A DNA stretch of 64,000 bases, from positions 62,001 through 126,000 of the forward strand of contig NZ_BBBI01000004.1 of NCBI RefSeq assembly GCF_001315985.1. The letters run 5' to 3'. Origin of the DNA: Vulcanisaeta distributa JCM 11216. GTDB taxonomy: Archaea; Thermoproteota; Thermoprotei; Thermoproteales; Thermocladiaceae. The notes beneath the pieces were generated by a model. The model worked only from the letters and a program-made list of their open reading frames with translations, had not been told where the DNA came from and made no database searches. The translations under genes and the position numbers were made by a program. This document shows, piece by piece, positions 1-64,000 of the stretch; positions within the stretch are counted from its first letter, which is position 1; each line of letters begins with the position of its first letter.

Positions 1-13
1 ATTAGGAAGACAG

Positions 14-833
14 TCAGTACGGGCGAGCTCGCTTGAACATTTGCCAGAACACCTCTCTGCTGGGTTTAATTATGGCCTTAACGCTGTAGTAACTACTCCA
101 GGCTGCCGTAATGAGTAGTATCACTAATCCAATGAGGTTCTTGAGTATGAGTATGTAGAGGAATAGCATGTATATATTCGAGAATACATTAAGTAGTGCC
201 ACCATGATCATGCCCTTTCCTCACTCATCTCGAGAGGCAGCATCTTAATGCAGGTTCTTGAGTAGTCATCCTTGGCCCTAATCACTAGACTCCATATGTG
301 CGCGGGTATCCATAGGTATATGGCCATGGATAGTAGGAAGCTTCAAGGTCCAGGGGGGGCCTCGCTATAGTCCACCCGGCCAGTAGAGCCGCATTACCAG
401 CCACACCGCCAATTAGGATATTACTCCAGCTCCTGCACTTCAGGAGTACCGTATAGATTATTGCGTAGAGGAACCAGCCAAGCACTACGAAGATTGTGGG
501 CCACAGGCCAAGCCACACGTATGATAGGGTGAAGCCAAGGATTGATAGGACCAGGGACTCAACTAATGCATTGCCTGGGCTCACCCGACCTGCGGGTATC
601 GGCCTATTCCTAGTCCTACCCATTTTAGCATCAATATCCCTCTCATAGTACATGTTGAACACAGCAGAACCACCCGTGCTTAATAACCCAACAATGGTCA
701 ATTCACCTATGTAGGTTACGCTTACGCTCGGCGCCGCCGCGAATATGTACCCAGCTATCGCGGCGAGTACAAGTAGCCAAATGACTCTGGGCTTCATTAA
801 TACTACGTAGTCTTTAATCGCCACATTTGGCAA
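14..833 (-). CDS. cyoE: Protoheme IX farnesyltransferase (heme O synthase), frameshifted
   Basis: Transfers a farnesyl group to heme B to make heme O in the membrane, a step towards heme A/O for terminal oxidases. The first 165 residues have the UbiA-type hydrophobic pattern with the polyprenyl-diphosphate motif NMYYERDIDAKMGRTRNRPI (about residues 59-78) and the ILIGGVAGNAALLAGW segment. The frame breaks near 337 (a missing T in AGCTT) and again near 215 (a missing A), after which the text continues with FLLSMAIYLWIPAHIW and ends with a hydrophobic tail to position 14. The joined product is about 272 residues, the normal family length. ATG at 833. I infer one gene with two sequence errors; a real pseudogene is possible. 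Confidence 0.85.
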
Positions 834-962
834 TGATTAATTATTACATTAAAAACTTTATTTCAAAATCCATGCTAAAGTAATTAAGGAATAACATGTT
901 CAATTAATTTAACACAGACTTCGCCACTCCTTATTTTATTTAATAACAATAAAGCCTAGACA

Positions 963-2592
963 GTGCCCATTAGTAATGTGAGGATTGGTGTCGTAATTAA
1001 GGCACAAAGTCCCAGGGCTTTTTGGTTTAGGGTATTTGATAATGTTGAGGATAGGATAAACGTTGGCACATTCGTAACCCTGGATAATTACGAAAGTAGG
1101 GCCAATGGCCCAATACTCGCAAGGGTGACCAGGGTCATTAGGCATAATTACCTAGTGGATGATAGGGTCATCGCCCAGTTAGGTAGTGAGGACGTTATAA
1201 ACACCTTCAGGGACTACGGAATAGACATTCAATACATCGCACAATCAACCCTGGCCAGGGCATCGGTAATTGGTTATAGAGTTGGCACACGGTTCTCCAA
1301 GCCACTGAAGCCTCCAAAGCCCATGGACTTCGTATACCTACCAACAGAGAGCGAGTTAGGTAGGTTGCTTAGGCCTGATAATGATGGTGTTAGGCTGGTC
1401 ATTGGTAGTGTTAGGTCATTGTCGATACCCGCCGAGCTGGATGCCAATAAATTAGTGTCACATCACTGCGCGATATTAGCCGCCACGGGTGGTGGTAAAT
1501 CCTGGCTTGCCGGTGTTATTATTGAGGAATTGGCATTAAGGGTGGAAGTACCGATAATAATCATTGACCCACACGGTGAGTACTCGGCGATGCAGGTTCC
1601 CAAGTCCTTAAGTGATGATGCTAAGTACGTGGCCAGCCTTGTCAGGGTATACGTGCCGGGTAAGGTAGATACCGCAAGCCTTGATGACTATTTCAGGGCT
1701 AGGTTTGGCGTTGAGAGGAGGTATGTGAGGTTTGGTATTAATCCGAGGTCACTATCACTAAGGCTCATGGAGGGGGTTACTAGACCACTATTATGGACTC
1801 ACCGATGCCCAAAGGAGGATTCTTGAGGAGGCTTGGCAATACATGGGGGGGGTTGATAATGAATTAACGAGTATTGATGAATTTTTGAGTGATTTAGAGA
1901 AGAGTGGTAGTAAGGTTGTTAGAGGTTATGGTAATGAGCTGGCTCTATCTACATTACTGACCAAGGTTAAGATGCTCGTGGAGAATAGGCCATTCTTCAT
2001 AACAAGGCCAGGCGAATTCTATGGCAATGAACCAATAAGGCTCCTGGACATTAAGGACCTAATGGAGTATGGAATCCACGTATTAGACCTCAGTGGTTTG
2101 GACCTGATAGATCAACAAGCCCTCGTAGCCCTAATCCTGAATAACATATTTAGGTTATCAATAATGAGGAGGGATAAGCCTATCTTCATAGTTGTTGAAG
2201 AGGCTCACAACTATGCACCATCAGTTGGCTCATCACTAAGCACGTCAACACTAATAAAGATAGCTAGGGAGGGCCGTAAATTCGGCGTTGGACTATGCAT
2301 AATTAGTCAAAGGCCATCTAAGGTGCACCCCCCCGACGTATTAAGCCAGTGCTTGACTCAGGTCTTTAAGAGGATAATAAATCCAGTTGATCTTAAGTAT
2401 GTTAGAAATATCGTGGAGTTCGTCTCTGATGAGGATCTCTGGGAAGTTAGGGTGCTCAATGAGGATGATGCCTTGGTGACGGGGCTGGCCGTACCAATGC
2501 CATTACCCGTTAAGGTTAGGGATAGGTTAACGGAACACGGAGGTGTGACGCCATCGCTCACACCGAGGGGGGGTAATATTACTAAGGTGTAA
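963..2592 (+). CDS. herA: HerA bipolar DNA helicase/translocase, frameshifted
   Basis: Hexameric FtsK/HerA ATPase that works with the NurA nuclease in end resection during recombination. The first part has the N-terminal HAS barrel (PISNVRIGVVIKAQSPRAFW), then Walker A AATGGGKSW at about residue 180 and the IIIIDPHGEY segment. The second part has the Walker B-like IFIVVEEAHNY and the KIAREGRKFGVGLCIISQRP segment. The frame shifts near 1770: a run of five G where four would give MEGLLDHYYGLTDAQRR and join both halves. GTG start at 963, with the T/A-rich element TTATTTAATAA at 932-942 placing transcription close to the start codon. NurA lies far away at 28936-30363. Confidence 0.9.
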
Positions 2593-2649
2593 TTTAAGTA
2601 TAATTTGAGTATAATAGGGTCAGGTAAAACTTTTATTGTACTCCCGTGA

Positions 2650-3630
2650 ATGGCCACTGTGCGTATAATCCTTGGCACGCCGGTGAACTCGAGACCCAAG
2701 CCCTGGCTTTATTTCCGTGTACCAGCCATAATGGTTAATGCATTTGATATTATGAGAAGTAGAGGTAGTAGGAGAGAGCACGTTATAAAGAATGTACTAC
2801 AGTATGACGGTGAGGTTTGGATGGATAGTGGTGGTTTTCAATTCCTAAGGCATGGTAAGGTACCCAACATTGAGGACTTAGCCAAAGTTTATAGTCAGTA
2901 CTGGGATATTAGATATTTCCTTAACCTTGACTATCCGCCAAGCCCCCCCACCGATGATGAACACGATCTAGAGACTAAACTGAGAAAGTCACTTAACAAT
3001 TATGAGTATTTAATTAGGAGGTTCGATAATGTACTACCGGTGATTCATTATCACTGGAGGACCGAGGTCATCACTAAGTATATAATTAAGTACCTGGACT
3101 ACAACCCCAAGTGCATTGCAATAGGTGGCTTAGTACCATACGTACTAATCAGCAAGGGTGTGCCTAAGGACTCAAGGAGGTCGGCAATTAAGTTCCTACT
3201 CAGAACCAAGCAGGAAACTGGTATGTGCATTCACGTACTTGGGCTCGGCTCTCCCGTAATAAATCCAATACTCAAGTTCATAAACATCGATAGCACAGAC
3301 ACAAGTACCTGGAGGGTTAAGGCAGCCTATGGAAAGGTCGTCATGCCTGGTGGCGGTGAGAGACACGTCAGTGGTAGATCCATTAACTTCGGGGGGGGTA
3401 AGGAGGCAAGCCGTGACGATCTAGTGAGACTTTATGCATTCCTGAGGGATACTGGCTTTCCCGTGATTGATAGGTTTAATGATATTATGACTAGTTTTGA
3501 GTATAGGGCGCTGGTCAATGCGTGGGTCGTGCTTAATAGCTTTGAGGAGCCAAGTACTGGCGTGTTTAGGGCCATATACGATGAATTAACAAGAGAGGTT
3601 AGTGCTAAGATAACTGAGGAGGCACGCTAG
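2650..3630 (+). CDS. tRNA-guanine transglycosylase (TGT)-like protein
   Basis: The protein carries the signature DGEVWMDSGGFQFLRHG (about residues 51-67), which matches the substrate-pocket motif of queuine/archaeosine tRNA-ribosyltransferases, followed by a TIM-barrel-like pattern with IAIGGLVPYV and HVLGLGSP. At 326 residues it is shorter than full archaeal TgtA and has no PUA or zinc-binding C terminus that I can see, so it is probably a crenarchaeal TGT paralogue of unproven substrate. CTTTTATTG at 2630-2638 is a likely TATA box for a near-leaderless transcript. FGGGKE at about residue 248 is encoded by an eight-G run and its length may be inflated. Confidence 0.7.
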   Translation: MATVRIILGTPVNSRPKPWLYFRVPAIMVNAFDIMRSRGSRREHVIKNVLQYDGEVWMDSGGFQFLRHGKVPNIEDLAKVYSQYWDIRYFLNLDYPPSPPTDDEHDLETKLRKSLNNYEYLIRRFDNVLPVIHYHWRTEVITKYIIKYLDYNPKCIAIGGLVPYVLISKGVPKDSRRSAIKFLLRTKQETGMCIHVLGLGSPVINPILKFINIDSTDTSTWRVKAAYGKVVMPGGGERHVSGRSINFGGGKEASRDDLVRLYAFLRDTGFPVIDRFNDIMTSFEYRALVNAWVVLNSFEEPSTGVFRAIYDELTREVSAKITEEAR

Positions 3631-3671
3631 GGATTATATTTATTAATGCGGGTCGTTTCTACGTAATTACC

Positions 3672-4019
3672 GTGAAGAAGACACAAAAAACATGCTTAAC
3701 GCTTGTTGTGGATGTATGCAATGACACACTTGATAGGTTTAAGGGCTTTATGAATACAGCCATCAGGAGGGCAGGCTTTGGTGGTGCCCTGAGGGTCCTT
3801 GTCTATAGGTGTAAGGAGCTCGACTTCAATAATTACGTTAGGGAGTTAAATTCAGTAGTCGCTAATAACTTCTCGGTGTCAATATTCGTATATGAGTTTG
3901 ACGACTTAAACGCAATAATCAACGAACTTAGTAAGAACATATTTAGTGGATGTGATAATTACGGTGTGTTATCGTCAATCGACCTACCGGCTAATATTAA
4001 TTACGAGAAATTGAAATAA
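3672..4019 (+). CDS. Uncharacterised small protein
   Basis: A 115-residue protein with a GTG start at 3672. A TATA-like TTATATTTATT lies about 35 nt upstream. It has two beta-alpha units: LTLVVDVCNDTLDRFKGFM and VSIFVYEFDDLNAIINEL, with three cysteines and no catalytic motif I recognise. It stands alone between the TGT-like gene and a convergent DUF2848-type gene. I do not recognise the family. Amino-acid composition and codon use look like the neighbours, so I believe it is a real gene. Confidence 0.55.
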   Translation: MKKTQKTCLTLVVDVCNDTLDRFKGFMNTAIRRAGFGGALRVLVYRCKELDFNNYVRELNSVVANNFSVSIFVYEFDDLNAIINELSKNIFSGCDNYGVLSSIDLPANINYEKLK

Positions 4020-4078
4020 TCAGCTTAGCCCAGCACATCATGGATCAGACCTTGCAAGCATCATCATTGGACGATCCA

Positions 4079-4756
4079 TCACTCAATCCAATAATAATGA
4101 TCAATAGACCTATTGAGTACTGGGTCATGAAGTTCAATCTCAAAATAACCACTGGGCTTTATTTGACCCTTTATTGTTGGTATTGTGCCTGAGAAGACAA
4201 CCACATTTTTCAGGTCTGGCACGACCTCGCGTATCAAGTCAACGAGTTTATCCGGCATAAGTAGGAATTTCATGGTGCCCTCCTGATATAGAGTCTTCTT
4301 ATCATCCTCAAGTATCCAACTCCTCAGTACCAAGTCATCCCAGTGATCCTCAACCTCCCTAAGTGGCCATGCCCTCCTGGCCACGATCTTTGGATACATG
4401 TGCTTACCAGCAAGTATGCTGCATCTCTCGGCCTCCCTATCCGTGTGATCACTACCAACTGTTACGTAGATCTCATCCTCATTCTTAATTAACAATACAT
4501 ACTCAACCTCACCACTGTGAAGGTCACTTACCTTCCTAATGTAGTTGCTCGTGGTTACTAAGTACGGCTGTAATATGTATATTTCGGGTATGTTCTTAGG
4601 CCCACTAATGCCTATCCTACTTAGCTCCTCAACCTCCTTCTTAATAATGTCCGTAGTCCTCCCAGACCAGACAAAGATCACTAGGTCACTAACGGCGATT
4701 TCTATATCTCTCTCGTTACCATTCTTGAACTCTATAGTTACGTTAAGTCTATGCAT
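4079..4756 (-). CDS. DUF2848-like protein
   Basis: A 225-residue protein whose GSDHTDREAE motif (about residues 101-110), VARRAWPLREVEDHWDDL segment and VVVFSGTIPT near the C terminus resemble the DUF2848 family. Members are thought to have a fumarylacetoacetase-like fold, but their reaction is not established. ATG at 4756, convergent with the small gene at 3672. The frame is intact. Assignment is from memory of the family pattern, not from a search. Confidence 0.6.
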   Translation of the reverse strand: MHRLNVTIEFKNGNERDIEIAVSDLVIFVWSGRTTDIIKKEVEELSRIGISGPKNIPEIYILQPYLVTTSNYIRKVSDLHSGEVEYVLLIKNEDEIYVTVGSDHTDREAERCSILAGKHMYPKIVARRAWPLREVEDHWDDLVLRSWILEDDKKTLYQEGTMKFLLMPDKLVDLIREVVPDLKNVVVFSGTIPTIKGQIKPSGYFEIELHDPVLNRSIDHYYWIE

Positions 4757-4863
4757 AGACGAACTCTGGTTTATAAAGCAATAACCTTATTAAATTTTTG
4801 GTTCCCAATCCTTGCCAAGTAAATACGGAAATACTAATAAAATCCTGATGCGTCATTGATAAG

Positions 4864-5331
4864 ATGATTTCTGAAATAGTTAGGATAGGCCTTGTTTCGG
4901 AGATTAGGCTTTCGATACCAAATGCGGATGATGCCCTCGATTATCTAAGACTAATGTTGAATAATTTAATAGGTTTTATGGCCTCGATACCCCCCCCAGC
5001 CCTGGCCCAGAACGTTAAACCTGAAATACCGGTGTTCATTAGGTCCATTAGTAATGAGGCCGAGGTATCGATACACTACTCGCCCCCCCTAATGCCGTTG
5101 ATAAGGATTAGAACATCAAGAGACCTGATAAATAAGGTGAGTGGTGTTAACTTCATAGGCGTTATATTGGACTCGGGAGGTACAGTATTGAGGATGTACA
5201 GGAATAGGGATGAGATGAGCAGGGATAGGGAGAAGATACTCCTACTCTTCAGGGTATTCATGAACTCAGACGTAGAGTTACAGCCATTACCAAGTGTGTC
5301 TCAGGGGGGGCAGGGTGGCGCCATAATTTAA
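4864..5331 (+). CDS. Uncharacterised protein upstream of the eL43 cluster
   Basis: A 155-residue protein that begins at ATG 4864, about 25 nt after the TATA-like AATACTAATAAAA. It has alternating strand/helix character, a basic segment RMYRNRDEMSRDREK near residues 114-128 and a Gly/Gln-rich tail. Seven-base C and G runs encode its IPPP, SPPL and QGGQGG stretches and may each add a residue. It lies directly ahead of eL43, Brix, Pcc1 and prefoldin beta, a conserved archaeal translation/chaperone neighbourhood, but no domain is recognisable, so no function is proposed. Confidence 0.5.
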   Translation: MISEIVRIGLVSEIRLSIPNADDALDYLRLMLNNLIGFMASIPPPALAQNVKPEIPVFIRSISNEAEVSIHYSPPLMPLIRIRTSRDLINKVSGVNFIGVILDSGGTVLRMYRNRDEMSRDREKILLLFRVFMNSDVELQPLPSVSQGGQGGAII

Positions 5332-5355
5332 TGAGGCGTGTCATTAACAGAAATG

Positions 5356-5365
5356 CTTTTATTTT
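5356..5365 (+). promoter_or_regulatory. TATA box of eL43
   Basis: CTTTTATTTT is centred about 26 nt before ATG 5386. That is the usual TATA-to-start distance for a leaderless archaeal transcript, and it favours 5386 over the in-frame ATG at 5371 as the start. Confidence 0.5.
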
Positions 5366-5385
5366 GTTAAATGCTATGGTCCTTG

Positions 5386-5667
5386 ATGCCATTTAGCCAT
5401 ACAAAGATTGTAGGGCCTACAGGGAGGTACGGCGCTAGGTATGGCATGGGCGTTAGGAGAAAGGTTCTGCAAATAGAGGTTAAACAAAGAGGTAAGCACA
5501 GGTGCCCAAGATGTAAGTCTCTGGTTAGGATGGAGCGGATAGCCTTCGGAATCTGGAGGTGCCCCCCCAAGTGTGGTTATACCTTCGCCGGTGGTGCCTG
5601 GATTCCGCAGACAATAATGGGTAAAACACTGGCTACTGAGGCTGCGGCTAAGCAAGGCACTAAGTGA
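5386..5667 (+). CDS. rpl37ae: Large ribosomal subunit protein eL43 (L37Ae)
   Basis: A zinc-ribbon ribosomal protein of the 50S subunit. The family pattern is clear: KIVGPTGRYGARYGMGVRRK, then RCPRCKSL as the first Cys pair and the second pair in WRCPPKCGYTFAGGAW. The family spacing for the second pair is C-x2-C, but here it is C-P-P-K-C, written with a seven-C run; four C would restore CPKC. I take this as a sequence error, because an extra residue inside a zinc knuckle is implausible. The start at 5386 (MPFSHTKIVG) is chosen over 5371 because of the TATA spacing. Confidence 0.93.
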   Translation: MPFSHTKIVGPTGRYGARYGMGVRRKVLQIEVKQRGKHRCPRCKSLVRMERIAFGIWRCPPKCGYTFAGGAWIPQTIMGKTLATEAAAKQGTK

Positions 5668-5678
5668 GTAATGCCATA

Positions 5679-6267
5679 ATGGGCTTATAGCATTAACATC
5701 ATCAAGAGACGCCAGTATTAGAATGAGGCAATTCCTCAATGAGTTGGAGTTGGTTATTCCAAATGCGGTTAAGGTGAATAGGGGGGGTAAGTCATCAATC
5801 ATTGAGATTGCGGGTAAGGCATTAAGCTTGGGGGGGGCTAATAAGATACTTTATATTGGTTCTAGGGGGGGCGGCAACCCAGGTTTCATGCGCTTTCTAA
5901 GGGTCAGGGAAGGGGGGGTAATTGAGGTAATGCCATATTTAATAAGGATCCTCGGTGTTAAGTTATTGATGGATATGCCTGTCAATGTTACTCGTAGGTT
6001 AAAGGCAAGTAGTGGAATTATAATATCTCTGAAGGAGTATACCGAGGTTATGGATGTGCTAAGTGAGTACCTTGGGTTACCAAGTATAAGGCTTATGACT
6101 TCGAAAGTATTAGGGGGGGTATGTATGACTCGATTTTCCTAATTCACAGGATCAATAATTATTATGAGCTACAGATACTAAATGGTAGGGATCTGGGTCC
6201 TTACGGTCCCTTCATTAGGATAAGTGACGTTATTTACACAAGACCTAGGGTGATTAGGATTGAGTGA
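5679..6267 (+). CDS. Brix-domain ribosome biogenesis protein, frameshifted
   Basis: Archaeal Brix proteins resemble Imp4/Brx1 and act in ribosomal subunit assembly. The frame reading LIALTSSRDASIRMRQFLNE (from 5684) matches the family opening, so the ATG at 5723 is internal. The likely start is ATG 5679, joined if one G is missing from ATGGGC. The body includes KILYIGSRGG and GVIEVMPYLIRILGVKLLMD. The frame breaks in the G7 run at 6112-6118; five or eight G would continue into MYDSIFLIHRINNYYELQIL and stop at 6267. It sits between eL43 and pcc1 in a conserved cluster and its stop overlaps the Pcc1 start. Confidence 0.82.
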
Positions 6268-6502
6268 GTGCGAATTTAAAGCAGTGTTTACGTTAGAGGG
6301 TGTTGATAAAGAATTACTAATTAAATCATTCAGAACACTCGAAAAGGAGATGAGATTTGGAAGGGGGTACGTAAGCGTTAACGTGATTAATGATGACGTG
6401 GTTATAATTGCATGCGCTAGGGACTTAACGAGCTTAAGAAGCCTAGTTAATGGAGTTATGAAGTCTCTATACTTAATATTCAGGGTTGAGGAACTTAGTT
6501 AA
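6260..6502 (+). CDS. pcc1: KEOPS complex subunit Pcc1
   Basis: An 80-residue protein with the strand-helix-strand plan of Pcc1/Cgi121-type KEOPS subunits: FKAVFTLEGVDKELLIKSFR at the N terminus and the VINDDVVIIACARDLTSLRSL segment that fits the dimerisation fold. KEOPS makes the t6A modification of tRNA. TTG start at 6260 overlaps the Brix gene stop (TTGAGTGA), suggesting translational coupling. The neighbouring eL43, Brix and prefoldin beta genes are the usual archaeal context, which raises confidence for so short a protein. Confidence 0.75.
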   Translation: MSECEFKAVFTLEGVDKELLIKSFRTLEKEMRFGRGYVSVNVINDDVVIIACARDLTSLRSLVNGVMKSLYLIFRVEELS

Positions 6503-6579
6503 TGCCCTGTATAGGGTAAAGCCACCTATAGTCAGCATGCGGATTAATATTTATTAAGGCTTATATCAATGGAGCCTTA

Positions 6580-6936
6580 ATGAGTTCATTACCACCATCG
6601 TTACAGTCAGACCTGGAGAAACTTCAGGCACTACAGGACCAGTTAAATAGTGTCAGGGTTAGGAAGCAGCAATTCGAGAGTGAGCTTAAGGAAGTTGAGA
6701 GGGCTATTTCAGAGATTGAGAAAATACCCGCCGAGAGCAAGGTTTACAAGATCGTTGGTTCCTTCCTAGTCTTGGTGACTAAGGATCAGGCACTCCAGGA
6801 GCTTAAGGATAGGAAGGAACTTCTCGAGCTTCACATAAAGACTCTATCGAGGCAGGAGAGTATGCTTATGAAGCAGATCGAGGACTTAAGAACCCAGATA
6901 AACGAGGCATTGTCCAAGCTCCAGGCAACGAAATGA
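6580..6936 (+). CDS. pfdB: Prefoldin subunit beta
   Basis: A 118-residue protein made of two long coiled-coil helices (residues 8-50 and 72-115) separated by the beta-hairpin segment VYKIVGSFLVLVTKDQALQ. This is the classic beta-type prefoldin layout. Together with alpha subunits it forms the jellyfish-shaped hexamer that passes unfolded proteins to the thermosome. A TATA-like ATATTTATTAAG at 6547-6558 lies about 25 nt before ATG 6580, so it has its own promoter despite the cluster. Confidence 0.92.
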   Translation: MSSLPPSLQSDLEKLQALQDQLNSVRVRKQQFESELKEVERAISEIEKIPAESKVYKIVGSFLVLVTKDQALQELKDRKELLELHIKTLSRQESMLMKQIEDLRTQINEALSKLQATK

Positions 6937-7301
6937 TTAAACACGCGGGTCCTTAATCCCCCCCTTAAGTTACTCATTGTCTTCTTAACTTTGTTCTTCT
7001 GTAGCTGGGTTTGGATGAGTTCGTTATGTCATTGGTCATGATTTTGGGTGCTTTATTGTGCTTTGTACTGTGAATGTCCGTATCGTTGACGTGGTTTATA
7101 CCCAACGGCGCTGGCTTGCACCTCTCAAACCATTCACTTGCCAAACTTCAGTTACGTGTATTAACTGCGAATTTACCCATTTAAATCGATCATCACGGTG
7201 TCAACAAGTATTGAGTAAATGAGTAAGTAACTCTGTGAGTGTCCCTGGATGTGGAGTTATATTTATTTGGGTAAAGTTACAGAGTATGGTGGTTAGGTGC
7301 A
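6937..7301. other. 365-bp intergenic stretch without a visible gene
   Basis: No open frame with coding character and no clear C/D or H/ACA box set. A T-rich part around 6970-7000 (CTTCTTAAC, TTTGTTCTTC) could end the prefoldin transcript. TTATATTTATTT at 7257-7268 is a good TATA box for the gene starting at 7302. Nothing else is recognisable. Confidence 0.4.
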
Positions 7302-7646
7302 ATGAGCATTGATAATGATGTTCTTGGTGAAATCGTTAATATTATCGCTGATGAGATTTACAAGTACCTAATGCGTAGACTCCCTGAGAGACTTCTTGAG
7401 GATGTTGTAATTGATGTTGGATTTAATACTAATAGTTATACACTCGAGATAAGTATTGATGTGATGACTAATCCGCTGATGGGGAATCTTGATGATATTA
7501 TTAATAGTGCCGTTGAGTTTGGATTTAAAATAGCGGATTATTTAATGGGTAAGTTTAGGAGGGGGGGTGAATTGGTTGGTTTACCAGCTGGAGAAATTGA
7601 GAGAATTGCTGAGGAGTACGCAAAGAGCCTGCATAATAACACATAG
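7302..7646 (+). CDS. DUF3194-like protein
   Basis: The small acidic protein has helix DNDVLGEIVNIIADEIYKYL, a strand pair VVIDVGFNTNSYTLEISIDV and helix LDDIINSAVEFGFKIADYLM. This fits the archaeal DUF3194 family, which commonly sits between prefoldin beta and a DHH phosphoesterase as here. Family members end near residue 90. The extra tail after KFRRG comes from reading through the G7 run at 7561-7567; with five G a TGA would follow at once. The true end may therefore be about 7570. Function is unknown. Confidence 0.6.
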   Translation: MSIDNDVLGEIVNIIADEIYKYLMRRLPERLLEDVVIDVGFNTNSYTLEISIDVMTNPLMGNLDDIINSAVEFGFKIADYLMGKFRRGGELVGLPAGEIERIAEEYAKSLHNNT

Positions 7647-8567
7647 GCATGCTGACCTAGATGCGTATGCATGTGGGGGGGTGGCCACCAGGGAGTTAAT
7701 TAATAGGCTTGGTCATGATGCATTCCTTGTGGTTCCCGAGGGACCGTCCTACTCGGTTAAGTCGTTCATCAGTAAACTTGGCATTAACTATCAAGGATTA
7801 GATAGTTGTGGTGAATTAAGTTTGGTATTTCTAGTTGATGTTAGTACATATGCGCAATTGAATGAGTTCAGAAACATTATAGGCAATAGACCTGTGGTGG
7901 TTATTGATCACCATGAGGTACATAACATAGCACCAACAGTTGCCTTTATTGATCCAGATGCCACAAGTTGCTCAGAGATTATTGCTCAAATATTTAGGGA
8001 ACTAGGCATCGAGCCAAGTAGCGAGGTTGCCACCCTGCTCATTGGTGGTATTCTCAGCGATAGCGGCAGGCTGAGTAGGGCTAGGCCTGAGACCTTTGAG
8101 GTATTGGCCTGGTTACTCAGGTTGGCTGGTAGGGATTACAGGGACATAGTTAATGCAATGATTGAGGAGATGACTTTTCCGGAGAAAATGGCCCGTATTA
8201 AGGGTTTATTGAGAATGAGGGCCTATAGGTTTAGCGACTATATTGTGTGTTTAAGCAATGTGAATGCTTATGAATCATCATTGGCAGATGCCTAATTAGG
8301 GCTGGTTGTGATGTGGCACTAGTAGCCTCAGAACACGATAATGAAGTAAGGCTATTTGGTAGGTGCAATAGGAGGATTGCGGAGAGGGTATCGCTCGCTG
8401 AGATCTTCAATGAACTGGCACGGTACTTTAATGGCGAGGGTGGTGGTCATGCAACGGCTGCTGCCTTAAGTGTTAAGGAGAGGATTGACATAACCACGTT
8501 ATTGTTTAAGGCATTGAATAGTATCGAACAGAAACTTCACGTGAAAACCATAAGAATAAATGATTAA
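7567..8567 (+). CDS. DHH/DHHA1-family phosphoesterase, frameshifted
   Basis: A RecJ/NrnA-like manganese phosphoesterase, expected to hydrolyse phosphodiesters of short nucleic acids or nucleotides. Motifs in order: ITHRHADLDAYACGG (I), FLVDVS (II), VVIDHHEV (III, the DHH triad), GGILSDSGRL (IV) and, in the DHHA1 part, FNGEGGGHATAAA. The frame breaks near 8290: AGATGCC would need one more T to read SLADCLIRAGCDVALVA and join both parts. GTG start at 7567 lies inside a G7 run, so the exact start and overlap with the DUF3194 gene are unsure. Confidence 0.8.
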
Positions 8568-8597
8568 TCTATGTGAATGTATCGCAGGGAAAATATT

Positions 8598-9968
8598 TTA
8601 TCTCACAATTAATCTTAGTAGCTTGAGGAAGCCATTCATGGCATGTGAAAGTACATTAAGTATGTAGATCGTGTTTTGAGCATTCACTTTATTAATATCT
8701 ATGTTATTTACGGTTATTGTATCATTACTATTAATGACGCCATTAATTGTCTGGTTACTTAGTATATCGCCATTACCAAGTACTTGAAATACCTGTAATT
8801 TACACCATGAAACTGTGCTCACCTGTGATTGATAAATGGGTGATAAATACTGTACTGGGGGGGTCACTGGTATCACTGACTTGTTGAAAAAGTCATACGC
8901 CTGTAAGTAACCTCCGAAGAGTAGCGATTCGTTAAGTAGGTATAGTCCCATTGGGTAGTTCTTTGTTTCATAGATAGGGATTGAATAACCACCCTGTGTA
9001 ACGTAATTAACCTGCAATAGGTAATAGGTATTTGGTATGCAGGTTGGATTTATTAATGTACCATTTGGTAGTAATACTATTGGCGATACATATATAATGG
9101 GTCCAAATGGTACAAGCCTTGGCCTTTGATATATGGTATATCCATAATTGGTGATTTCACCAATGGTTATGTTAGGGCTGAGTGTTGAGTATATAAATAA
9201 TGATGAATTTACATACTCACTAAATGAATAACTAAGGATTTGGAGAACCTCCTGAAATCCTGCACTTGGCCATGAACTTGCATTCTCTCCCTGGCCAACC
9301 CACATCATGAATATACTCAATCCAGGCAAGCTAACTTCATAGTACTTACCGGCGCCGCCCGTGGCTGGGTTATAGCCATAGTAATAATTCCATAGGTAAT
9401 ACGGCTTACCATTGAGGGCAATCAGGTAACCACCAACCGTACTTAACCCACTTAATACCTGCGCAAGACTTTCATTACCTGTCTCGAAGGCGAAGACTAC
9501 GTATTTTACCCCCCCATTTAAGTCCTCAGTTATTAATACATCCCAGTTGGCGTATATGGATTGTGGATATACCAGGTATGAGGGAATTTTCAGCATCCAT
9601 GAGATACCGCCTGTGTTATTGGTTATCGCCGTTGCATTGAGTAAAATTGCCTGTTGGTTAGTGGTAGCTGAGGCATTAATTATGTATAGCGTGAACTCCC
9701 TATTTGCTGTGACTTCCCAAACAGGTGTTGTATTAATTATTAATGAGTCCTCACGGTAGGTTAATGGGTAATTATTTAGGATTGCATTGAGAAACTGTAT
9801 CGATGGTCTTGAGTCTGTTAGGTTCATGGTTATTACGTACGTCGTATAAACCATGGGTGTGGGTGCTGGCCCATAAATAGTGTTTGCGTAGGAAATAAAT
9901 GCGGCTAATATTAATATCATCATTAGAGATATAGCAAATATTACCCATCTATTAATTACCATCACCAT
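8598..9968 (-). CDS. Exported membrane-anchored surface protein
   Basis: A 456-residue protein with one N-terminal hydrophobic segment (WVIFAISLMMILILAAFISY, residues 8-27) followed by a long extracytoplasmic region rich in N, T, S and Y with many N-x-S/T sites. A short hydrophobic-basic end (FLKLLRLIVR) closes it. No enzymatic motif is visible. It is divergent from the type IV pilus-type ATPase gene at 10070, which suggests, but does not show, that it is exported or displayed by that system. Confidence 0.6.
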   Translation of the reverse strand: MVMVINRWVIFAISLMMILILAAFISYANTIYGPAPTPMVYTTYVITMNLTDSRPSIQFLNAILNNYPLTYREDSLIINTTPVWEVTANREFTLYIINASATTNQQAILLNATAITNNTGGISWMLKIPSYLVYPQSIYANWDVLITEDLNGGVKYVVFAFETGNESLAQVLSGLSTVGGYLIALNGKPYYLWNYYYGYNPATGGAGKYYEVSLPGLSIFMMWVGQGENASSWPSAGFQEVLQILSYSFSEYVNSSLFIYSTLSPNITIGEITNYGYTIYQRPRLVPFGPIIYVSPIVLLPNGTLINPTCIPNTYYLLQVNYVTQGGYSIPIYETKNYPMGLYLLNESLLFGGYLQAYDFFNKSVIPVTPPVQYLSPIYQSQVSTVSWCKLQVFQVLGNGDILSNQTINGVINSNDTITVNNIDINKVNAQNTIYILNVLSHAMNGFLKLLRLIVR

Positions 9969-10069
9969 TTAATACTACCTAGTGGTTATATATAAGTTTC
10001 TCATCGTTGAAGATAAAGAAGTTATGAAACAGAAAGTATTTTTAGAGGTCTGTTCTTTAATAAAACTGA

Positions 10070-11604
10070 ATGAGTTTAGACTTTCAGTTAATAAAGCCAG
10101 TAGGACAATTCAAGGAACTGGAGAGGTACTCATTATACGAACCGTTTGCATATGCCACAATAATTCAAGACGAAAGGACCGGAGACATTATGTACTACCT
10201 GGAGGAGATAACACTTGATTCAATTGAACAGCAGGTGTATAAGGAGTTGGTGAGGATCGTCATGCTCGAATTACCACCGCCTGAGGATTTAATGAAGATG
10301 GGCGATGTTAAGAATTACCTACTCAATGAACTGAAGAAGATAGTTGGTAGGTATAGGAGACTCTTCAGGAATGTACAGTCATCATCCTTTGCCAAGTTTC
10401 TATACTACATGGAGAGGGACTTGCTCGGTTATGGACCAATAGATGCCTTAATGAGGGATGAGAATATTGAGGATATATCATGCGACGGCGTCGGCAGGCC
10501 CGTCTATGTATTTCATAGGAAGTATGAGTCCATACCAACAAACATCGTGCCAATGACCGACCAAGCCCTTGACGACTTAGTCGTTAAGTTAATACACATG
10601 TCCGGTAGGCACGTTTCAGTAGCGACGCCAATAGTTGATGCCCAGCTGCCTGATGGTTCTAGGATAGCCGTTACGTATAGGAGGGAGGTCTCGCCGGGTG
10701 GTTCGACATTCACGATAAGGAAGTTTAGGAAGAATCCGTTAACGTTCACGGAGCTGGTTAGGTACGGTAACATTAGTGCCGAGATTGCTGGTTACTTCTG
10801 GGTGATGCTTGATAATGGTAGGTCATTCCTGGTGCTTGGTGTCACGGGCGCCGGCAAGACGAGTTTCCTCAATGCCATGGCAACGTTCATTAAGCCCCAC
10901 ATGAAGATAATAACCGTTGAGGAGGTCCCAGAGATAAACCTGCCTCATAAGAATTGGGTCAGACTCGTCACCAGGCAGAGTTACGGCGCTGAGAAGATAA
11001 ATGAGATCACGCTATTTGACCTGGTTAAGGCGACACTTAGAATGAGGCCTGATTACCTAATCGTTGGTGAGATCAGGGGTGAGGAGGCCTACGTATTGTT
11101 CCAAGCCGTGAACACAGGCCACAGTGGCATATCGACAATGCACGCGGAGTCCTTTGAGGCTGCCGTTAATAGGCTCATGAGCCACCAATGAACATACCAC
11201 CGGCCTACATACCCGCCATGAACATATTCGTCATGATTAAGAGGGTTAAGATCGGCGGTAGGCTAACAAGGAGGGTTACTGAGGTTGGTGAGGTTTACAT
11301 GGATGGTGACAAGATTAGGTTTAACACAGTGTTTAGATGGAACCCGAGAACCGATACTCACGAGTCATACGTGGACAAGAGCGTCTTAATTAGGCAGATA
11401 AGTGACATGACTGGTAAGGATGTCGACGAACTACTCAGGGAGATAGAGACCAGGGCTAAGATTGTTAATTGGATGGTGAAGAATGAGGTGTATAACTTCG
11501 AGGATGTTTCAATGTATGTGCAGGCATACTATACGAACCCAGACTTAGTACTTAACCATGTCTTCGGCAAGGTGAGCGAGGTTGAGAGCGTTGCTCAGGT
11601 TTAA
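10070..11604 (+). CDS. Type II/IV secretion (pilus-type) ATPase, frameshifted
   Basis: A GspE/ArlI-superfamily ATPase that would power assembly of a pilus-like filament or secretion. It shows the linker YGPIDALMRDENIEDISCDG, Walker A LGVTGAGKTSFLNA, the Asp box region IITVEEVPEINL, and Walker B MRPDYLIVGEIRGEEA, then the His-box GHSGISTMHAES. The frame breaks near 11183: MSHQ is followed by a stop, but one extra A joins it to MNIPPAYIPAMNIFVMIKR and the C-terminal helices. The joined length of about 510 residues is normal for archaeal members. No ArlJ/TadC-like membrane platform gene follows, which is unusual. Confidence 0.85.
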
Positions 11605-11947
11605 GGATATTAATTCCCTGGTTAAGTATTTAAGTGAGGAATTGAATAAGTTATTAATAGCTAAGAAGGTAATAGAGGAGGAATTAAGCAAGGATTCGCT
11701 TGTGGATATAATTGAGATAGATAAGGATGGTAGTCTCACAATAAAGAGAGAAAGAATAACGGAGATCAGGGGGGGATTAGCCGAAAAAATCGATATAAGA
11801 ATCAAAGCCATAAACACGCTACTTGAGGAAATAAAGAGCATATTCAACGACGGTAATTATACGGGTATCGTACTACTCGAATTAGAGAATGGAATACCAA
11901 GCAGGGTTTTATTATCGCAACCACTGACCTTAGGTGAAGGCTCATGA
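11582..11947 (+). CDS. Small alpha-beta-alpha-beta protein A of the ATPase cluster
   Basis: A 121-residue protein with TTG start at 11582, overlapping the end of the ATPase gene by 23 nt. Plan: helix (SLVKYLSEELNKLLIAKKVI), strand pair (VDIIEIDKDGSLTIKRERIT), helix (DIRIKAINTLLEEIKSIF) and C-terminal hairpin TGIVLLELENGIPSRVLLSQ. The same plan and the same hairpin, hydrophobic strand then D/E-x-x-x-P and hydrophobic strand, recur in the next five genes. I do not recognise the family. A structural or regulatory partner of the ATPase is an inference from position. Confidence 0.55.
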   Translation: MRALLRFKDINSLVKYLSEELNKLLIAKKVIEEELSKDSLVDIIEIDKDGSLTIKRERITEIRGGLAEKIDIRIKAINTLLEEIKSIFNDGNYTGIVLLELENGIPSRVLLSQPLTLGEGS

Positions 11948-12795
11948 TAATACCAATACCCATATTAATAATCGCAATAATGATTGGTATGATTGTACTA
12001 GGCTTGATTAGGCCGCCGTTAACGGTTATAATACCGCTTCTTGGTATTTACGCAATATTGATGCTAATACCCTACATACTGCCTAATTTCTCAATTAACC
12101 AATACCTTGGTATTAAATACATAATACTTCCGGTAATTGGCTTAGCCGTAGGCTATGGAATATCCATATTAGCAAGTAAGTACATGAATGTGGATGTACG
12201 ATCACTCCTTGGATTAAAGCAGGGTCAAAGAGGAATTAAAAGGCCGAGTAACATCAGTAGTAAGCCGAAGGTTGAGAAGAGGACTGAAATTAAACCCGAG
12301 GATTTGGATAGGCTTATTAATGAAACAATTAATGAGCTAAAATCCGGTGCATCAACTAATGAGACATTGGGTAGCTGGATTGAGTACTATGATGGTTGGA
12401 CGGACGCTATAATAAGTATCTCAAGAAGATTCATGGACATTAAAGGAATTGCAGAGAGCATGAACAAGGAGGTCCCATTCCTATTAAGGGCTAGGCAATA
12501 TGAGAGTAAAGCCGCAATGCTTGGTTTAACCCTTAAGGAGGAGTCAGTCTTTAAGAAACAGAAGAAGACAAAGGTTGTCGAAGAGAGATTAGTAGTTTAT
12601 GTAAGGCCAGAGGAGATAGCCAATGAGTTAATGAACGATACTCAATTAATAAGTAACTATGTTAATGAGTTTAACAATATAGTTGAGAGGTTAGTGCATG
12701 ATAATGATATTTCTCAATACATGGGTAATTCGCAGGTGTTGGTTGTATACGTTGATGGGGGGGTACCAAGGAAGCTCATAATGATTAATAGGTAA
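11944..12795 (+). CDS. Membrane-anchored alpha-beta-alpha-beta protein B
   Basis: A 283-residue protein. Three hydrophobic segments occupy about residues 1-80 (PILIIAIMIGMIVLGL, VIIPLLGIYAILMLIPYIL, YIILPVIGLAVGYGISILA), followed by a basic linker and a soluble domain. That domain ends with strand VVEERLVVYVRPEEIANELM, helix QLISNYVNEFNNIVERL and hairpin VLVVYVDGGVPRKLIMINR, the same end as the neighbouring small proteins. Its ATG overlaps the previous stop (ATGA). It may be the membrane partner of the ATPase in place of a normal platform protein; this is inference. VDGGVP contains a G7 run that may have been VDGVP. Confidence 0.6.
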   Translation: MIIPIPILIIAIMIGMIVLGLIRPPLTVIIPLLGIYAILMLIPYILPNFSINQYLGIKYIILPVIGLAVGYGISILASKYMNVDVRSLLGLKQGQRGIKRPSNISSKPKVEKRTEIKPEDLDRLINETINELKSGASTNETLGSWIEYYDGWTDAIISISRRFMDIKGIAESMNKEVPFLLRARQYESKAAMLGLTLKEESVFKKQKKTKVVEERLVVYVRPEEIANELMNDTQLISNYVNEFNNIVERLVHDNDISQYMGNSQVLVVYVDGGVPRKLIMINR

Positions 12796-12797
12796 AA

Positions 12798-13217
12798 TTA
12801 GGCGCCCTCCTCACCCTGCATAATTATCATTATTGGTATTGAATCAACAAGTAATGCAATTATTGGGCGATCCTTATCGATGTAGAGCGACTCGAGTCTA
12901 TCGATTACCGACTTTATAATTGCTGATTTTTTCTGCATATATCCAGCAACATCATTAATCACATTATTTCTCGTATTGGTGCCCGGCTTATAGACAATTC
13001 TCACGGAAAACACCTCTGAGGAACCATCAATAAATCTAATATTTTCTGATATTTCGCTTGCCAATGTAGTGCTGCTTTCAGTACCTAGTATCTCATTCCA
13101 ATTCTGCTTAAGCATGTACATGAACCTATATGAATTACTTAGTTCGTTCTTTAGGGATTGAATCATCTCATTCAACGAGTTATATCTCTTGATCTCGATG
13201 ATCATGCGTACCACCAA
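12798..13217 (-). CDS. Small alpha-beta-alpha-beta protein C
   Basis: A 139-residue protein in a minus-strand set converging on the ATPase operon. Helix YNSLNEMIQSLKNELSNSYR, strand VFSVRIVYKPGTNTRNNVIN, helix KKSAIIKSVIDRLESLYI and hairpin RPIIALLVDSIPIMIIMQG. The C-terminal hairpin aligns by eye with proteins A, B, D, E and F of the cluster. It is the last gene of a run of four overlapping genes. No known domain. The intact frame and conserved plan make it a real gene. Confidence 0.55.
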   Translation of the reverse strand: MVVRMIIEIKRYNSLNEMIQSLKNELSNSYRFMYMLKQNWNEILGTESSTTLASEISENIRFIDGSSEVFSVRIVYKPGTNTRNNVINDVAGYMQKKSAIIKSVIDRLESLYIDKDRPIIALLVDSIPIMIIMQGEEGA

Positions 13218-13845
13218 TCAATTCCTCAATTTTCTTAAAGGGTTCTGGGTAATTTATATCACTTATTTTCACAACTGTTTCAAAGCTATTTGAGCCAGTG
13301 CTCATTGAGGAGATCAATTTATCAATAGTTACCATTACCTTAGCCAACTCATCGGCAGTCAAGCCAGTAATGCCAACCAAAACGCTGGGTATTTCCGCCA
13401 TCTCCTTAATGTTCGATAGAGTCAATAATGGTAAATCTGACACATCAGGTAATGAGTAACCTATGATTACGTCTATCGATGAACCATCAATAATAACCGT
13501 ATAATTATCGCCTATACCGAGTTTTTCGCTAAATTCCGTAACCTGCTTAATAGCCATGAGCACATTTGTGTAATAATTAATTGCGTCCCTAATTATATCC
13601 TTATAACCACTGGCCGTTAACACGTAAATAACCTCAATATCACCCACCTTAGATGTTACATTCGTGCCACCCTTAGTATACCTGGCTGAAGATGACTTAC
13701 TCCTTAATTCCCTTATTAATTTGTTCACAGTCTCGTTATCAAGATTGATTGCATACATCTCATTGAGAACTTGCAGTATTTCATTAAGCCTACTACCAAG
13801 ATCTAGGATCGTGTTCTTTAATTTATCACTTCTTAGCACTATCAA
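13180..13845 (-). CDS. Alpha-beta-alpha-beta protein D (longer member)
   Basis: A 221-residue protein. The first 130 residues follow the cluster plan: helix LKNTILDLGSRLNEILQVL, strand VGDIEVIYVLTASGYKDIIR, helix YTNVLMAIKQVTEFSEKLG and hairpin YTVIIDGSSIDVIIGYS. About 90 further residues follow (ELAKVMVTIDKLISSM and others), ending in HDHRD. It overlaps protein C by 38 nt and protein E by 20 nt, so the four genes are surely one transcript. Unknown family. Confidence 0.55.
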   Translation of the reverse strand: MIVLRSDKLKNTILDLGSRLNEILQVLNEMYAINLDNETVNKLIRELRSKSSSARYTKGGTNVTSKVGDIEVIYVLTASGYKDIIRDAINYYTNVLMAIKQVTEFSEKLGIGDNYTVIIDGSSIDVIIGYSLPDVSDLPLLTLSNIKEMAEIPSVLVGITGLTADELAKVMVTIDKLISSMSTGSNSFETVVKISDINYPEPFKKIEELIGGTHDHRDQEI

Positions 13846-14215
13846 GGTCGATCACCACCAGAGATGGTACATCAGCGAAGTACCTAACCATGGCTTTAAG
13901 ACCGTGATCCTTAAGCTTGCTTAGCCTACCCTCAAGGACCTCGTAAACCGCATATTCCAGCTTAAGGAGTTGTATAGCTCTTGAGAACAATTCCCTATAG
14001 GCCTCCCTCGATGGTCTCTTATATATTATTATTGGAATTGAGTTAGGTATGTCGATAAGTATTTTTTCACTTTTCACCGGTAGGTCTGCAATGCCGGTGA
14101 TCTTGCTATATACTTCATAGAGGCCCTTAACGTATTCCGTAACTCTCTTCTTATTCTCCAGTACTCTCTTGTATAGTTCATCGATTTCTATGCTTATGTC
14201 TACGTTGGTGCTCAT
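13826..14215 (-). CDS. Small alpha-beta-alpha-beta protein E
   Basis: A 129-residue protein. Helix DELYKRVLENKKRVTEYVKG, strand pair KILIDIPNSIPIIIYKRPSR, helix LFSRAIQLLKLEYAVYEVLE and a C-terminal strand VPSLVVIDLDSA. The plan matches the other members of the cluster, although the last hairpin is cut short. Its ATG overlaps the stop of protein F (ATGA-type junction at 14212-14215). Family unknown; the role is inferred only from gene order next to the pilus-type ATPase. Confidence 0.55.
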   Translation of the reverse strand: MSTNVDISIEIDELYKRVLENKKRVTEYVKGLYEVYSKITGIADLPVKSEKILIDIPNSIPIIIYKRPSREAYRELFSRAIQLLKLEYAVYEVLEGRLSKLKDHGLKAMVRYFADVPSLVVIDLDSAKK

Positions 14216-14607
14216 GGCATTATCACCAACCTAGTCTTCTTATTTGTATAATCTATTATTATCATAATAGATGCATTCCTATCTTTAATTCTATTTAAAT
14301 AATTGCTTATCTTTTCAATTTCATTTATAACGTAATTAATATTATTCTCTATTGCACCTAACTTATTTAATAGCCATGCTGAGTGAGGCATTATGTGTAT
14401 ATTTATAATCTGAGGTATGGCCTGGACCGTTATTACACGGTGGGATGGCTGAAAACCAAGCCTTACAAGTCTCTCCTCAGTTTCGGCGTTTTCCTTCATT
14501 CTCTCCTTAATTAATCCATAGTGTTCCCTCAGGTTTAATAATTGGTCTTTAATGATGCTCAATTTGTTTATGGCATCCTCAATCGTATTAAATAATAGCA
14601 CTAACAT
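14212..14607 (-). CDS. Small alpha-beta-alpha-beta protein F
   Basis: A 131-residue protein. Helical N terminus (DAINKLSIIKDQLLNLREHY and onward), strands VITVQAIPQIINIHIMPHSA, helix NNINYVINEIEKISNYLNRI and C-terminal hairpin SIMIIIDYTNKKTRLVIMP. It heads the minus-strand run F-E-D-C. The ends of F, C and B are alike: a strand of four to five I/V/L, then D or YVD, a turn, and a second strand. No known domain. Confidence 0.55.
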   Translation of the reverse strand: MLVLLFNTIEDAINKLSIIKDQLLNLREHYGLIKERMKENAETEERLVRLGFQPSHRVITVQAIPQIINIHIMPHSAWLLNKLGAIENNINYVINEIEKISNYLNRIKDRNASIMIIIDYTNKKTRLVIMP

Positions 14608-14681
14608 TCAGATTCTCATTAATTAAGCTATATTTATTCTTTACTTGTGCGAATAACATTGGGTATACATGAGACGCGCTA

Positions 14682-14909
14682 TTACGTCTCTTCCCTAATT
14701 AATCTAGAGATTTCATTTATGGCCTTATTCATATCCTTAATATCATTATGAATAGCCATTATCTCGGCTATAATTAATGAGTTATCAAGGCACTTAATGA
14801 GCAGATCAGCCCAATTCTTTGAATGGGATGCTTGCTTGAGCCTTTTTAACTCTTCGTATTGATGCTCATCCACCTCGATCACGATTCTTCTCTTACCATT
14901 TTTAGCCAT
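14682..14909 (-). CDS. Ribbon-helix-helix-like small regulator
   Basis: A 75-residue basic protein. The start RRIVIEVDEHQYEELKRLKQ followed by SHSKNWADLLIKCLDN has the strand-helix-helix pattern of CopG/MetJ-type DNA-binding proteins, with a helical tail IHNDIKDMNKAINEISRLIR for multimerisation. It lies just upstream of, and on the same strand as, the small-protein run F-E-D-C, so it could control that operon. The assignment rests on pattern only. Confidence 0.55.
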   Translation of the reverse strand: MAKNGKRRIVIEVDEHQYEELKRLKQASHSKNWADLLIKCLDNSLIIAEIMAIHNDIKDMNKAINEISRLIREET

Positions 14910-14954
14910 GCATTCAATGAATTAGCAACTAATTTTAAAGCTAACACTCTAAAA

Positions 14955-17380
14955 CTACTTACCTCTTTTTTGCGATTTAGTAACACTTATCATATATTCC
15001 GGTATTTCGATATACTTTACATAGTATTGGATGAGAACTTTAACTACCTCTCTGAGCATGAGCATAAGCGTTGACTTCCTGATACCAAGAACCTTAGCTG
15101 ATTCCCTCCAAGGTCTTGCCTGTAACACCTTACAAATCAAGGTCTCCTCATAGTATTGCGGCAATGCGATATTATCAATGCCCTTCCTAAGGTAGTACGT
15201 CTTAACAAGCTCTGTTATCGCATCTGCCGTATTCTCATAGGTCATTGGACCCCATGAGTACGCAATTAAGCGCCTTGCCTGAGCCTCAGTGAGTCTAGGA
15301 CCATAATTGGGGGGGTCCAGGGCTTGTCCCCAATCAGTCAATAGCATTCTAACAACGTCAGGTTCCATGTCATGGAACGGACCCTGCAATGAATTAAGAA
15401 GCCTTAGCCTAAACTCCTTATTTGCATAGATAGCAGCATCCCTGGCCTTCTCACTTATTGGCTTAACAAGCAATACACTATACTCACCACTTATTGGATT
15501 CCTCTCAGGGCTTATGTGGACTGGCATGTAACCATTCCTAATCCAGAAATTCAGTAGCTTAGCGTTGACGCCAAAACCAACACCAACCCAATCAATGCCC
15601 TTTTCCTTAGCCTCCTCCTCAATCCTCCTAAGCATTTCAGTACCAAGGCCCTTGTCCTGAAGCTCGGGGGGGTGTGTCGCAATCCTAATAATCCTCCAAC
15701 CCTTAACTTAGCAAAGTCCGTGAGCCCCCAATACTTAATTAGCCTGTCCGGTATTATATTTCCAGGCAATTTTAGTCCCCTCACAACCATGTCGATCAAG
15801 TCATCGCCTATGCCACCCTCCTCGGCCAACTCCACGGACACCACGATCTTACCATTACCAAGTGTTAAGGCCCTTATGAAGTGATGGGGGGGCGCGTCCA
15901 TCATCATTCCCAAGTCATCAGGTTCATTCCTATAGTGGGCCTGAACATAAATACCAAAGAATTGCCTTAACCTATCCTCACTTAATAGAAAGAACTCCTT
16001 AAGATCTGGAATCAAGTAATTAAACTCATGTCTATTTATTAATTCATAATCCTCCTCAGTTATCTTCGCAGGCTCAGCATCAAGTAATAGAGTATCAAAT
16101 AACCACTGCTCCACTGGGTCATTGGGTGCATACCTAATTGGCTCCTTAAGCTCATACTCAATAACCTTTGTGTTCTTATCCTCATGCAAGTACTTAAGGA
16201 ACCTAAGGCTAAAGCCTCTACCGGCGCCTTCATAACCATGTATGGTGGATGCATATATAACCCTGCTAAACCTCTCATGTATCCCATATAGCACTGGGAG
16301 CGGTATCATCGCAGCCTCATCAACTACGACGATATCCCTACCCTCCTCACTAAGCATGTCGTACGGCCTCACATAATCTATGAAGATAGAGATGCCAACC
16401 TTAACCGAAACGACATCACCACCCCCCCAGTAACCCACGTCTACATCGTAATTCAACGCCTTAAGGCCCTTTATCACGAACTCCATCAGCGTTGATACAT
16501 TGCTCGGGTTCATTGCCGTGACTGCGAACCTGGCCCTACCCTTAACCTTCCTAAGCCTATGAGCAAGAGCCGCCAGCGCCAAGCCAATGATTGCCGACTT
16601 ACCCCCCCTACCCCCCCTATCCGCTATCAACACAACATCCACCTTCTTACCCCCCCTCGGAGGCCTCTCCAGCAGTATCTCCATTGCTTTAAGGGCCTCG
16701 ACCTGGTCCTGAGTCTTAGCCAGTTCGTAAATGGCCTTCGAAAACCTAATCCTCTCTGGCATCACTATCTCCCTTGGCTTCCAAGGCTGTGAATCACCAA
16801 TGACGGGTTCCTTGATTACCTCATCATTATTAACGTTGATTATTAACGCCTTGCTCATGCCCATTAACTTATTCCAGAACCTAATCTTCAGGAAATGCCT
16901 AACATCCTCAGGCCTATACTGCGGGACCAACAGGCTTTGCTGAAACTTCGTTAATTGCCTAACCCATTCATCCAGTGGTGGTACCATGAATACGTAAACA
17001 CCACCACCCTTAACAATGCCTCCTAACCTACCGACATCATTTGGCTTTAGGTCATTCATTAAGTCAAGGATTGCAAAGTCGACGGTGGTGCCGAGGAGCT
17101 TATCCGTATCCTTATATGGCCTATAGTCAATACTTACGGGAATCCCCCCCTCAATGAACTCCTTAAACTTACTCATTCTCCTCTGCGCATCTGAATATTC
17201 GGGTTGATACATGTACAGTCCATGCGGTTCCTTAACCATTGATGAGAATACCCTGAGGGCTTCAGCGGCGTACTTGGCAAGTTTTTCCTCATCAGTGCCT
17301 ACGAGGACTACGAGTCCTCTATGATTTGAGGATGACCCCCCCTCCTTAACCAAGCCCTGCAACAGCTCTGTCCAGCCCAT
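14955..17380 (-). CDS. tmcA: tRNA(Met) cytidine acetyltransferase TmcA/Kre33-like, frameshifted
   Basis: RNA cytidine acetyltransferase of the TmcA/NAT10 family, which makes ac4C using ATP and acetyl-CoA. N-terminal DUF1726-like region, then the RecD-like helicase part: P-loop as read IADRGGRGGKSAIIG (both GG pairs come from C7 runs at about 16602-16620; four C each would give the canonical ADRGRGKSA) and DIVVVDEAAMIPLPVL as Walker B. The GNAT part reads IATHPPELQDKGLGTEMLRR, where four C would give the usual HPELQ. The frame breaks near 15703: one missing A in AAGTTAAGGG. Joined length is about 800 residues, normal for the family. Confidence 0.92.
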
Positions 17381-17498
17381 ATCCTCTGTCCAGCCTTATC
17401 AATGTGAATTAGGGCTTATAAACATATGCGAATTGCATTAATTGGTGATTAGGCGCGTTGGTTCTGAGTAGTGATGAGTGACGGGCGAGAAGGATGAC

Positions 17499-18056
17499 TC
17501 ACCTCCTCGGGAATATTGACCTGCAGGATACCTGGCCTCTCCTGAGCATGCTCATGAACTCAATGTATGAGTCATAGACATCCCTAATCCACGTATTAAT
17601 GCCCTTAAAGTACACAGGCTCCGTATTCAGTAACTCAAGCAGCTCATCAGTACTTAATTTATTTACGTAATAACAAGGGTCCTTAAGTAGTAATACCCTA
17701 CGGTATTCCCGAGCCATAACCTCAGTCACCGGTGTCCCCAACTCATAATTAATATGCTTGATTAACGGCTCAACATCACTTAACGAAATATTATTCACAA
17801 AGCCCCTGCGCTCCCACTCATTAACAACGGAGTAGAAGTACTTGATTAAGTCATCTAGGTATGGGCGCCCATTATTAAAGTACATTAGGACTATTGGGTG
17901 ATTAAGCCAACCGGCCCTGCCATCCCTGAGAATACCGAGCTTCCTAAGTATTGCAAGTATTACCTGCTTAGCCTCAACCCTCTGCTTACCAAGCCTTAAA
18001 TCATCTAGGAAACTTGCCGATTTCCCATGGTCAATGTACGGCCTAAACACCTGCAT
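17499..18056 (-). CDS. Pyrimidine-dimer DNA glycosylase (Pyr_excise)-like protein
   Basis: The N terminus MQVFRPYIDHGKSASFLDDL followed by RLGKQRVEAKQVI fits the T4 endonuclease V-like Pyr_excise family, which recognises UV dimers or related lesions. The conserved Arg-Leu-Gly-x-Gln-Arg segment is present at about residues 22-27, with WLNHPIVLMYFNN as the second conserved patch. At 185 residues it is close to archaeal and bacterial relatives. The frame is intact, ATG at 18056. Family members outside phage are mostly untested, so activity is inference. Confidence 0.65.
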   Translation of the reverse strand: MQVFRPYIDHGKSASFLDDLRLGKQRVEAKQVILAILRKLGILRDGRAGWLNHPIVLMYFNNGRPYLDDLIKYFYSVVNEWERRGFVNNISLSDVEPLIKHINYELGTPVTEVMAREYRRVLLLKDPCYYVNKLSTDELLELLNTEPVYFKGINTWIRDVYDSYIEFMSMLRRGQVSCRSIFPRR

Positions 18057-18245
18057 TAATGGAACGTAAATTATGAAGGCCTTTATTTTTAGTCCTTAAG
18101 GTAATAAATGAAGGTAGTACTTAAAAATACGGTCTCTCCTTAAGGCACGTATGCTTATGAATAGCATCCAATTACATAGGTATTACGTAAAAAATACGTT
18201 AAAGGACTCATCAAATAATGAGGCGTTGAACCAGGGTGATACCGC

Positions 18246-19745
18246 ATGATACCAATACACAGTGACCCCCCCATACTAATAGCGTCATTAGCCTTACCCT
18301 TCATAGCCTCAGTAATAGCCGGGGGGGCGATAGGTAAAAAATTTAGTAGGGCGGCCATGATAATTACCTCGGCCTCTTTTGCACCACTTTTCGTATATGC
18401 CTCATACCTACTAGCGCTCAGTAAAACTTACTTAATACCCCCCCTTGGTTACTTGCCGAAACCAATAGGCATGATATATTTAATAAGTGATGGTCTCAGC
18501 AACGCCTTTGGCCTAGCAATAGCACTTGTGGGGGGGGTTGCACTAGAGATTGCCTCTTATCCATACATGAAGCATAGATTCCATGTCCTGGAACTACCTG
18601 AGCAATTCGACGTATACTACCTACTCTTCACATTATGTGCTGCAAGCATGGAATTACTAATATACTCATACAACCTACTATTAATGTATATAGCCCTTGA
18701 AGTATCATTAATAACACCGGTCATACTAATTTATTACTATGGCTATGATACCCAGGGCAAATCAAGGCGCTGGATAGCGCTTCTGTACTTCGTATATGGA
18801 ATGCTGGCGAGCACATTATTCTTAATAGGCGCAGTCCTGGTTGCCCTAGAGAATAATACCATGGACCTCGCCGCGATAAAGAACATATCGCTCATAGCAT
18901 GGGCACTGATGTTCATTGGATTACTAATTAAGTTACCAAGCTTCGGTCCGCATGTGTGGATACCCTGGGTCCACGGTTCTCACCCAACACCAGTCGCAGC
19001 TCTGATATCGGGTCTCGTTGGTTTAATGGCTTACGTATTAGCAAGGATCTACATCATCTCCCCCCCATACTTCATCGATGAGTTTAGATTACCAATACTT
19101 ATTTATGCCATAGTTGGCGGTATCATAATAAGCCTTGGCGTAATTAGGCATCAATATCATTATAAGTGGTTGTTGGCGTACTCAACAGCGGCAAACTCCA
19201 CGTACCTACTAATAGGGCTGGCATTAGGTTCTTACGGAATACTTGGGTTAACAATGCATTACATATCGCATTTATTCGGCAAAACAGTCCTCTTCATGAC
19301 CGCGGCCTCAATAATTGTTTACTATGAGGAGTTTGATATAAGGAAGATGGGCGGGTTACAAACATATATACCATCAGTCGGTGCGGCTGCGGTGCTTGGC
19401 TGGATGGCTCTTTCTGGAGTATTAACTCTATCAATGCTCGCTGAATTCTACCTATTTCTCGGCTTAGTGAATGTCATACTACCATCATACCCACTATGGG
19501 TATTTATTGGTTTAGCCGTTGGTTTAGCCGCAATATTTGTATTAACGGGATACTACGGCTTTTGGACGCTGAAGCAGGTATTTTATGGACAACCTAGGGG
19601 TAATTATCATAAGGTTAATGTTGATCCTAAGCTCGTAATACCATTATACGTGCTTGGTCTAGCTGCGATAATACTTTTATTCCCACCAGCGTCAACATAT
19701 ATCGTGCATTCAATATTAATGAGTATTGGCATGATAATGAGGTGA
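18246..19745 (+). CDS. nuoM: Proton-pumping NADH dehydrogenase-type subunit M
   Basis: A 499-residue polytopic membrane protein with about 14 hydrophobic segments. It has the antiporter-like core of NuoM/MrpD proteins: YIALEVSLITPVILIYYYGY with the key Glu, LLIKLPSFGPHVWIPWVHGS and HPTPVAALISGLVG with the conserved Lys and His, and MHYISHLFGKTVLFMTAASI. Five G7/C7 runs lie in the gene, all in frame, each adding one Gly or Pro. The gene overlaps the next one, NuoL-like, at ATGATGG. No other nuo genes occur in the window. Confidence 0.85.
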   Translation: MIPIHSDPPILIASLALPFIASVIAGGAIGKKFSRAAMIITSASFAPLFVYASYLLALSKTYLIPPLGYLPKPIGMIYLISDGLSNAFGLAIALVGGVALEIASYPYMKHRFHVLELPEQFDVYYLLFTLCAASMELLIYSYNLLLMYIALEVSLITPVILIYYYGYDTQGKSRRWIALLYFVYGMLASTLFLIGAVLVALENNTMDLAAIKNISLIAWALMFIGLLIKLPSFGPHVWIPWVHGSHPTPVAALISGLVGLMAYVLARIYIISPPYFIDEFRLPILIYAIVGGIIISLGVIRHQYHYKWLLAYSTAANSTYLLIGLALGSYGILGLTMHYISHLFGKTVLFMTAASIIVYYEEFDIRKMGGLQTYIPSVGAAAVLGWMALSGVLTLSMLAEFYLFLGLVNVILPSYPLWVFIGLAVGLAAIFVLTGYYGFWTLKQVFYGQPRGNYHKVNVDPKLVIPLYVLGLAAIILLFPPASTYIVHSILMSIGMIMR

Positions 19746-21758
19746 TGGTAATGTTCTCAAGTTTACTTGGTGAATTAATGGGATTAATGCTATTATCACC
19801 TATAATACTTGCAGCACCAATAGCTATTTACTGGTTATTTAACCAAGACCCAAGGAAGGCTAGGCCACTGGCCTACTTAGCAGTTATTGGTCTTGGGATC
19901 TCTGCATTAATAGCTACGTACATAGAGGTTGCATTCCCGTGGAAAATTGTAGCTTATAATATGCCATGGATGATCCTACCAACCTCAGGTGGTAGTATTA
20001 CCATATATGTGTCATTCGTAGTTAATTTCCTCAGTCGAAACATGGGCCTACTAACGGCCTGGCTGGCTTCATAATCGGCATTTACAGTCTTGATTACCTA
20101 GCCAATGATTACAGACTTGGTTGGTTCTGGTTCTTCTATAATCTCTTTGCTGCATCCATGTTACTTACTGTGTATGCTAATGACTTATTGTTCATGTTTA
20201 TTGGATGGGAAGGACTTGGCTTTAGTTCATGGGCATTGATAGGGCATTGGTATAAGGATGATGATGAGTTATCCTACGTTGGTAGATTTGGTGAGAAATT
20301 AATTCTCGATAAGCCGGCCTGGACAACACCGTCATATGCAGCCTATAGGGCAATAGCCACAATAAGGTTCGGCGACATGCCGATGCTCGGCGCAATAGCC
20401 GCAATAGGTATACTGGGTGGTTCCCTAATACTAACGCCGGTAAGTGGTGTCTCAGCCATAAACTGGTCACATGTAATATCAACACTCGGCATTGGTGGTA
20501 CCGTAGCCCTACTACTAGCTTTTATGTTTGGTCCGTACACCAAGAGCGCTCAAGTTCCATTCAATGATTGGTTGCTCACAGCAATGACAGGCCCAACATC
20601 AGTCTCAGCATTACTTCACTCGGCAACGATGGTCGCAGCAGGCGTTTACATATTCATGAGATTAACCGAGTCCCTCTACGCAGCTGGCGTTATCACCTAC
20701 CCAGGCGTTGAGATCATGTACCTAGTGACGGTCTACGTAGGACTCCTAACGGCCTTACTCGGCGCGTTGTTTGCGATGATGATTGATGAGAGGAAGGTTA
20801 TCCTGGCGGGATCCACAATGTCCTCACTAGGCTTCATGATGGGCGTGACCGCATTAACGCCGTTTATACCACAATCACCATTTGCAACAATAAACATTGG
20901 TCAATACGTAGTGCCTTTAGCGGTTCTAGTAGCATTCTCATACTTAATAGTCCATGCGTTATCAAAGGCGACGTTATTCCTAGTGAGTGGGCATTTAATA
21001 CACGTAACACACACGAGGTTCAACATGGGTAACCTAGAGTTGGGCAGGAGAATGAAGCTTGCGTTCTACGCCACGTTAGCCGCAGCCATATCCCTTGGCG
21101 GTGTGCCACCACTAGCTGGTTATTGGATACACGCAGCTATGGATGAGGTGGCTACGGAGACTATATCCGTGGTTGGCTACGGCGCGTACATACTAATGCT
21201 ACTGGCTAGCCTGGCCTACGTGGCTTTCCTGGCGAGGTTCACATCCCTAAACTTTATTAAGGGTGAGGTGCCGCATGTTCATGAGGAGCATGGGAAGTAC
21301 CCATTGATGGTTGCTGCCTACGTAATAACAGGTACTGCGGCACTGGCGGCCCTGGCAATACCCTTTGTATTAACGCCAAACATAATCATTGAGGCGGGTA
21401 AAGATCCTGTGGTTATTGCCATAGGTATTGTCTTGTGGGTAATATTCGTAGTCGCGCTGATAAGGCCTAGGTTGGTAATTTAGGATTAATAACGAAGATC
21501 TTCGAGAGGAGGTATTATATACAAGCCTTTATGGATGTGGTTTTAGCGGGCTTTGGCTCTATACTAACGCTTGCCGCATTCTACATTTACAGGGGCATTG
21601 ATATATTCTTCAACTTCATTATACCAGACGCAACAACCGCATTGTCGAGGTACATAAGGACGATACAGAGAGGCTACTTAAGGACTTACCTTGAGATGAT
21701 TCTGGTTACGCTGGCCGTGGCGATACTGATAATATTAATAATAATTGCGTTACTTTAA
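19742..21758 (+). CDS. nuoL: NADH dehydrogenase-type subunit L, frameshifted
   Basis: A large antiporter-like subunit. The middle part has LLFMFIGWEGLGFSSWALIG, FMFGPYTKSAQVPFNDWLLT and AMTGPTSVSALLHSATMVAA, the classic NuoL Glu/Lys/His proton-channel segments. The frame breaks near 20068 (a missing T in GGCTTCATA; the joined text reads WLAFIIGIYSLDYLANDY) and near 21480. The C-terminal piece KIFERRYYIQAFMDVVLAG through the final membrane segment at 21758 is typical of the NuoL end, including the long lateral helix. The joined length of about 672 residues fits the family. It follows nuoM with a 4-nt overlap. Confidence 0.87.
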
Positions 21759-21778
21759 AGTTGAAAGATCTCAAATGA

Positions 21779-22945
21779 TTATTTCCTCATTATTTGTTTT
21801 AGATATTCATTCTTAACATACAATATTAACTTAGGTAGGTCAATGCCCATTGGGCATACCTCCTTACAATTACCAGAGTGGGTGCAGAGCATCGCGGCTG
21901 GTCCTGCCTCCATTATGCCCCCCCTAGTCACGGCTGTCCATGGGATACCCATAGGCCCCGTGTACGGTGGCTTACCGAACCTTGGACCTATGGCCCAGTA
22001 GGTTGGGCAGTGCATGCTGCACCTGCCACACCTTATGCAGAGCAGTATTTCCCAAAGCACTGGATCCTTTGCGGCTTTTCTCCTCCCATTGTCCACAAGT
22101 ACCATGTGGAACTCCTTAGGTCCCTGGGCAGGTGATACCCTGTACAACTCAACATCGGCAGTACTGCTAGGTCCGGCGGTTAGGTTCACGTATGTTGGTG
22201 GGTAAAGCCCCGCATACGCCGCCTGCACGAGGGTCTCGACCATTGCATGGTATAGTGTGGGCACGATCTTCTCGATACCGTCATACACAATATGTACCGG
22301 AGGAAGTACACTGGTCATTCTTATGTTACCCTCATTCTCGACAAGTAATACCGCGCCCGTGTCGGCCGCTATGGCATTGGCCCCGGTAATGCCCACATTA
22401 GCCCTGAAGAACTTGTCCCTAAGGAATTCCCTGGCCCTCTGGGCAATGGCGACTGGGTCTGGCTGTACGTCGATTCCGAGCTTCTCCTTCATTATTTGAG
22501 CAATTCTCTCCTTAGTCATGTGAAGGGCAGGCGCCAGTATGTGGCTTGGTTCCTCATTGGCTATTTGCACCAGGAATTCCCCAAGGTCAGTCTCCCAAAC
22601 CTCATTACCCAACTTCTCAAGGTATGGCCTAAGCTCCGTCTCCGTGGCCACGTTATTCTTACTCATGACAATAACCTTGCCGTTACCCACTATCTTACCC
22701 ACGATTTCCCTAGCCTCCTCAGGCGTCTCGGCGAGGTAGAACCTACCGCCTAATCCCTCCACGGATTTCCTGGTCAGTTCTATGTAATAATCAAAGTTTC
22801 TAATAACTTCCTCCTTTGCCTTCCTAAGTTCCTTTGCCAGATCCATTAGGTATGGGTACTTCCTTAGTATTTCAAAGACGATTACATTAGCAGCCTTCGC
22901 CCTATTTATTGCCACGTCCCAATTGGGTGGCGTGGAGATCTCCAT
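21779..22945 (-). CDS. LutB-like LUD-domain iron-sulfur protein
   Basis: A 388-residue protein. The LUD domain covers about residues 60-290 (IVMSKNNVATETELRPYLEK, VGITGANAIAADTGAVLLVE, RMTSVLPPVHIVYDGIEKIV). The C terminus binds two [4Fe-4S] clusters: CIRCGRCSMHCPTY and CTHSGNCKEVCPMG. This matches LutB of the LutABC lactate oxidation system, which passes electrons from lactate to the chain; no lutA or lutC is in the window. Its 3' end faces NuoL. The frame is intact; ATG at 22945. Confidence 0.8.
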   Translation of the reverse strand: MEISTPPNWDVAINRAKAANVIVFEILRKYPYLMDLAKELRKAKEEVIRNFDYYIELTRKSVEGLGGRFYLAETPEEAREIVGKIVGNGKVIVMSKNNVATETELRPYLEKLGNEVWETDLGEFLVQIANEEPSHILAPALHMTKERIAQIMKEKLGIDVQPDPVAIAQRAREFLRDKFFRANVGITGANAIAADTGAVLLVENEGNIRMTSVLPPVHIVYDGIEKIVPTLYHAMVETLVQAAYAGLYPPTYVNLTAGPSSTADVELYRVSPAQGPKEFHMVLVDNGRRKAAKDPVLWEILLCIRCGRCSMHCPTYWAIGPRFGKPPYTGPMGIPWTAVTRGGIMEAGPAAMLCTHSGNCKEVCPMGIDLPKLILYVKNEYLKQIMRK

Positions 22946-23000
22946 ATTGGTATGTACATTATATTCATATATTTAAATATGAAACTCAACAGTGGTGTAT

Positions 23001-24005
23001 TTACTTGCCGTACCTCCCATGCCACAATTTCATAACCTCATCAGTAATGAATCCACGAACTTTCCCCCCCACTACCTCGCCACCACTAACCAATTCAACA
23101 CCAGGTTCTCCATTCATAACCTCACCAATTACCGAATAATTAACACCTAATCTACCTAGCCTACTAATTGCATCTTGCATTCGCTCTCTCGGTATAGTGG
23201 CTATAAGCATTCCGGAACTTAGGGATTTAAGGGGATCAATACCCAATGCATTAAATATTTGTTTGGTCTCCGGTAATATGGGTATTTTATCCACATCAAT
23301 CTTTAACCGCACATTACTGGCCTCGGCAACCTCAAGTAATCCCTGAAGTAAACCGCCCTCGGTTGGGTCATGCATTGAATTCGCAATATCGGCTAGCTCA
23401 AGGGCCTCCTTAACAATACTTATCTCCCTAAGTAAATTCCTTGCTCTATAAATAACCTCCTTGGGAACACCCCTACTTAATAATTCATCCGTAAAATCAC
23501 TGGCCAGCACAGCCGTTCCCTCTAAAGCCACGTACTTAGTAACAAGGACCAAATCACCTGGTTTAGCCCCTGAGGTTGTTACATAGCGATCGCCAATGCC
23601 GATGGCCATGGTTGATGCAATAACCCTATCAATACCCGGTGTATACTCAGTGTGACCTCCAATTAATGAACCACCCAGTTCACTGAGTGCCTTATTAACA
23701 TCAGACATTATTGCCTTAATACCATCCTCATCAACATCACGCGGTAATAACAAGGTCAGGAGAAACCACCTTGGCTTAATACCCCCCCTAACCGCTATGT
23801 CATTTGCCACGATATTTATCGCAAACCAGCCAATGCCCTCGGCAGCGCCCGTTATTGGGTCAGTGTGTACGGCCATGTACTTATTGCCAACCTTCACTAT
23901 TGCCGCGTCCTCGCCAACCCTAGGACCAATTATGACGTCTCCATCCTCAATACCTAGGTTCGTAAAAATAATCCTCCTTAGAGCATCATTACTTAACTTA
24001 ACCAT
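23001..24005 (-). CDS. AIR synthase-related (HypE-like) protein
   Basis: A 334-residue member of the PurM/HypE/SelD fold. It has GEDAAIVKVGNKYMAVHTDP near the N terminus, IVANDIAVRGG at about residue 67, GGSLIGGHTEYTPGIDRVIA in the middle and MHDPTEGGLLQGLLEVAEAS, the conserved DPTEGG loop, at about residue 211. Such proteins bind ATP and make or use activated one-carbon, carbamoyl or selenide groups. No hyp genes lie nearby and the C-terminal Cys of true HypE is absent, so the reaction is unknown. AVRGGIKPRW contains a C7 run; AVRGIKPRW is the usual form. Confidence 0.75.
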   Translation of the reverse strand: MVKLSNDALRRIIFTNLGIEDGDVIIGPRVGEDAAIVKVGNKYMAVHTDPITGAAEGIGWFAINIVANDIAVRGGIKPRWFLLTLLLPRDVDEDGIKAIMSDVNKALSELGGSLIGGHTEYTPGIDRVIASTMAIGIGDRYVTTSGAKPGDLVLVTKYVALEGTAVLASDFTDELLSRGVPKEVIYRARNLLREISIVKEALELADIANSMHDPTEGGLLQGLLEVAEASNVRLKIDVDKIPILPETKQIFNALGIDPLKSLSSGMLIATIPRERMQDAISRLGRLGVNYSVIGEVMNGEPGVELVSGGEVVGGKVRGFITDEVMKLWHGRYGK

Positions 24006-24095
24006 TACTGGGGGGGTTTTGTTCGGGGGGGGTCATTTAAGGGTTCAGGTTAAGGTAGGTAAGGTTAATATAGATGATTAACGTATTGACAAGAG

Positions 24096-25347
24096 ATGAC
24101 AACACCACGTGAAATATACGAGAGATCTCTTGAGGCGCTGAAGGTAATTAAGGACGCACAGGCAAGGGGGGGCCTTATACATAGAACGCCGTTGATAAGA
24201 TCCGAGACATTAAGCGGTATAGCTGGTGCAAATGTTTGGTTAAAACTCGAGGCCCTTCAGAAAACCGGGTCATTTAAGGTTAGGGGCGCCTATTTCGCAA
24301 TTAACAATATTGCTAATAGGCTTGGTGCTGGGCATGTTGTAACAGCATCAGCGGGTAACCATGCACAGGGCGTGGCATACTCAGCAAGTTTAGTTGGTAT
24401 TAAGGCAACGGTGGTCATGCCACAGTACACCCCCCCTGGATTAAGATAGCGAGGACCAGGAAGTATGGAGCTGACGTGATACTTCATGGAGAATCATATA
24501 GCGAGGCTGAGGATTACGCCACAAAGTTGGCGAAGGAATTAGGGGCTTACTATGTACATGCCTATAACGACCCTGATGTAATAGCTGGTCAAGGAACTAT
24601 AGGCTTTGAAATACTTGAGGACCTTAATAATATCGACTACGTAATTGTACCAATTGGCGGTGGAGGCTTAATTTCAGGTATTGCATCCGTGATTAAGACC
24701 GTTAATCCCAAGGTTAGGGTTATCGGGGGGGTACAGAGCGAGGGTGCGCCAGGGGGGGCCTACCTAAGCCTTAAAAGTGGTAAGATAGTTACCGTGGAGA
24801 GAGTTGATACAATAGCTGATGGCATAGCCGTTAAGAGGATTGGTGACCTAACCTTCAAATTAATGAGTGAATTGCTCGATGATATAGTCCTGGTAAATGA
24901 CCTAGAAATTGCTAAGGCAATACTCACCATAGCCGAGAGCGTGAAGGTCATAGCGGAGGCGCCGGCGCCGCCAGTGTGGCTGCCCTGATAAGTAATAAGG
25001 TTAAGGTTAGTGGTAATGTGGTTGCTGTTGTAAGTGGTGGCAATATTGACATGAGTATGCTGTTCAGGGTAATTAGTAAGGCGTTGGCCCTCGAGGGCAG
25101 GATTGTAAAGATAAGTGGTTTATTGCCGGATAGGCCGGGCATGCTTGGTAAGGTCACGACAACCCTAGGCGAACTAGGGGGGGTTAACGTGCTTGATGTT
25201 TTCCATGAGAGGTTCGACCCAACAATAACGCCAGGCTACGCAGAGGTCTCATTCATCGTGGAACTACCGCCTGAGGAGGATGCCGCAGGTAAGGTCATCA
25301 ATAGGCTTAGGGAGCTCGGCTTTAACTTCAATATTGAGAAACCATAA
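24096..25347 (+). CDS. Threonine ammonia-lyase (threonine dehydratase), frameshifted
   Basis: PLP enzyme converting threonine to 2-oxobutanoate and ammonia, the entry to isoleucine synthesis or catabolism. LQKTGSFKVRGAYFAI holds the PLP lysine; ASAGNHAQGVAYSA and VPIGGGGLISGI are the Ser and Gly loops. A C-terminal ACT domain (VVAVVSGGNIDMSMLFRVIS to VSFIVELPPEEDA) suggests allosteric control. The frame breaks at the C7 run near 24430 (five or eight C would read TPWIKIARTRKYGAD) and near 24962 (a missing G; GAGAASVAALIS continues). RidA follows 32 nt downstream and removes the reactive enamine/imine product. About 410 residues when joined. Confidence 0.9.
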
Positions 25348-25379
25348 TGCTTTAAAGTACGTGGCATTAATCCTTAATA

Positions 25380-25763
25380 ATGCCCAGGGCAACGGTATTT
25401 ACGGAGAAGGCGCCTAAACCAATAGGCCCATACTCACAGGCCGTGCAGGTTGGCAACTTCCTATTCGTCAGTGGGCAGATACCCATTGATCCATCCACGG
25501 GGCAGTTAGTCAAGGGCGGCATTAAGGAACAAACTGAGAGGGTTCTCGAGAATATTAAGGCCATTCTCGAGGCCGCCGGTTACTCGTTGAGTAACGTTGC
25601 TTGGGTCTTTGTAGCACTCAAGGACTTGAGCAAGTTCTCAGAATTTAATGAGGTTTATTCAAGGTACTTCAGGGAAAGCCCGCCGGCACGTATTACTGTT
25701 GAGGTGAGTAATTTACCCAGTGGTGCTTTGGTGGAGATATCCGTTATAGCCGTTAAGGATTAG
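25380..25763 (+). CDS. ridA: RidA family 2-iminobutanoate/2-iminopropanoate deaminase
   Basis: A 127-residue trimeric enzyme that hydrolyses the enamine/imine products of PLP dehydratases. [20 protein letters not shown] is the family opening, [20 protein letters not shown] follows, and the catalytic Arg lies in [20 protein letters not shown], all at the expected places. It sits immediately after the threonine dehydratase gene, which is the substrate source, and is probably cotranscribed. The frame is intact. Confidence 0.93.
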
Positions 25764-25835
25764 GCAATTAAATCAATTTAATTAATTATATGCATTATTC
25801 TTATTAATGATTAGGGAATGAATTAGCGTATCTTT

Positions 25836-26559
25836 GTGAGTAATTCGGTTATTAGGTTTGGTCGGGATCGCGTAACCGTCTCTGAAATAGCCCAACAACT
25901 TTATTGTGAATACAAGTTACATTTGTCAATAATTGAGGGCAGAGTTCAAACTCCAGCATGGAAACAGGCATATTAATTCATGACGAGGTATTCAGGGTAG
26001 GAGAGTTAATGAGGAGGAGTTCATTAATGCTGTCAAGAGTAATGAGTTTGTAGTTGCGACGTTACCATTAATGATTAATATAGGCGGAATTAACGTAATT
26101 GGCATACCAGATGCCGTAGTGTTTATGAGGGGTGTTGCCAAGGCTGTCATTGAGTTAAAGACGAGTAATAGGTGGTTGGACAGGTTATTTGATAGTGAGT
26201 ATGTGCAGGCGCAGTTGTATGCATACTTAATTAACAAGCTGGGCTTAGGCGTTGATCCTCTCGTTATGGTGGTGAAGATGAAGCGTGATGTGGGTATTAC
26301 GGAGAAACTACGTAGGGATATATTTTCCAACGCAATTAAGTACCTAATGAGTGCCGTGGAGTTGCCGGCCAAGGTCAGGTTTAGGGACTACACAATGTAC
26401 ATTAACGAATTCGACAGGTCAATAGAGGCGCACCTTAGGTGGGCCCTTGATTATTGGCTAATGCGTAGGGAACCTAGGGCTGCGCCATCAATTGGTAAAT
26501 GCGCCGTATGTGAGTTTAACGGTAAGTGCCCATTCAGGATCTACGGCCCAATGCAGTGA
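25836..26559 (+). CDS. Cas4-like Fe-S PD-(D/E)XK nuclease, frameshifted
   Basis: GTG at 25836 opens RDRVTVSEIAQQLYCEYKLH with the N-terminal Cys. After breaks near 25962 and 26005 the frame continues with VNEEEFINAVKSNEFVVATL and the nuclease core INVIGIPDAVVFMRG and AVIELKTSNRW (the D...E-x-K motif), then QAQLYAYLI and the C-terminal CAVCEFNGKCPF. One N-terminal and three C-terminal cysteines around a RecB core is the Cas4/AddB-type layout. About 240 residues joined. It is 32 kb from the CRISPR array and has no cas neighbours, so a role in repair rather than adaptation is possible. Confidence 0.7.
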
Positions 26560-26582
26560 AAGCCGAAGTCCATCATCCCTTC

Positions 26583-27047
26583 TTACTCCTCAATAACCTC
26601 GTTGTACTTTTGAGCCCGCTTTAGGTTCATGCGCCTCAGCACTGATAATACCTGGTCAATGTACTTATTCACCTCGTTTTCATTCAGCCCTTTATCCTTA
26701 ATTATCACTTCCATAACCCTGGCGTAGCTCCTATACTCCTCATTTAACCTTCTCCAGGGTATGCCCTTCAATGACTGCATCAGCTCCTCATTAATCGGCA
26801 ATAACTTCTTAAGCATTAGGAACGAGATTATTGGGTAACCAATGTAGCCCCTATGCACGGTTCCATTATCCGTACTATCAACCTCCCTCTTGGAAACATC
26901 CACATAGACCTTATACATCCTCGTACCATCTGAGGACTTAACCACTGCCTCCTTATCATTAATCACCTCAACCCTACCATCAGCAAGGGCCCCAAGGGCC
27001 TCGAGAACCTTAATCCTAGGCGGCATCCTTAGGTAAGTGGAGCTCAC
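26583..27047 (-). CDS. Uncharacterised protein
   Basis: A 154-residue protein, ATG at 27047. The N-terminal part (RIKVLEALGALADGRVEVIN and RMYKVYVDVSKREVDSTDNG) is a small alpha-beta unit. The rest is helical and basic: YIGYPIISFLMLKKLLPINE, SYARVMEVIIKDKGLNENEV, VLSVLRRMNLKRAQKYNEVI. No recognised motif. It is convergent with the Cas4-like gene and divergent from moeA. The intact frame and normal composition support a real gene; the function is unknown. Confidence 0.5.
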   Translation of the reverse strand: MSSTYLRMPPRIKVLEALGALADGRVEVINDKEAVVKSSDGTRMYKVYVDVSKREVDSTDNGTVHRGYIGYPIISFLMLKKLLPINEELMQSLKGIPWRRLNEEYRSYARVMEVIIKDKGLNENEVNKYIDQVLSVLRRMNLKRAQKYNEVIEE

Positions 27048-27131
27048 GTAATTATTGCATAACCCTCATTTTTAAGCCATTTTAATAACCTGATTAAAGT
27101 TAAATGCCATAAAAAGCACTAGGGCCTTAGC

Positions 27132-28413
27132 ATGGGATTCAAGGCTACGAAGACCATAGACCAGGTACTTAATGAGGCCATTAAGTACATTAGGCATGTA
27201 CCCAGGATAATCGAGGTAACCCTAAGCGAGTCGCTGAATAAGTACATTGCCGAGGATATAACGGCTAGGTTTGACGTACCCGGATTCAACAGGTCTGCAG
27301 TTGATGGATACGCCGTGAGGAGTGCGGATACGTTTGGTGCCTCGCCAACAAACCCAATAACGCTTAGGGTCGTGGGATTCATGGCCGTCGGTGATGACCC
27401 AGGTAAGTACTCATTAAATCCAGGTGAGGCAGTTGAGATAAGCACAGGCGCTCCATTACCCATCAACGCGGATGCCGTGGTCATGTACGAAGATACACGA
27501 AGGTCTGGCGATTACGTTGAAGTGCTGAGGCCCGTACCACCCATGGGTAACGTATCAAGGAGGGGGGGGAGGATGTTAGGGCAAATGAGGTGATGTATAG
27601 GAGGGGGGGGATGAAGATTCTTCCTGGGATTTAGGGGGGGTGCTGGCGTCAATGGGTGTTTACAGGGTTAAGGTGTTCTCACCGAGGGTTGCAATAATAA
27701 GTACCGGCAATGAGCTCATGGAGGTAACGGATGTACCGGTTAATGGGCCACCGCCTGGCAGGGTGATTAATAGTTCAAGGTTTGTGATTGAGGGGGGGTT
27801 ACTTAAATCCCTTGGTTGTGAACCGAATTACTTGGGCATTGTTGGTGATAATGAGGATGGGATTGCGAGTACTGTGGGTAACGCCCTTAAGGATTATGAT
27901 GCTGTAATTACGACGGGCGGAGTATCCGTGGGTAAGGTCGATTATACCATAAGGGCCGTGTCAAGGTTAAACCCTGAGTATTTAAACCATGGACTTTCAA
28001 TCAGGCCTGGAAGACCAAATAGTATAGCAGTGGTTAATGGTAAGCCCATCTTCATGCTTAGTGGTTTTCCCGTGGCTGCGGCAACTGGTTTTGATGTATT
28101 GGTAAGGCCTATTTTGCTGCACATGATGGGTGCCATTGATGATCCCAAACCAGTCATTAAGGGGGGGGTCCTAACTAGGAGGGTTTCAACTCCCGTTAAT
28201 ACTAGGTCTTTCGTTAGGGTTAGGGTTTACCTGGGTAGGGATGGTAGGGTCTATGTTGAGCCATTGGCATTGACGGGTAGTGGCATACTTAGTACTTTGG
28301 TTAGGGGGGGTAATGGTATCCTTGTTGTTCCTGAGAATAGGGAGGGTTTTGATGAGGGTGATGAGGTTGAGATCACATTAATTAGGCCATTATTCGTAGA
28401 TGAGACACGATAA
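27132..28413 (+). CDS. moeA: Molybdopterin molybdenumtransferase MoeA, frameshifted
   Basis: Inserts molybdate or tungstate into adenylylated molybdopterin, needed for the tungsto/molybdoenzymes of these organisms. N-terminal ARFDVPGFNRSAVDGYAVRS and STGAPLPINADAVVMYEDT are typical; the MPT-binding domain has ISTGNELME, ITTGGVSVGKVDYT and RPGRPNSIAV, with KPIFMLSGFPVAAATGFDVL. The frame is lost at the G8 run near 27562 (six G would read RRGEDVRANEVMYRRG) and regained near 27626 by a missing G in CCTGGGATTTAG. The G7 run after ATTTA adds a Gly in DLGVLASMG. Joined length is about 425 residues. Confidence 0.9.
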
Positions 28414-28449
28414 AGATAGCTTTTTAATCTAGCCTACTTAGTCCTCCCT

Positions 28450-28923
28450 TTGAAGGCGATGTCATCTTCAATTCCTGAATACTTAAGACAATCAGTGAAG
28501 GTTAAAGAAACCATAGATGGTGTGGAGGTTAATTCATTTAGGGTGCCTCCGCACAAGTTCTTTGTTAATGAGGAAATAACATACCTAACCTTGCCGCTCA
28601 ATGTTGATGAGAAGGTCATAATGAATAAGATAAATGAGTTAAAGCTTGGTAGAAAAACAATTGAGAAATTATATGCAATAAGGCTTGATGCCGATCCATG
28701 GCAATACAACGAACTTGAATTACCAGACCTACTCAGTAACGAGATTGACGGCACGGCCATGGAGAATAAAGGCAACGTGATATACTCAGTCTATATCCAT
28801 GTGAATGGTATTAAGAACTTCCTTAAAATTATAGCATTTAAGTACGTAAGCTATGTTGAGATAGACATCATAAGACTTGCGGGCTATAGGGGGGGAGTAA
28901 TCAGATACCTTATTCATTTCTAA
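28450..28923 (+). CDS. Uncharacterised protein
   Basis: A 157-residue protein; TTG 28450 or ATG 28459 are possible starts. It alternates strands and helices: VKETIDGVEVNSFRVPPHKF, LPLNVDEKVIMNKINELKLG and FLKIIAFKYVSYVEIDIIRL, ending GYRGGVIRYLIHF, where the Gly-Gly comes from a G7 run. No family is recognised. It converges on the nurA gene with a 12-nt gap. Function unknown. Confidence 0.5.
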   Translation: MKAMSSSIPEYLRQSVKVKETIDGVEVNSFRVPPHKFFVNEEITYLTLPLNVDEKVIMNKINELKLGRKTIEKLYAIRLDADPWQYNELELPDLLSNEIDGTAMENKGNVIYSVYIHVNGIKNFLKIIAFKYVSYVEIDIIRLAGYRGGVIRYLIHF

Positions 28924-28935
28924 GGCAATAGACGA

Positions 28936-30363
28936 TTAATCCTGGGCCTCCTCGGGCTGAGGATTTAAATCAATATTAAACGCCATACCAAACCTCCTCT
29001 TTGTTTGTATCTTTAACTTATTTACAGCTGCCATTACATACTCAAGGAATTGATCCTCACCGAAATTGGCATACTCATGGGCAAGCCAAAGCAATTTATT
29101 ATAATGTATTGGATCTCTATACATACTCATTAATAAGTTTAAGTGATCATTAATGTCTATTTTATCATAAAATAATTTCCAGGGAACTCCCTGATTAAAC
29201 ATTGGCCAGTCATAATACGGTATCTCGACCGTAATTGGACTATCGCTTTCATGGAACTTAACATACGTCATCACTATCCTCGGAAAATTCACCAATACCC
29301 TCCTAACCCTGTTAAGTTCATCGGCGATGTCTAGGTTACCGTAATCATCAACAGTCCTTAACCCCCCCTCACTATCCTCAATCCTATCCTTAATGAACTT
29401 AAGGAGATTATCCACCTGAGTCAATGACTTATGGTTTAGGTACGCATCCATGGCACCAATCAATAGCCTTCTAGTCGTTCCAATCCTGATACCCTGCCCC
29501 CCCCTAGCCAATTCCTCCAGAAGTATCACATCAGATATCGACTGACTAAGCACCATCCTAATGCCAATCCTAATCAGGTCCTTATGAACACCATTATAGT
29601 TCTTGGCCAATGACAATAACTTATTCCTATAATTCCTGATCCAGACAATGCTATACCAATCAATACCCCCCCTATTAAGTACATCAAGTAACTCCTTACT
29701 AACATTGATAAAAGGCGCATCACTAAGTATGATTTCCTTAAGGGCCTTAAACAATATGTAGTCCTTAAAGATCTTCAACTTGGAGTCCTTAGCTACAAAA
29801 ATAATATTAACACCTAGTTCCCTAGCCCTGTCAAGCAAATTATACAGACTTTCTAAGGCCCTTATTACCTCAGGTATGTAATAGAGATCCAGGAATCCCT
29901 TGGTTAAGATGAGTTCGTGAATCAATGCCGTAACCTTAGCGTATAAACTACCATCCAGCAATAGAAAGCTGTACCTACCACCAGTTATTGCCCTTAATGC
30001 AACCTCGCTCTCTATGTACGACAATAATACCCACTTAATAGATGGCGTGAATACTGGTACCCAATTCACAATGACATCTCTGGTCGGTTGTTCACCGGCA
30101 TTATTAACCGCAATAGCCCTCGCAATTACTATGGCGCTCCCATCCCTAAGCTCAAGCTCCCTAACACCACCATCAACAGCGACAGCCTTAGCATCACTGG
30201 CCCTATTAAGTACTGGGAGGGGGGGTTTCCAGAGATCCTTAATATCACTGGCATTGATTATCCTACTCAACATATCATGTGCTGCATTAATCCTCCTCAT
30301 ACCGTGAGCTCCGTTAAGTTCGATTAATCGTTTATAGTAAATATCGTAGAATATGTCGGCCAC
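28936..30363 (-). CDS. nurA: NurA 5'-3' nuclease
   Basis: A 475-residue NurA-domain protein. KAVAVDGGVRELELRDGSAI carries the first acidic metal ligand and FLLLDGSLYAKVTALIHEL the second, followed by LLDRARELGVNIIFVAKDSK, the family's third conserved region. NurA degrades DNA ends together with the HerA translocase. Longer than minimal NurA (about 340-400), with a helical C terminus. HerA is at 963-2592, far from here, whereas many archaea keep the two genes adjacent. Frame intact with three C7 runs in phase. Confidence 0.82.
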   Translation of the reverse strand: MADIFYDIYYKRLIELNGAHGMRRINAAHDMLSRIINASDIKDLWKPPLPVLNRASDAKAVAVDGGVRELELRDGSAIVIARAIAVNNAGEQPTRDVIVNWVPVFTPSIKWVLLSYIESEVALRAITGGRYSFLLLDGSLYAKVTALIHELILTKGFLDLYYIPEVIRALESLYNLLDRARELGVNIIFVAKDSKLKIFKDYILFKALKEIILSDAPFINVSKELLDVLNRGGIDWYSIVWIRNYRNKLLSLAKNYNGVHKDLIRIGIRMVLSQSISDVILLEELARGGQGIRIGTTRRLLIGAMDAYLNHKSLTQVDNLLKFIKDRIEDSEGGLRTVDDYGNLDIADELNRVRRVLVNFPRIVMTYVKFHESDSPITVEIPYYDWPMFNQGVPWKLFYDKIDINDHLNLLMSMYRDPIHYNKLLWLAHEYANFGEDQFLEYVMAAVNKLKIQTKRRFGMAFNIDLNPQPEEAQD

Positions 30364-30493
30364 TAAGCATTAATGGCTCAATATTATAATAGTTTTTGCT
30401 TATTAGTATACCACTGAGTACAGTGTAAGTTTTAATGCAATACCTGAGCGCCATAAGGCGACATTACATTATAGTAAATATTTATTAATAGGC

Positions 30494-31255
30494 ATGTTTG
30501 GAAAGCTATGGTCATTAGTTATGAATATGAAGTACGTAATAATAGCCGTGATAGCGGTGGCCATAGTGATAATAGGTATCGTCGTAGTACTTCAAATGCA
30601 TCCAAGTCTAAATGAATTGCTTGCACGAACAAGTAACAACACCTACACAGCCAGCTATAGTTATTACATTTACTATAACATATTAAATCAAAATAGTACG
30701 GAAAATGGCATCCTTACATATAGTCAAAAAGGAACCACTGACAGGTACATCTTTGTCATTTCGTCAAGCTATCCGCAAATGGGTGCTTACATGGTAACCG
30801 CGAAATTAAGTAATGGAACAACAATATTTTGCACGGCTGGACCCACAAGCGCCGGTTGTTCCCCAATTAATCAAACCTTTAACCTGGTAAGTCTTATGTT
30901 ACCCATTATCAATTACTCAAAATTCACATACGCAGGCACGCAAAAATTACTTGGCTATAATGCCTATTGCTACATATCAAGAAACTCAACAACACTAGGT
31001 TCCATAATGCCCATTGCGATAGAAGCCGGCCTTGGTTCATTACCAATAAATATAATAGGCGAAGTATGCATGACACAGGATGGGATACCACTCCTAATAG
31101 AATTAAGTATGTATGGTTCATCTAACATTAATGGGCAACAGATAACTATAAACATGACACAGGTATTACAGGCAACCAGTGTCCAAGATGGAACCTACCT
31201 AATCAGTAATGCAACGTCATTGCTCAATAAGCTCGGCATAAATGCGACAGGCTGA
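30494..31255 (+). CDS. Membrane-anchored exported protein (paralogue of 53491-54268)
   Basis: A 253-residue protein with one N-terminal membrane segment (YVIIAVIAVAIVIIGIVVVL, residues 14-33) and an outer domain rich in N-x-S/T sites. Paired cysteines occur in TIFCTAGPTSAGC and YNAYCYISRN, and later GEVCMTQDGIPLLIELSMYG. The same order of features (membrane anchor, Cys pair, TEICLLSNGVPTNITMYIYP) occurs in the protein at 53491-54268, so they are paralogues by eye. No enzymatic motif. It could be a surface or solute-binding lipoprotein-like factor; unknown. Confidence 0.6.
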   Translation: MFGKLWSLVMNMKYVIIAVIAVAIVIIGIVVVLQMHPSLNELLARTSNNTYTASYSYYIYYNILNQNSTENGILTYSQKGTTDRYIFVISSSYPQMGAYMVTAKLSNGTTIFCTAGPTSAGCSPINQTFNLVSLMLPIINYSKFTYAGTQKLLGYNAYCYISRNSTTLGSIMPIAIEAGLGSLPINIIGEVCMTQDGIPLLIELSMYGSSNINGQQITINMTQVLQATSVQDGTYLISNATSLLNKLGINATG

Positions 31256-31312
31256 AAAATTCAGTAAAAACCGCAATTACCTTAAAAACAAGGCTTAATT
31301 GACCACGGAACT

Positions 31313-31801
31313 GTGAACACCCAAAACATTGAGGTATTCATACACCCGACATGCAGTACTTGCCACACGTTAATTAGGTTATTGAAGCAGTGGGGGGGTT
31401 ACCTGGATAGGGTTAGGGTGATAGATACGTCCAGGGATCCATACACGGCCATGGAGAGGGGGGGCGTCAGGTCCGTGCCGAGCATCTTCATTAATGGCGA
31501 GTTAGTGTTCGCTGGGATAGTTGATTTCAAGAGACTCAAGGCGTTACTGGACGGTGAGTATTTAGGTAATAGGTTCGAGGGTGACTTAAGGGAGCTTGAG
31601 GAGAGGTTCTTCAGGGGGGGCATTCTCGATAGTGTGGCAACGGCATTATGGCTATACGTTAATGAGGACTGCGATGCCTTTCTCAGGGATAAGGAGTTCG
31701 TAATGGCTATAACGAATTTATCGGTGTATAGTGATCGTGAGGAACTATACAATGAACTACGCAAGTACCTAGCAATGTTAATGCGTGCAGGGAGGCCATA
31801 A
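31313..31801 (+). CDS. Glutaredoxin/thioredoxin-like protein
   Basis: The first 80 residues form a thioredoxin-like fold: IEVFIHPTCSTCHTLIRLLK with a C-S-T-C redox centre at about residues 14-17, and GVRSVPSIFINGELVFAGIV with the cis-proline. A helical C-terminal extension of about 80 residues (FEGDLRELEERFFRGGILDS, ALWLYVNEDCDAFLRD) follows and is unusual. GTG start at 31313. Probably in one transcript with 31827-32153 and the radical SAM gene. Substrate unknown. Confidence 0.7.
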   Translation: MNTQNIEVFIHPTCSTCHTLIRLLKQWGGYLDRVRVIDTSRDPYTAMERGGVRSVPSIFINGELVFAGIVDFKRLKALLDGEYLGNRFEGDLRELEERFFRGGILDSVATALWLYVNEDCDAFLRDKEFVMAITNLSVYSDREELYNELRKYLAMLMRAGRP

Positions 31802-31826
31802 GGAGTAGGGAGGATAGTTCCTAGCT

Positions 31827-32153
31827 GTGATAACCAAGAACTTCGCCAGGGAGATTTATTGGCTCCATAACAAGTTACTGGGTTGGGGGGGTGAGGTGTC
31901 GAAATTATATAGTAAGGAGGTCATTGCCCACTGGATGATCATACGAAGTGCCCTTGGCAGGGTCGGCCTTAGGGCATACCCAATCAGTAATGAGAGGTTT
32001 AGGGAGAAGGTTGAGAGGGTTTATGACTACATGAGCAAGACGTTTGATGAGTACATGAGGCAGGTCATTGATGAGCAGACGAGTATATTCGGTGATTCGG
32101 AGTATGTTGAGGTCATTGAAGGTTTCATGAAAAGTATAAAGGGGGGGTCTTAA
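31827..32153 (+). CDS. Uncharacterised helical protein
   Basis: A 108-residue helical protein, GTG start at 31827: NFAREIYWLHNKLLGWGGEV, KEVIAHWMIIRSALGRVGL, YDYMSKTFDEYMRQVIDEQT. It lies between the thioredoxin-like gene and the radical SAM gene, 25 and 18 nt from them, so it is probably cotranscribed. The last residues GGS come from a G7 run. Family not recognised. Confidence 0.5.
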   Translation: MITKNFAREIYWLHNKLLGWGGEVSKLYSKEVIAHWMIIRSALGRVGLRAYPISNERFREKVERVYDYMSKTFDEYMRQVIDEQTSIFGDSEYVEVIEGFMKSIKGGS

Positions 32154-32171
32154 GCCATGATTTAGTGAGGC

Positions 32172-33900
32172 ATGGATAGGGTAGTAATACTTGATGGGTA
32201 TACGGATGAGCCGGCAGGGCTTGGTGTACCGCCCTACTTAGATGTTTATCCGCGTTATGTCGCTGGCGCAGTGTGGAGTGTGGATAGGTCCATCGATGTT
32301 AGGTACTTCACGATAGACCAGGCCAGGGGGGGCGATTGGGCAGGCTTTGTTAGGATTGCCAATGAGGCCAGGGTACTCATTGTCATTGCCGGCATTGTAA
32401 CACCTGGTAAGTACCTTGGGGGGGCGAGCCCATAAGGCTTGAGGAAATTGAAAGAATCACCAACATAATTACTAAGCCCATAAAGATCCTCGGAGGCCCA
32501 GTGGCCAGGTTTGGCTATGGTTCAGCAGGTGGTACAATAGCTATTCCTAGGAGTAGGTTTCAGAGGTATTATGATTTAGTGGTCACGGGTGATGTGGACC
32601 TGGTCGTTTATGAATTACTGAGGAATAGCTACCAATCATCGAAGGTCTCACCTGCGTTAATGCACGTTGACTACGGGCTAATTAATAAATTCGCCGTGCT
32701 TGGCGCCCGAGTAGTCACTCAACACCCCCCCAATTACGGCAAGAACCTGATCATCGAGCTTGAGACGTATAAGTCCTGCCCAAGGTACATCACTGGCGGC
32801 TGTTCCTTCTGCGCCACTGTTAGGTATGGCCCAGTTAAGTATAGGGAGACTAAGGCAATTGTTGAGGAGGTTGAGGCATTATATAGCCTCGGGGTTAGCA
32901 CTTTAGGCTTGGTAGGCAGGCCGACTTCTACACCTACATGGCCCACGACACAGGCAAACTGGACTTCCCAAGGCCTAACCCAGGGGGGGCTATTGAGGGA
33001 TTGCTCGTTGGCATTAGAAACGTGGCACCCGAACTGGAGACGCTGCATATTGATAATGTCAATCCAGGCACTATCTATCACTGGCCCAAGGAGAGTATTG
33101 AGGTTACGAAGATACTAATGAAGTACCACACGCCCGGTGATGTGGCTGCGATGGGCATTGAGACTGCGGATCCGAGGGTTGTTAAGTTGAATAACCTCAA
33201 GGTGATGCCTGACGAGGCTTACTTCGCAATTAAGACAATTAGTGAGTTGGGTAGGGTTAGGGGGGGTTGGAATGGAATGCCTGAGCTACTGCCTGGCATT
33301 AACTTCGTCGTTGGGTTGCCCGGCGAGACAAGGGAGACCTTTAGATTGAATATTGAATTTCTTAGGAGGTTATTGAATGATGATATTTGGGTCAGGAGGG
33401 TTAACATTAGGCAGGTCCTTGTACTACCACCAACACCACTATGGAGCCAGGCAGAGGACATCCGGCAATTACTGAAGGACCATAGGAAGTACTTTCTAGC
33501 CTTTAAGTACTGGGTCAGGAGGTACTTCGACCATGAAATGCTTGGGAGAGTCGTGCCTAAGGGTACAATACTGAGGAGGGTATTCACGGAGGTTCACTAT
33601 GGAAATGGGACATACGCGAGACAAGTCGGTTCATACCCACTGTTAATTTATATACCCGCCAAGATAGAGCTTGGGAGGTGGATTGACGTTGTCGTATCGG
33701 AGCACGGCTTCAGATCTGTGATCGGTGTACCATACCCAGTTAGCGTTAATGAGGCACCAAAGAGACTTCTTAAGTACGTTCCTCACATGAACAGGAAAAT
33801 ATTGACCAAAATAATTGCGGCGAGACCAATAAAGGACCATGAACAACTAAGAAATATAATAAATAATAACGATGAGTTAAGTAAGTATTTAACGTTATGA
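32172..33900 (+). CDS. Radical SAM protein (COG1031-like), frameshifted
   Basis: The opening VVILDGYTDEPAGLGVPPYL and PRYVAGAVWSVDRS match the archaeal COG1031 radical SAM family. The cluster motif is CPRYITGGCSFCATVRYG, with three Cys for the [4Fe-4S] cluster. Then follow AAMGIETADPRVVKLNNLKV, GINFVVGLPGETRETFRLNI and an HhH-like C-terminal end. Breaks occur at the G7 run near 32420 and near 32925 (LGLVGRPTS to ADFYTYMAHDTGKLDFPRPN). Joined length is about 575 residues. The substrate of the family is unknown to me. Confidence 0.8.
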
Positions 33901-33972
33901 AGATTCCGCATAATTATGATGATATAAATCATTTTAAGGATATAAAGTACTCCAGAGGTAAGGGTCAGGAAA

Positions 33973-34365
33973 ATGCGTGAGGAGGCAGAGCAATGGTTAA
34001 GGGAAGCGATTAGAGAACTCGAATTAGCGCGCCATTTACTTGAGATTGGATACCTCAATTATGCAGCGTTTCACTCGCATCAAGCTGCGGAGAAGGCGTT
34101 AAAAGCATTAATCATAGTGAGACTAAGGCTATTACCACCAAAGACCCATCTACTGGAGTTGGCTGAAAGATTAAGGAGCAGTGGTATACCTGTTGATGAG
34201 GTGATTGATTATTTAAGAGATTTAAATCCTCATTACCTGGTCGCTCGTTATCCCGATGCAGCCAATGGCGTGCCCAGCGAAGTCTACTCAAAGAGGGAGG
34301 CTCAGCATTGTGTTGAGTCTGCTTCTCGGGTGATTGAATGGGTGAAGAAATTATTAGTGAGTTGA
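33973..34365 (+). CDS. HEPN-domain protein of a HEPN/MNT pair
   Basis: A 130-residue helical protein. WLREAIRELELARHLLEIGY, AAFHSHQAAEKALKALIIVR and HYLVARYPDAANGVPSEVYS with the conserved R-Y-P-D patch are typical of HEPN proteins. HEPN/MNT pairs behave as toxin-antitoxin modules, where HEPN is usually an RNase toxin and MNT its AMP-adding antidote. The strict R-x4-6-H RNase motif is not obvious here. The gene overlaps the MNT gene by 28 nt. Confidence 0.8.
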   Translation: MREEAEQWLREAIRELELARHLLEIGYLNYAAFHSHQAAEKALKALIIVRLRLLPPKTHLLELAERLRSSGIPVDEVIDYLRDLNPHYLVARYPDAANGVPSEVYSKREAQHCVESASRVIEWVKKLLVS

Positions 34366-34769
34366 GGAGGTACGTTCAGTGCCTAATTAATCGTGGCTTT
34401 AGCATCAACTCAGTCGTACTGTTTGGGTCACGTGTAAGGGGGGGTGACTGGCTAGTTGATAGTGATGTTGACTTACTAATCATTGTCCCAAACTCGGGTA
34501 AGGACTTCCTTGATAGGATTCGTGAATTCACGGTTTGCTGGGACTCGAGAATAGCCCTTGAGGTTTTCCCATACACGCTTGATGAGGTTAAGAGGCTGGT
34601 GAATAGGGGCTCAATCTCGCTCTATGATGCCCTGGACTACGGCGTTGTATTATATGATGATGGAACCTTTGAGAAACTGAGGGAAATCTTCAGGAAGGCT
34701 ATTAACGAAGGAGTAATCAAAAAGATGAATGGTTGGTGGACAATACCTGAAAAGCCGTTGTTAGGATAA
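34338..34769 (+). CDS. MNT-type nucleotidyltransferase of a HEPN/MNT pair
   Basis: A 143-residue protein with the minimal nucleotidyltransferase motif SVVLFGSRVRGG then DWLVDSDVDLLIIVPN, giving the two catalytic Asp residues. The family motif is GSRxRGDW; the extra Gly comes from a G7 run at 34437-34443, and four G would restore VRGDW. GTG/ATG start at 34338 within the HEPN gene. In known pairs the MNT protein adds AMP to HEPN and silences it. After residue 110 an extra helical end is present. Confidence 0.8.
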   Translation: MGEEIISELRRYVQCLINRGFSINSVVLFGSRVRGGDWLVDSDVDLLIIVPNSGKDFLDRIREFTVCWDSRIALEVFPYTLDEVKRLVNRGSISLYDALDYGVVLYDDGTFEKLREIFRKAINEGVIKKMNGWWTIPEKPLLG

Positions 34770-34774
34770 CAAAC

Positions 34775-35305
34775 TTAAGGAACTTCAAACGTTATACTCT
34801 CGTAGTTGCCAACCCTAAGGCCCTTCTTAACCGTCAACCTCAGTATGTTCCCATTACCCAGTATGGAGCCCTCGCCGGCGAATTCATACTCAATAATCCT
34901 GAAGCCGGGTGGGAAGAGCCAAACAATCTCATAGTCATACTCGGCAACCTCCTCCTCATAATAATCCTCATATTTGTTAATACCTTTCTTTAAATTGCCC
35001 TTGAAGTAAATATAAAACTCGAGATACGGCTTATCGAAAGAGCCCCCCCTAAAGCCGAGACTAACATCAACCACCCTAGCCCTAACAATCTCACCATTAA
35101 TCTTAATAGTCTCCTCGTCCAGGAAGCCCTGCATATTCCCCCCCGTGATAGTCCTCAATTCATTAAGTAATCCCTCCCTATCCTTAAGTAGGTTCTTGTA
35201 ATAATGATCCTTATCTAAATATTCAAAGATTAAATCTTCCCAAACACCGCCATCAATGCCCATCGTGAATATTCCCTCGGCATGTATTGGCACTGGCTCG
35301 CTCAT
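34775..35305 (-). CDS. Uncharacterised beta-rich protein
   Basis: A 176-residue acidic protein rich in strands: YLEFYIYFKGNLKKGINKYE, EVAEYDYEIVWLFPPGFRII, NILRLTVKKGLRVGNYESIT. No signal peptide or membrane segment, so likely cytoplasmic. Two C7/C6-type runs fall in its text (GFRGGSF, ITGGNM). I do not recognise the family. It is convergent with the HEPN/MNT pair. Confidence 0.5.
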   Translation of the reverse strand: MSEPVPIHAEGIFTMGIDGGVWEDLIFEYLDKDHYYKNLLKDREGLLNELRTITGGNMQGFLDEETIKINGEIVRARVVDVSLGFRGGSFDKPYLEFYIYFKGNLKKGINKYEDYYEEEVAEYDYEIVWLFPPGFRIIEYEFAGEGSILGNGNILRLTVKKGLRVGNYESITFEVP

Positions 35306-35391
35306 CGGGTTGGTTTCTTAATTTAGGTTCAAAAGTCTTGTTATGGGTTTCTCAGGGGCCTAAATAGAGTTTATTAATAACTTATTGCTAA

Positions 35392-35949
35392 GTGGTTACT
35401 GTGGATGAGTTTATTTACGTGATTGGTCTGTTGATCACGATAATAGCCTACCTGGCGGCATTCACGTATTGGCTGGGCAGGAAGTTCGAGGGCATTGATT
35501 GGAGGTTTAGGGATTTGGAGGAGAGATTGAGCAATAGGATTAAGGAGGTAGAGACTAGGTTAGAGAATAGAATGAACAATCTGGAAAATAGAATGAGTAA
35601 TTTAGAGAGTGGGCTTAAGTCGGCTGTTGTAAATGTTAATTCACTCCTTATTGAGTACATGGGGGGGCTTAAGGGCTTGTTCTCGCAGGATGAGGTTAGG
35701 GTGTTGACTAATGAGGTTAGTAGGGTCGTCGGTATGGTCAGAGCTAACCCAATTAGTAAGGAGGAGCTTGAGTTCATTAAGTCCGTGTTCTCCAAGGACC
35801 CTGATCAAATGAGTATTGAGGAGCTTGAGAGGGTCATTGAGATTGCGAAGCGTTGGTGGTGGGAGGATAACTCCGAAATAGCTTTCAAGGTCTTTCAGGT
35901 GGCGAGTATAGTGAGGGCTTATAAATTGTACGGAAAGAAGCAGTCATAA
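35392..35949 (+). CDS. Membrane-anchored coiled-coil protein
   Basis: A 185-residue protein with one N-terminal membrane segment (FIYVIGLLITIIAYLAAFTY, residues 7-26), a strongly predicted coiled coil from about 36 to 80 (FRDLEERLSNRIKEVETRLE, NRMNNLENRMSNLESGLKS) and a helical end (MSIEELERVIEIAKRWWWED). GTG start at 35392. The repeats of N-R-M-x-N-L-E mark a heptad-like pattern. Function unknown; such layouts often tether complexes at the membrane. Confidence 0.55.
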   Translation: MVTVDEFIYVIGLLITIIAYLAAFTYWLGRKFEGIDWRFRDLEERLSNRIKEVETRLENRMNNLENRMSNLESGLKSAVVNVNSLLIEYMGGLKGLFSQDEVRVLTNEVSRVVGMVRANPISKEELEFIKSVFSKDPDQMSIEELERVIEIAKRWWWEDNSEIAFKVFQVASIVRAYKLYGKKQS

Positions 35950-36100
35950 TGAATATTTATCTAGAACGCTTCTATGATTTCCTAAGGAAATAATTAATGC
36001 CTGTGCACAGTGTATGCGCTTGATTTTACAGTATATAATGCGTTACAGACCTCTCAACAAGTTGAGCAGATATATCCGGCCAAAATAAGAACGGGCAAAT

Positions 36101-36712
36101 CTAGGCAGTACTTAATGATTCTATGTAGTTCGTTACGCCGGTTAGTATCATCCCTATGGCTAGTGCGGCTATTATTAGGCTCATGAACCTGCCAAGGACC
36201 TTAAGTGTGTTACTACCTAGTCTCTTCAGTAGTGGTTGTGAGAACCTAATTATGGCGTACGTGAATGCTGAGCTTAGTAGTGACGCTATTATGACCTCGT
36301 AAATTGGGTATAGTGCTGAGAAGAGTATTAGCTCTGTTATTGTGCCCGGACCAACGAGAAGCGGTGTAACTATTGGCACGAGCACGAACTCCTCAGGCTC
36401 CTTGACGGTGCTGACCGCCCTGGGTCCACCGGCCATGAGGGTCTCCATGGCTATGCCCATGAGTAACACACCGCCTGCTATCCTGAAGGCGTCGAGGTTT
36501 ACGCCGAAGGCCTGTAGTATGTACCTGCCGCCGACCGCGAATATCACCATTAGTAAGGGTACGCTAATGCCAACTAGTTGGTAGACCCTCCTTAGTTGTT
36601 CTGGTTCCATGTTTATTATGTATATGGAGAGTGTTGGTATCGCACCTATTGGGTTAAGTATCGCTATTAATTGCCCAGTCATGTTTAGAATATCTATTAG
36701 GGCTCCAGGCAC
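36101..36712 (-). CDS. MarC-family membrane protein
   Basis: A 203-residue integral membrane protein with six hydrophobic segments. MTGQLIAILNPIGAIPTLSI at the N terminus, FRIAGGVLLMGIAMETL and VLVPIVTPLLVGPGTITELI are the conserved MarC/UPF0056 blocks. Family members are membrane proteins of uncertain role. ATG at 36712. The frame is intact and there is no clear partner gene. Confidence 0.85.
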   Translation of the reverse strand: MPGALIDILNMTGQLIAILNPIGAIPTLSIYIINMEPEQLRRVYQLVGISVPLLMVIFAVGGRYILQAFGVNLDAFRIAGGVLLMGIAMETLMAGGPRAVSTVKEPEEFVLVPIVTPLLVGPGTITELILFSALYPIYEVIIASLLSSAFTYAIIRFSQPLLKRLGSNTLKVLGRFMSLIIAALAIGMILTGVTNYIESLSTA

Positions 36713-36974
36713 GGATAATCAACGCATAATCACTATAATAACCTTTCACTCAATCACCTCTATCATCACGCGCTCAGTGGGGGGGGCAAGTGGCTCACTG
36801 ATCACCAGTGCAGTAATTAATGCGTAAAAACCACTTATAGCCCTTACGGTGTTGGGTAATTAGTGATGATGAATTGGGAACTGATGGGTGACGATGGGTA
36901 TCCTAACTGATCAGCAAGGATAGCACTCTTCATTTTTATCGAGCCGGTCCGTACTCATCACTTAAGGAACTACC

Positions 36975-38129
36975 TCACTTCTCGCCGTACTTACTCCTTA
37001 AAATCTTTGCCGCCTCGGTCATTGAGCGTATCTTGGAGAAGGCTATCCTCCTCTCAAACTTCCTATACATACCAGGCGCAAACCCACAATCTGGGTTCAG
37101 CCAAATCCTCCTCGGGTCAAGAACCCTCACAACCCTCTCAACCCTCTGCACCACGGTTTGCGGATCCTCAACCTGCGGGTTCCTAACGTCAATGACGCCG
37201 AGCCCAAGCTCCTTATCGCTGGGCAGGTCCTTAGCGAAGACCGCCGGGTCGCCACTGCCTGGGCTTGCATACTCAAGTACGTACTGCCTAACCTTTATGT
37301 CATAGACCTCAGGCGCCAGTCTCTCAAAGCCTATGCCATAGAATGGCGAGTCTGGGTTTGGCCACCTATCCATGTGCATGCCGATCCTAACACCGTCAAT
37401 CCCCTTTACCGTCTCATTTATTAGGTCCCTGGCCAGGTAAATCTCGTTCTTAAACCCCCTGTACTTCTGCCCATGTATCGCCTCAATGACCTTCCTATAC
37501 CTGTCAGGCTCGTTCTCCCTGGCCTCTATTAAGTCACCAAGCATTGGCTCATCAAGTTGTATGAAATCTACACCGGCGTCCCTGAGCCTAATTATCTCCT
37601 GCCTAAGCACCTTACTGTAGTCCTTAGCAAGATCCTCAGGCTGCGGGTATACCTGCCTTGAGTACTTCGCGTCCCAGGTCTCCCACATGATCAAGTACGG
37701 GCTTGGCAGCGTGACCTTAATTCTCCTCTCTGTGACTGACCTCGTGAACCTGAACTCATCAAGCGCTATCACCGCATCCCTAATCTGCTCAACAGCCACA
37801 GCCCTCCAGTAGGTCAACTGAGCCTTATACTGCTTCATTATATCTATCGCCTTTGGATTGATGTCCGTCACGTAAATCAACTTAAACCCAGGTATTTTCT
37901 GGCCGACGAACGCCACGAAGCTAGTCCTCCTCTGCTCCCCCCCATCAGTTATGACGTCTAAACCGGCGAGCTCCTCCTCCTTAACCGTCAACTTAACAGC
38001 ATCATCCAAGTACTCATCAAGCTCCTCCTTACTAATCTCACCCTTATTATACCTATCAAAGGCCTCTATCAACCACCTGGGCCTTGGGAAGCTGCCGACA
38101 ACCGACGTTGTGAAGGTTAGCTCCTGCAT
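36975..38129 (-). CDS. metE: Core methionine synthase (cobalamin-independent MetE-type)
   Basis: A 384-residue zinc enzyme matching the catalytic half of MetE, the archaeal short form. VVGSFPRPRWL opens the domain, DVITDGGEQRRTSFVAF and FIQLDEPMLGD follow. Zinc ligands are likely in GMHMDRWPN and WLNPDCGFAPGM (Cys). The family motif is TDGEQRR; the extra Gly comes from a C7 run near 37937. The archaeal methyl donor is probably not free methyl-tetrahydrofolate, so the donor is uncertain. Frame intact. Confidence 0.87.
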   Translation of the reverse strand: MQELTFTTSVVGSFPRPRWLIEAFDRYNKGEISKEELDEYLDDAVKLTVKEEELAGLDVITDGGEQRRTSFVAFVGQKIPGFKLIYVTDINPKAIDIMKQYKAQLTYWRAVAVEQIRDAVIALDEFRFTRSVTERRIKVTLPSPYLIMWETWDAKYSRQVYPQPEDLAKDYSKVLRQEIIRLRDAGVDFIQLDEPMLGDLIEARENEPDRYRKVIEAIHGQKYRGFKNEIYLARDLINETVKGIDGVRIGMHMDRWPNPDSPFYGIGFERLAPEVYDIKVRQYVLEYASPGSGDPAVFAKDLPSDKELGLGVIDVRNPQVEDPQTVVQRVERVVRVLDPRRIWLNPDCGFAPGMYRKFERRIAFSKIRSMTEAAKILRSKYGEK

Positions 38130-38222
38130 TACTTAGTACGAATTACTTAGTTTATAAAGTATTACGCCAAAGCCCAGCACGGAGGTAACAACTAATTATT
38201 TAGAATTTATAGGGTGTGAAGT

Positions 38223-39302
38223 TCACGGCGCCGGCCCAATACCAGCAACCTTTGGGTAAGGCCTAGCCTCCCAAACAGCCCTCAAGCCGCATACATACCT
38301 TGTCAGTCTCTCCACGCCAATACCGAAGCCCGCGGTCTTCAGTGGGTATAATTCCCTAAGCATCTCCAGGTACCACCTATACTTATTTGGGTCCTCACCA
38401 CCCTCCCTCATCCTGGCTATTATTCTCACTGGTTCGTACTCACGCTCAGCACCGCTAATGGCCTCACCAAAGCTCCGGGTATAGCATGTCGAAGTCCCTG
38501 AGTATGCCAGGCCTCTGTGGTCCTCCCTATCATAGAATCCCCCCCTGGCACCCTTTGGATAATCAATTATGAAAAGCGGGTTATCGTGATAAGCGGACAG
38601 GAGCTTCTCGCATTCCCATCTAATCTCGGTGTTTTGCGGGTTCTTACATCCAAGTTCATTAACGAGCTCCACAGCCTCCCTATGTGTATACCTCTTAAAC
38701 GGCTTATTGAAGTCTGGGAGCTGCCTATTGAGCTTCGTCTCAAGTTCCTTACCGTAGTTATCCTTAACCCTCCTAATCACGTATATCATCATGTCCTCGG
38801 CAAGGTCGATTACCTGGTCGTAGGTGGCGCCGTAAACCTCAAGGTCAAGTTGGTAAAACTCAACAAGGTGCCTACCGGTGAAGACGCTATCATTCGGTTC
38901 AAACCTAATGTTTGGGCTTAGGAAGTAGATCTTGCCTAGTGACGCGGCCATGTACTGCTTATAGAGTATGGCACTTGACATAACCTTATACTCCATGCCG
39001 TAGAAATCCACGGTGGCTTGCTTCGCACCCCCCCTAATCCCTGGGTCAGTCACTGGGCCTATTATTGGTGCTAATACCTCGGTAAAGCCCCCCCTTGAGT
39101 TGAGGAAGTCCCTTAACGCGTCTATTATTTCGGCCTGGACCTTAAAGACGAGTTTATACTTATCCTCCCTAGCCCACCTCCATGAGTGAGCAAGCCATTC
39201 CTTAAGGAATTCCAGGTACTTGCTCTGGTCGGAAGCCATCTTCTCGAATTCTATTACTGCAGGGTGAAAGTACGGTTCTTTCCTCTCGGGCCACTTATCC
39301 AT
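38223..39302 (-). CDS. Archaeal asparagine synthetase-like protein (AsnRS/AspRS catalytic core)
   Basis: A 359-residue class II aminoacyl-tRNA synthetase core without the anticodon-binding OB domain. Motif 2 region NIRFEPNDSVFTGRHLVEFY, LFIIDYPKGARGGFYDRED and motif 3 GFGIGVERLTRYVCGL are present. Lacking the RNA-binding part, it fits the archaeal asparagine synthetase that arose from an AspRS/AsnRS ancestor, making Asn from Asp, ammonia and ATP. The family text reads GARGFYDRE; the additional Gly comes from a C7 run. Symbol left empty because activity cannot be shown here. Confidence 0.75.
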   Translation of the reverse strand: MDKWPERKEPYFHPAVIEFEKMASDQSKYLEFLKEWLAHSWRWAREDKYKLVFKVQAEIIDALRDFLNSRGGFTEVLAPIIGPVTDPGIRGGAKQATVDFYGMEYKVMSSAILYKQYMAASLGKIYFLSPNIRFEPNDSVFTGRHLVEFYQLDLEVYGATYDQVIDLAEDMMIYVIRRVKDNYGKELETKLNRQLPDFNKPFKRYTHREAVELVNELGCKNPQNTEIRWECEKLLSAYHDNPLFIIDYPKGARGGFYDREDHRGLAYSGTSTCYTRSFGEAISGAEREYEPVRIIARMREGGEDPNKYRWYLEMLRELYPLKTAGFGIGVERLTRYVCGLRAVWEARPYPKVAGIGPAP

Positions 39303-39381
39303 ATGCTGATCCAGGGCTTAGGTAGCTTTTAAACATACCCCCCCAAAAAATAACAATAATTAACGAAAATATATTATCATA

Positions 39382-40881
39382 TTATCCATCACTGATCATG
39401 AAATCAATATCTAATACGTTCTTTATTATCGAAGAAAAATTATCAATTTGTCTCAATAATAATTCAATGCTTGATAATCCACGTAAATCACGCCTAGGTA
39501 AACCAGCGACCTCCCTAGCCATGTTAAGTACAAAATTCCTAAAGTTAGGGTCACCCAATGAATCATGCAGTGTTACCCCCCCAATTACTAAATCCCTCTC
39601 TCTAAACACCCCCCCATCTGCTTGCTCCGTGGGTTTTCCATTCCTTTCCTTGATCATTATTAGTGGTTTCTCATCAACGTACTGAGGAACGCCTCTATGT
39701 ATTTCGTAACCCCCCCTAATCTCAACGCCCTCTATTCCATCCCTCAATCCAATAGCCCTTGATAATGATACGACCTTATCAACACCATAGACAGTATTGA
39801 CATTAATAAGACCAAGCCCATGATAATTACCTGGAACACCTGCCTCAAGGCCATACGGGTCACTTAATACCTTGCCCAATGCTTGAAAGCCGCCGCATAT
39901 GCCCAATATAACAGTTGAGCCCTTAATCCTCATTAATGCCCTATCCAGCCCAACCCTCCTCATCCACTCAAGCTAGCGACCACGTTCTTAGAGCCGGGCA
40001 ATATGACCAGGTGAGGTTCGCCTAATTCCCTAGGGCTTCTAACTATCCTAACGGTAATGTCATCCTCAAGAATTAACGGATAGATGTCGTTAAAGTTCGA
40101 GACGTATGGATAGGCTATTAATGCAATGTCTAGAGGTCCATTACCAATTGGTCTCAGGTCCATAGAGTCCTCAGGCCATAGCCACAAATCATCAACATAG
40201 GGTATAACACCAAGAACAGGTTTTCCCGTCTTTCTCTCAAGCCACTTTATGGCTGTGTTCAGCAATTTCTCATTACCTCTAAACTTATTGATGATGAAAC
40301 CCTTAACTAACCTCCTCCACCTCGGCGGTAATGACCTCATTAAGCCAAGCCCCTGAATAAATGAGCCACCCCCTATCTATGTCAAGTACCACGAATACAT
40401 TGGCCCCAAGCCACTCGGCGGGTCTGAAATTAGCCAAGTCCTTACCAGCTAAGTTAGGTTCATAGGCCGACCCGGCACCCTCGCCAATTATTACGTCATA
40501 CTCCTCGGTTAACTTATGTATACTGGTCTTAATGGCATTTATTGCAAGTCTTCGGATAGCATTATTATCACTAAGGTACTCATTGAAGGATAATTGGGCC
40601 CTTGGCTTACCGAGAATTATATACTCAGCCTTGTCGTTTAACATGGGTTTTATTAAGACTGGGTTATGATAGATGCTGGGCATTAGGCCGGCCACGTAGG
40701 CCTGCATGGCCTGGGCCAGCGCTATCTCGCCACCCTCAATGGACGGGTAGCTATTGAGTGACATGTTCTGCGCCTTAAACGGTGATGCATGGAGGCCCTT
40801 GGTACTAAGGATCCTTAATAGTGCGCCTACGATCACTGTTTTTCCCGAATCACTCATTGTTGATGTTATGAAAACGTTCAC
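39382..40881 (-). CDS. cobQ: Cobyric acid synthase CobQ, frameshifted
   Basis: Amidates adenosylcobyrinic a,c-diamide using glutamine and ATP. The N-terminal dethiobiotin-synthetase-like domain starts NVFITSTMSDSGKTVIVGAL (P-loop) with HNPVLIKPM and VIIGEGAGSAYEPNL. The C-terminal glutamine amidotransferase part has VILPGSKNVVASL and VILGICGGFQALGKVLSDPY with the nucleophile Cys. Breaks lie near 40340 and near 39965, where SLEWMRRVGLDRAL continues. Joined length is about 495 residues. Related cobalamin genes are at 49803 and 50409. Confidence 0.88.
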
Positions 40882-40967
40882 TAAAATGTGGAATGGTGTT
40901 GAGCCAATAAATCTTACCCTGCATTAAGGAAGAAAATTTAAGTAGTTTCTATAGGGAAATACACTAA

Positions 40968-41577
40968 GTGATGTGTATGACTGAGTGGACCACCGTGAGA
41001 AATTACAAATTATGGACTGGTATTGCCCTCATGGCATTATCCGTATACCTAATCGTTAAGTTGTACGACACCCTCTTCCTAAGTCTTAGGGTGCCTATAA
41101 TGGCTGTTGAGGTTGATGGCTCTATGAGGTTTATTGGGTCAATACACCCCCTTTGCAACCCCCCGTCCTGGCGTATGATATAGTATTAAGCATGGTCCTA
41201 ACAGCCATACTATCATACTAGCCTCAGTACTTATTTACTCCTCATTAATGGGCAATAAGTATAGGAGTGCTGGTGGATGCCAGGACAATTTGGTAATGGG
41301 TAGTGATGGCCGTGGAGATGGTGTTAATGCGGTAAGTAGTATTGCCCTATCAACCCTAGAAAAGAGGGCTCTGCAAATAATACGTAGGAGGGGTGGTATG
41401 ATGACACAGGCGGAGTTAGGGCGTGAATTAGGGCTTAGTAAGTATCAAGTGTCCAGGCTTGTGAAGAAGCTTGAGGCTAAGGGGGTTATTGAGAGGAGGA
41501 GGGCTGGCGTTACTAATGTTTTAATTCTACGTAATGGTTTTAACGCCCTGAACAAGTTCGGTAAGAATAAGGACTAG
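40968..41577 (+). CDS. Membrane-bound winged-helix regulator, frameshifted
   Basis: The N terminus has a membrane segment (WTGIALMALSVYLIVKLY), then an outer loop, a second hydrophobic part (VLAYDIVLSMVLTAILSY, ASVLIYSSLMGNK) and a cytoplasmic C terminus with a winged helix: RALQIIRRRGGMMTQAELGR, ELGLSKYQVSRLVKKLEAKG, VIERRRAGVTNVLIL. The frame breaks near 41155 and 41222, each time between hydrophobic stretches. About 200 residues joined. Similar membrane-anchored regulators are common in Crenarchaeota. It ends 51 nt inside the convergent regulator gene. Confidence 0.65.
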
Positions 41578-41850
41578 GTTATCCCTATTGCCCTGGGAAT
41601 TAACCAGGGTTTCTGAGCCCTTATTAGTAAGGTAAACCCCCCCTGAGTACGGTTCCCACCTAATTAGCCCTAGTTTCTTCATTTCATTTAAGTAGCGTAT
41701 TAGTCTGTCATAGGGCACACCAACCATCATCGCAAGCCTACTCAACCTGTTACAGCTACCATTTTTATCCAGAGAGAGAAGTATGTCCGCGTATATCTCA
41801 ATCCTAGTCCTCGGTTTCTTCCTGTACATCAAGAGACATAGTCTCTGCAA
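41527..41850 (-). CDS. Archaeal winged-helix regulator
   Basis: A 107-residue basic protein with the archaeal winged-helix pattern RTRIEIYADILLSLDKNGSC, SRLAMMVGVPYDRLIRYLNE, MKKLGLIRWEPYSGGVYLTN and KGSETLV. It is an HTH_45-like regulator. Its 5' flank holds an inverted repeat (41902-41926) likely to be its operator, so self-control is plausible. Its coding end overlaps the membrane-bound regulator gene by 51 nt in opposite sense. Confidence 0.7.
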   Translation of the reverse strand: MQRLCLLMYRKKPRTRIEIYADILLSLDKNGSCNRLSRLAMMVGVPYDRLIRYLNEMKKLGLIRWEPYSGGVYLTNKGSETLVNSQGNRDNLVLILTELVQGVKTIT

Positions 41851-41891
41851 CAGTCTTTAACCATATCGTAAAGGCGCACAGGCAACTAAAC

Positions 41892-41926
41892 GGCAACCTT
41901 ATTGCAACCTTTAAAGAAGGTTGCAA
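41892..41926. promoter_or_regulatory. Operator-like inverted repeat with extra half-site
   Basis: TTGCAACCTT (41902-41911), five bases TAAAG, then AAGGTTGCAA (41917-41926): a perfect 10-bp inverted repeat. A third copy GGCAACCTT precedes at 41892-41900. It lies about 50 nt upstream of the regulator gene ATG at 41850 and just past the end of the DUF4382-like gene. It may be an operator or a terminator hairpin; no T run follows on the minus strand, which favours an operator. Confidence 0.55.
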
Positions 41927-41968
41927 AACATGGCAATTGTTTTAAATGATTTTGATATTAATAGGGAC

Positions 41969-42520
41969 TTATGAGTGCTTCTTAATCGATGCATGAATTA
42001 CCGGGATCACCACGCACTTACCATTGCCCGCAATGACAACGTTATTCACAGCGCCAAAGTCCACATTGACGTCATAGCTAGTGCCATTAACAATAATGGG
42101 GCTTGGTCCAAGGGGTATTTCGAATTTACCGCTCGGTAATGTGCAATTATATGTTTGCCCGTTGGCTACGGCCTGAACACCAGTAACGTATAATCGTATT
42201 ATGTCGTATGTACCATTGGTTAGCGAGCACTGGGCAGCGAGTTGGCTGGTATTAACTAACTGTGCTAAGTCAAATGTTGTTTGCGTTAGGCTACAGGTTA
42301 CCCAGGTATTATTGCCACCACCCTCCTTATGGAAAGCAATTTCGCTTATTGTTACGTATAGGTGGTCAACCTTAACAGGCTTGTCGGATAAGTAGATATA
42401 TACCTGGCTTGTTGGGCCACTCGTTATACTAATTCCATGGCCACTAAGCACTAGGTAGGCAATAACCCCCCCTATCACTACTATAACTATTATTGCCCCC
42501 CCTATGACCCAACCCTTCAT
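41969..42520 (-). CDS. DUF4382-like membrane-anchored protein
   Basis: A 183-residue protein with an N-terminal membrane segment (WVIGGAIIVIVVIGGVIAYL) and an outer domain matching DUF4382: VYIYLSDKPVKVDHLYVTIS, EIAFHKEGGGNNTWVTC, TFDLAQLVNTSQ, NGTYDIIRLYVTGVQAVANG. The family is thought to have a beta-sandwich and is found as lipoprotein-like surface proteins. Cysteines at about 80, 97 and 124 could form disulfides. Function unknown. C7 runs near 42465 and 42495 lie in or near the membrane segment. Confidence 0.7.
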   Translation of the reverse strand: MKGWVIGGAIIVIVVIGGVIAYLVLSGHGISITSGPTSQVYIYLSDKPVKVDHLYVTISEIAFHKEGGGNNTWVTCSLTQTTFDLAQLVNTSQLAAQCSLTNGTYDIIRLYVTGVQAVANGQTYNCTLPSGKFEIPLGPSPIIVNGTSYDVNVDFGAVNNVVIAGNGKCVVIPVIHASIKKHS

Positions 42521-42641
42521 GAAATCACCAATAGGTTGCTTTGTTTTTATTACTTAAAAAATACGCTGGGAAAAATCGTGGAAAATCCGTGGAAAGTACC
42601 ACTACTATTTTTAAATTGTTGAAACTGGCGGAGCCACCGTC

Positions 42642-43976
42642 ATGAGGGAGAGAATTGCGTGGCTAAAGAGGGACCTAAGCACCCTAGAGTTACTGGCTCT
42701 CGGCTACTCAGATGTATCATCAACATACTACTTCACACTCGGCATAGTGGCACTGAACTCAGGCCCATTACTGCCAGTAACTATGCTCCTGGGGTCCCTA
42801 TCCCTATGGCTCGTTGGGTTGGCCTATGCCGAATTTGGTAGTGCAATACCAAGGACAGGCGGCGCCTATTACTACGTCCACCGTGAACTGGGCGATACCT
42901 GGGGCTTTATTGCAGGTTGGTTACTGAGCTTCGACCAAATACTAATGATTGCCTATGGCGCCTTAGGTACAATTAATTACCTCAGTGCGATAATCCCCCT
43001 TGTCTCGCGATGGCCTATTAATTCTGTATTGTCAATACTAGTCATAGTAATGATCATGGTGATAAACATACTTGGGATAAAGGCCTCTGCACGCTTTAAC
43101 CTAACCCTACTAACAATTGATTTGCTTGGAATAATGACATTATTGGTGCTAGGTTATTACCTGGTAATTAGTCGTGGGATTACTATGCCCAGGTTATCAT
43201 TCAATTATGCTTATTTAATTCATGGGTTGACATACTCATTTAGGGGGGGTTACACGGGCATCGACGTGATTGCACAATCGACAGGGGGGGAGGCCATGAC
43301 CCCCTACATATCAGTGCCAAGGGCGATAATTAGCGTCTCCGCGTTATCAACCGCCGTGGCATTACTAATATCACTATTAACAATACTATCAGGCGCATTA
43401 ACGGCCGTCTCCAGCAATACTGGTGATCCCATAGGTGCCCTGGCCAGGTACTTACTCAATAATACGTATTTATCCGCCTATATCTCAATATCAATAGCAA
43501 TAGTGCTCCTCATATCCGTCAATGCCGGCATTGTGGACTTCTCAAGGAGCATCTACGTAATGAGTGAAGACGGCTTGTTACCGGGCAGGTTAAGCAGTGT
43601 TCATGGTAGGTATAGAACACCCCATTTAGCAATAATAATCTCATCATTAGTAGCTATGCTATTCGTGATACCAGGCAGTGTTGAGCTTATCGCGGACTCC
43701 TACGCAATAGCCTCGACCATGGTGTACTTAATGACTATGATCGCACTAATAATATTCAGAAATAAGGAACCTCACTTAATGCGTTACTTCAGGATACCTG
43801 GCGTAGTCATAAGACGGTTGGAAATACCTATTGTGTCAATTATCGGTATCGCCATATACACATTCTCGATAATTCTCATAATTATAATTAAGTCGATATA
43901 TGTGTTGGTGGTGCTGTCATGGTTATCCATAGGCATGTTACTGTACATGCTTAATAGATCTTCTCGACGCACTTGA
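42642..43976 (+). CDS. APC-superfamily amino acid permease
   Basis: A 444-residue transporter with 12 hydrophobic segments. STLELLALGYSDVSSTYYFT near the N terminus, YAEFGSAIPRTGGAYYYVHR, GFIAGWLLSFDQILMIAYGA and FSRSIYVMSEDGLLPGRLSS are the conserved APC patches. TATTTTTAAA at 42606-42615 is a TATA box some 31 nt before ATG 42642. Substrate unknown. It converges on and overlaps the TrkA gene by 26 nt. Confidence 0.83.
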   Translation: MRERIAWLKRDLSTLELLALGYSDVSSTYYFTLGIVALNSGPLLPVTMLLGSLSLWLVGLAYAEFGSAIPRTGGAYYYVHRELGDTWGFIAGWLLSFDQILMIAYGALGTINYLSAIIPLVSRWPINSVLSILVIVMIMVINILGIKASARFNLTLLTIDLLGIMTLLVLGYYLVISRGITMPRLSFNYAYLIHGLTYSFRGGYTGIDVIAQSTGGEAMTPYISVPRAIISVSALSTAVALLISLLTILSGALTAVSSNTGDPIGALARYLLNNTYLSAYISISIAIVLLISVNAGIVDFSRSIYVMSEDGLLPGRLSSVHGRYRTPHLAIIISSLVAMLFVIPGSVELIADSYAIASTMVYLMTMIALIIFRNKEPHLMRYFRIPGVVIRRLEIPIVSIIGIAIYTFSIILIIIIKSIYVLVVLSWLSIGMLLYMLNRSSRRT

Positions 43977-44604
43977 CCACGGAGTCCGACGCACCAACAA
44001 TAAGTAATTTATCACCTGCCTCAATCCTAACCTCCTCATCACTAATTATCACATCCTCACCCCCCCTTATGATCAATGGTATCGCCACACCACACTTCCT
44101 AGCAATACCCCTGACCTCCTGGTTTATGTATGGTGACTCCGAACTAATCACGACGTAGTATGCCTGCACCTTATCATCGGAATAAAGCAATTGCTTAAAC
44201 GGCAACCTTAGGTAATGCGCGATCTTCGATAGGATGGCGTCCACAATAGGTATTGCGTAGACGCCTAACTCAATGAATGAGTCAAGGTACTTCTCCTTAT
44301 TACTAACCAGCGCTATTATTGTTGGTACACCCCCCCTCGACTTCGCAATCCTAGCAACCTCCAGGTTGGACTCATCATCCATGGATAGAACCACAACCTC
44401 GCTCTCATCGATACCGGCATTCCTGAGTATTGATTCATCCCTTGGATCACCAACATAGACATAGGCAGGGACGCCCCCCCTACCCAATTTCGCCTCATTT
44501 TCATTACCCGCTATCATACCCACATCATAGCCATTACCGACCAATAGCCTAGCAACTACGACACTTATCTCATTCACCCCCCCTATAATTAACGCCTTAC
44601 GCAC
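43951..44604 (-). CDS. TrkA-type K+ uptake regulator (RCK)
   Basis: A 217-residue protein with an N-terminal NAD-binding RCK domain: KALIIGGVNEISVVVARLLV, GVPAYVYVGDPRDESILRNA, ESEVVVLSMDDESNLEVARI, and a C-terminal TrkA_C domain (VRIEAGDKLLIVGASDSVVK). It would gate a membrane K+ transporter through ligand binding. The glycine triplet in the Rossmann loop is IGGVNE; the run at 44577 is C7, and IGVNE would be equally possible. No Trk channel gene is next to it, but a K+ channel with its own RCK lies at 45834. Confidence 0.8.
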   Translation of the reverse strand: MRKALIIGGVNEISVVVARLLVGNGYDVGMIAGNENEAKLGRGGVPAYVYVGDPRDESILRNAGIDESEVVVLSMDDESNLEVARIAKSRGGVPTIIALVSNKEKYLDSFIELGVYAIPIVDAILSKIAHYLRLPFKQLLYSDDKVQAYYVVISSESPYINQEVRGIARKCGVAIPLIIRGGEDVIISDEEVRIEAGDKLLIVGASDSVVKCVEKIY

Positions 44605-44637
44605 AAGCCTTAAGCAAGGCTGTATTTAAAAACCGAT

Positions 44638-45614
44638 TTACCTAAGGTCAACCTGCCTACCATAACCCTCAAGAAACCTCCTCAGGTCATCCTCCCTAGG
44701 CAGGTTTTCCTCATCACCCCCCCTAACCATCACCACCATCGCAGCCGCTGCCGAAGCCCTCCTCATGGCGCTCTCCACATCGTGACCCCCCCTAAGTATT
44801 GATGCAAGGAAAACACCCGCATAGGCATCGCCAGCGCCAATCGGGTCCCTCACAGGAACCCTAAAGGCATTGACCTTAACGATCTTACCCTCCCAATACG
44901 CCACCGAGCCCTTAACGCCAAGCTTAAGCACGATCCTGTCAATGCCGAACCTCGAACGTAACTCCCTAAACACATCATCGATTGCAGACACGCCAAGTAA
45001 TAGACTGGCCTCATCCTCGTCAAGGAACACAATATCCACGAAATTAAGCGCCTTTGAGAGCACGTTAATCGCGTCCTCCACCCGCACCCACAGCTTCCTC
45101 CTATAGTTAACATCAAATGACGTGGTGACGCCTTTACCACGGGCAATCTCCAAACCCCTAAATGCCGCTGACCTAGCTGTATCACTGATAGCCATGGTTA
45201 TGCCCGTCGTATGAAAAACCCTGGCACTACCAACGTAGTCCGGGTCCACATCATCAGGCTTAGGGCTGAGGCTGCGGAACCCCCCCTCCTGTAATAGAGA
45301 ACATCGCTGACGCCGGGTATTGGGTAATTCCTCTGGACGAAGTATATGCCCGTGGGTCTCTCAGTGTCGAACTTAACATGACTAACATCAACGCCCTCAC
45401 CCCCCCTAAGCCAATTATAGATAAATAGGCCAAACTCATCAGCACCAAGCCTAGTTATTAATCCACAACTAACACCAAGCCTAACCAGGGCAACGCATAC
45501 GTTGGCCTCGGTACCCGTTGCATGCTTCTCGAAGTAAGTAACGTGCCTAAGCGGTCCATCTGTAACGGCATTAAACTGAACCAAGGGCTCGCCCAAAGCC
45601 ACAACCTCAGGCAT
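44638..45614 (-). CDS. kdgK: 2-keto-3-deoxygluconate kinase (PfkB family), frameshifted
   Basis: Phosphorylates 2-keto-3-deoxygluconate in the semi-phosphorylative Entner-Doudoroff branch. PEVVALGEPLVQFNAVTDGP, LRHVTYFEKHATGTEANVCV, FDTERPTGIYFVQRNYPIPG, YYRRGGSAAS and, near the end, DPIGAGDAYAGVF with the catalytic Asp follow Sulfolobus KdgK closely by memory. YYRRGS would be the family form; a G7 run adds a Gly, as in NWLRGGEG and VMVRGGDE. The frame breaks near 45270, rejoining at DPDYVGSARVFHTTGITMAI. Start chosen at ATG 45614 (MPEVVALGE), the family start, rather than 45665. Confidence 0.88.
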
Positions 45615-45710
45615 TAAAGTGAGGTAATCACGGCATTTATTAAGGAATTGCTCTAACAAATTCAAGGAAGCTAAAACCTTAAAAACAACACAGTTAAGGA
45701 ATCAACGGGG

Positions 45711-45828
45711 GGGCCCGTAGTCTAGCCTGGTAGGATGCCCAGGGGGCTGATGCCCCGTACAAGCCTGACGCGCGGGAGTCACGTCAACGTGCCCGAAATC
45801 CCGGGTTCAAGTCCCGGCGGGCCCACCA
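45711..45828 (+). tRNA. tRNA-Val (anticodon GAC) with two non-canonical introns
   Basis: Acceptor GGGCCCG (45711-45717) pairs with CGGGCCC before A73, and CCA is encoded (45826-45828). D-stem GTCT/GGAT; T arm CCGGG TTCAAGT CCCGG starts at 45801. Removing 45741-45762 (22 nt, after CCC at 45738-45740) gives a perfect anticodon stem CCCGC/GCGGG with loop CTGACGC, so anticodon GAC at 45767-45769. About 19 nt within 45777-45800 must also be removed to leave a five-base variable loop; it holds CACG-TCAA-CGTG. Mature length is 77 nt including CCA. Such multiple introns outside position 37/38 are known from Thermoproteales; the exact second splice sites are not fixed. Confidence 0.85.
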
Positions 45829-45833
45829 CGGTA

Positions 45834-46909
45834 TTGTGTGATTATTTGATTAGGTTTATTAAGGTCGTTGGTCCGGTCTTTCTAGCTATGGTCATACCCA
45901 TCACTGTTCTAAGGATTTTGAAGAAGCTTCGTAGGGTTACTCGAAGCGTTGTGTTTTATTCGTTAATTCTATTCCTGGTTATTTTATTTGTTGGCGCTCT
46001 CGTAATGTACTTAATCGAGCACGGCAAGAACCCTGGGTTTAATAATTACTTTAATGCTGTTTGGTTTGTTATGGAGACCATAACGACCGTTGGTTATGGC
46101 GATGTCGTCCCTAATACATACCTTGGAAAGTTAGTGGATATGGTTATTATGCCTGTGGGTATTGCTACGATAAGTCTATTAACGGCTTCAATAGCCACGG
46201 AACTAACGAACATAGCGATAACGAGGGGTATGGGTCATCATGCAACCTCAAAGGGTAGGCATGTCGTTATTATTGGTGATGTTGATAGGTCGTTGAGGGT
46301 TATTAATGTTATTGAGGAATTAATGAACAGGAGGAGTGAGGTCGTTGATATTCTATATATAAGTAATGGCGATAGGCCGCCGTCATTACCTAGTGATGTT
46401 GAGTTTGTTCATGGTGATCCATTTAATACTAATGACTTATTGAGGGCTGGCGTAGATAGGGCTTTCACCGTGGTTATACTCCCATTTAATGATGTTGATG
46501 TCAAGACCGCGGATGCGAAGGTTATATTGTTAACCATGAGTGTCAGGAAGTTGAACCCCAACGCATACATAATTGCTGAGGTTCTTAATGAGACTGATAG
46601 GGACTATGCCCTGAGTGCCGGTGCTAATTCCGTGATATCCCTGGGCTCCTTCACGACTGTCATGATAGCCAATGAGGTCTTTGATCGTGGGTTATCCTCA
46701 GTATTAATGAACATAATTAATAGGGGGGGTAACCTGGCTTAATGGAGGCCAGTGAGTATGTTGGGAGGCGGTTCATGGAGGTCATGCAATTGGTTAAGTC
46801 TAGGTTGAATTACTTAGTCATTGGTGTGATCAGGGGTGGTGAGGTCATTCTTAACCCAGGTAATGATTTTGTGATTCAGCCAGGCGATTCATTACTCGTC
46901 ATTAAGTGA
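45834..46909 (+). CDS. K+ channel with RCK (TrkA_N/TrkA_C) domains, frameshifted end
   Basis: Two membrane helices around a K+ selectivity filter: VWFVMETITTVGYGDVVPNT with TVGYGD, followed by the RCK domain (HVVIIGDVDRSLRVINVIEE, DVEFVHGDPFNTNDLLRAGV, AYIIAEVLNETDRDYALSAG). The frame stops at 46742, but ATG GAG GCC at 46742-46750 continues as a TrkA_C-like part ending PGDSLLVIK at 46909. A missing T in GGCTTAATG would join them; a coupled separate gene is less likely. TTG 45834 is used as start, since the open frame upstream runs through the tRNA. Calcium or nucleotide gating is possible. Confidence 0.82.
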
Positions 46910-47601
46910 CCCACTAATAGCCTTAAAACACCATTTAGCGTGTACTCGCTTGGAGTTAGGGGGGGATTTATGCCATCACTCCTCATGTAGCTTTCCGTAA
47001 CCCTACCAATGGCTATAACGGACTTACCCCTAAGCTTATCCCTGACGCAGTTTCTCACTGCCTCATAGGTCATTGGGCTCATGAAGACGACATAGTCAAC
47101 ATAATTAATGAGCCTGCACGTAATTTCAACACCCACGGGGGGGTTTGGCCCCCCCACATCGTAGAGCCCATACTCAATTACATCGTAATTTAGTTTCCTA
47201 AGTTCGTTAATGACATAATTATTACCCCCCCTCAGTGACCTTAATACCACGACCTTACCACGCGGTAAACTGCGCATCATATCTATTATACCGTAGCTCG
47301 AGAACTCCCTAGGCACTATGCATGCAACACCCAGTTTTTCCACCTCGTTACATGTTTGTGGACCAACACCGATTACCTTCACGTCATTATTTAACCGCCG
47401 TAGCTTTTCGCTAACGTACCTCACCACGGTGGTGCTCATTATAATCACGTAATTAACACCGTTAAGTGAGACCTTGCTAATCACGTCCTCATTGGGTACG
47501 ATGTCAATGACTGGTACTTGAATTACGTCGACGCCATTAACGTGAATTGGCCTGATCTTTCCCGAGGCCCTAAGAATGAGCACCTTCATTACCAACACCA
47601 A
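46876..47601 (-). CDS. hemD: Uroporphyrinogen-III synthase HemD
   Basis: A 241-residue protein with the two-lobe HemD pattern: VLILRASGKIRPIHVNGVDV, NYVIIMSTTVVRYVSEKLRR, VKVIGVGPQTCNEVEKLGVA, KVVVLRSLRGGNNYVINELR, DYVVFMSPMTYEAVRNCVRD and KSVIAIGRVTESYM. It cyclises hydroxymethylbilane to uroporphyrinogen III for heme and cobalamin. The family is very divergent, so the call rests on the lobe pattern. Gene end overlaps the K+ channel end by 34 nt in convergent sense. ATG/GTG start near 47601, shared with the epimerase end. Confidence 0.72.
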   Translation of the reverse strand: MVLVMKVLILRASGKIRPIHVNGVDVIQVPVIDIVPNEDVISKVSLNGVNYVIIMSTTVVRYVSEKLRRLNNDVKVIGVGPQTCNEVEKLGVACIVPREFSSYGIIDMMRSLPRGKVVVLRSLRGGNNYVINELRKLNYDVIEYGLYDVGGPNPPVGVEITCRLINYVDYVVFMSPMTYEAVRNCVRDKLRGKSVIAIGRVTESYMRSDGINPPLTPSEYTLNGVLRLLVGHLMTSNESPG

Positions 47602-48562
47602 GCTCCTCAGCTAGTGACTTGGCGGTGAGTTCAATAGCCTCCCTACTGCTCATGCTTGGTCTCCAGCCGACCTCCCTGACTATCTTATCGATTGATAATA
47701 ACATCCGCTTAACATCGCCAGGCCAACCCCCCCTCCCATCGGGTGTTGCTGGTTTATAGTTGATCCTTGGGTTGAAGCCCGATGCCTTGATGACTATACT
47801 CACTATATCCCTAACACTTATTGAGTCCCAATTCCCAACATTGTACGTGTAAGCACCGCCGTTCTTCACGGCATATTCCCAAGCCTTTAATGTGGCGTCT
47901 ATAGTATCGGTTATGTATAGGTATGATTTTTCCTGCGTGCCATCACCAAGGACCTCAAGCTCGCCTGGATTTTTCTTCAACTTCATTAGTAGGTCGTAGA
48001 TTATGCCATGCCTAAGCCTAGGCCCAACAATGTTCGCGTACCTGAGGACCACGCAGTTAATTCCATAGAGCCTTGCGTAGGTTCCGCACATAATCTCGCC
48101 AGCCGCCTTGGCAGCACCGTAGACACTTATTGGTTGTATTGGGTGATCTTCAGGTGTTGGTATGATCTTGGCATCGCCATATACAGTACTTGATGATGCG
48201 TACACGATATTCTTAACCCCCCCGTACTTACGGGATAGCTCAAGCACGTTAAACGTAGTCACAACATTCTCGTCAAAGTGTGTCCTGGGTTCGGTTACTG
48301 ATATCCTAACCTCTGGGTTAGCTGCTAGGTGAAACACCGTGTCAACGCCCCCCCTAAATGCCCCCCCGGGGTCGCTTAAGTTCTTTAGGTCATCCTTAAT
48401 GAACTTAACCCTATCAATAACATTCCTAAGCCTACTTAACTCACCTGAACTTAGGTTATCAATAATAAGCACATCGAAACCCTCCTCCACAAGTCTCTCC
48501 GCTAGGAAAGAGCCTATGAAACCGGCACCACCCGTCACAAGTAACTTCGTTATGTTGATCAC
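47570..48562 (-). CDS. NAD-dependent sugar epimerase/dehydratase (UDP-glucose 4-epimerase-like)
   Basis: A 330-residue extended SDR. LLVTGGAGFIGSFLAERLVE binds NAD; FHLAANPEVRISVTEPRTHF, NIVYASSSTVYGDAKIIPTP and YGAAKAAGEIM (Tyr-x3-Lys) are the catalytic blocks; PDGRGGWPGDVKRMLLSIDK near the end. It would interconvert UDP-sugars for surface glycans, which fits the glycosylated exported proteins here. GRGWPGD is the usual text; a C7 run adds a Gly. It overlaps hemD by 32 nt and the upstream membrane protein by 4 nt. Confidence 0.85.
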   Translation of the reverse strand: MINITKLLVTGGAGFIGSFLAERLVEEGFDVLIIDNLSSGELSRLRNVIDRVKFIKDDLKNLSDPGGAFRGGVDTVFHLAANPEVRISVTEPRTHFDENVVTTFNVLELSRKYGGVKNIVYASSSTVYGDAKIIPTPEDHPIQPISVYGAAKAAGEIMCGTYARLYGINCVVLRYANIVGPRLRHGIIYDLLMKLKKNPGELEVLGDGTQEKSYLYITDTIDATLKAWEYAVKNGGAYTYNVGNWDSISVRDIVSIVIKASGFNPRINYKPATPDGRGGWPGDVKRMLLSIDKIVREVGWRPSMSSREAIELTAKSLAEELGVGNEGAHS

Positions 48563-48960
48563 CTCATTAACGCGAGACTAATAAGGCCAATTATTAACCC
48601 AAGTATAAGCCCAACATTACCTAGGAAAATCTGTATTATGAATAGGACCAGTAAAGTCACCTTTACGGACTTACCTACCTCATGGGCTTTACCTTGCAAT
48701 GTATTAACTACTATGTACATCATGATTAGCACTAGAATTATCGATACGGTACCCACTATCCCGAAAAGGCCAAGTTGGAAATCACCATTTAACTGGGATA
48801 CGTATGTTGGAGGTAAAAGAGCCATCACGGGTTCTATGAAGCTCGGGTTTACGTAATACTCAAATTGAATGTAAATAGTTAGGCTCGCATTGATTAGGTA
48901 CAGTAGTAGGCTTATCCCATATAAAATGTGCCATGCCTTAACTCCCTGCACCCTACTCAT
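48559..48960 (-). CDS. Small membrane protein
   Basis: A 133-residue protein with three hydrophobic segments: AWHILYGISLLLYLINASLT, LGLFGIVGTVSIILVLIMMY and LLVLFIIQIFLGNVGLILG. A short basic linker lies between segments two and three. It overlaps the epimerase gene start by 4 nt and so is in the same transcript. No known family. It may belong with the next membrane protein upstream (48973-49794). Confidence 0.55.
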   Translation of the reverse strand: MSRVQGVKAWHILYGISLLLYLINASLTIYIQFEYYVNPSFIEPVMALLPPTYVSQLNGDFQLGLFGIVGTVSIILVLIMMYIVVNTLQGKAHEVGKSVKVTLLVLFIIQIFLGNVGLILGLIIGLISLALMR

Positions 48961-48972
48961 TAAGTGGTATCC

Positions 48973-49794
48973 CTATCCTTGGGTTATAAATATTGCAACA
49001 ATAACCCCCCCAGCGAGAAAACTTATGAAGTGACCAAGCCTATTAATACCAATATTACCTATCACAAGCACGGGCGGTATTGGTATTAATAACCACAGCG
49101 TTTCATACGCCGTGTATAGCATTATTAGAAAATTGAAGGCATGCATAAGCCTAATTGGTCCCCTTACAATGTTTATTAATGACGCCATTAAAACAGCACC
49201 CAGTAACCCCCCCATGGTCATTGCTGATAATCCATAAGTCACAATAACCCTGTTGTATATTAGGGTTAGAATTACCGTAGAAAAACCAATACCAACCATA
49301 CCAGTCAGAACACTGGTCAGTAGGTAATACTTCAATCTGAGCTCTAGCACGGCAATGGCGGTTATAAAAATAAAAATGGGCAATGTACCGACTAGATCCG
49401 CAACGCTATCGGGCAATAATGATACGAGTAAGTAAATAATAACGTAGAGAAAGCCCTTAACCATACTCTGCCTCATTTCCATAAATGCCTTATTCAAAAC
49501 AAGACCAGGCCTTATCAGGAAAACTGACGCGTAGCTAATCAGTACTATTATTGCTACAACTACCACATAGGCGTAGCTAATGCCTAGTCCTCTACGTAAC
49601 CTAGCCAACACGTAAATAAACAACATGGATAATATAAACTCCGGGAGTAGGGCGTAGTAACTTGGCACTAGCACTGCAATTAACGTGCTTAATGCCGCGA
49701 TCATTAGTACGGCCGGATAATAGAGTACAAGTGTCGAGACCTTGATTCTCATTCTCATTCCTGGTTCATGAGGTATTAAGTTTTTAATATGCAT
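48973..49794 (-). CDS. Polytopic membrane protein, possibly rhomboid-like
   Basis: A 273-residue protein with seven or eight hydrophobic segments. VTYGLSAMTMGGLLGAVLMA resembles the rhomboid GxS segment (the C7 run there would shorten to MTMGLLGA), and INRLGHFISFLAGGVIVAIF has a His in a late membrane helix like the rhomboid catalytic His. Other rhomboid marks such as the WR and HxxxN motifs are not seen, so the call is tentative. It ends 12 nt before the next gene on the same strand. Confidence 0.4.
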   Translation of the reverse strand: MHIKNLIPHEPGMRMRIKVSTLVLYYPAVLMIAALSTLIAVLVPSYYALLPEFILSMLFIYVLARLRRGLGISYAYVVVVAIIVLISYASVFLIRPGLVLNKAFMEMRQSMVKGFLYVIIYLLVSLLPDSVADLVGTLPIFIFITAIAVLELRLKYYLLTSVLTGMVGIGFSTVILTLIYNRVIVTYGLSAMTMGGLLGAVLMASLINIVRGPIRLMHAFNFLIMLYTAYETLWLLIPIPPVLVIGNIGINRLGHFISFLAGGVIVAIFITQG

Positions 49795-49802
49795 TACATT
49801 AA

Positions 49803-50393
49803 GTGGGTTATCGACGCCATGTGAGGATTGTTATTGTGCTTCATGGATCGCGGGACCCCGGTTACATAAATAGTGTAAAGCATTTTGCAGATAGGGTCGG
49901 CATTGACTATGCATTTACCTCATTTTCTAAACCCTTAATAAATGAGGTGAGTGGTGATGTATACATACCATTGTTCATTGGTTATGGTAAGGATTATGAC
50001 CTGGCAGTTACAATGACAAGTTTCGAGACACCACCACTACTTAGGTGGCCACGTGTGAGGGATTTTCTACTGAGCCTTGGACCTGGCTTATATGTGCTTC
50101 ACGGTGATAATGATCCAAGGTTCCTCAATGATGTAAGTAGGCTGAATATCCGTGATATTGCCTTCCTCAAGATTGAGCCTACGATCAGGAATTACTTAAT
50201 GCATCATTGCCCAGGTAAGGTAGTGCCTGTGGTTTTTACTGAGGGCGTGATTTATAGGGAAATTTTAACTACAGTAAGTGAGACTTGTCGAAAAGCTGAG
50301 GTGTTGAGACCTTTGTTTGAACTCGAGACATTTATAACGTATTTCAGAGATTTATTACCATGGCTCATACAAAACACAAGGCCAATAGGGTAG
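49803..50393 (+). CDS. CbiX/SirB-like chelatase family protein
   Basis: A 196-residue protein with RIVIVLHGSRDPGYINSVKH and VYIPLFIGYGKDYDLAVTMT. The HGSRDP start is the sirohydrochlorin cobaltochelatase signature with the metal-binding His. Lying 15 nt before cbiB supports a role in cobalamin synthesis. The second His of CbiX is not obvious, so it may be a relative with another job. TATA unclear; start near 49803 between divergent genes. Confidence 0.6.
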   Translation: MGYRRHVRIVIVLHGSRDPGYINSVKHFADRVGIDYAFTSFSKPLINEVSGDVYIPLFIGYGKDYDLAVTMTSFETPPLLRWPRVRDFLLSLGPGLYVLHGDNDPRFLNDVSRLNIRDIAFLKIEPTIRNYLMHHCPGKVVPVVFTEGVIYREILTTVSETCRKAEVLRPLFELETFITYFRDLLPWLIQNTRPIG

Positions 50394-50408
50394 TTTTGTG
50401 AGGCAACC

Positions 50409-51365
50409 ATGCTCGAGGTATTAATGCTATACTACGTTACGATACTAATGACCTCGGTAATACTTGATACCGTGCTCGGCGAGCCCAGGGGCATATTCAT
50501 AAAAACACATCCCGTGGTTATTAGTGGCAATATTGCATTCAAATTATTTAAGCCAGGCAATAAGCTCTTTGGCGTATTCTTATGGTTTATTTCCGTTATC
50601 CCAACAATGATCATTTACTACTTAATACCGCGCATCTTAATAATGGTTAATGTCGTGGTGGGGATCATAGTTTATGCCTATATCCTGAAATTGACATTTT
50701 CCATAAAATTAATGAGAAATTATGCCAAGAGAATATTAAGGAATATTGAGGCAGGGAATCTAGATAAGGCCCGCATGCTGACCCAGGAAATAGTCAGGAG
50801 GAACGTATGGGATTTGGATACGCCCCCCCACCTAATATCCGCTGTTATTGAAAGTCTCGCTGAGTCCTTCGTCGATGGTATCCTCTCACCACTATTTTAC
50901 TTCGCATTGCTTGGACTACCAGGAGCCTTGCTACAGAGGCTTTCCAATACCATGGACTCGGTGGTTGGTTATAAGGGGGGGTGGCCGTATGAGGATGTTG
51001 GTTGGTTTTCCGCCAGGGTTGATACAGTGCTGAACTATGTACCCGCAAGGCTGTCCTCAGCAATAATTGCGGTGGCATCCGCACTAATGGGGTTGAACTG
51101 GAGAAACAGTATCAAAGTGGCTATTCACGAACACGATAACGCGAAAAGTATTAATTCGGGTTGGCCCATGGCATCCTTTGCTGGTGCCCTGGAGATCATG
51201 CTAGAGAAGGTTGGCGTGTATAGAATTAATGGAGGCATAATGGTGCCTGACGCAGCTAAGTTAAGATTGGCAATTAAATTATTCGACTTCGCGGTTATTA
51301 TCACGTTAATAATTATTTCAGCGTCTTTAATCCTTAGAGTGTTCTTTATACCATTATTTATTTAG
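50409..51365 (+). CDS. cbiB: Adenosylcobinamide-phosphate synthase CbiB/CobD
   Basis: A 318-residue membrane enzyme that attaches aminopropanol phosphate to adenosylcobyric acid. SVILDTVLGEPRGIFIKTHP at the N terminus (the family reads D-x-x-x-G-x-P...HP), VIESLAESFVDGILSPLFYF, NTMDSVVGYKGGWPYEDVGW and ARVDTVLNYVPARLSSAII are conserved blocks, then NSGWPMASFAGAL. Several membrane segments. It follows the CbiX-like gene and uses the product of CobQ (39382). Frame intact. Confidence 0.9.
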   Translation: MLEVLMLYYVTILMTSVILDTVLGEPRGIFIKTHPVVISGNIAFKLFKPGNKLFGVFLWFISVIPTMIIYYLIPRILIMVNVVVGIIVYAYILKLTFSIKLMRNYAKRILRNIEAGNLDKARMLTQEIVRRNVWDLDTPPHLISAVIESLAESFVDGILSPLFYFALLGLPGALLQRLSNTMDSVVGYKGGWPYEDVGWFSARVDTVLNYVPARLSSAIIAVASALMGLNWRNSIKVAIHEHDNAKSINSGWPMASFAGALEIMLEKVGVYRINGGIMVPDAAKLRLAIKLFDFAVIITLIIISASLILRVFFIPLFI

Positions 51366-51475
51366 TGGAGAATTTCAACATAATGGATAATTAAATTATT
51401 ACCAGTATGTAATTAATAGCCTTTATTTTTTACGGCGGAGTGTGTGATAGGTCACATATAATATTTAGGAATAAC

Positions 51476-51485
51476 CTTTTTATAC
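51476..51485 (+). promoter_or_regulatory. TATA box of the Lrp-type gene
   Basis: CTTTTTATAC lies about 37 nt before ATG 51517, following an AT-rich stretch. It predicts a transcript with a short leader of about ten bases. No clear palindromic operator is seen nearby. Confidence 0.4.
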
Positions 51486-51516
51486 TAGAGCTACATACTC
51501 ATTTTGGTAGATTACT

Positions 51517-52029
51517 ATGGCTTCCATAACCACATCAAGTGGAGAGACAACACCGGCCGAGATTGAGAGACAACTAACAGAAAGACAGCTGCAAGTGCTT
51601 CAATACCTGCTTAAAAAGGCCGTCCCACTTAAGGTATACACAGTATATGCTGACCAGGATGAACTGGCGAGGGAGCTGGGGGGGATGACTAGGCAGGCAC
51701 TCAGTGTACACCTTAAGAAACTTAAGGACTTTGGGTTGATAAGGACTGGCCGTGAATTCGTTGACGTCACTGACAAGGCACTTAGGGTATTGAGGATGAG
51801 CTCCAATGAAGCGATAATACTCGTTAAGGTCCAGCCTCGATATAGGACAATAATTTACGAAAAGATTAAGGAGTTACCCATCGAGAAGGCCTACAGGGTT
51901 TCAGGCGATTATGACTTAATACTAATAACCAGGGAGGTCAACGTTAACGATATACTACGTGTACTCAGTATGATGGAGGGTATTGAGGATACAAAGACCT
52001 TCATATCCCTGGAAACACTCAGAGAATAA
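51517..52029 (+). CDS. Lrp/AsnC-like transcriptional regulator
   Basis: A 170-residue protein: an N-terminal helix-turn-helix (DQDELARELGGMTRQALSVH, LKKLKDFGLIRTGREFVDVT) and a C-terminal RAM/AsnC-type sensor (EAIILVKVQPRYRTIIYEKI, EKAYRVSGDYDLILITREVN, GIEDTKTFISLETL). ARELGMTRQAL is the usual HTH text; a G7 run adds a Gly. It would bind an effector, perhaps an amino acid, and control transcription. No target operon is obvious. Confidence 0.82.
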   Translation: MASITTSSGETTPAEIERQLTERQLQVLQYLLKKAVPLKVYTVYADQDELARELGGMTRQALSVHLKKLKDFGLIRTGREFVDVTDKALRVLRMSSNEAIILVKVQPRYRTIIYEKIKELPIEKAYRVSGDYDLILITREVNVNDILRVLSMMEGIEDTKTFISLETLRE

Positions 52030-52134
52030 TGGCATCACTTAATCACATACTGATTAAACATTACGGCGGTAATCTCCTTATCATTACGCTGGAAGGTTTA
52101 TTAACCATATAGGGATTAGGCATTACGTAATACC

Positions 52135-52853
52135 ATGGAGGCCGTCAATCCTGAAATAAGGATTGATGCATACATAAGGAATGTGGCCAACGCACTTGAT
52201 CAAATAGAAAGGGAGGGCATTAAGAATGAAGTAATCGAGATAGCCAGGGCATACCTAAAGGACTCAATCTATTACTTATCAAGGGGGGGTGACCAATTTA
52301 CCGCACTGGCGGCAATAGCCTACGCCGAGGGCTTACTCGATGCATTGAGGCTCCTTGGAATGGCCCATTTTAATTGGAGTAGGACCGATGACCTGATCAA
52401 GAGGGCTCAGAATAAGGTGTTCGTGGCAGGCACGTTTGAGATAATACACCCAGGCACATAGCCTACCTAAGGCATGCCTGGACCCTCGGCCGTGTCGTCG
52501 CGGTTATTGCCCGTGACTCCACGGTTAAGAAGATCAAGGGTAGGGACGTGGTCATACCTGAAAACCAGAGGTTGGAGGTTGTTAGTAATATTGTTTATGT
52601 TCATAAGGCCAGGCTTGGCTATGAGGGTGACATGTTTAGGGTTGTTGAGGAGGAGAGGCCAAACATAATACTGCTCGGGCCTAATCAGCCGTTTAATGAG
52701 GATTCATTAAGGGAGGAATTAAAAAAGAGGGGGGGTTTGGGTAATATCGAGGTCCTTAGGTTCAATGATTACGTGGACTGCCCACTTTGTAGTACGACAA
52801 AGATACTCAAGGCCGTAAGTAATAAGTTCGGTCAAGGCAGTTCATTACCCTAA
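52135..52853 (+). CDS. DUF357 plus RibL-like cytidylyltransferase (FAD synthetase type), frameshifted
   Basis: The N-terminal DUF357 helical part (RNVANALDQIEREGIKNEVI) is followed by a nucleotidyltransferase domain: VFVAGTFEIIHPGT with the H-x-G-H motif split by the break, then AVIARDSTVKKIKGRDVVIP, NQRLEVVSNIVYVHKARLGY and the end DYVDCPLCSTTKILKAVSN. Archaeal RibL uses such a Cys pair. The frame breaks near 52457: a missing base in GGCACATAGCC, which would read PGHIAYLRHA. About 240 residues joined. Probably makes FAD from FMN, but the DUF357 fusion leaves the substrate open. Confidence 0.8.
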
Positions 52854-52904
52854 TCACTATAGCCCAATGCAAATTATTTAAAGGACTTATTTAATGACCC
52901 TCAC

Positions 52905-53494
52905 ATGGGTGAGCCAATACTTAGGATTAAATCCGCACCCCCCCTTAGCATTACCGGCTTCATGGCGGTCCTATTCATCATAGTCCTATTTTGGGTTTTA
53001 TTTGATGTTATGACCTTTATGTTAATACCAAGAACCCTATTAAGCATGATGCTGAGCCAGGTTACCTGGCTAATAATTATTTTCATACTTCAATTGTTCT
53101 TCCTAGTAATATTCGTGGGTAGTCTACGTAGAACGATGAAGTTAATTAAATGGCGTAGATCCCTAATTACAGAGCTCACGATATATGACGACTACGTATC
53201 ATTCCTCACATATGATGGTGACGAGCATAAAATGAGTGTTGAGGACTTTAATCCGTGCATTATTGAGTATATACCGCCTACACAATCATCACCTTCTCCA
53301 CCACCGCCAATACCACCTCCACCCCCCCCAACCTTTATGCCGCCCACCTACGGCCCCCCGGTGGATTTGTGATTAGGATTAACTATGGCGTTAAGGAATA
53401 CTTCTTATTCATAATGACGTACCAATACCCCCCCGAAATAAATAACGCTTTAAGGAGGATTAAAAAGCCACTAGATTGGTGCGGTGATTCCTAA
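52905..53494 (+). CDS. Membrane protein with proline-rich tail, frameshifted
   Basis: Two hydrophobic segments (GFMAVLFIIVLFWVLFDVMT and TWLIIIFILQLFFLVIFVGS), then a soluble basic part (LRRTMKLIKWRRSLITELTI), a proline-rich stretch of about 30 residues (PSPPPPIPPPPPPTFMPPTY) and, after a frame change near 53360, VIRINYGVKEYFLFIMTYQY to the stop at 53494. C7 runs near 53322 and 53428 affect the length. No known family. Its end meets the end of the exported protein at 53491. Confidence 0.5.
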
Positions 53495-54268
53495 GGTCCT
53501 AGTGGATCATGGAACAAGCCCCCCCTCGTTATTTGTGAGAATTCGTTCTGATTAAACGTGAATGAGTAGTTAATTAGTGTCATATTTATGTTCATGAGTA
53601 CATTACTAACCATACCCTGGCGCGCTGGGTATATGTACATCGTTATGTTCGTTGGTACGCCATTACTTAATAGGCATATCTCCGTCACATTAATCACCAT
53701 AGGCACTCCCTGTAGCTCACCCTGGTTTGCTTTAATGACATTGACGCCGTGAAACAGTACGTGGTCTTACCATTCCAGCTACCCTCCCCCCCTATGTACT
53801 TGCTTTCATTTAGGGTGAGTACTACGTACTTAGTGAGATTTATGTAAGGTACACAATGAGCCTCTGTTTGTTGACCCATGAAATTAAATGCTATTGCGTA
53901 GCAATACTCATTGCCATACCTCCAAAGCGCCAGGCCAAAGTTAATACCGACCCTATATAGTGCCTAATTGCCAATGTGCCGTTTATCACCATCGCATCAT
54001 CTACCGGTGTTCTAGAAATCGTAATAATGCCCATCAACGGTCCTGGCGGAAATGGAACATTAGGTACACCCTGAACTATATTATTTATCATAAATGTTGA
54101 ACCAATCACGAAGTCATAAGTCACCGTGACATTCCTCGAAAGCAACCTCTTAGCATTTAGGAGAGCTGATTGGGGCCCCCCCTCATTCATTGATATGGCG
54201 AGGTACGCAACGGCACCGGCAACCACCACTACCACTAGTATTACCGCAATTAGTAATGAGGTCTTCAT
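53491..54268 (-). CDS. Membrane-anchored exported protein (paralogue of 30494), frameshifted
   Basis: ATG at 54268 starts MKTSLLIAVILVVVVVAGAV, a membrane anchor, followed by an outer domain in three frame pieces: NVTVTYDFVIGSTFMINNIV, then TKYVVLTLNESKYIGGEGSW with TTYCFTAS, then VTEICLLSNGVPTNITMYIY. Breaks are near 53890 and 53700. The order of Cys and strand features matches the protein at 30494-31255, where GEVCMTQDGIPLLIELSMYG aligns with the last piece. About 255 residues joined. Function unknown. Confidence 0.55.
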
Positions 54269-54309
54269 CAAAACAACCAAGCATGTCAAGTTATTATAAG
54301 GTTTTTGAC

Positions 54310-55791
54310 TCAATACCTCCTCGCAACCCTTAACCAGTAACTCGCCTGCTTATCACTGCATGCCAGGTCTTTTAAGCCGCCAATGTCCTTACTCGCATCC
54401 TCATCCATAGGCACGCCCAATGCATCGGCATCGAGCAATTGCTGTATCCTCATTCCGCAATCATTATCGCCACTCCAGGGAACCTCAACGACACCGCCAC
54501 TGTCAAGATGCTTCCTGGCCTCGTCCACCGTAGTTACCTTAGCCGTCATGGACCTCAGGAACTCCCATGCCATATTCCTCATGTTATCATTTATTGCATT
54601 AAGCAATTCCCTAACTGTGTCGGCAATTCCCTCACGCGGCGCAACGTACTTCTCCATGGTATCCCTCCTGGCCAGGACAACCTGCCTACTCTCAACATCC
54701 TTAGGGCCAACCTCTATCCTGAGTGGCGCACCCATCATCTCCCAATAATTATACTTCCAACCAGGCGTCCTATCGGTCCTATCATCAACCCTAACCCTAA
54801 CACCAGCGTTGGTTAGCTCCTCCGTTATTGACCTAACCTCCCTCATTATCGCCTCCTCCGTGCCCTTATACATTATTGGAACTATCACGACCTGTATCGG
54901 CGCCACGTTGGGCGGTAATGCCAGGCCCTTATCATCACCGTGTATCGCAATCATCGCCGCAATAACCCTCTCTGAAATACCATAACTCGTGGTATGCACG
55001 TACTCCCAATCACCATTCGGCGTTAAGTACTTAACATCGAAGACCCTTGAGAAGTTCGTGCCCAGGTAATGAACGGTACCAATCTGCATTGTTTTTCCAT
55101 CGGGCATTACCGTGTCAAAGGCTATCGTGTACACGGCACCCGCGAACTTATCCCACTCAGGCCTTTGACTGATTAGGTAGGGTACTCCCAAGTAATCAAA
55201 TATCTTCTTGTAAATTTCCACGGCCTCCCTAACCTGCCTCTCCGCATCCTCCCTATCCGCATGTGCCGTATGGGCCTCCTTAAACATCGATATCTCCCTA
55301 AGCCTGATCATGGGCTCGTGGCCTTAGTCTCAGCCCTAAACACACTAACTATTTGGTAAACCCTAAATGGCAGGTCTGTGTGGTCCTTAATCCACAGCTT
55401 GAACATGGGCATCATCGCCGTTTCGCTGGTAGGCCTTAACACAAGCCTCTCCTCACCAGTACCACCCTTACTTACCCAGAAGACCTCATTCTCAAACCCC
55501 CCTAATGTGCTCGCTCTCCTTCGAGAAGAATTCATAGGGTATGAAAACGGGGGGGAACAGCACCTCCTGATGCCCTGTCTCATCATGAACAAACCTGACG
55601 TATGACTCAACGAGTCTCCTAATCTTCACACCATACGGTCTCCAGACATACGCGCCCTTCACTGGGTACCTATAGTCATAAACCTCCGTCTCCATTATAA
55701 CCCAGTTGAACCAGTCAGTGAAGTTCCTCCACTTCTCCCTAGGTCTCTTCTCCCCCAGCTTGATGAGTTGTAGCTTGGCAATAAAGATCAC
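54310..55791 (-). CDS. proS: Prolyl-tRNA synthetase, frameshifted
   Basis: Class II synthetase charging tRNA-Pro. [20 protein letters not shown] and [18 protein letters not shown] begin it; [20 protein letters not shown] and [17 protein letters not shown] are the catalytic blocks; the anticodon-binding and zinc-type C-terminal domain ends [16 protein letters not shown]. Breaks are near 55495 (a C7 run, HIRGV to [13 protein letters not shown]) and near 55310 (AETKAT to MIRLRE). The joined product is about 490 residues, as expected for the archaeal/eukaryal type. Confidence 0.92.
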
Positions 55792-55868
55792 CTCGCCGAT
55801 TGAGTAAGTGAGGTCTTAAAAGCATTGTGCCCCTGAAACTGGGCAGTAACTATTTAAGCAATGCGTAA

Positions 55869-56081
55869 TTGTCCTCACTAATGAATTTTAGACTAAGGAT
55901 TGAAGTACTGAGTAATTGCATTGGATGTGGGATATGCTGGACCGTGTGCCCAAAGGGTGTATTAACAGGCAGGTTAAGGGATAAGGCACGGGTACTGAAT
56001 GACTCACTATGCTCAGGGTGTTTCTCCTGCCAAAGTAACTGCCCATACTCGGCAATCAGGGTTATACCCACGCAGTACTAA
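55869..56081 (+). CDS. 2[4Fe-4S] ferredoxin
   Basis: A 70-residue protein with two cluster motifs: CIGCGICWTVCPKG at about residues 17-30 and CSGCFSCQSNCPYS at about 48-61, each with C-x2-C-x2-C-x3-C-P spacing. ATG start with TATA-like TATTTAAG about 20-25 nt upstream (55850-55857). It probably carries electrons for oxidoreductases; the partner is unknown. Convergent with the next gene. Confidence 0.88.
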   Translation: MSSLMNFRLRIEVLSNCIGCGICWTVCPKGVLTGRLRDKARVLNDSLCSGCFSCQSNCPYSAIRVIPTQY

Positions 56082-56785
56082 GTAATTATTGGTAATCCTG
56101 CCGACCTAACGAAGCTCATGTATTCACGGTTATTGATCAACCGTAAAAACGCCTCCGTTAAATCCCTACTCACAACCACGTAATCCCCCCCTATGTAACT
56201 AATGGCATAATTAACGGCCCCCCCTGCCAGGTAATCAATGCTTAATTTACCACTTGTTATAAGCGCCACCAGATCAATGGGCGTCGGTATCAACGGCCCT
56301 AGCAAAATAACATTACTAACCCTGGTATAATTCTCTATGAAATACGCATAATCATCGATCACAACAACAGGCCGATCCGGCGGTACCAAGGAAATCATAT
56401 TCCTTCTAAAAAGCCTTAACCACTCGTCATAATCAACCCTACCACTAAGCCTAAACCTAATTACCAACCTAGCAATCTCAACGCCTAAATCCACAAATCT
56501 CCTAAGCCTATCAATACTATCATAGCAATCAAGGGTAGTTAAAGGCTCGATAACCATGATATCCCTAAGGAATGCCGGCACCCAACCCCCCCAGAGCCTA
56601 ACGAATGAATTCCCAAGTCCCGTAAGGAGCCCAAAGGACTCGCCTGGATTCATAATAGCCAATCTGCAGAATTCCTTGGGCAATGGTAATGCCAATGCCT
56701 TATATCGCTTAGCAGTCATCAATAGTATATTCCTTAGTATGGGCATTGATGCTTCAATCCTCGGTACGTAAAGCACCAAGTCCAC
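56078..56785 (-). CDS. Uncharacterised protein
   Basis: A 235-residue protein, ATG near 56785. It alternates helices and strands: MDLVLYVPRIEASMPILRN, PVVVIDDYAYFIENYTRVSN, VILLGPLIPTPIDLVALITS, GGDYVVVSRDLTEAFLRLIN. The pattern of VVVIDDYAYF may suggest a Rossmann-like fold, but no motif is conclusive. C7 runs near 56187, 56217 and 56586 may each add a residue. Function unknown. Confidence 0.5.
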   Translation of the reverse strand: MDLVLYVPRIEASMPILRNILLMTAKRYKALALPLPKEFCRLAIMNPGESFGLLTGLGNSFVRLWGGWVPAFLRDIMVIEPLTTLDCYDSIDRLRRFVDLGVEIARLVIRFRLSGRVDYDEWLRLFRRNMISLVPPDRPVVVIDDYAYFIENYTRVSNVILLGPLIPTPIDLVALITSGKLSIDYLAGGAVNYAISYIGGDYVVVSRDLTEAFLRLINNREYMSFVRSAGLPIIT

Positions 56786-56901
56786 AATGTCCTATAATGA
56801 TGCCCATATTAAAGATGGGCTTCATCAGTAAAACCCGAGTTCCTCATCACCATTAAACCTCAGAGGCCTGTCTTCCTCATCAATTAGTTTACTTAATATT
56901 A

Positions 56902-57674
56902 ATGCCATTAATTAAGTTACTTCAATGGCTAATTACGAGGTATTCACTGGGATATGTGAACGCATTAACTGCCCGAGGGGGCTACGTAGATCTTGTACTC
57001 GGGGGGGAACTATCGAGACTAGGCGTGGCTGAAGTCCTTAGTGATGGGGGGCTGTCGAGTTCATGGGCTTTAGGCTACTGGGTAAGGGCCAGAATAGTCT
57101 CGTATTTAAATGCCGAATTAATAATAATTATTATGCCTGCAAGGTTAGGCGCTTTGATTCACCCAGGCCAAACCTGCTAAATGAGGGCTATTACCTAAGG
57201 CTTGCGAATTCCGTAGGTGTTGGGCCAAGGCTATTCGGGTACACAGACAACGTACTAGTTATAGAGTTGATAAATGGCATACCCATACAGAAGTACATAA
57301 CCACCGCGGGCCCGGCGGAAATAAGGGCCATCCTCACAGACCTCCTTTGGCAATGCCGTAGGTTAGATTCCATAGGCCTGGCGCATAATGAATTAAGTAG
57401 GCCGCAGGACCACATAATCATTAGCAGCAACAAGGCTTTTATAATCGATTTCGAAAGCGCCAGCCTAAACAGTAGGGTTAGTAATGTAGCCCAATTACTA
57501 AACGCCCTAATAATGGGCAAGGGATTCATCCAACACCACGTTAAATTAGCCATAGGAACAAGCATAAACCTCGAAGAACTACGAAATACAATCAAGAGAT
57601 ACAAATCCACGAGAAACGATACAGACTTCATGCAGATACTCAGGATACTAAACCTCCTAAACAACCACAAGTAA
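56902..57674 (+). CDS. Putative archaeal Ser/Thr protein kinase (COG2112-like), frameshifted
   Basis: An N-terminal helical domain (LIKLLQWLITRYSLGYVNAL) is followed, after a break at the G6 run 57045-57050, by a small kinase: LLGKGQNSLVFKCRINNNYY (glycine loop), ACKVRRFDSPRPNLLNEGYY (the Lys), NVLVIELINGIPIQKY (hinge), GLAHNELSRPQDHIIIS (catalytic loop) and AFIIDFESASL (DFE metal site). Four G would give DGAVEFMGFRLLGKG and join the frames. Archaeal COG2112 kinases resemble Bud32/RIO. It lies just upstream of the CRISPR leader. Confidence 0.72.
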
Positions 57675-57991
57675 TTCACAGCACAACAAATAAACCCAGA
57701 GAACCAGACTACGAAAAATCTACATAAATGAAAACCCCTAAAACGTAGGAACACCCGCGTTTATGTGGGATTGATTGTGGTGTGGGAGGTGGTTATTGGT
57801 GGTGTGGTTGGGTCGTGGGAACAGGTATGTTCATGTGGGATTGATTGTAATTGTTAGAACGTGAATTACCGTCGTTGGGCAGTTCGTGGGAACAAGCACG
57901 CACCATGGATGTCCGTGGGCATACCTCTTCCAATGATGGGCAAACCCATGCGAAGAAAGGCTTATAAGAAAGCTTATAAAGTAACGTCTCA
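57675..57991 (+). promoter_or_regulatory. CRISPR leader with an imperfect 70-bp tandem repeat
   Basis: The 317-bp stretch before the first repeat holds no believable gene. ATGTGGGATTGATTGT occurs at 57763-57778 and 57833-57848, and CGTGGGAACA at about 57813 and 57884, so a unit of about 70 bp is repeated. Two TATA-like elements, GGCTTATAAG (57959-57968) and AGCTTATAAA (57971-57980), lie next to the first repeat and would start the pre-crRNA at or just inside it. The strand follows the repeat end GAATAGAAGG, which resembles the usual crenarchaeal 8-nt crRNA tag side. Confidence 0.6.
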
Positions 57992-58927
57992 GATAATCTC
58001 TAAAGAGAATAGAAGGAAGTCCGTGGGAGATAATAAAGCATGTATTAGGTGATGTTGGTTTTGATAATCTCTAAAGAGAATAGAAGGTAGAGGCAGTCAC
58101 CACAGCCGATGTCCAGGACCCTGACGCCCCTCCGATAATCTCTAAAGAGAATAGAAGGGCGGCTCTTTCGTTGCTTGGGGGGGCGGGCGGTGGCGTACTC
58201 AAGATAATCTCTAAAGAGAATAGAAGGACGTATCCGTCAATGTAACCATCGTTGATAGTGATGCCGATGCGGATAATCTCTAAAGAGAATAGAAGGCGTG
58301 CTTAACCCACGTTGGTTACCACTAGAATTCTATCGATTAAATGATAATCTCTAAAGAGAATAGAAGGCCTTTACATACTACTAGTGTGTAAGTCGTATTC
58401 ACTAACATTAGTGATAATCTCTAAAGAGAATAGAAGGAGCTACAAAAACCATGGCTCCTGTATCCAAGAGAGAAAGAATGTGATAATCTCTAAAGAGAAT
58501 AGAAGGTCTTAAGAATGATTTAGCGGATGAAGAAGATGTTTTGTTATTTGTGGATAATCTCTAAAGAGAATAGAAGGTGGGTAGTAATTCTCCATCTTAT
58601 CCCTCCCAATAACAAACCCAAGATAATCTCTAAAGAGAATAGAAGGATTATTACTGTTATGGTACTAAGGATTGTAATGTAAACCCATGCTGATAATCTC
58701 TAAAGAGAATAGAAGGCTACGCCATTAACGTTTACGAACCCATTCGCAGGACTACGATAATCTCTAAAGAGAATAGAAGGTGGAGGAAGTAAGGAAGATC
58801 CTACAAGGGTGATGGCGCATGCCCGAGATAATCTCTAAAGAGAATAGAAGGTCTCAAAACCATTCTCAGTCCTACGACTCAACGAAAACCTAAGCTTACC
58901 ATGATATTCTCTAAAGAGAATAGAAGG
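57992..58927 (+). CRISPR. CRISPR array, 14 repeats of 25 bp and 13 spacers
   Basis: Repeat text GATAATCTC ... GAATAGAAGG. Repeats start at 57992, 58063, 58134, 58203, 58272, 58343, 58413, 58482, 58553, 58622, 58692, 58756, 58827 and 58903. Spacers 1-12 are 39-46 nt; spacer 13 is 51 nt. The first 13 repeats are identical; the last has GATATTCTC at its start. The core CTCT-AA-AGAG is palindromic. Leader is on the left, so the changed repeat is the leader-distal one. No cas genes are in the window except a distant Cas4-like gene at 25836. Confidence 0.97.
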
Positions 58928-61470
58928 CTAACACTCGCACTTGCATAGGCACCCTCATTCATTGGATTATTAGTACTCAAGTAACCACTATACTGAATAC
59001 TCAATGTGCCAGGCTGGACAAGGGCACCACAGTAGGGCATTGAGCCCTCCCCCCCCATTTGCGGATTAAGCAGTGTACCCACCTCAATTAAGTAAGTAGT
59101 GTACTCAGTGCCTGATGGAGCAGTGTCATTACCACTAATTGTGTTAGGCCCAGGATTATTACATGTAATTTTATGATAACATGATGTAAAGCATTTATAA
59201 GACCCAGTAGTAGCATTCACAACATAGCATGTTTGAGTACATGTTTCAGTGTATGTATAGCAAGCACTTACACTGCCAGTGTGGGTACTGCTACTACTCC
59301 AACTCCACTGAGTATAGAATACATTACTTGGTAAAATATTCATAAAGTCTGGACAAGTATTAGGTAATATTGATGATGAAGAAGTACACTGGTAAATAGC
59401 AGTCTCATTACCAGGTTTTGTGACATTGAATGTAATATTAGTACTCCCAGAGCTTGCTAAACCACTCCAATCAGCAAAGGTACAAGTGTACTGCCCACAA
59501 GTCACTGACTGGGGGGCTTGTAGTGTTACATTACTACCAATGGGAATGGTTAAATTAAATGGGGCATAATTTGTACCATTAGCTACTGTATATGTACCAT
59601 TAATAACATCATAACTAATTGGCACGCAATTATTCAAATAACCAATGCTTGAACCATATGCCTGAATAGTAAGGTTTGCAGTATTACATACAATAGTCTC
59701 ATTGAAGAGGCCCTCAACAATCACAGTATATGTGGAACTCCCTGTGGTCTTTAGTACTGTTATTGACCCACCATTATGGTTTAATATATTAAACTGCCCA
59801 TTGACAATAAATGTTAATGGACTACCACTTGGTGTGTAGGCAACCTCAACACCCTGTGTGGTAATATTAACACCCACTGGGTAGTACTTGGCAACACAAG
59901 TGCTATTGTATGGGGCAGTCACGTTTTGGAATTGGAATTGGATAATGTCCTGAACAGTGAGTGGGAATTCCTGAGGCAGTGAGTAGGTACCCTCATAAAG
60001 AATTGAACCACTACTACCATTTACAATCTGAACATTCACCTTCCCAACCATGGTACCAGTACTTGGGTTAGTCTGGTTGCTGGTGAACTTAATCAAACCA
60101 CCAATACAATTATAATTCAACTTAATGACAGTATCACTGGTTATCTGGTCAGTGACTGTAACAGTATTACCACTGATGGTGTATGAGGCACCTCCAGTGG
60201 CCCCCCCATTAAATGTGCAGTTCATTCCCTCCCAAAGGATGTAGGAGGGTGCTTTGACCTGCACAGTGCTGTATGGTGCAACGTAGGCAATGCCAAAGGC
60301 TGGTCATTCTGGTCAAGCCAAGCCACTTGGCTAACAACCTGCCCATTACTAACAACAGTGCCTCTAGCAAAGTTAGAATAGAATGGTAGTGACTTCCACT
60401 GGCTTGGGACTTTATTTAAGCTAATGCTTATTGTTGGGTTCCAGTACTGGACTGGGATTGAGGTTGACTGCCCATTGGGCAGGGTAGTGACTGCCTGGAC
60501 AATGACAAAGTCAGTGGCATACACTGTTGCTGACCATGAAAATGATACATTATAACTTACCCAATTGAACTTACCAAGTGATTGTAATAAATCTATTGAT
60601 CCTTGAGAAAATGAAAATAATGATGCTTGCTGAATTGGCTGGTTTGCAATGTAATTTTCAGAACGCCCAATACTGTCCCCCCCAGTTGCTGCATTCAAAG
60701 AGTACCCATCAATTGTTACATTTAATGCAGCGTCAGCAACCTCCCTATAAGCACGTTGTGCAAATACATATATATTTACAAAATGATTAGAAGTAGACAA
60801 ACTAGCAACAGGATTTAATGGGTAATCACTGTAAAAGTAATAACCAAACGCTCTAGTAAGGAAATAGTCATATGTTACTACATGCTCAGTAGCATATAAG
60901 GCAAGACTAGCTGGTGTTAAGTAAAAAGTACCAGTACCTAATAAGTAATTAATTAAATAAGCAGAACTTTGGAACATTCCGTAATACATAAGCCCACTTG
61001 AGGAATAAGGCACTGGTTCTGGAGATTTTCCCTCTCCATTCTGGTTATTTGGATAACTACTCCCGCCTGCTGGGTAGAATACATTAACAACAGGTAGTGA
61101 TGAAGGCCCTATCACAATCAATGGGTAAAAAGTACTTCCACAATCTCCGCTTGAAAATAAATCTGACTTGATGTTATTTGATTACCAGTGTATGTTAGGC
61201 AAACCCATGTATCATACGTATAAATTGCAGATATGTAATCCCAATTATGCCTGGCATAAGTATTTAGTGAGTAGGACATCCACACAAGCCTATAGGCATA
61301 TTGGCTTGGAATGGTAATATTCCAACCCTGAAACTGTGGTTGTAAGTTTATTTGCTGGTAAAAATCAACCCACTGAATAATCATCGCATGGGTTGGCACT
61401 GCAGTAATTACCATAATGAGTAGTAGGCCTAGCAATCCAAGGGCCAGTAGGGGGGCAGTGAAAGCCTCAT
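58879..61470 (-). CDS. Large exported Cys-rich surface protein, frameshifted
   Basis: One gene in four frame pieces. ATG 61470 gives a signal peptide (MRLSLP then LLALGLLGLLLIMVITAVP, needing four or seven C where six are read at 61450-61455). Breaks near 61128 (a missing T) and near 60290 (a missing A/T; DQPFGIAYVAPYS rejoins). The outer part of about 830 residues is rich in T, S, N, Y and Q with many N-x-S/T sites and a Cys cluster (YTETCTQTCYVVN, YKCFTSCYHKITC). It ends inside the variant CRISPR repeat (SLLFSLENI is that repeat) and stops at 58879. Unknown family; fits a virion or S-layer-like protein. Confidence 0.6.
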
Positions 61471-61582
61471 GTTAGTGAAGCCTTTTTTAAAGAACAGGAC
61501 TAATTAGCATTCAAGGAATGAGAAAGAGAAAGAACAAGAATTTGGGGGGGATTTTATAGGATTTTAATAATTAAGGCTTGAA

Positions 61583-62992
61583 TCATGGAGTGAAGGTGCA
61601 GACTCCTGCAGTGTATTCTGGAGCATACACTACAATGTAATCAACATTCAAGTTAGTATAAGCCTGGATTGAAATTGGGTTTGGAATACCAGTGAGTATG
61701 TAATACCCAGCCACATTCCTAAGTATTGAAGCCCAGCAGTTGGATGTTCCCTCATAACTACCACCTGGCAATGTAATGTTTATTGTAGTGCCAAATGGTA
61801 TGTTATTAAAGACTAGTGTGGCATTATTCCCATTGATCATTACTTGACTTGGGGGGGTTGGTGTTATGTTCATTGCCTTGAGGGTCTCCTCAACCATTGC
61901 CCCCCCTGTGAATGGGGAAGTAACATTGTATAATTCCCAACTCCAACCAGTGTATGGATTAGTCCAATTATAGAATGACAGTGTTACCACTACCTGTGTT
62001 GTATTTGTTGGTGGTGTTCCAATGTCCGCACTGGTGACTTCATTGAATAATTCCCCAGCATTATACTGCCTAATAGCCCAGGCCACGAACTCCTCATAGG
62101 CTGCTGACTGCTTGAAGTCAACCCACTGGCTCATTGCCCAATCATACATTGCTGTGCCAGGCTCATAGAGTTGGAATACTACTTTACCACCCTCCCATGC
62201 ATTTGAAAATGCAATCCAGTCATACGTGGTGTTCACTAGTGATGGGCCATTTATCTCAGTCCCATTTGGAAGCCTAACTGGAATACCTGGTGGGGGCACC
62301 CTCATTAAATGCCAGCAGTTATTAACAGTCTCTGGTGGTGGGGGGGTACTAGGTAGAGCATCATTTGCTGGGGGGTCTCAACAGCAGCAATACTGCTTGG
62401 GATTAATGATAAACTCAGGTCAAACTTATAAACACCATACCCCTCATACACTAATTCATTATCATGATAAATCATTAGGAAGAAGTCATAGTACTTCCAA
62501 TCTGGCTGATGAATAATCCTCAGTGGGAGTACTACAATAGTCCAATTACCCATGCACTCAGGCATTGGGTAATTGCTTAATGGCACTAAAGCCTCCTTAG
62601 TTGGTGTTGGCATTCCCATACTCACAACACCACTAACAAAACTAGTAGTCACACCAGTGTTGAGTAGGGTAGTGTTTTGGATGAATTGGAGTACAATCAA
62701 GTCACTGTCTGGGAAGGTTGTGGTATTCAAGAGTGGGGGGGTATATGTTAAAGTCCAATAAAAGACATAAGTAGTATCATTCCTAACTGGCATGTTAATA
62801 GCCCCCAAGGTTAGTGACAATAATAGTATTACCCTTGACACTATACCCATTTGGGGGGGTAGTACTAGTATAGATAATCCCAAGGAGTTGGTAGATTAGG
62901 CCAGGCATGAGGATCCAAACCACCAAGCCCAGTAGGGCAATGATGCCAAGGGCAATACCCAACCTCCTCCCCCCCCAACCCATACTAAACAC
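61583..62992 (-). CDS. Membrane-anchored protein of the putative element, frameshifted
   Basis: ATG 62992 starts a basic end and a membrane segment (LGIALGIIALLGLVVWILMP), followed by an outer region. Breaks lie near 62805 (five G where four would read VTNLGAINMPVRNDTTYVFY) and at the C7/G7 run near 62345 (five would read PPPPETVNNCWHLMRVPPPG). The rest has AWEGGKVVFQLYEPGTAMYD, QWVDFKQ and LKAMNITPTPPSQVMINGNN. About 465 residues joined, with little charge and many N, T, Y, W. No family recognised. The C-terminal text suggests a second surface protein. Confidence 0.55.
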
Positions 62993-63040
62993 CCTGTTTT
63001 TAACCTGCAGTGGCAGGGTTTAAATAACTACTCCCCCCCA

Positions 63041-63438
63041 TCAAAAACCATTACCAATACTCCCTAACAATCTAGGGGTGGGGGCATCATGAGTACCACA
63101 TGCCTCCCTCACATGCCTACAGGACAGGGGGGGTAGATTACCCCCCCTGCTAACCCAGTGGTTCCAGGCATGCATTATCTGGTACATTGTAATCCTCTCC
63201 CTATAGTCCCTTGCATACTTCCTGAATAACTCATTCAATTCCTGAACAACCTCCATCAAAGCCCTCCTCTTATTCACAACCTCAATCCAAAGAACCCAAG
63301 TAACAACAGCCCTCCTACCCTCATGACACAATTCACCAGTACTCCTCAAGTAATCAATCAACTCCTGAACCAAGCAGGGAGTGCAAGGACTGGAGAAGCC
63401 CTCCCCCCAGCCTTCCTAGCCCTCCTAGCCCTAGCCAT
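63041..63438 (-). CDS. Small basic Cys-containing protein of the putative element, frameshifted
   Basis: ATG 63438 starts MARARRARKAG; the run of six C at 63403-63408 breaks the frame, and four would read EGFSSPCTPCLVQELIDYLR. Then follow GELCHEGRRAVVTWVLWIEV, KRRALMEVVQELNELFRKYA and ERITMYQIMHAWNHWVSRG, a strongly helical, basic part, and a C-terminal LSCRHVREACGTH with Cys/His. About 132 residues. A DNA- or RNA-binding role is suggested by charge only. It would be the first gene after the joined end of the large surface gene in a circular form. Confidence 0.5.
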
Positions 63439-63560
63439 CCTCGCAAGCTCCCTAACCCCAAGTGCCTCACTGGTGTTTATTACATATGTAAAAACTTGCC
63501 TTGGGGGGGTTAGGGGGGGTGTAGGGTGACCTTGTTTGTTATCTTCAATTTCCCATTCTC

Positions 63561-63585
63561 GATATTCTCTAAAGAGAATAGAATG
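63561..63585 (+). repeat. Solitary CRISPR-repeat-like copy
   Basis: The 25 bases match the terminal array repeat (58903-58927) at 24 of 25 positions, including the variant GATATTCTC start, and differ only at base 24 (T for G). Palindromic core ATTCTCT-AA-AGAGAAT. It is 4.63 kb from the array end and has no neighbouring repeat. Likely attachment site or leftover terminal repeat. Confidence 0.85.
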
Positions 63586-63652
63586 TATGCGATATAAAGT
63601 TCTCTGATTGATAGGATAAGGGTAGGTAAGGATAAGAGCACTTAGTGATGTA

Positions 63653-64000
63653 TCAGCTTTGTGTCTTGAGCAATTCCTTTGCGAGGTTCCATAATTTATC
63701 ATTTAGGTGGTGTATTACCTTAATGACTTTGCCTTTGCTTGCGTTTCTTATTTCGTCTGCTGTCATGAGCGATATCCCAATGGCTATGTACCTGCCCTTA
63801 AGATCCCTAATTAGTAATACATCACCGGCACCAAAGTTGCCGCTTATGTCCTTAATGCCTGGTCTCATTACGTCTGCTCCATTGACTATGTGCGGCACTG
63901 CGCCGTCGTCGACGGTAATCATTGGGTAGTTGGGCATGTACGTTGGGTTCAGGTAGAAGTACATTAGTAGTGGTATTACGTATTCCCTCTGGTTTGCGTC
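63653..64000 (-). CDS. PUA-domain RNA-binding protein, partial
   Basis: The gene runs off the window: the frame is open from position 64000 (DANQREYVIPLLMYFYLNPT) to the stop at 63653. MITVDDGAVPHIVNGADVMR, PGIKDISGNFGAGDVLLIRD and KGRYIAIGISLMTADEIRNA form a typical PUA domain, with a helical tail. It resembles the C-terminal part of archaeal MCT1-like or tRNA-modifying PUA proteins. Only about 116 residues are visible, so the full identity is open. Confidence 0.8.
   Translation of the reverse strand, partial: DANQREYVIPLLMYFYLNPTYMPNYPMITVDDGAVPHIVNGADVMRPGIKDISGNFGAGDVLLIRDLKGRYIAIGISLMTADEIRNASKGKVIKVIHHLNDKLWNLAKELLKTQS

Follow-up and report, generated by a model that had tools for sequence, protein, structure and literature searches.

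The window considered here is a stretch of 64,000 nucleotides (G000:C4:62001-126000), taken from a 169-kb contig, C4, of a 2.42-Mb genome assembly in 65 contigs (G000). Near its right end lies a CRISPR array on the plus strand (positions 57992 to 58927), preceded by a leader (57755 to 57991, plus strand, start approximate) whose last bases are taacgtctca, an ending shared with the leaders of both arrays on contig C6 of the same genome and with that of the array in the related genome G002. The array consists of 13 repeats that begin with GATAATC, followed by a terminal repeat that begins with GATATTC, with 13 spacers of 39 to 51 bases. Its left neighbor is a plus-strand gene at 57063 to 57674 that is presumably kinase-like, as judged by motif. 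The repeat core, CTCTAAAGAGAATAGAA, occurs in 15 copies in the window, all of them exact (0.22 copies would be expected with up to 3 mismatches); 14 of these fall within the array, and the remaining copy stands isolated at 63561. A sequence-only reading of this stretch had pointed out that the terminal repeat at 58903 and the lone copy share a changed start and 23 identical bases, and this description holds, coordinates included. R1 (58903 to 58927, plus strand, GATATTCTCTAAAGAGAATAGAAGG), the 14th and terminal repeat of the array, and R2 (63561 to 63585, plus strand, GATATTCTCTAAAGAGAATAGAATG) are the same in their first 23 bases and agree at 24 of 25 positions overall. They form the left and right borders of a block of 4,633 bp (58928 to 63560), and to the right of R2 follows a minus-strand PUA-domain gene (63653 to 64000, continuing past the window) in a right flank that is present in all 12 genus genomes.

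The block had been described as carrying three minus-strand genes, and three gene units are present, split by frame breaks. Gene 1 (58879 to 61470, minus strand, start near 61470) consists of three frame-broken pieces, with ORFs at 58879 to 60264 (16 cysteines), 60222 to 61121, and 61118 to 61435; it has an N-terminal hydrophobic segment and is taken to encode a secreted protein. Its frame crosses R1 and stops within spacer 13, and its 3' end was probably cut off at the left junction. Gene 2 (61583 to 62983, minus strand; pieces at 61583 to 62305, 62305 to 62883, and 62795 to 62992) also has an N-terminal hydrophobic segment, its product being taken as membrane anchored, and has relatives on contig C41 of the same genome and in genomes G008, G007, and G002. 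Gene 3 (63041 to 63373, minus strand) encodes a small protein and possibly extends upstream in another frame; searches of Pfam, PHROGs, IMG/VR, and PLSDB gave no convincing homologue of it. A match of gene 3 to the primase subunit PriL lay far below the cutoff (E = 0.037) and was not used. Pfam and PHROGs searches with six insert ORFs, NCBIfam searches with five, and a search of PDB sequences with the C-terminal part of gene 1 returned nothing above threshold, and two AlphaFold2 runs made without an alignment (mean pLDDT, 35.8 and 36.5) were not used. No transposase or replication gene was recognized among the block ORFs scanned, which are frame-broken pieces.

Several genes near the insert look frame broken, and the assembly itself may offer an explanation. 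Where G000 and G008 have four or five G or C residues in a row, the assembled sequence seems mostly to show seven or eight: the window contains 29 runs of four G, 58 of seven, and 9 of eight, compared with 129 of four and none of seven in four G007 loci (59 kb). The frame breaks in genes 1 to 3 may well be sequencing artifacts. Because of these apparent run errors, the breaks say nothing sure about decay, and the gene limits given above are approximate.

Comparison with G002 shows the block to be an insertion. When the right part of the block plus its right flank was compared with the 12 genus genomes, the match in one of them, G002 (98% identity), started exactly at the lone repeat. There, the last of 16 repeats runs straight into TATGCGATATAAAGTTC, which is also what comes after R2 in the window, and the flanks are collinear with G002 on both sides (95.2% over 8.0 kb and 97.0% over 5.4 kb). 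R2 is thus the counterpart of the terminal array repeat in G002, and the 4,633 bp are missing from the equivalent site. An empty site with the array end next to the PUA flank had been predicted from the window alone, and G002 supplies it. In other relatives, the flank-matching blocks are separated by 121 bp (G007), 134 bp (G008), and 4 bp (G004), a gap in which no array of this type was seen, and in G010 the same locus holds a leader-like stretch and a single repeat, from which it follows that an array at this locus can shrink to one repeat.

The GATATTC start had been read as a mark of the two copies that border the block. It is indeed shared by R1 and R2, as opposed to the 13 leader-side repeats, which have GATAATC, but it is not peculiar to them: every one of the 16 repeats in the array of G002 has it, and so do the four leader-distal repeats of the minus-strand array on C6, the last of which is degenerate. 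On this comparison, GATATTC is the older form of the repeat at the locus, and its presence in both R1 and R2 marks age rather than a special duplication. Because the form is old, the likeness of R1 and R2 is expected, and we rejected the shared GATATTC as proof of duplication. Counted through to R2, the array has 15 repeats and hence 14 intervals, of which the block occupies the oldest. It sits in register between two array repeats, as a spacer does, but at 4,633 bases it is far from the normal length of 39 to 51. Among the spacers listed for the G002 and window arrays, none is shared. Replacing the block by an ordinary spacer restores a normal array as well as deleting the block and one repeat does. 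The arrangement may therefore reflect either the replacement or interruption of an old spacer or the duplication of a single old repeat, and sequence alone does not choose between them.

Related genes occur at unrelated sites that are empty in relatives. DNA matches to the whole block were found in 3 of 61 genomes, and relatives of gene 2 in 4 of the 12 genus genomes (G000 itself included), with none in the 69 further genomes among the 81 searched from the class; a search of named genomes gave a single locus, in Vulcanisaeta distributa JCM 11217 (NZ_BBBJ01000008.1). Gene 1 follows gene 2 on C41 and, in shortened form, in G008. On contig C8 of G008, the gene pair lies within an insert of about 2.26 kb, and this site is empty in all 11 other genus genomes, where the flank blocks either overlap, by 24 bp in G007, or are separated by 13 to 192 bp. 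The pair on C41, a 4.5-kb contig, has a gene on either side, and the matches to these two genes are separated by 41 bp in G007 and by 164 bp in G003; no complete site was seen in the remaining genus genomes. C41 matches the window block piecewise at 77 to 98%, mostly at about 80%. G007 carries a cassette remnant next to apparent rRNA genes, as read from the sequence. A cassette of genes for a secreted and a membrane-anchored protein is thus, judging from these genomes, mobile in Vulcanisaeta. The sequence-only reading had suggested looking for the genes elsewhere, as a circle or beside another repeat; relatives of its genes do lie at other sites, as in the G008 and C41 copies, and the borders of the other copies show no such repeat.

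The three main copies have no common ends. Very roughly 130 codons of gene 1 are present in G008, 420 on C41, and 850 in the window before it is cut short, and the sequence upstream of gene 2 extends for roughly 450, 70, and 580 bp, respectively (both estimated across frame breaks). Since the point at which gene 1 stops varies from copy to copy, the inserted piece probably represents a part of some larger element. Searches of genomes and viral DNA gave no donor sequence that covers the block ends. IMG/VR contained no relatives of the C-terminal part of gene 1, of query pieces A1 and A3, of gene 3, or of the gene 2 piece from G002 locus L050, and no contig that matched a stretch of 22 bases from the block's right end; INPHARED gave no match for two protein pieces or for the block DNA, and PLSDB gave none for the C-terminal part of gene 1 or for gene 3. 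Spacers matched the cassette at chance level: among 523 unique strings, which include palindromic repeats partly read on both strands so that the real spacers are fewer, the best matches were 16 bases in the C41 flank and 14 in the window block.

The G008 copy provides the junction at which an apparent target duplication can be read. Host sequence at the left end of this insert does not stop at the border but goes on, in phase, into some 26 bp that look like a decayed version of the target. The 26-base stretch agrees with the G007 empty site at 16 of 26 positions, a level that 14 of 72,396 positions in four loci attain, and with the right-hand copy in G008 itself at 15 of 26, a level reached by 36 of 72,396. 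Both the length and the phase of this duplication were picked after the alignment had been viewed, and one base out of phase the agreement is 11 of 26, which 5% of positions meet. The target is a palindrome (TTCTCT...AAGAGAA) just upstream of a TATA-like box. Its best local match to the CRISPR repeat (AAAGAGAATAGA against AAAGAGAA-AGA) scores 18 in the G007 version of the site, which 24 of 4,610 background windows reach, and 17 in the G008, G000, and G005 versions, which 53 of 4,610 reach; the apparent likeness of target and repeat is weak. The C41 junctions are too diverged from G007 and G003 for a duplication to be resolved.

A common mechanism with a stagger of about 25 bp for the window and G008 copies is plausible from these junctions. 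If the family moves in this way, the window copy should have a duplication as well, and the only candidate for it is the repeat. We tentatively favor, with confidence somewhat short of even, integration of the cassette at the terminal repeat by a trans-acting enzyme that left a duplication of about 25 bp. A mobile Vulcanisaeta cassette would have entered the locus while all repeats were of the GATATTC type; with integration supplied in trans, the strands would have been cut about 25 bp apart, duplicating the terminal repeat, and the 13 spacers on GATAATC repeats would have been added after the block. The same kind of event would have left the duplication of about 26 bp around the G008 copy. 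The candidate enzymes include Cas1-Cas2, which receives only a small portion of the confidence that we place in integration at the repeat. The earlier suggestion of a Cas1-like or Xer-like integrase, possibly carried elsewhere, fares unevenly: neither type, nor any other integrase, was recognized in the insert ORFs scanned, which are frame-broken pieces, and it is the supply from elsewhere that we infer.

In favor of integration at the repeat are the empty site in G002, the filled and empty sites of the G008 and C41 copies, the restriction of GATAATC to the 13 younger repeats, the leader with a single repeat in G010, and the presence on C6 of cas1 and a csa2/cas3/csa4/cas6 set beside arrays with the same leader end. 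Against it, two repeats flank any array interval, and R1 and R2 need no duplication; the duplication in G008 is decayed and its length and phase were chosen post hoc, none could be made out at C41, and the G008 target resembles the repeat weakly. Of the proposal that the repeat itself was the target, then, the insertion and the repeats abutting it on both sides stand, whereas repeat targeting is not required by the data and is mildly favored by the junctions. That the three copies lack common ends speaks against a classical transposon.

The closest competitor, which we hold to be possible but rather unlikely, is that the cassette landed in the ordinary oldest spacer by an unrelated insertion or by end joining, with the spacer halves now hidden in the block ends. 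Such an event requires no recognition of the repeat, leaves the likeness of R1 and R2 as expected from their older form, and would go unrecognized in the remnants, given that the window and G002 arrays share none of the spacers listed for them. However, the outer 70 bases of the block contain no direct repeat of at least 6 bases placed as insertion within a spacer would require, and direct repeats shorter than this occur at about the chance rate; gene 1, moreover, is open up to R1, which would leave little room for a left spacer remnant. Because of the apparent G008 duplication and the lack of an in-spacer direct repeat, integration at the repeat is ranked slightly above insertion into a spacer, and this slight preference rests on one decayed junction, that of G008.

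A circular element bearing a stand-alone host repeat could instead have recombined at the terminal repeat, so that one crossover left it between two repeats, which we consider improbable. PMC6858448 describes stand-alone repeats and mini-arrays on viruses and plasmids of Sulfolobales. Lone repeats occur in Vulcanisaeta at the G010 locus and, as one stand-alone copy, on contig C1 of G008, as recombination between repeats would leave them, and a homologue of gene 2 lies in an apparent integrated element at G002 locus L050 together with a D5-like primase (PF19263 and PF03288) and a resolvase-family recombinase. Set against these observations, the homology available to a crossover is only 25 bp, no IMG/VR contig carries the exact 21-base TTCTCTAAAGAGAATAGAAGG (a GATAATC variant would escape this search), the other copies of the cassette lack such a repeat at their borders, and no replication gene was recognized in the block.

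Within the reading of integration at the repeat, the block could be a giant spacer, a 4.6-kb fragment joined by Cas1-Cas2 to both borders of a repeat when the locus held a leader and one repeat; we judge this very unlikely. The block does occupy a spacer position between two whole repeats, in a slot that would have been leader proximal before the later 13 spacers, and according to PMC6977970, CRISPR repeats are target-site duplications of spacer integration, generally of 25 to 50 bp. The genome has two Cas1 matches, both on C6, where cas1 and csa2/cas3/csa4/cas6 matches lie beside the arrays. We take this set of cas genes to be type I-A. The 13 other spacers, however, measure 39 to 51 bases, and the literature search found no kilobase-long spacer. 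Long gaps in the other arrays scanned were, in G007, 1.3 kb with the look of a cas gene plus a second leader, and otherwise gaps reaching to chance or reverse-strand matches to the repeat pattern. A 37-base, 87% match to the block in G007 does not seem to belong to an array. The broader idea that the Vulcanisaeta Cas1-Cas2 integrated mobile DNA both at a lone repeat and at repeat-like palindromes such as that of G008, acting as a general integrase for mobile genes, has an equally slim chance. That the array end was wrongly joined to the cassette is scarcely credible: the assembly is poor in G/C runs and split into 65 contigs, but the contig spans 169 kb, both flanks are collinear with G002, and C41, the sole other copy found in the genome, is mostly about 80% identical and thus not the same sequence.

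Integration at the repeat, if that is what happened, would mean that CRISPR arrays receive mobile genes as well as keeping a record of them, and it would show that Cas1-Cas2 or another enzyme joins kilobase-sized DNA in nature. Even the plainer reading leaves a mobile family of surface-protein genes in archaea for which no transposase was recognized, with filled and empty sites documented that make the mechanism testable.

Insertion sequences are known to occur inside CRISPR arrays. Like these, the block is foreign DNA that interrupts an array; unlike them, it shows no recognized transposase among its frame-broken genes, no short target duplication, and no inverted ends, the outer 70 bases containing no inverted match of at least 7 bases. 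Casposons insert with a target duplication at a preferred site, as the block would have done on the favored reading; theirs is of 14 bp, compared with the 25 to 50 bp general for CRISPR repeats in PMC6977970. The block differs in that no Cas1 was hit by Pfam in six insert ORFs, no terminal inverted repeats were found, and its duplication would be about 25 rather than 14 to 15 bp. On archaeal viruses and plasmids, stand-alone host-type repeats or mini-arrays are exemplified by SPV1 and SPV2 in PMC6858448; there, as in the present case, the host is a hyperthermophilic archaeon and mobile DNA is joined to a CRISPR repeat of the host type. In those examples, the repeat resides in the mobile element, whereas here the cassette resides in the host array without a leader or spacer of its own. 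The literature search turned up no direct precedent.

A tRNA-targeted element finds little correspondence in the block, with no integrase recognized in the insert ORFs scanned, which are frame-broken pieces, and no tRNA called by ARAGORN in L009; ARAGORN also called none at L050, where a partial tRNA can be read by eye. The apparent L050 element in G002 has the same gene 2 family and is only distantly similar to the block: it measures at least about 7 to 8 kb, carries genes for replication and recombination, and has this cut tRNA gene at its left border.

The region left of the PUA-domain gene in the Vulcanisaeta genome G010 (locus L053, reverse strand) contains one repeat together with a stretch resembling a CRISPR leader, without a spacer. 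This leader-like stretch with its single repeat is an array that has collapsed, and its locus is that of the array in the window. A solitary CRISPR repeat, of the GAAATTC form, was also observed in G008 (contig C1, L127:7909-7933), where it is the sole match to TTCTCTAAAGAGAATAGAA genome-wide at two or fewer mismatches.

The first bases of the repeat vary between arrays of the window's own genome, as in the arrays at L010:12266-13653 and 2939-3871, with GATAATC and GAAATTC among the variants and GATATTC found among the oldest repeats. Because arrays differ in this way, repeat variants may allow spacer uptake to be dated.

A homologue of gene 2, the insertion gene taken to encode a membrane-anchored protein, occurs in G002 along with a D5-like primase and a resolvase-family recombinase, in what is probably an integrated element at a tRNA gene (contig C12, L050:960-8700). 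The bordering tRNA gene, read by eye, is cut at the anticodon loop, and to the right of the element an array of the second type begins within ~0.5 kb. Two second-type arrays in G007 are separated by a 1.3-kb gap (L105:3435-4730) containing a second leader as well as an open reading frame similar to a cas gene.

Long runs of G or C are mostly 7 or 8 bases long throughout the window and at the G008 loci L019 and L051, and runs of 4 to 5 bases are scarcer in these three sequences than in four loci of G007 for which counts were made. It looks as though systematic sequencing or assembly error lengthened G/C runs by ~3 bases in the window, L019, and L051.
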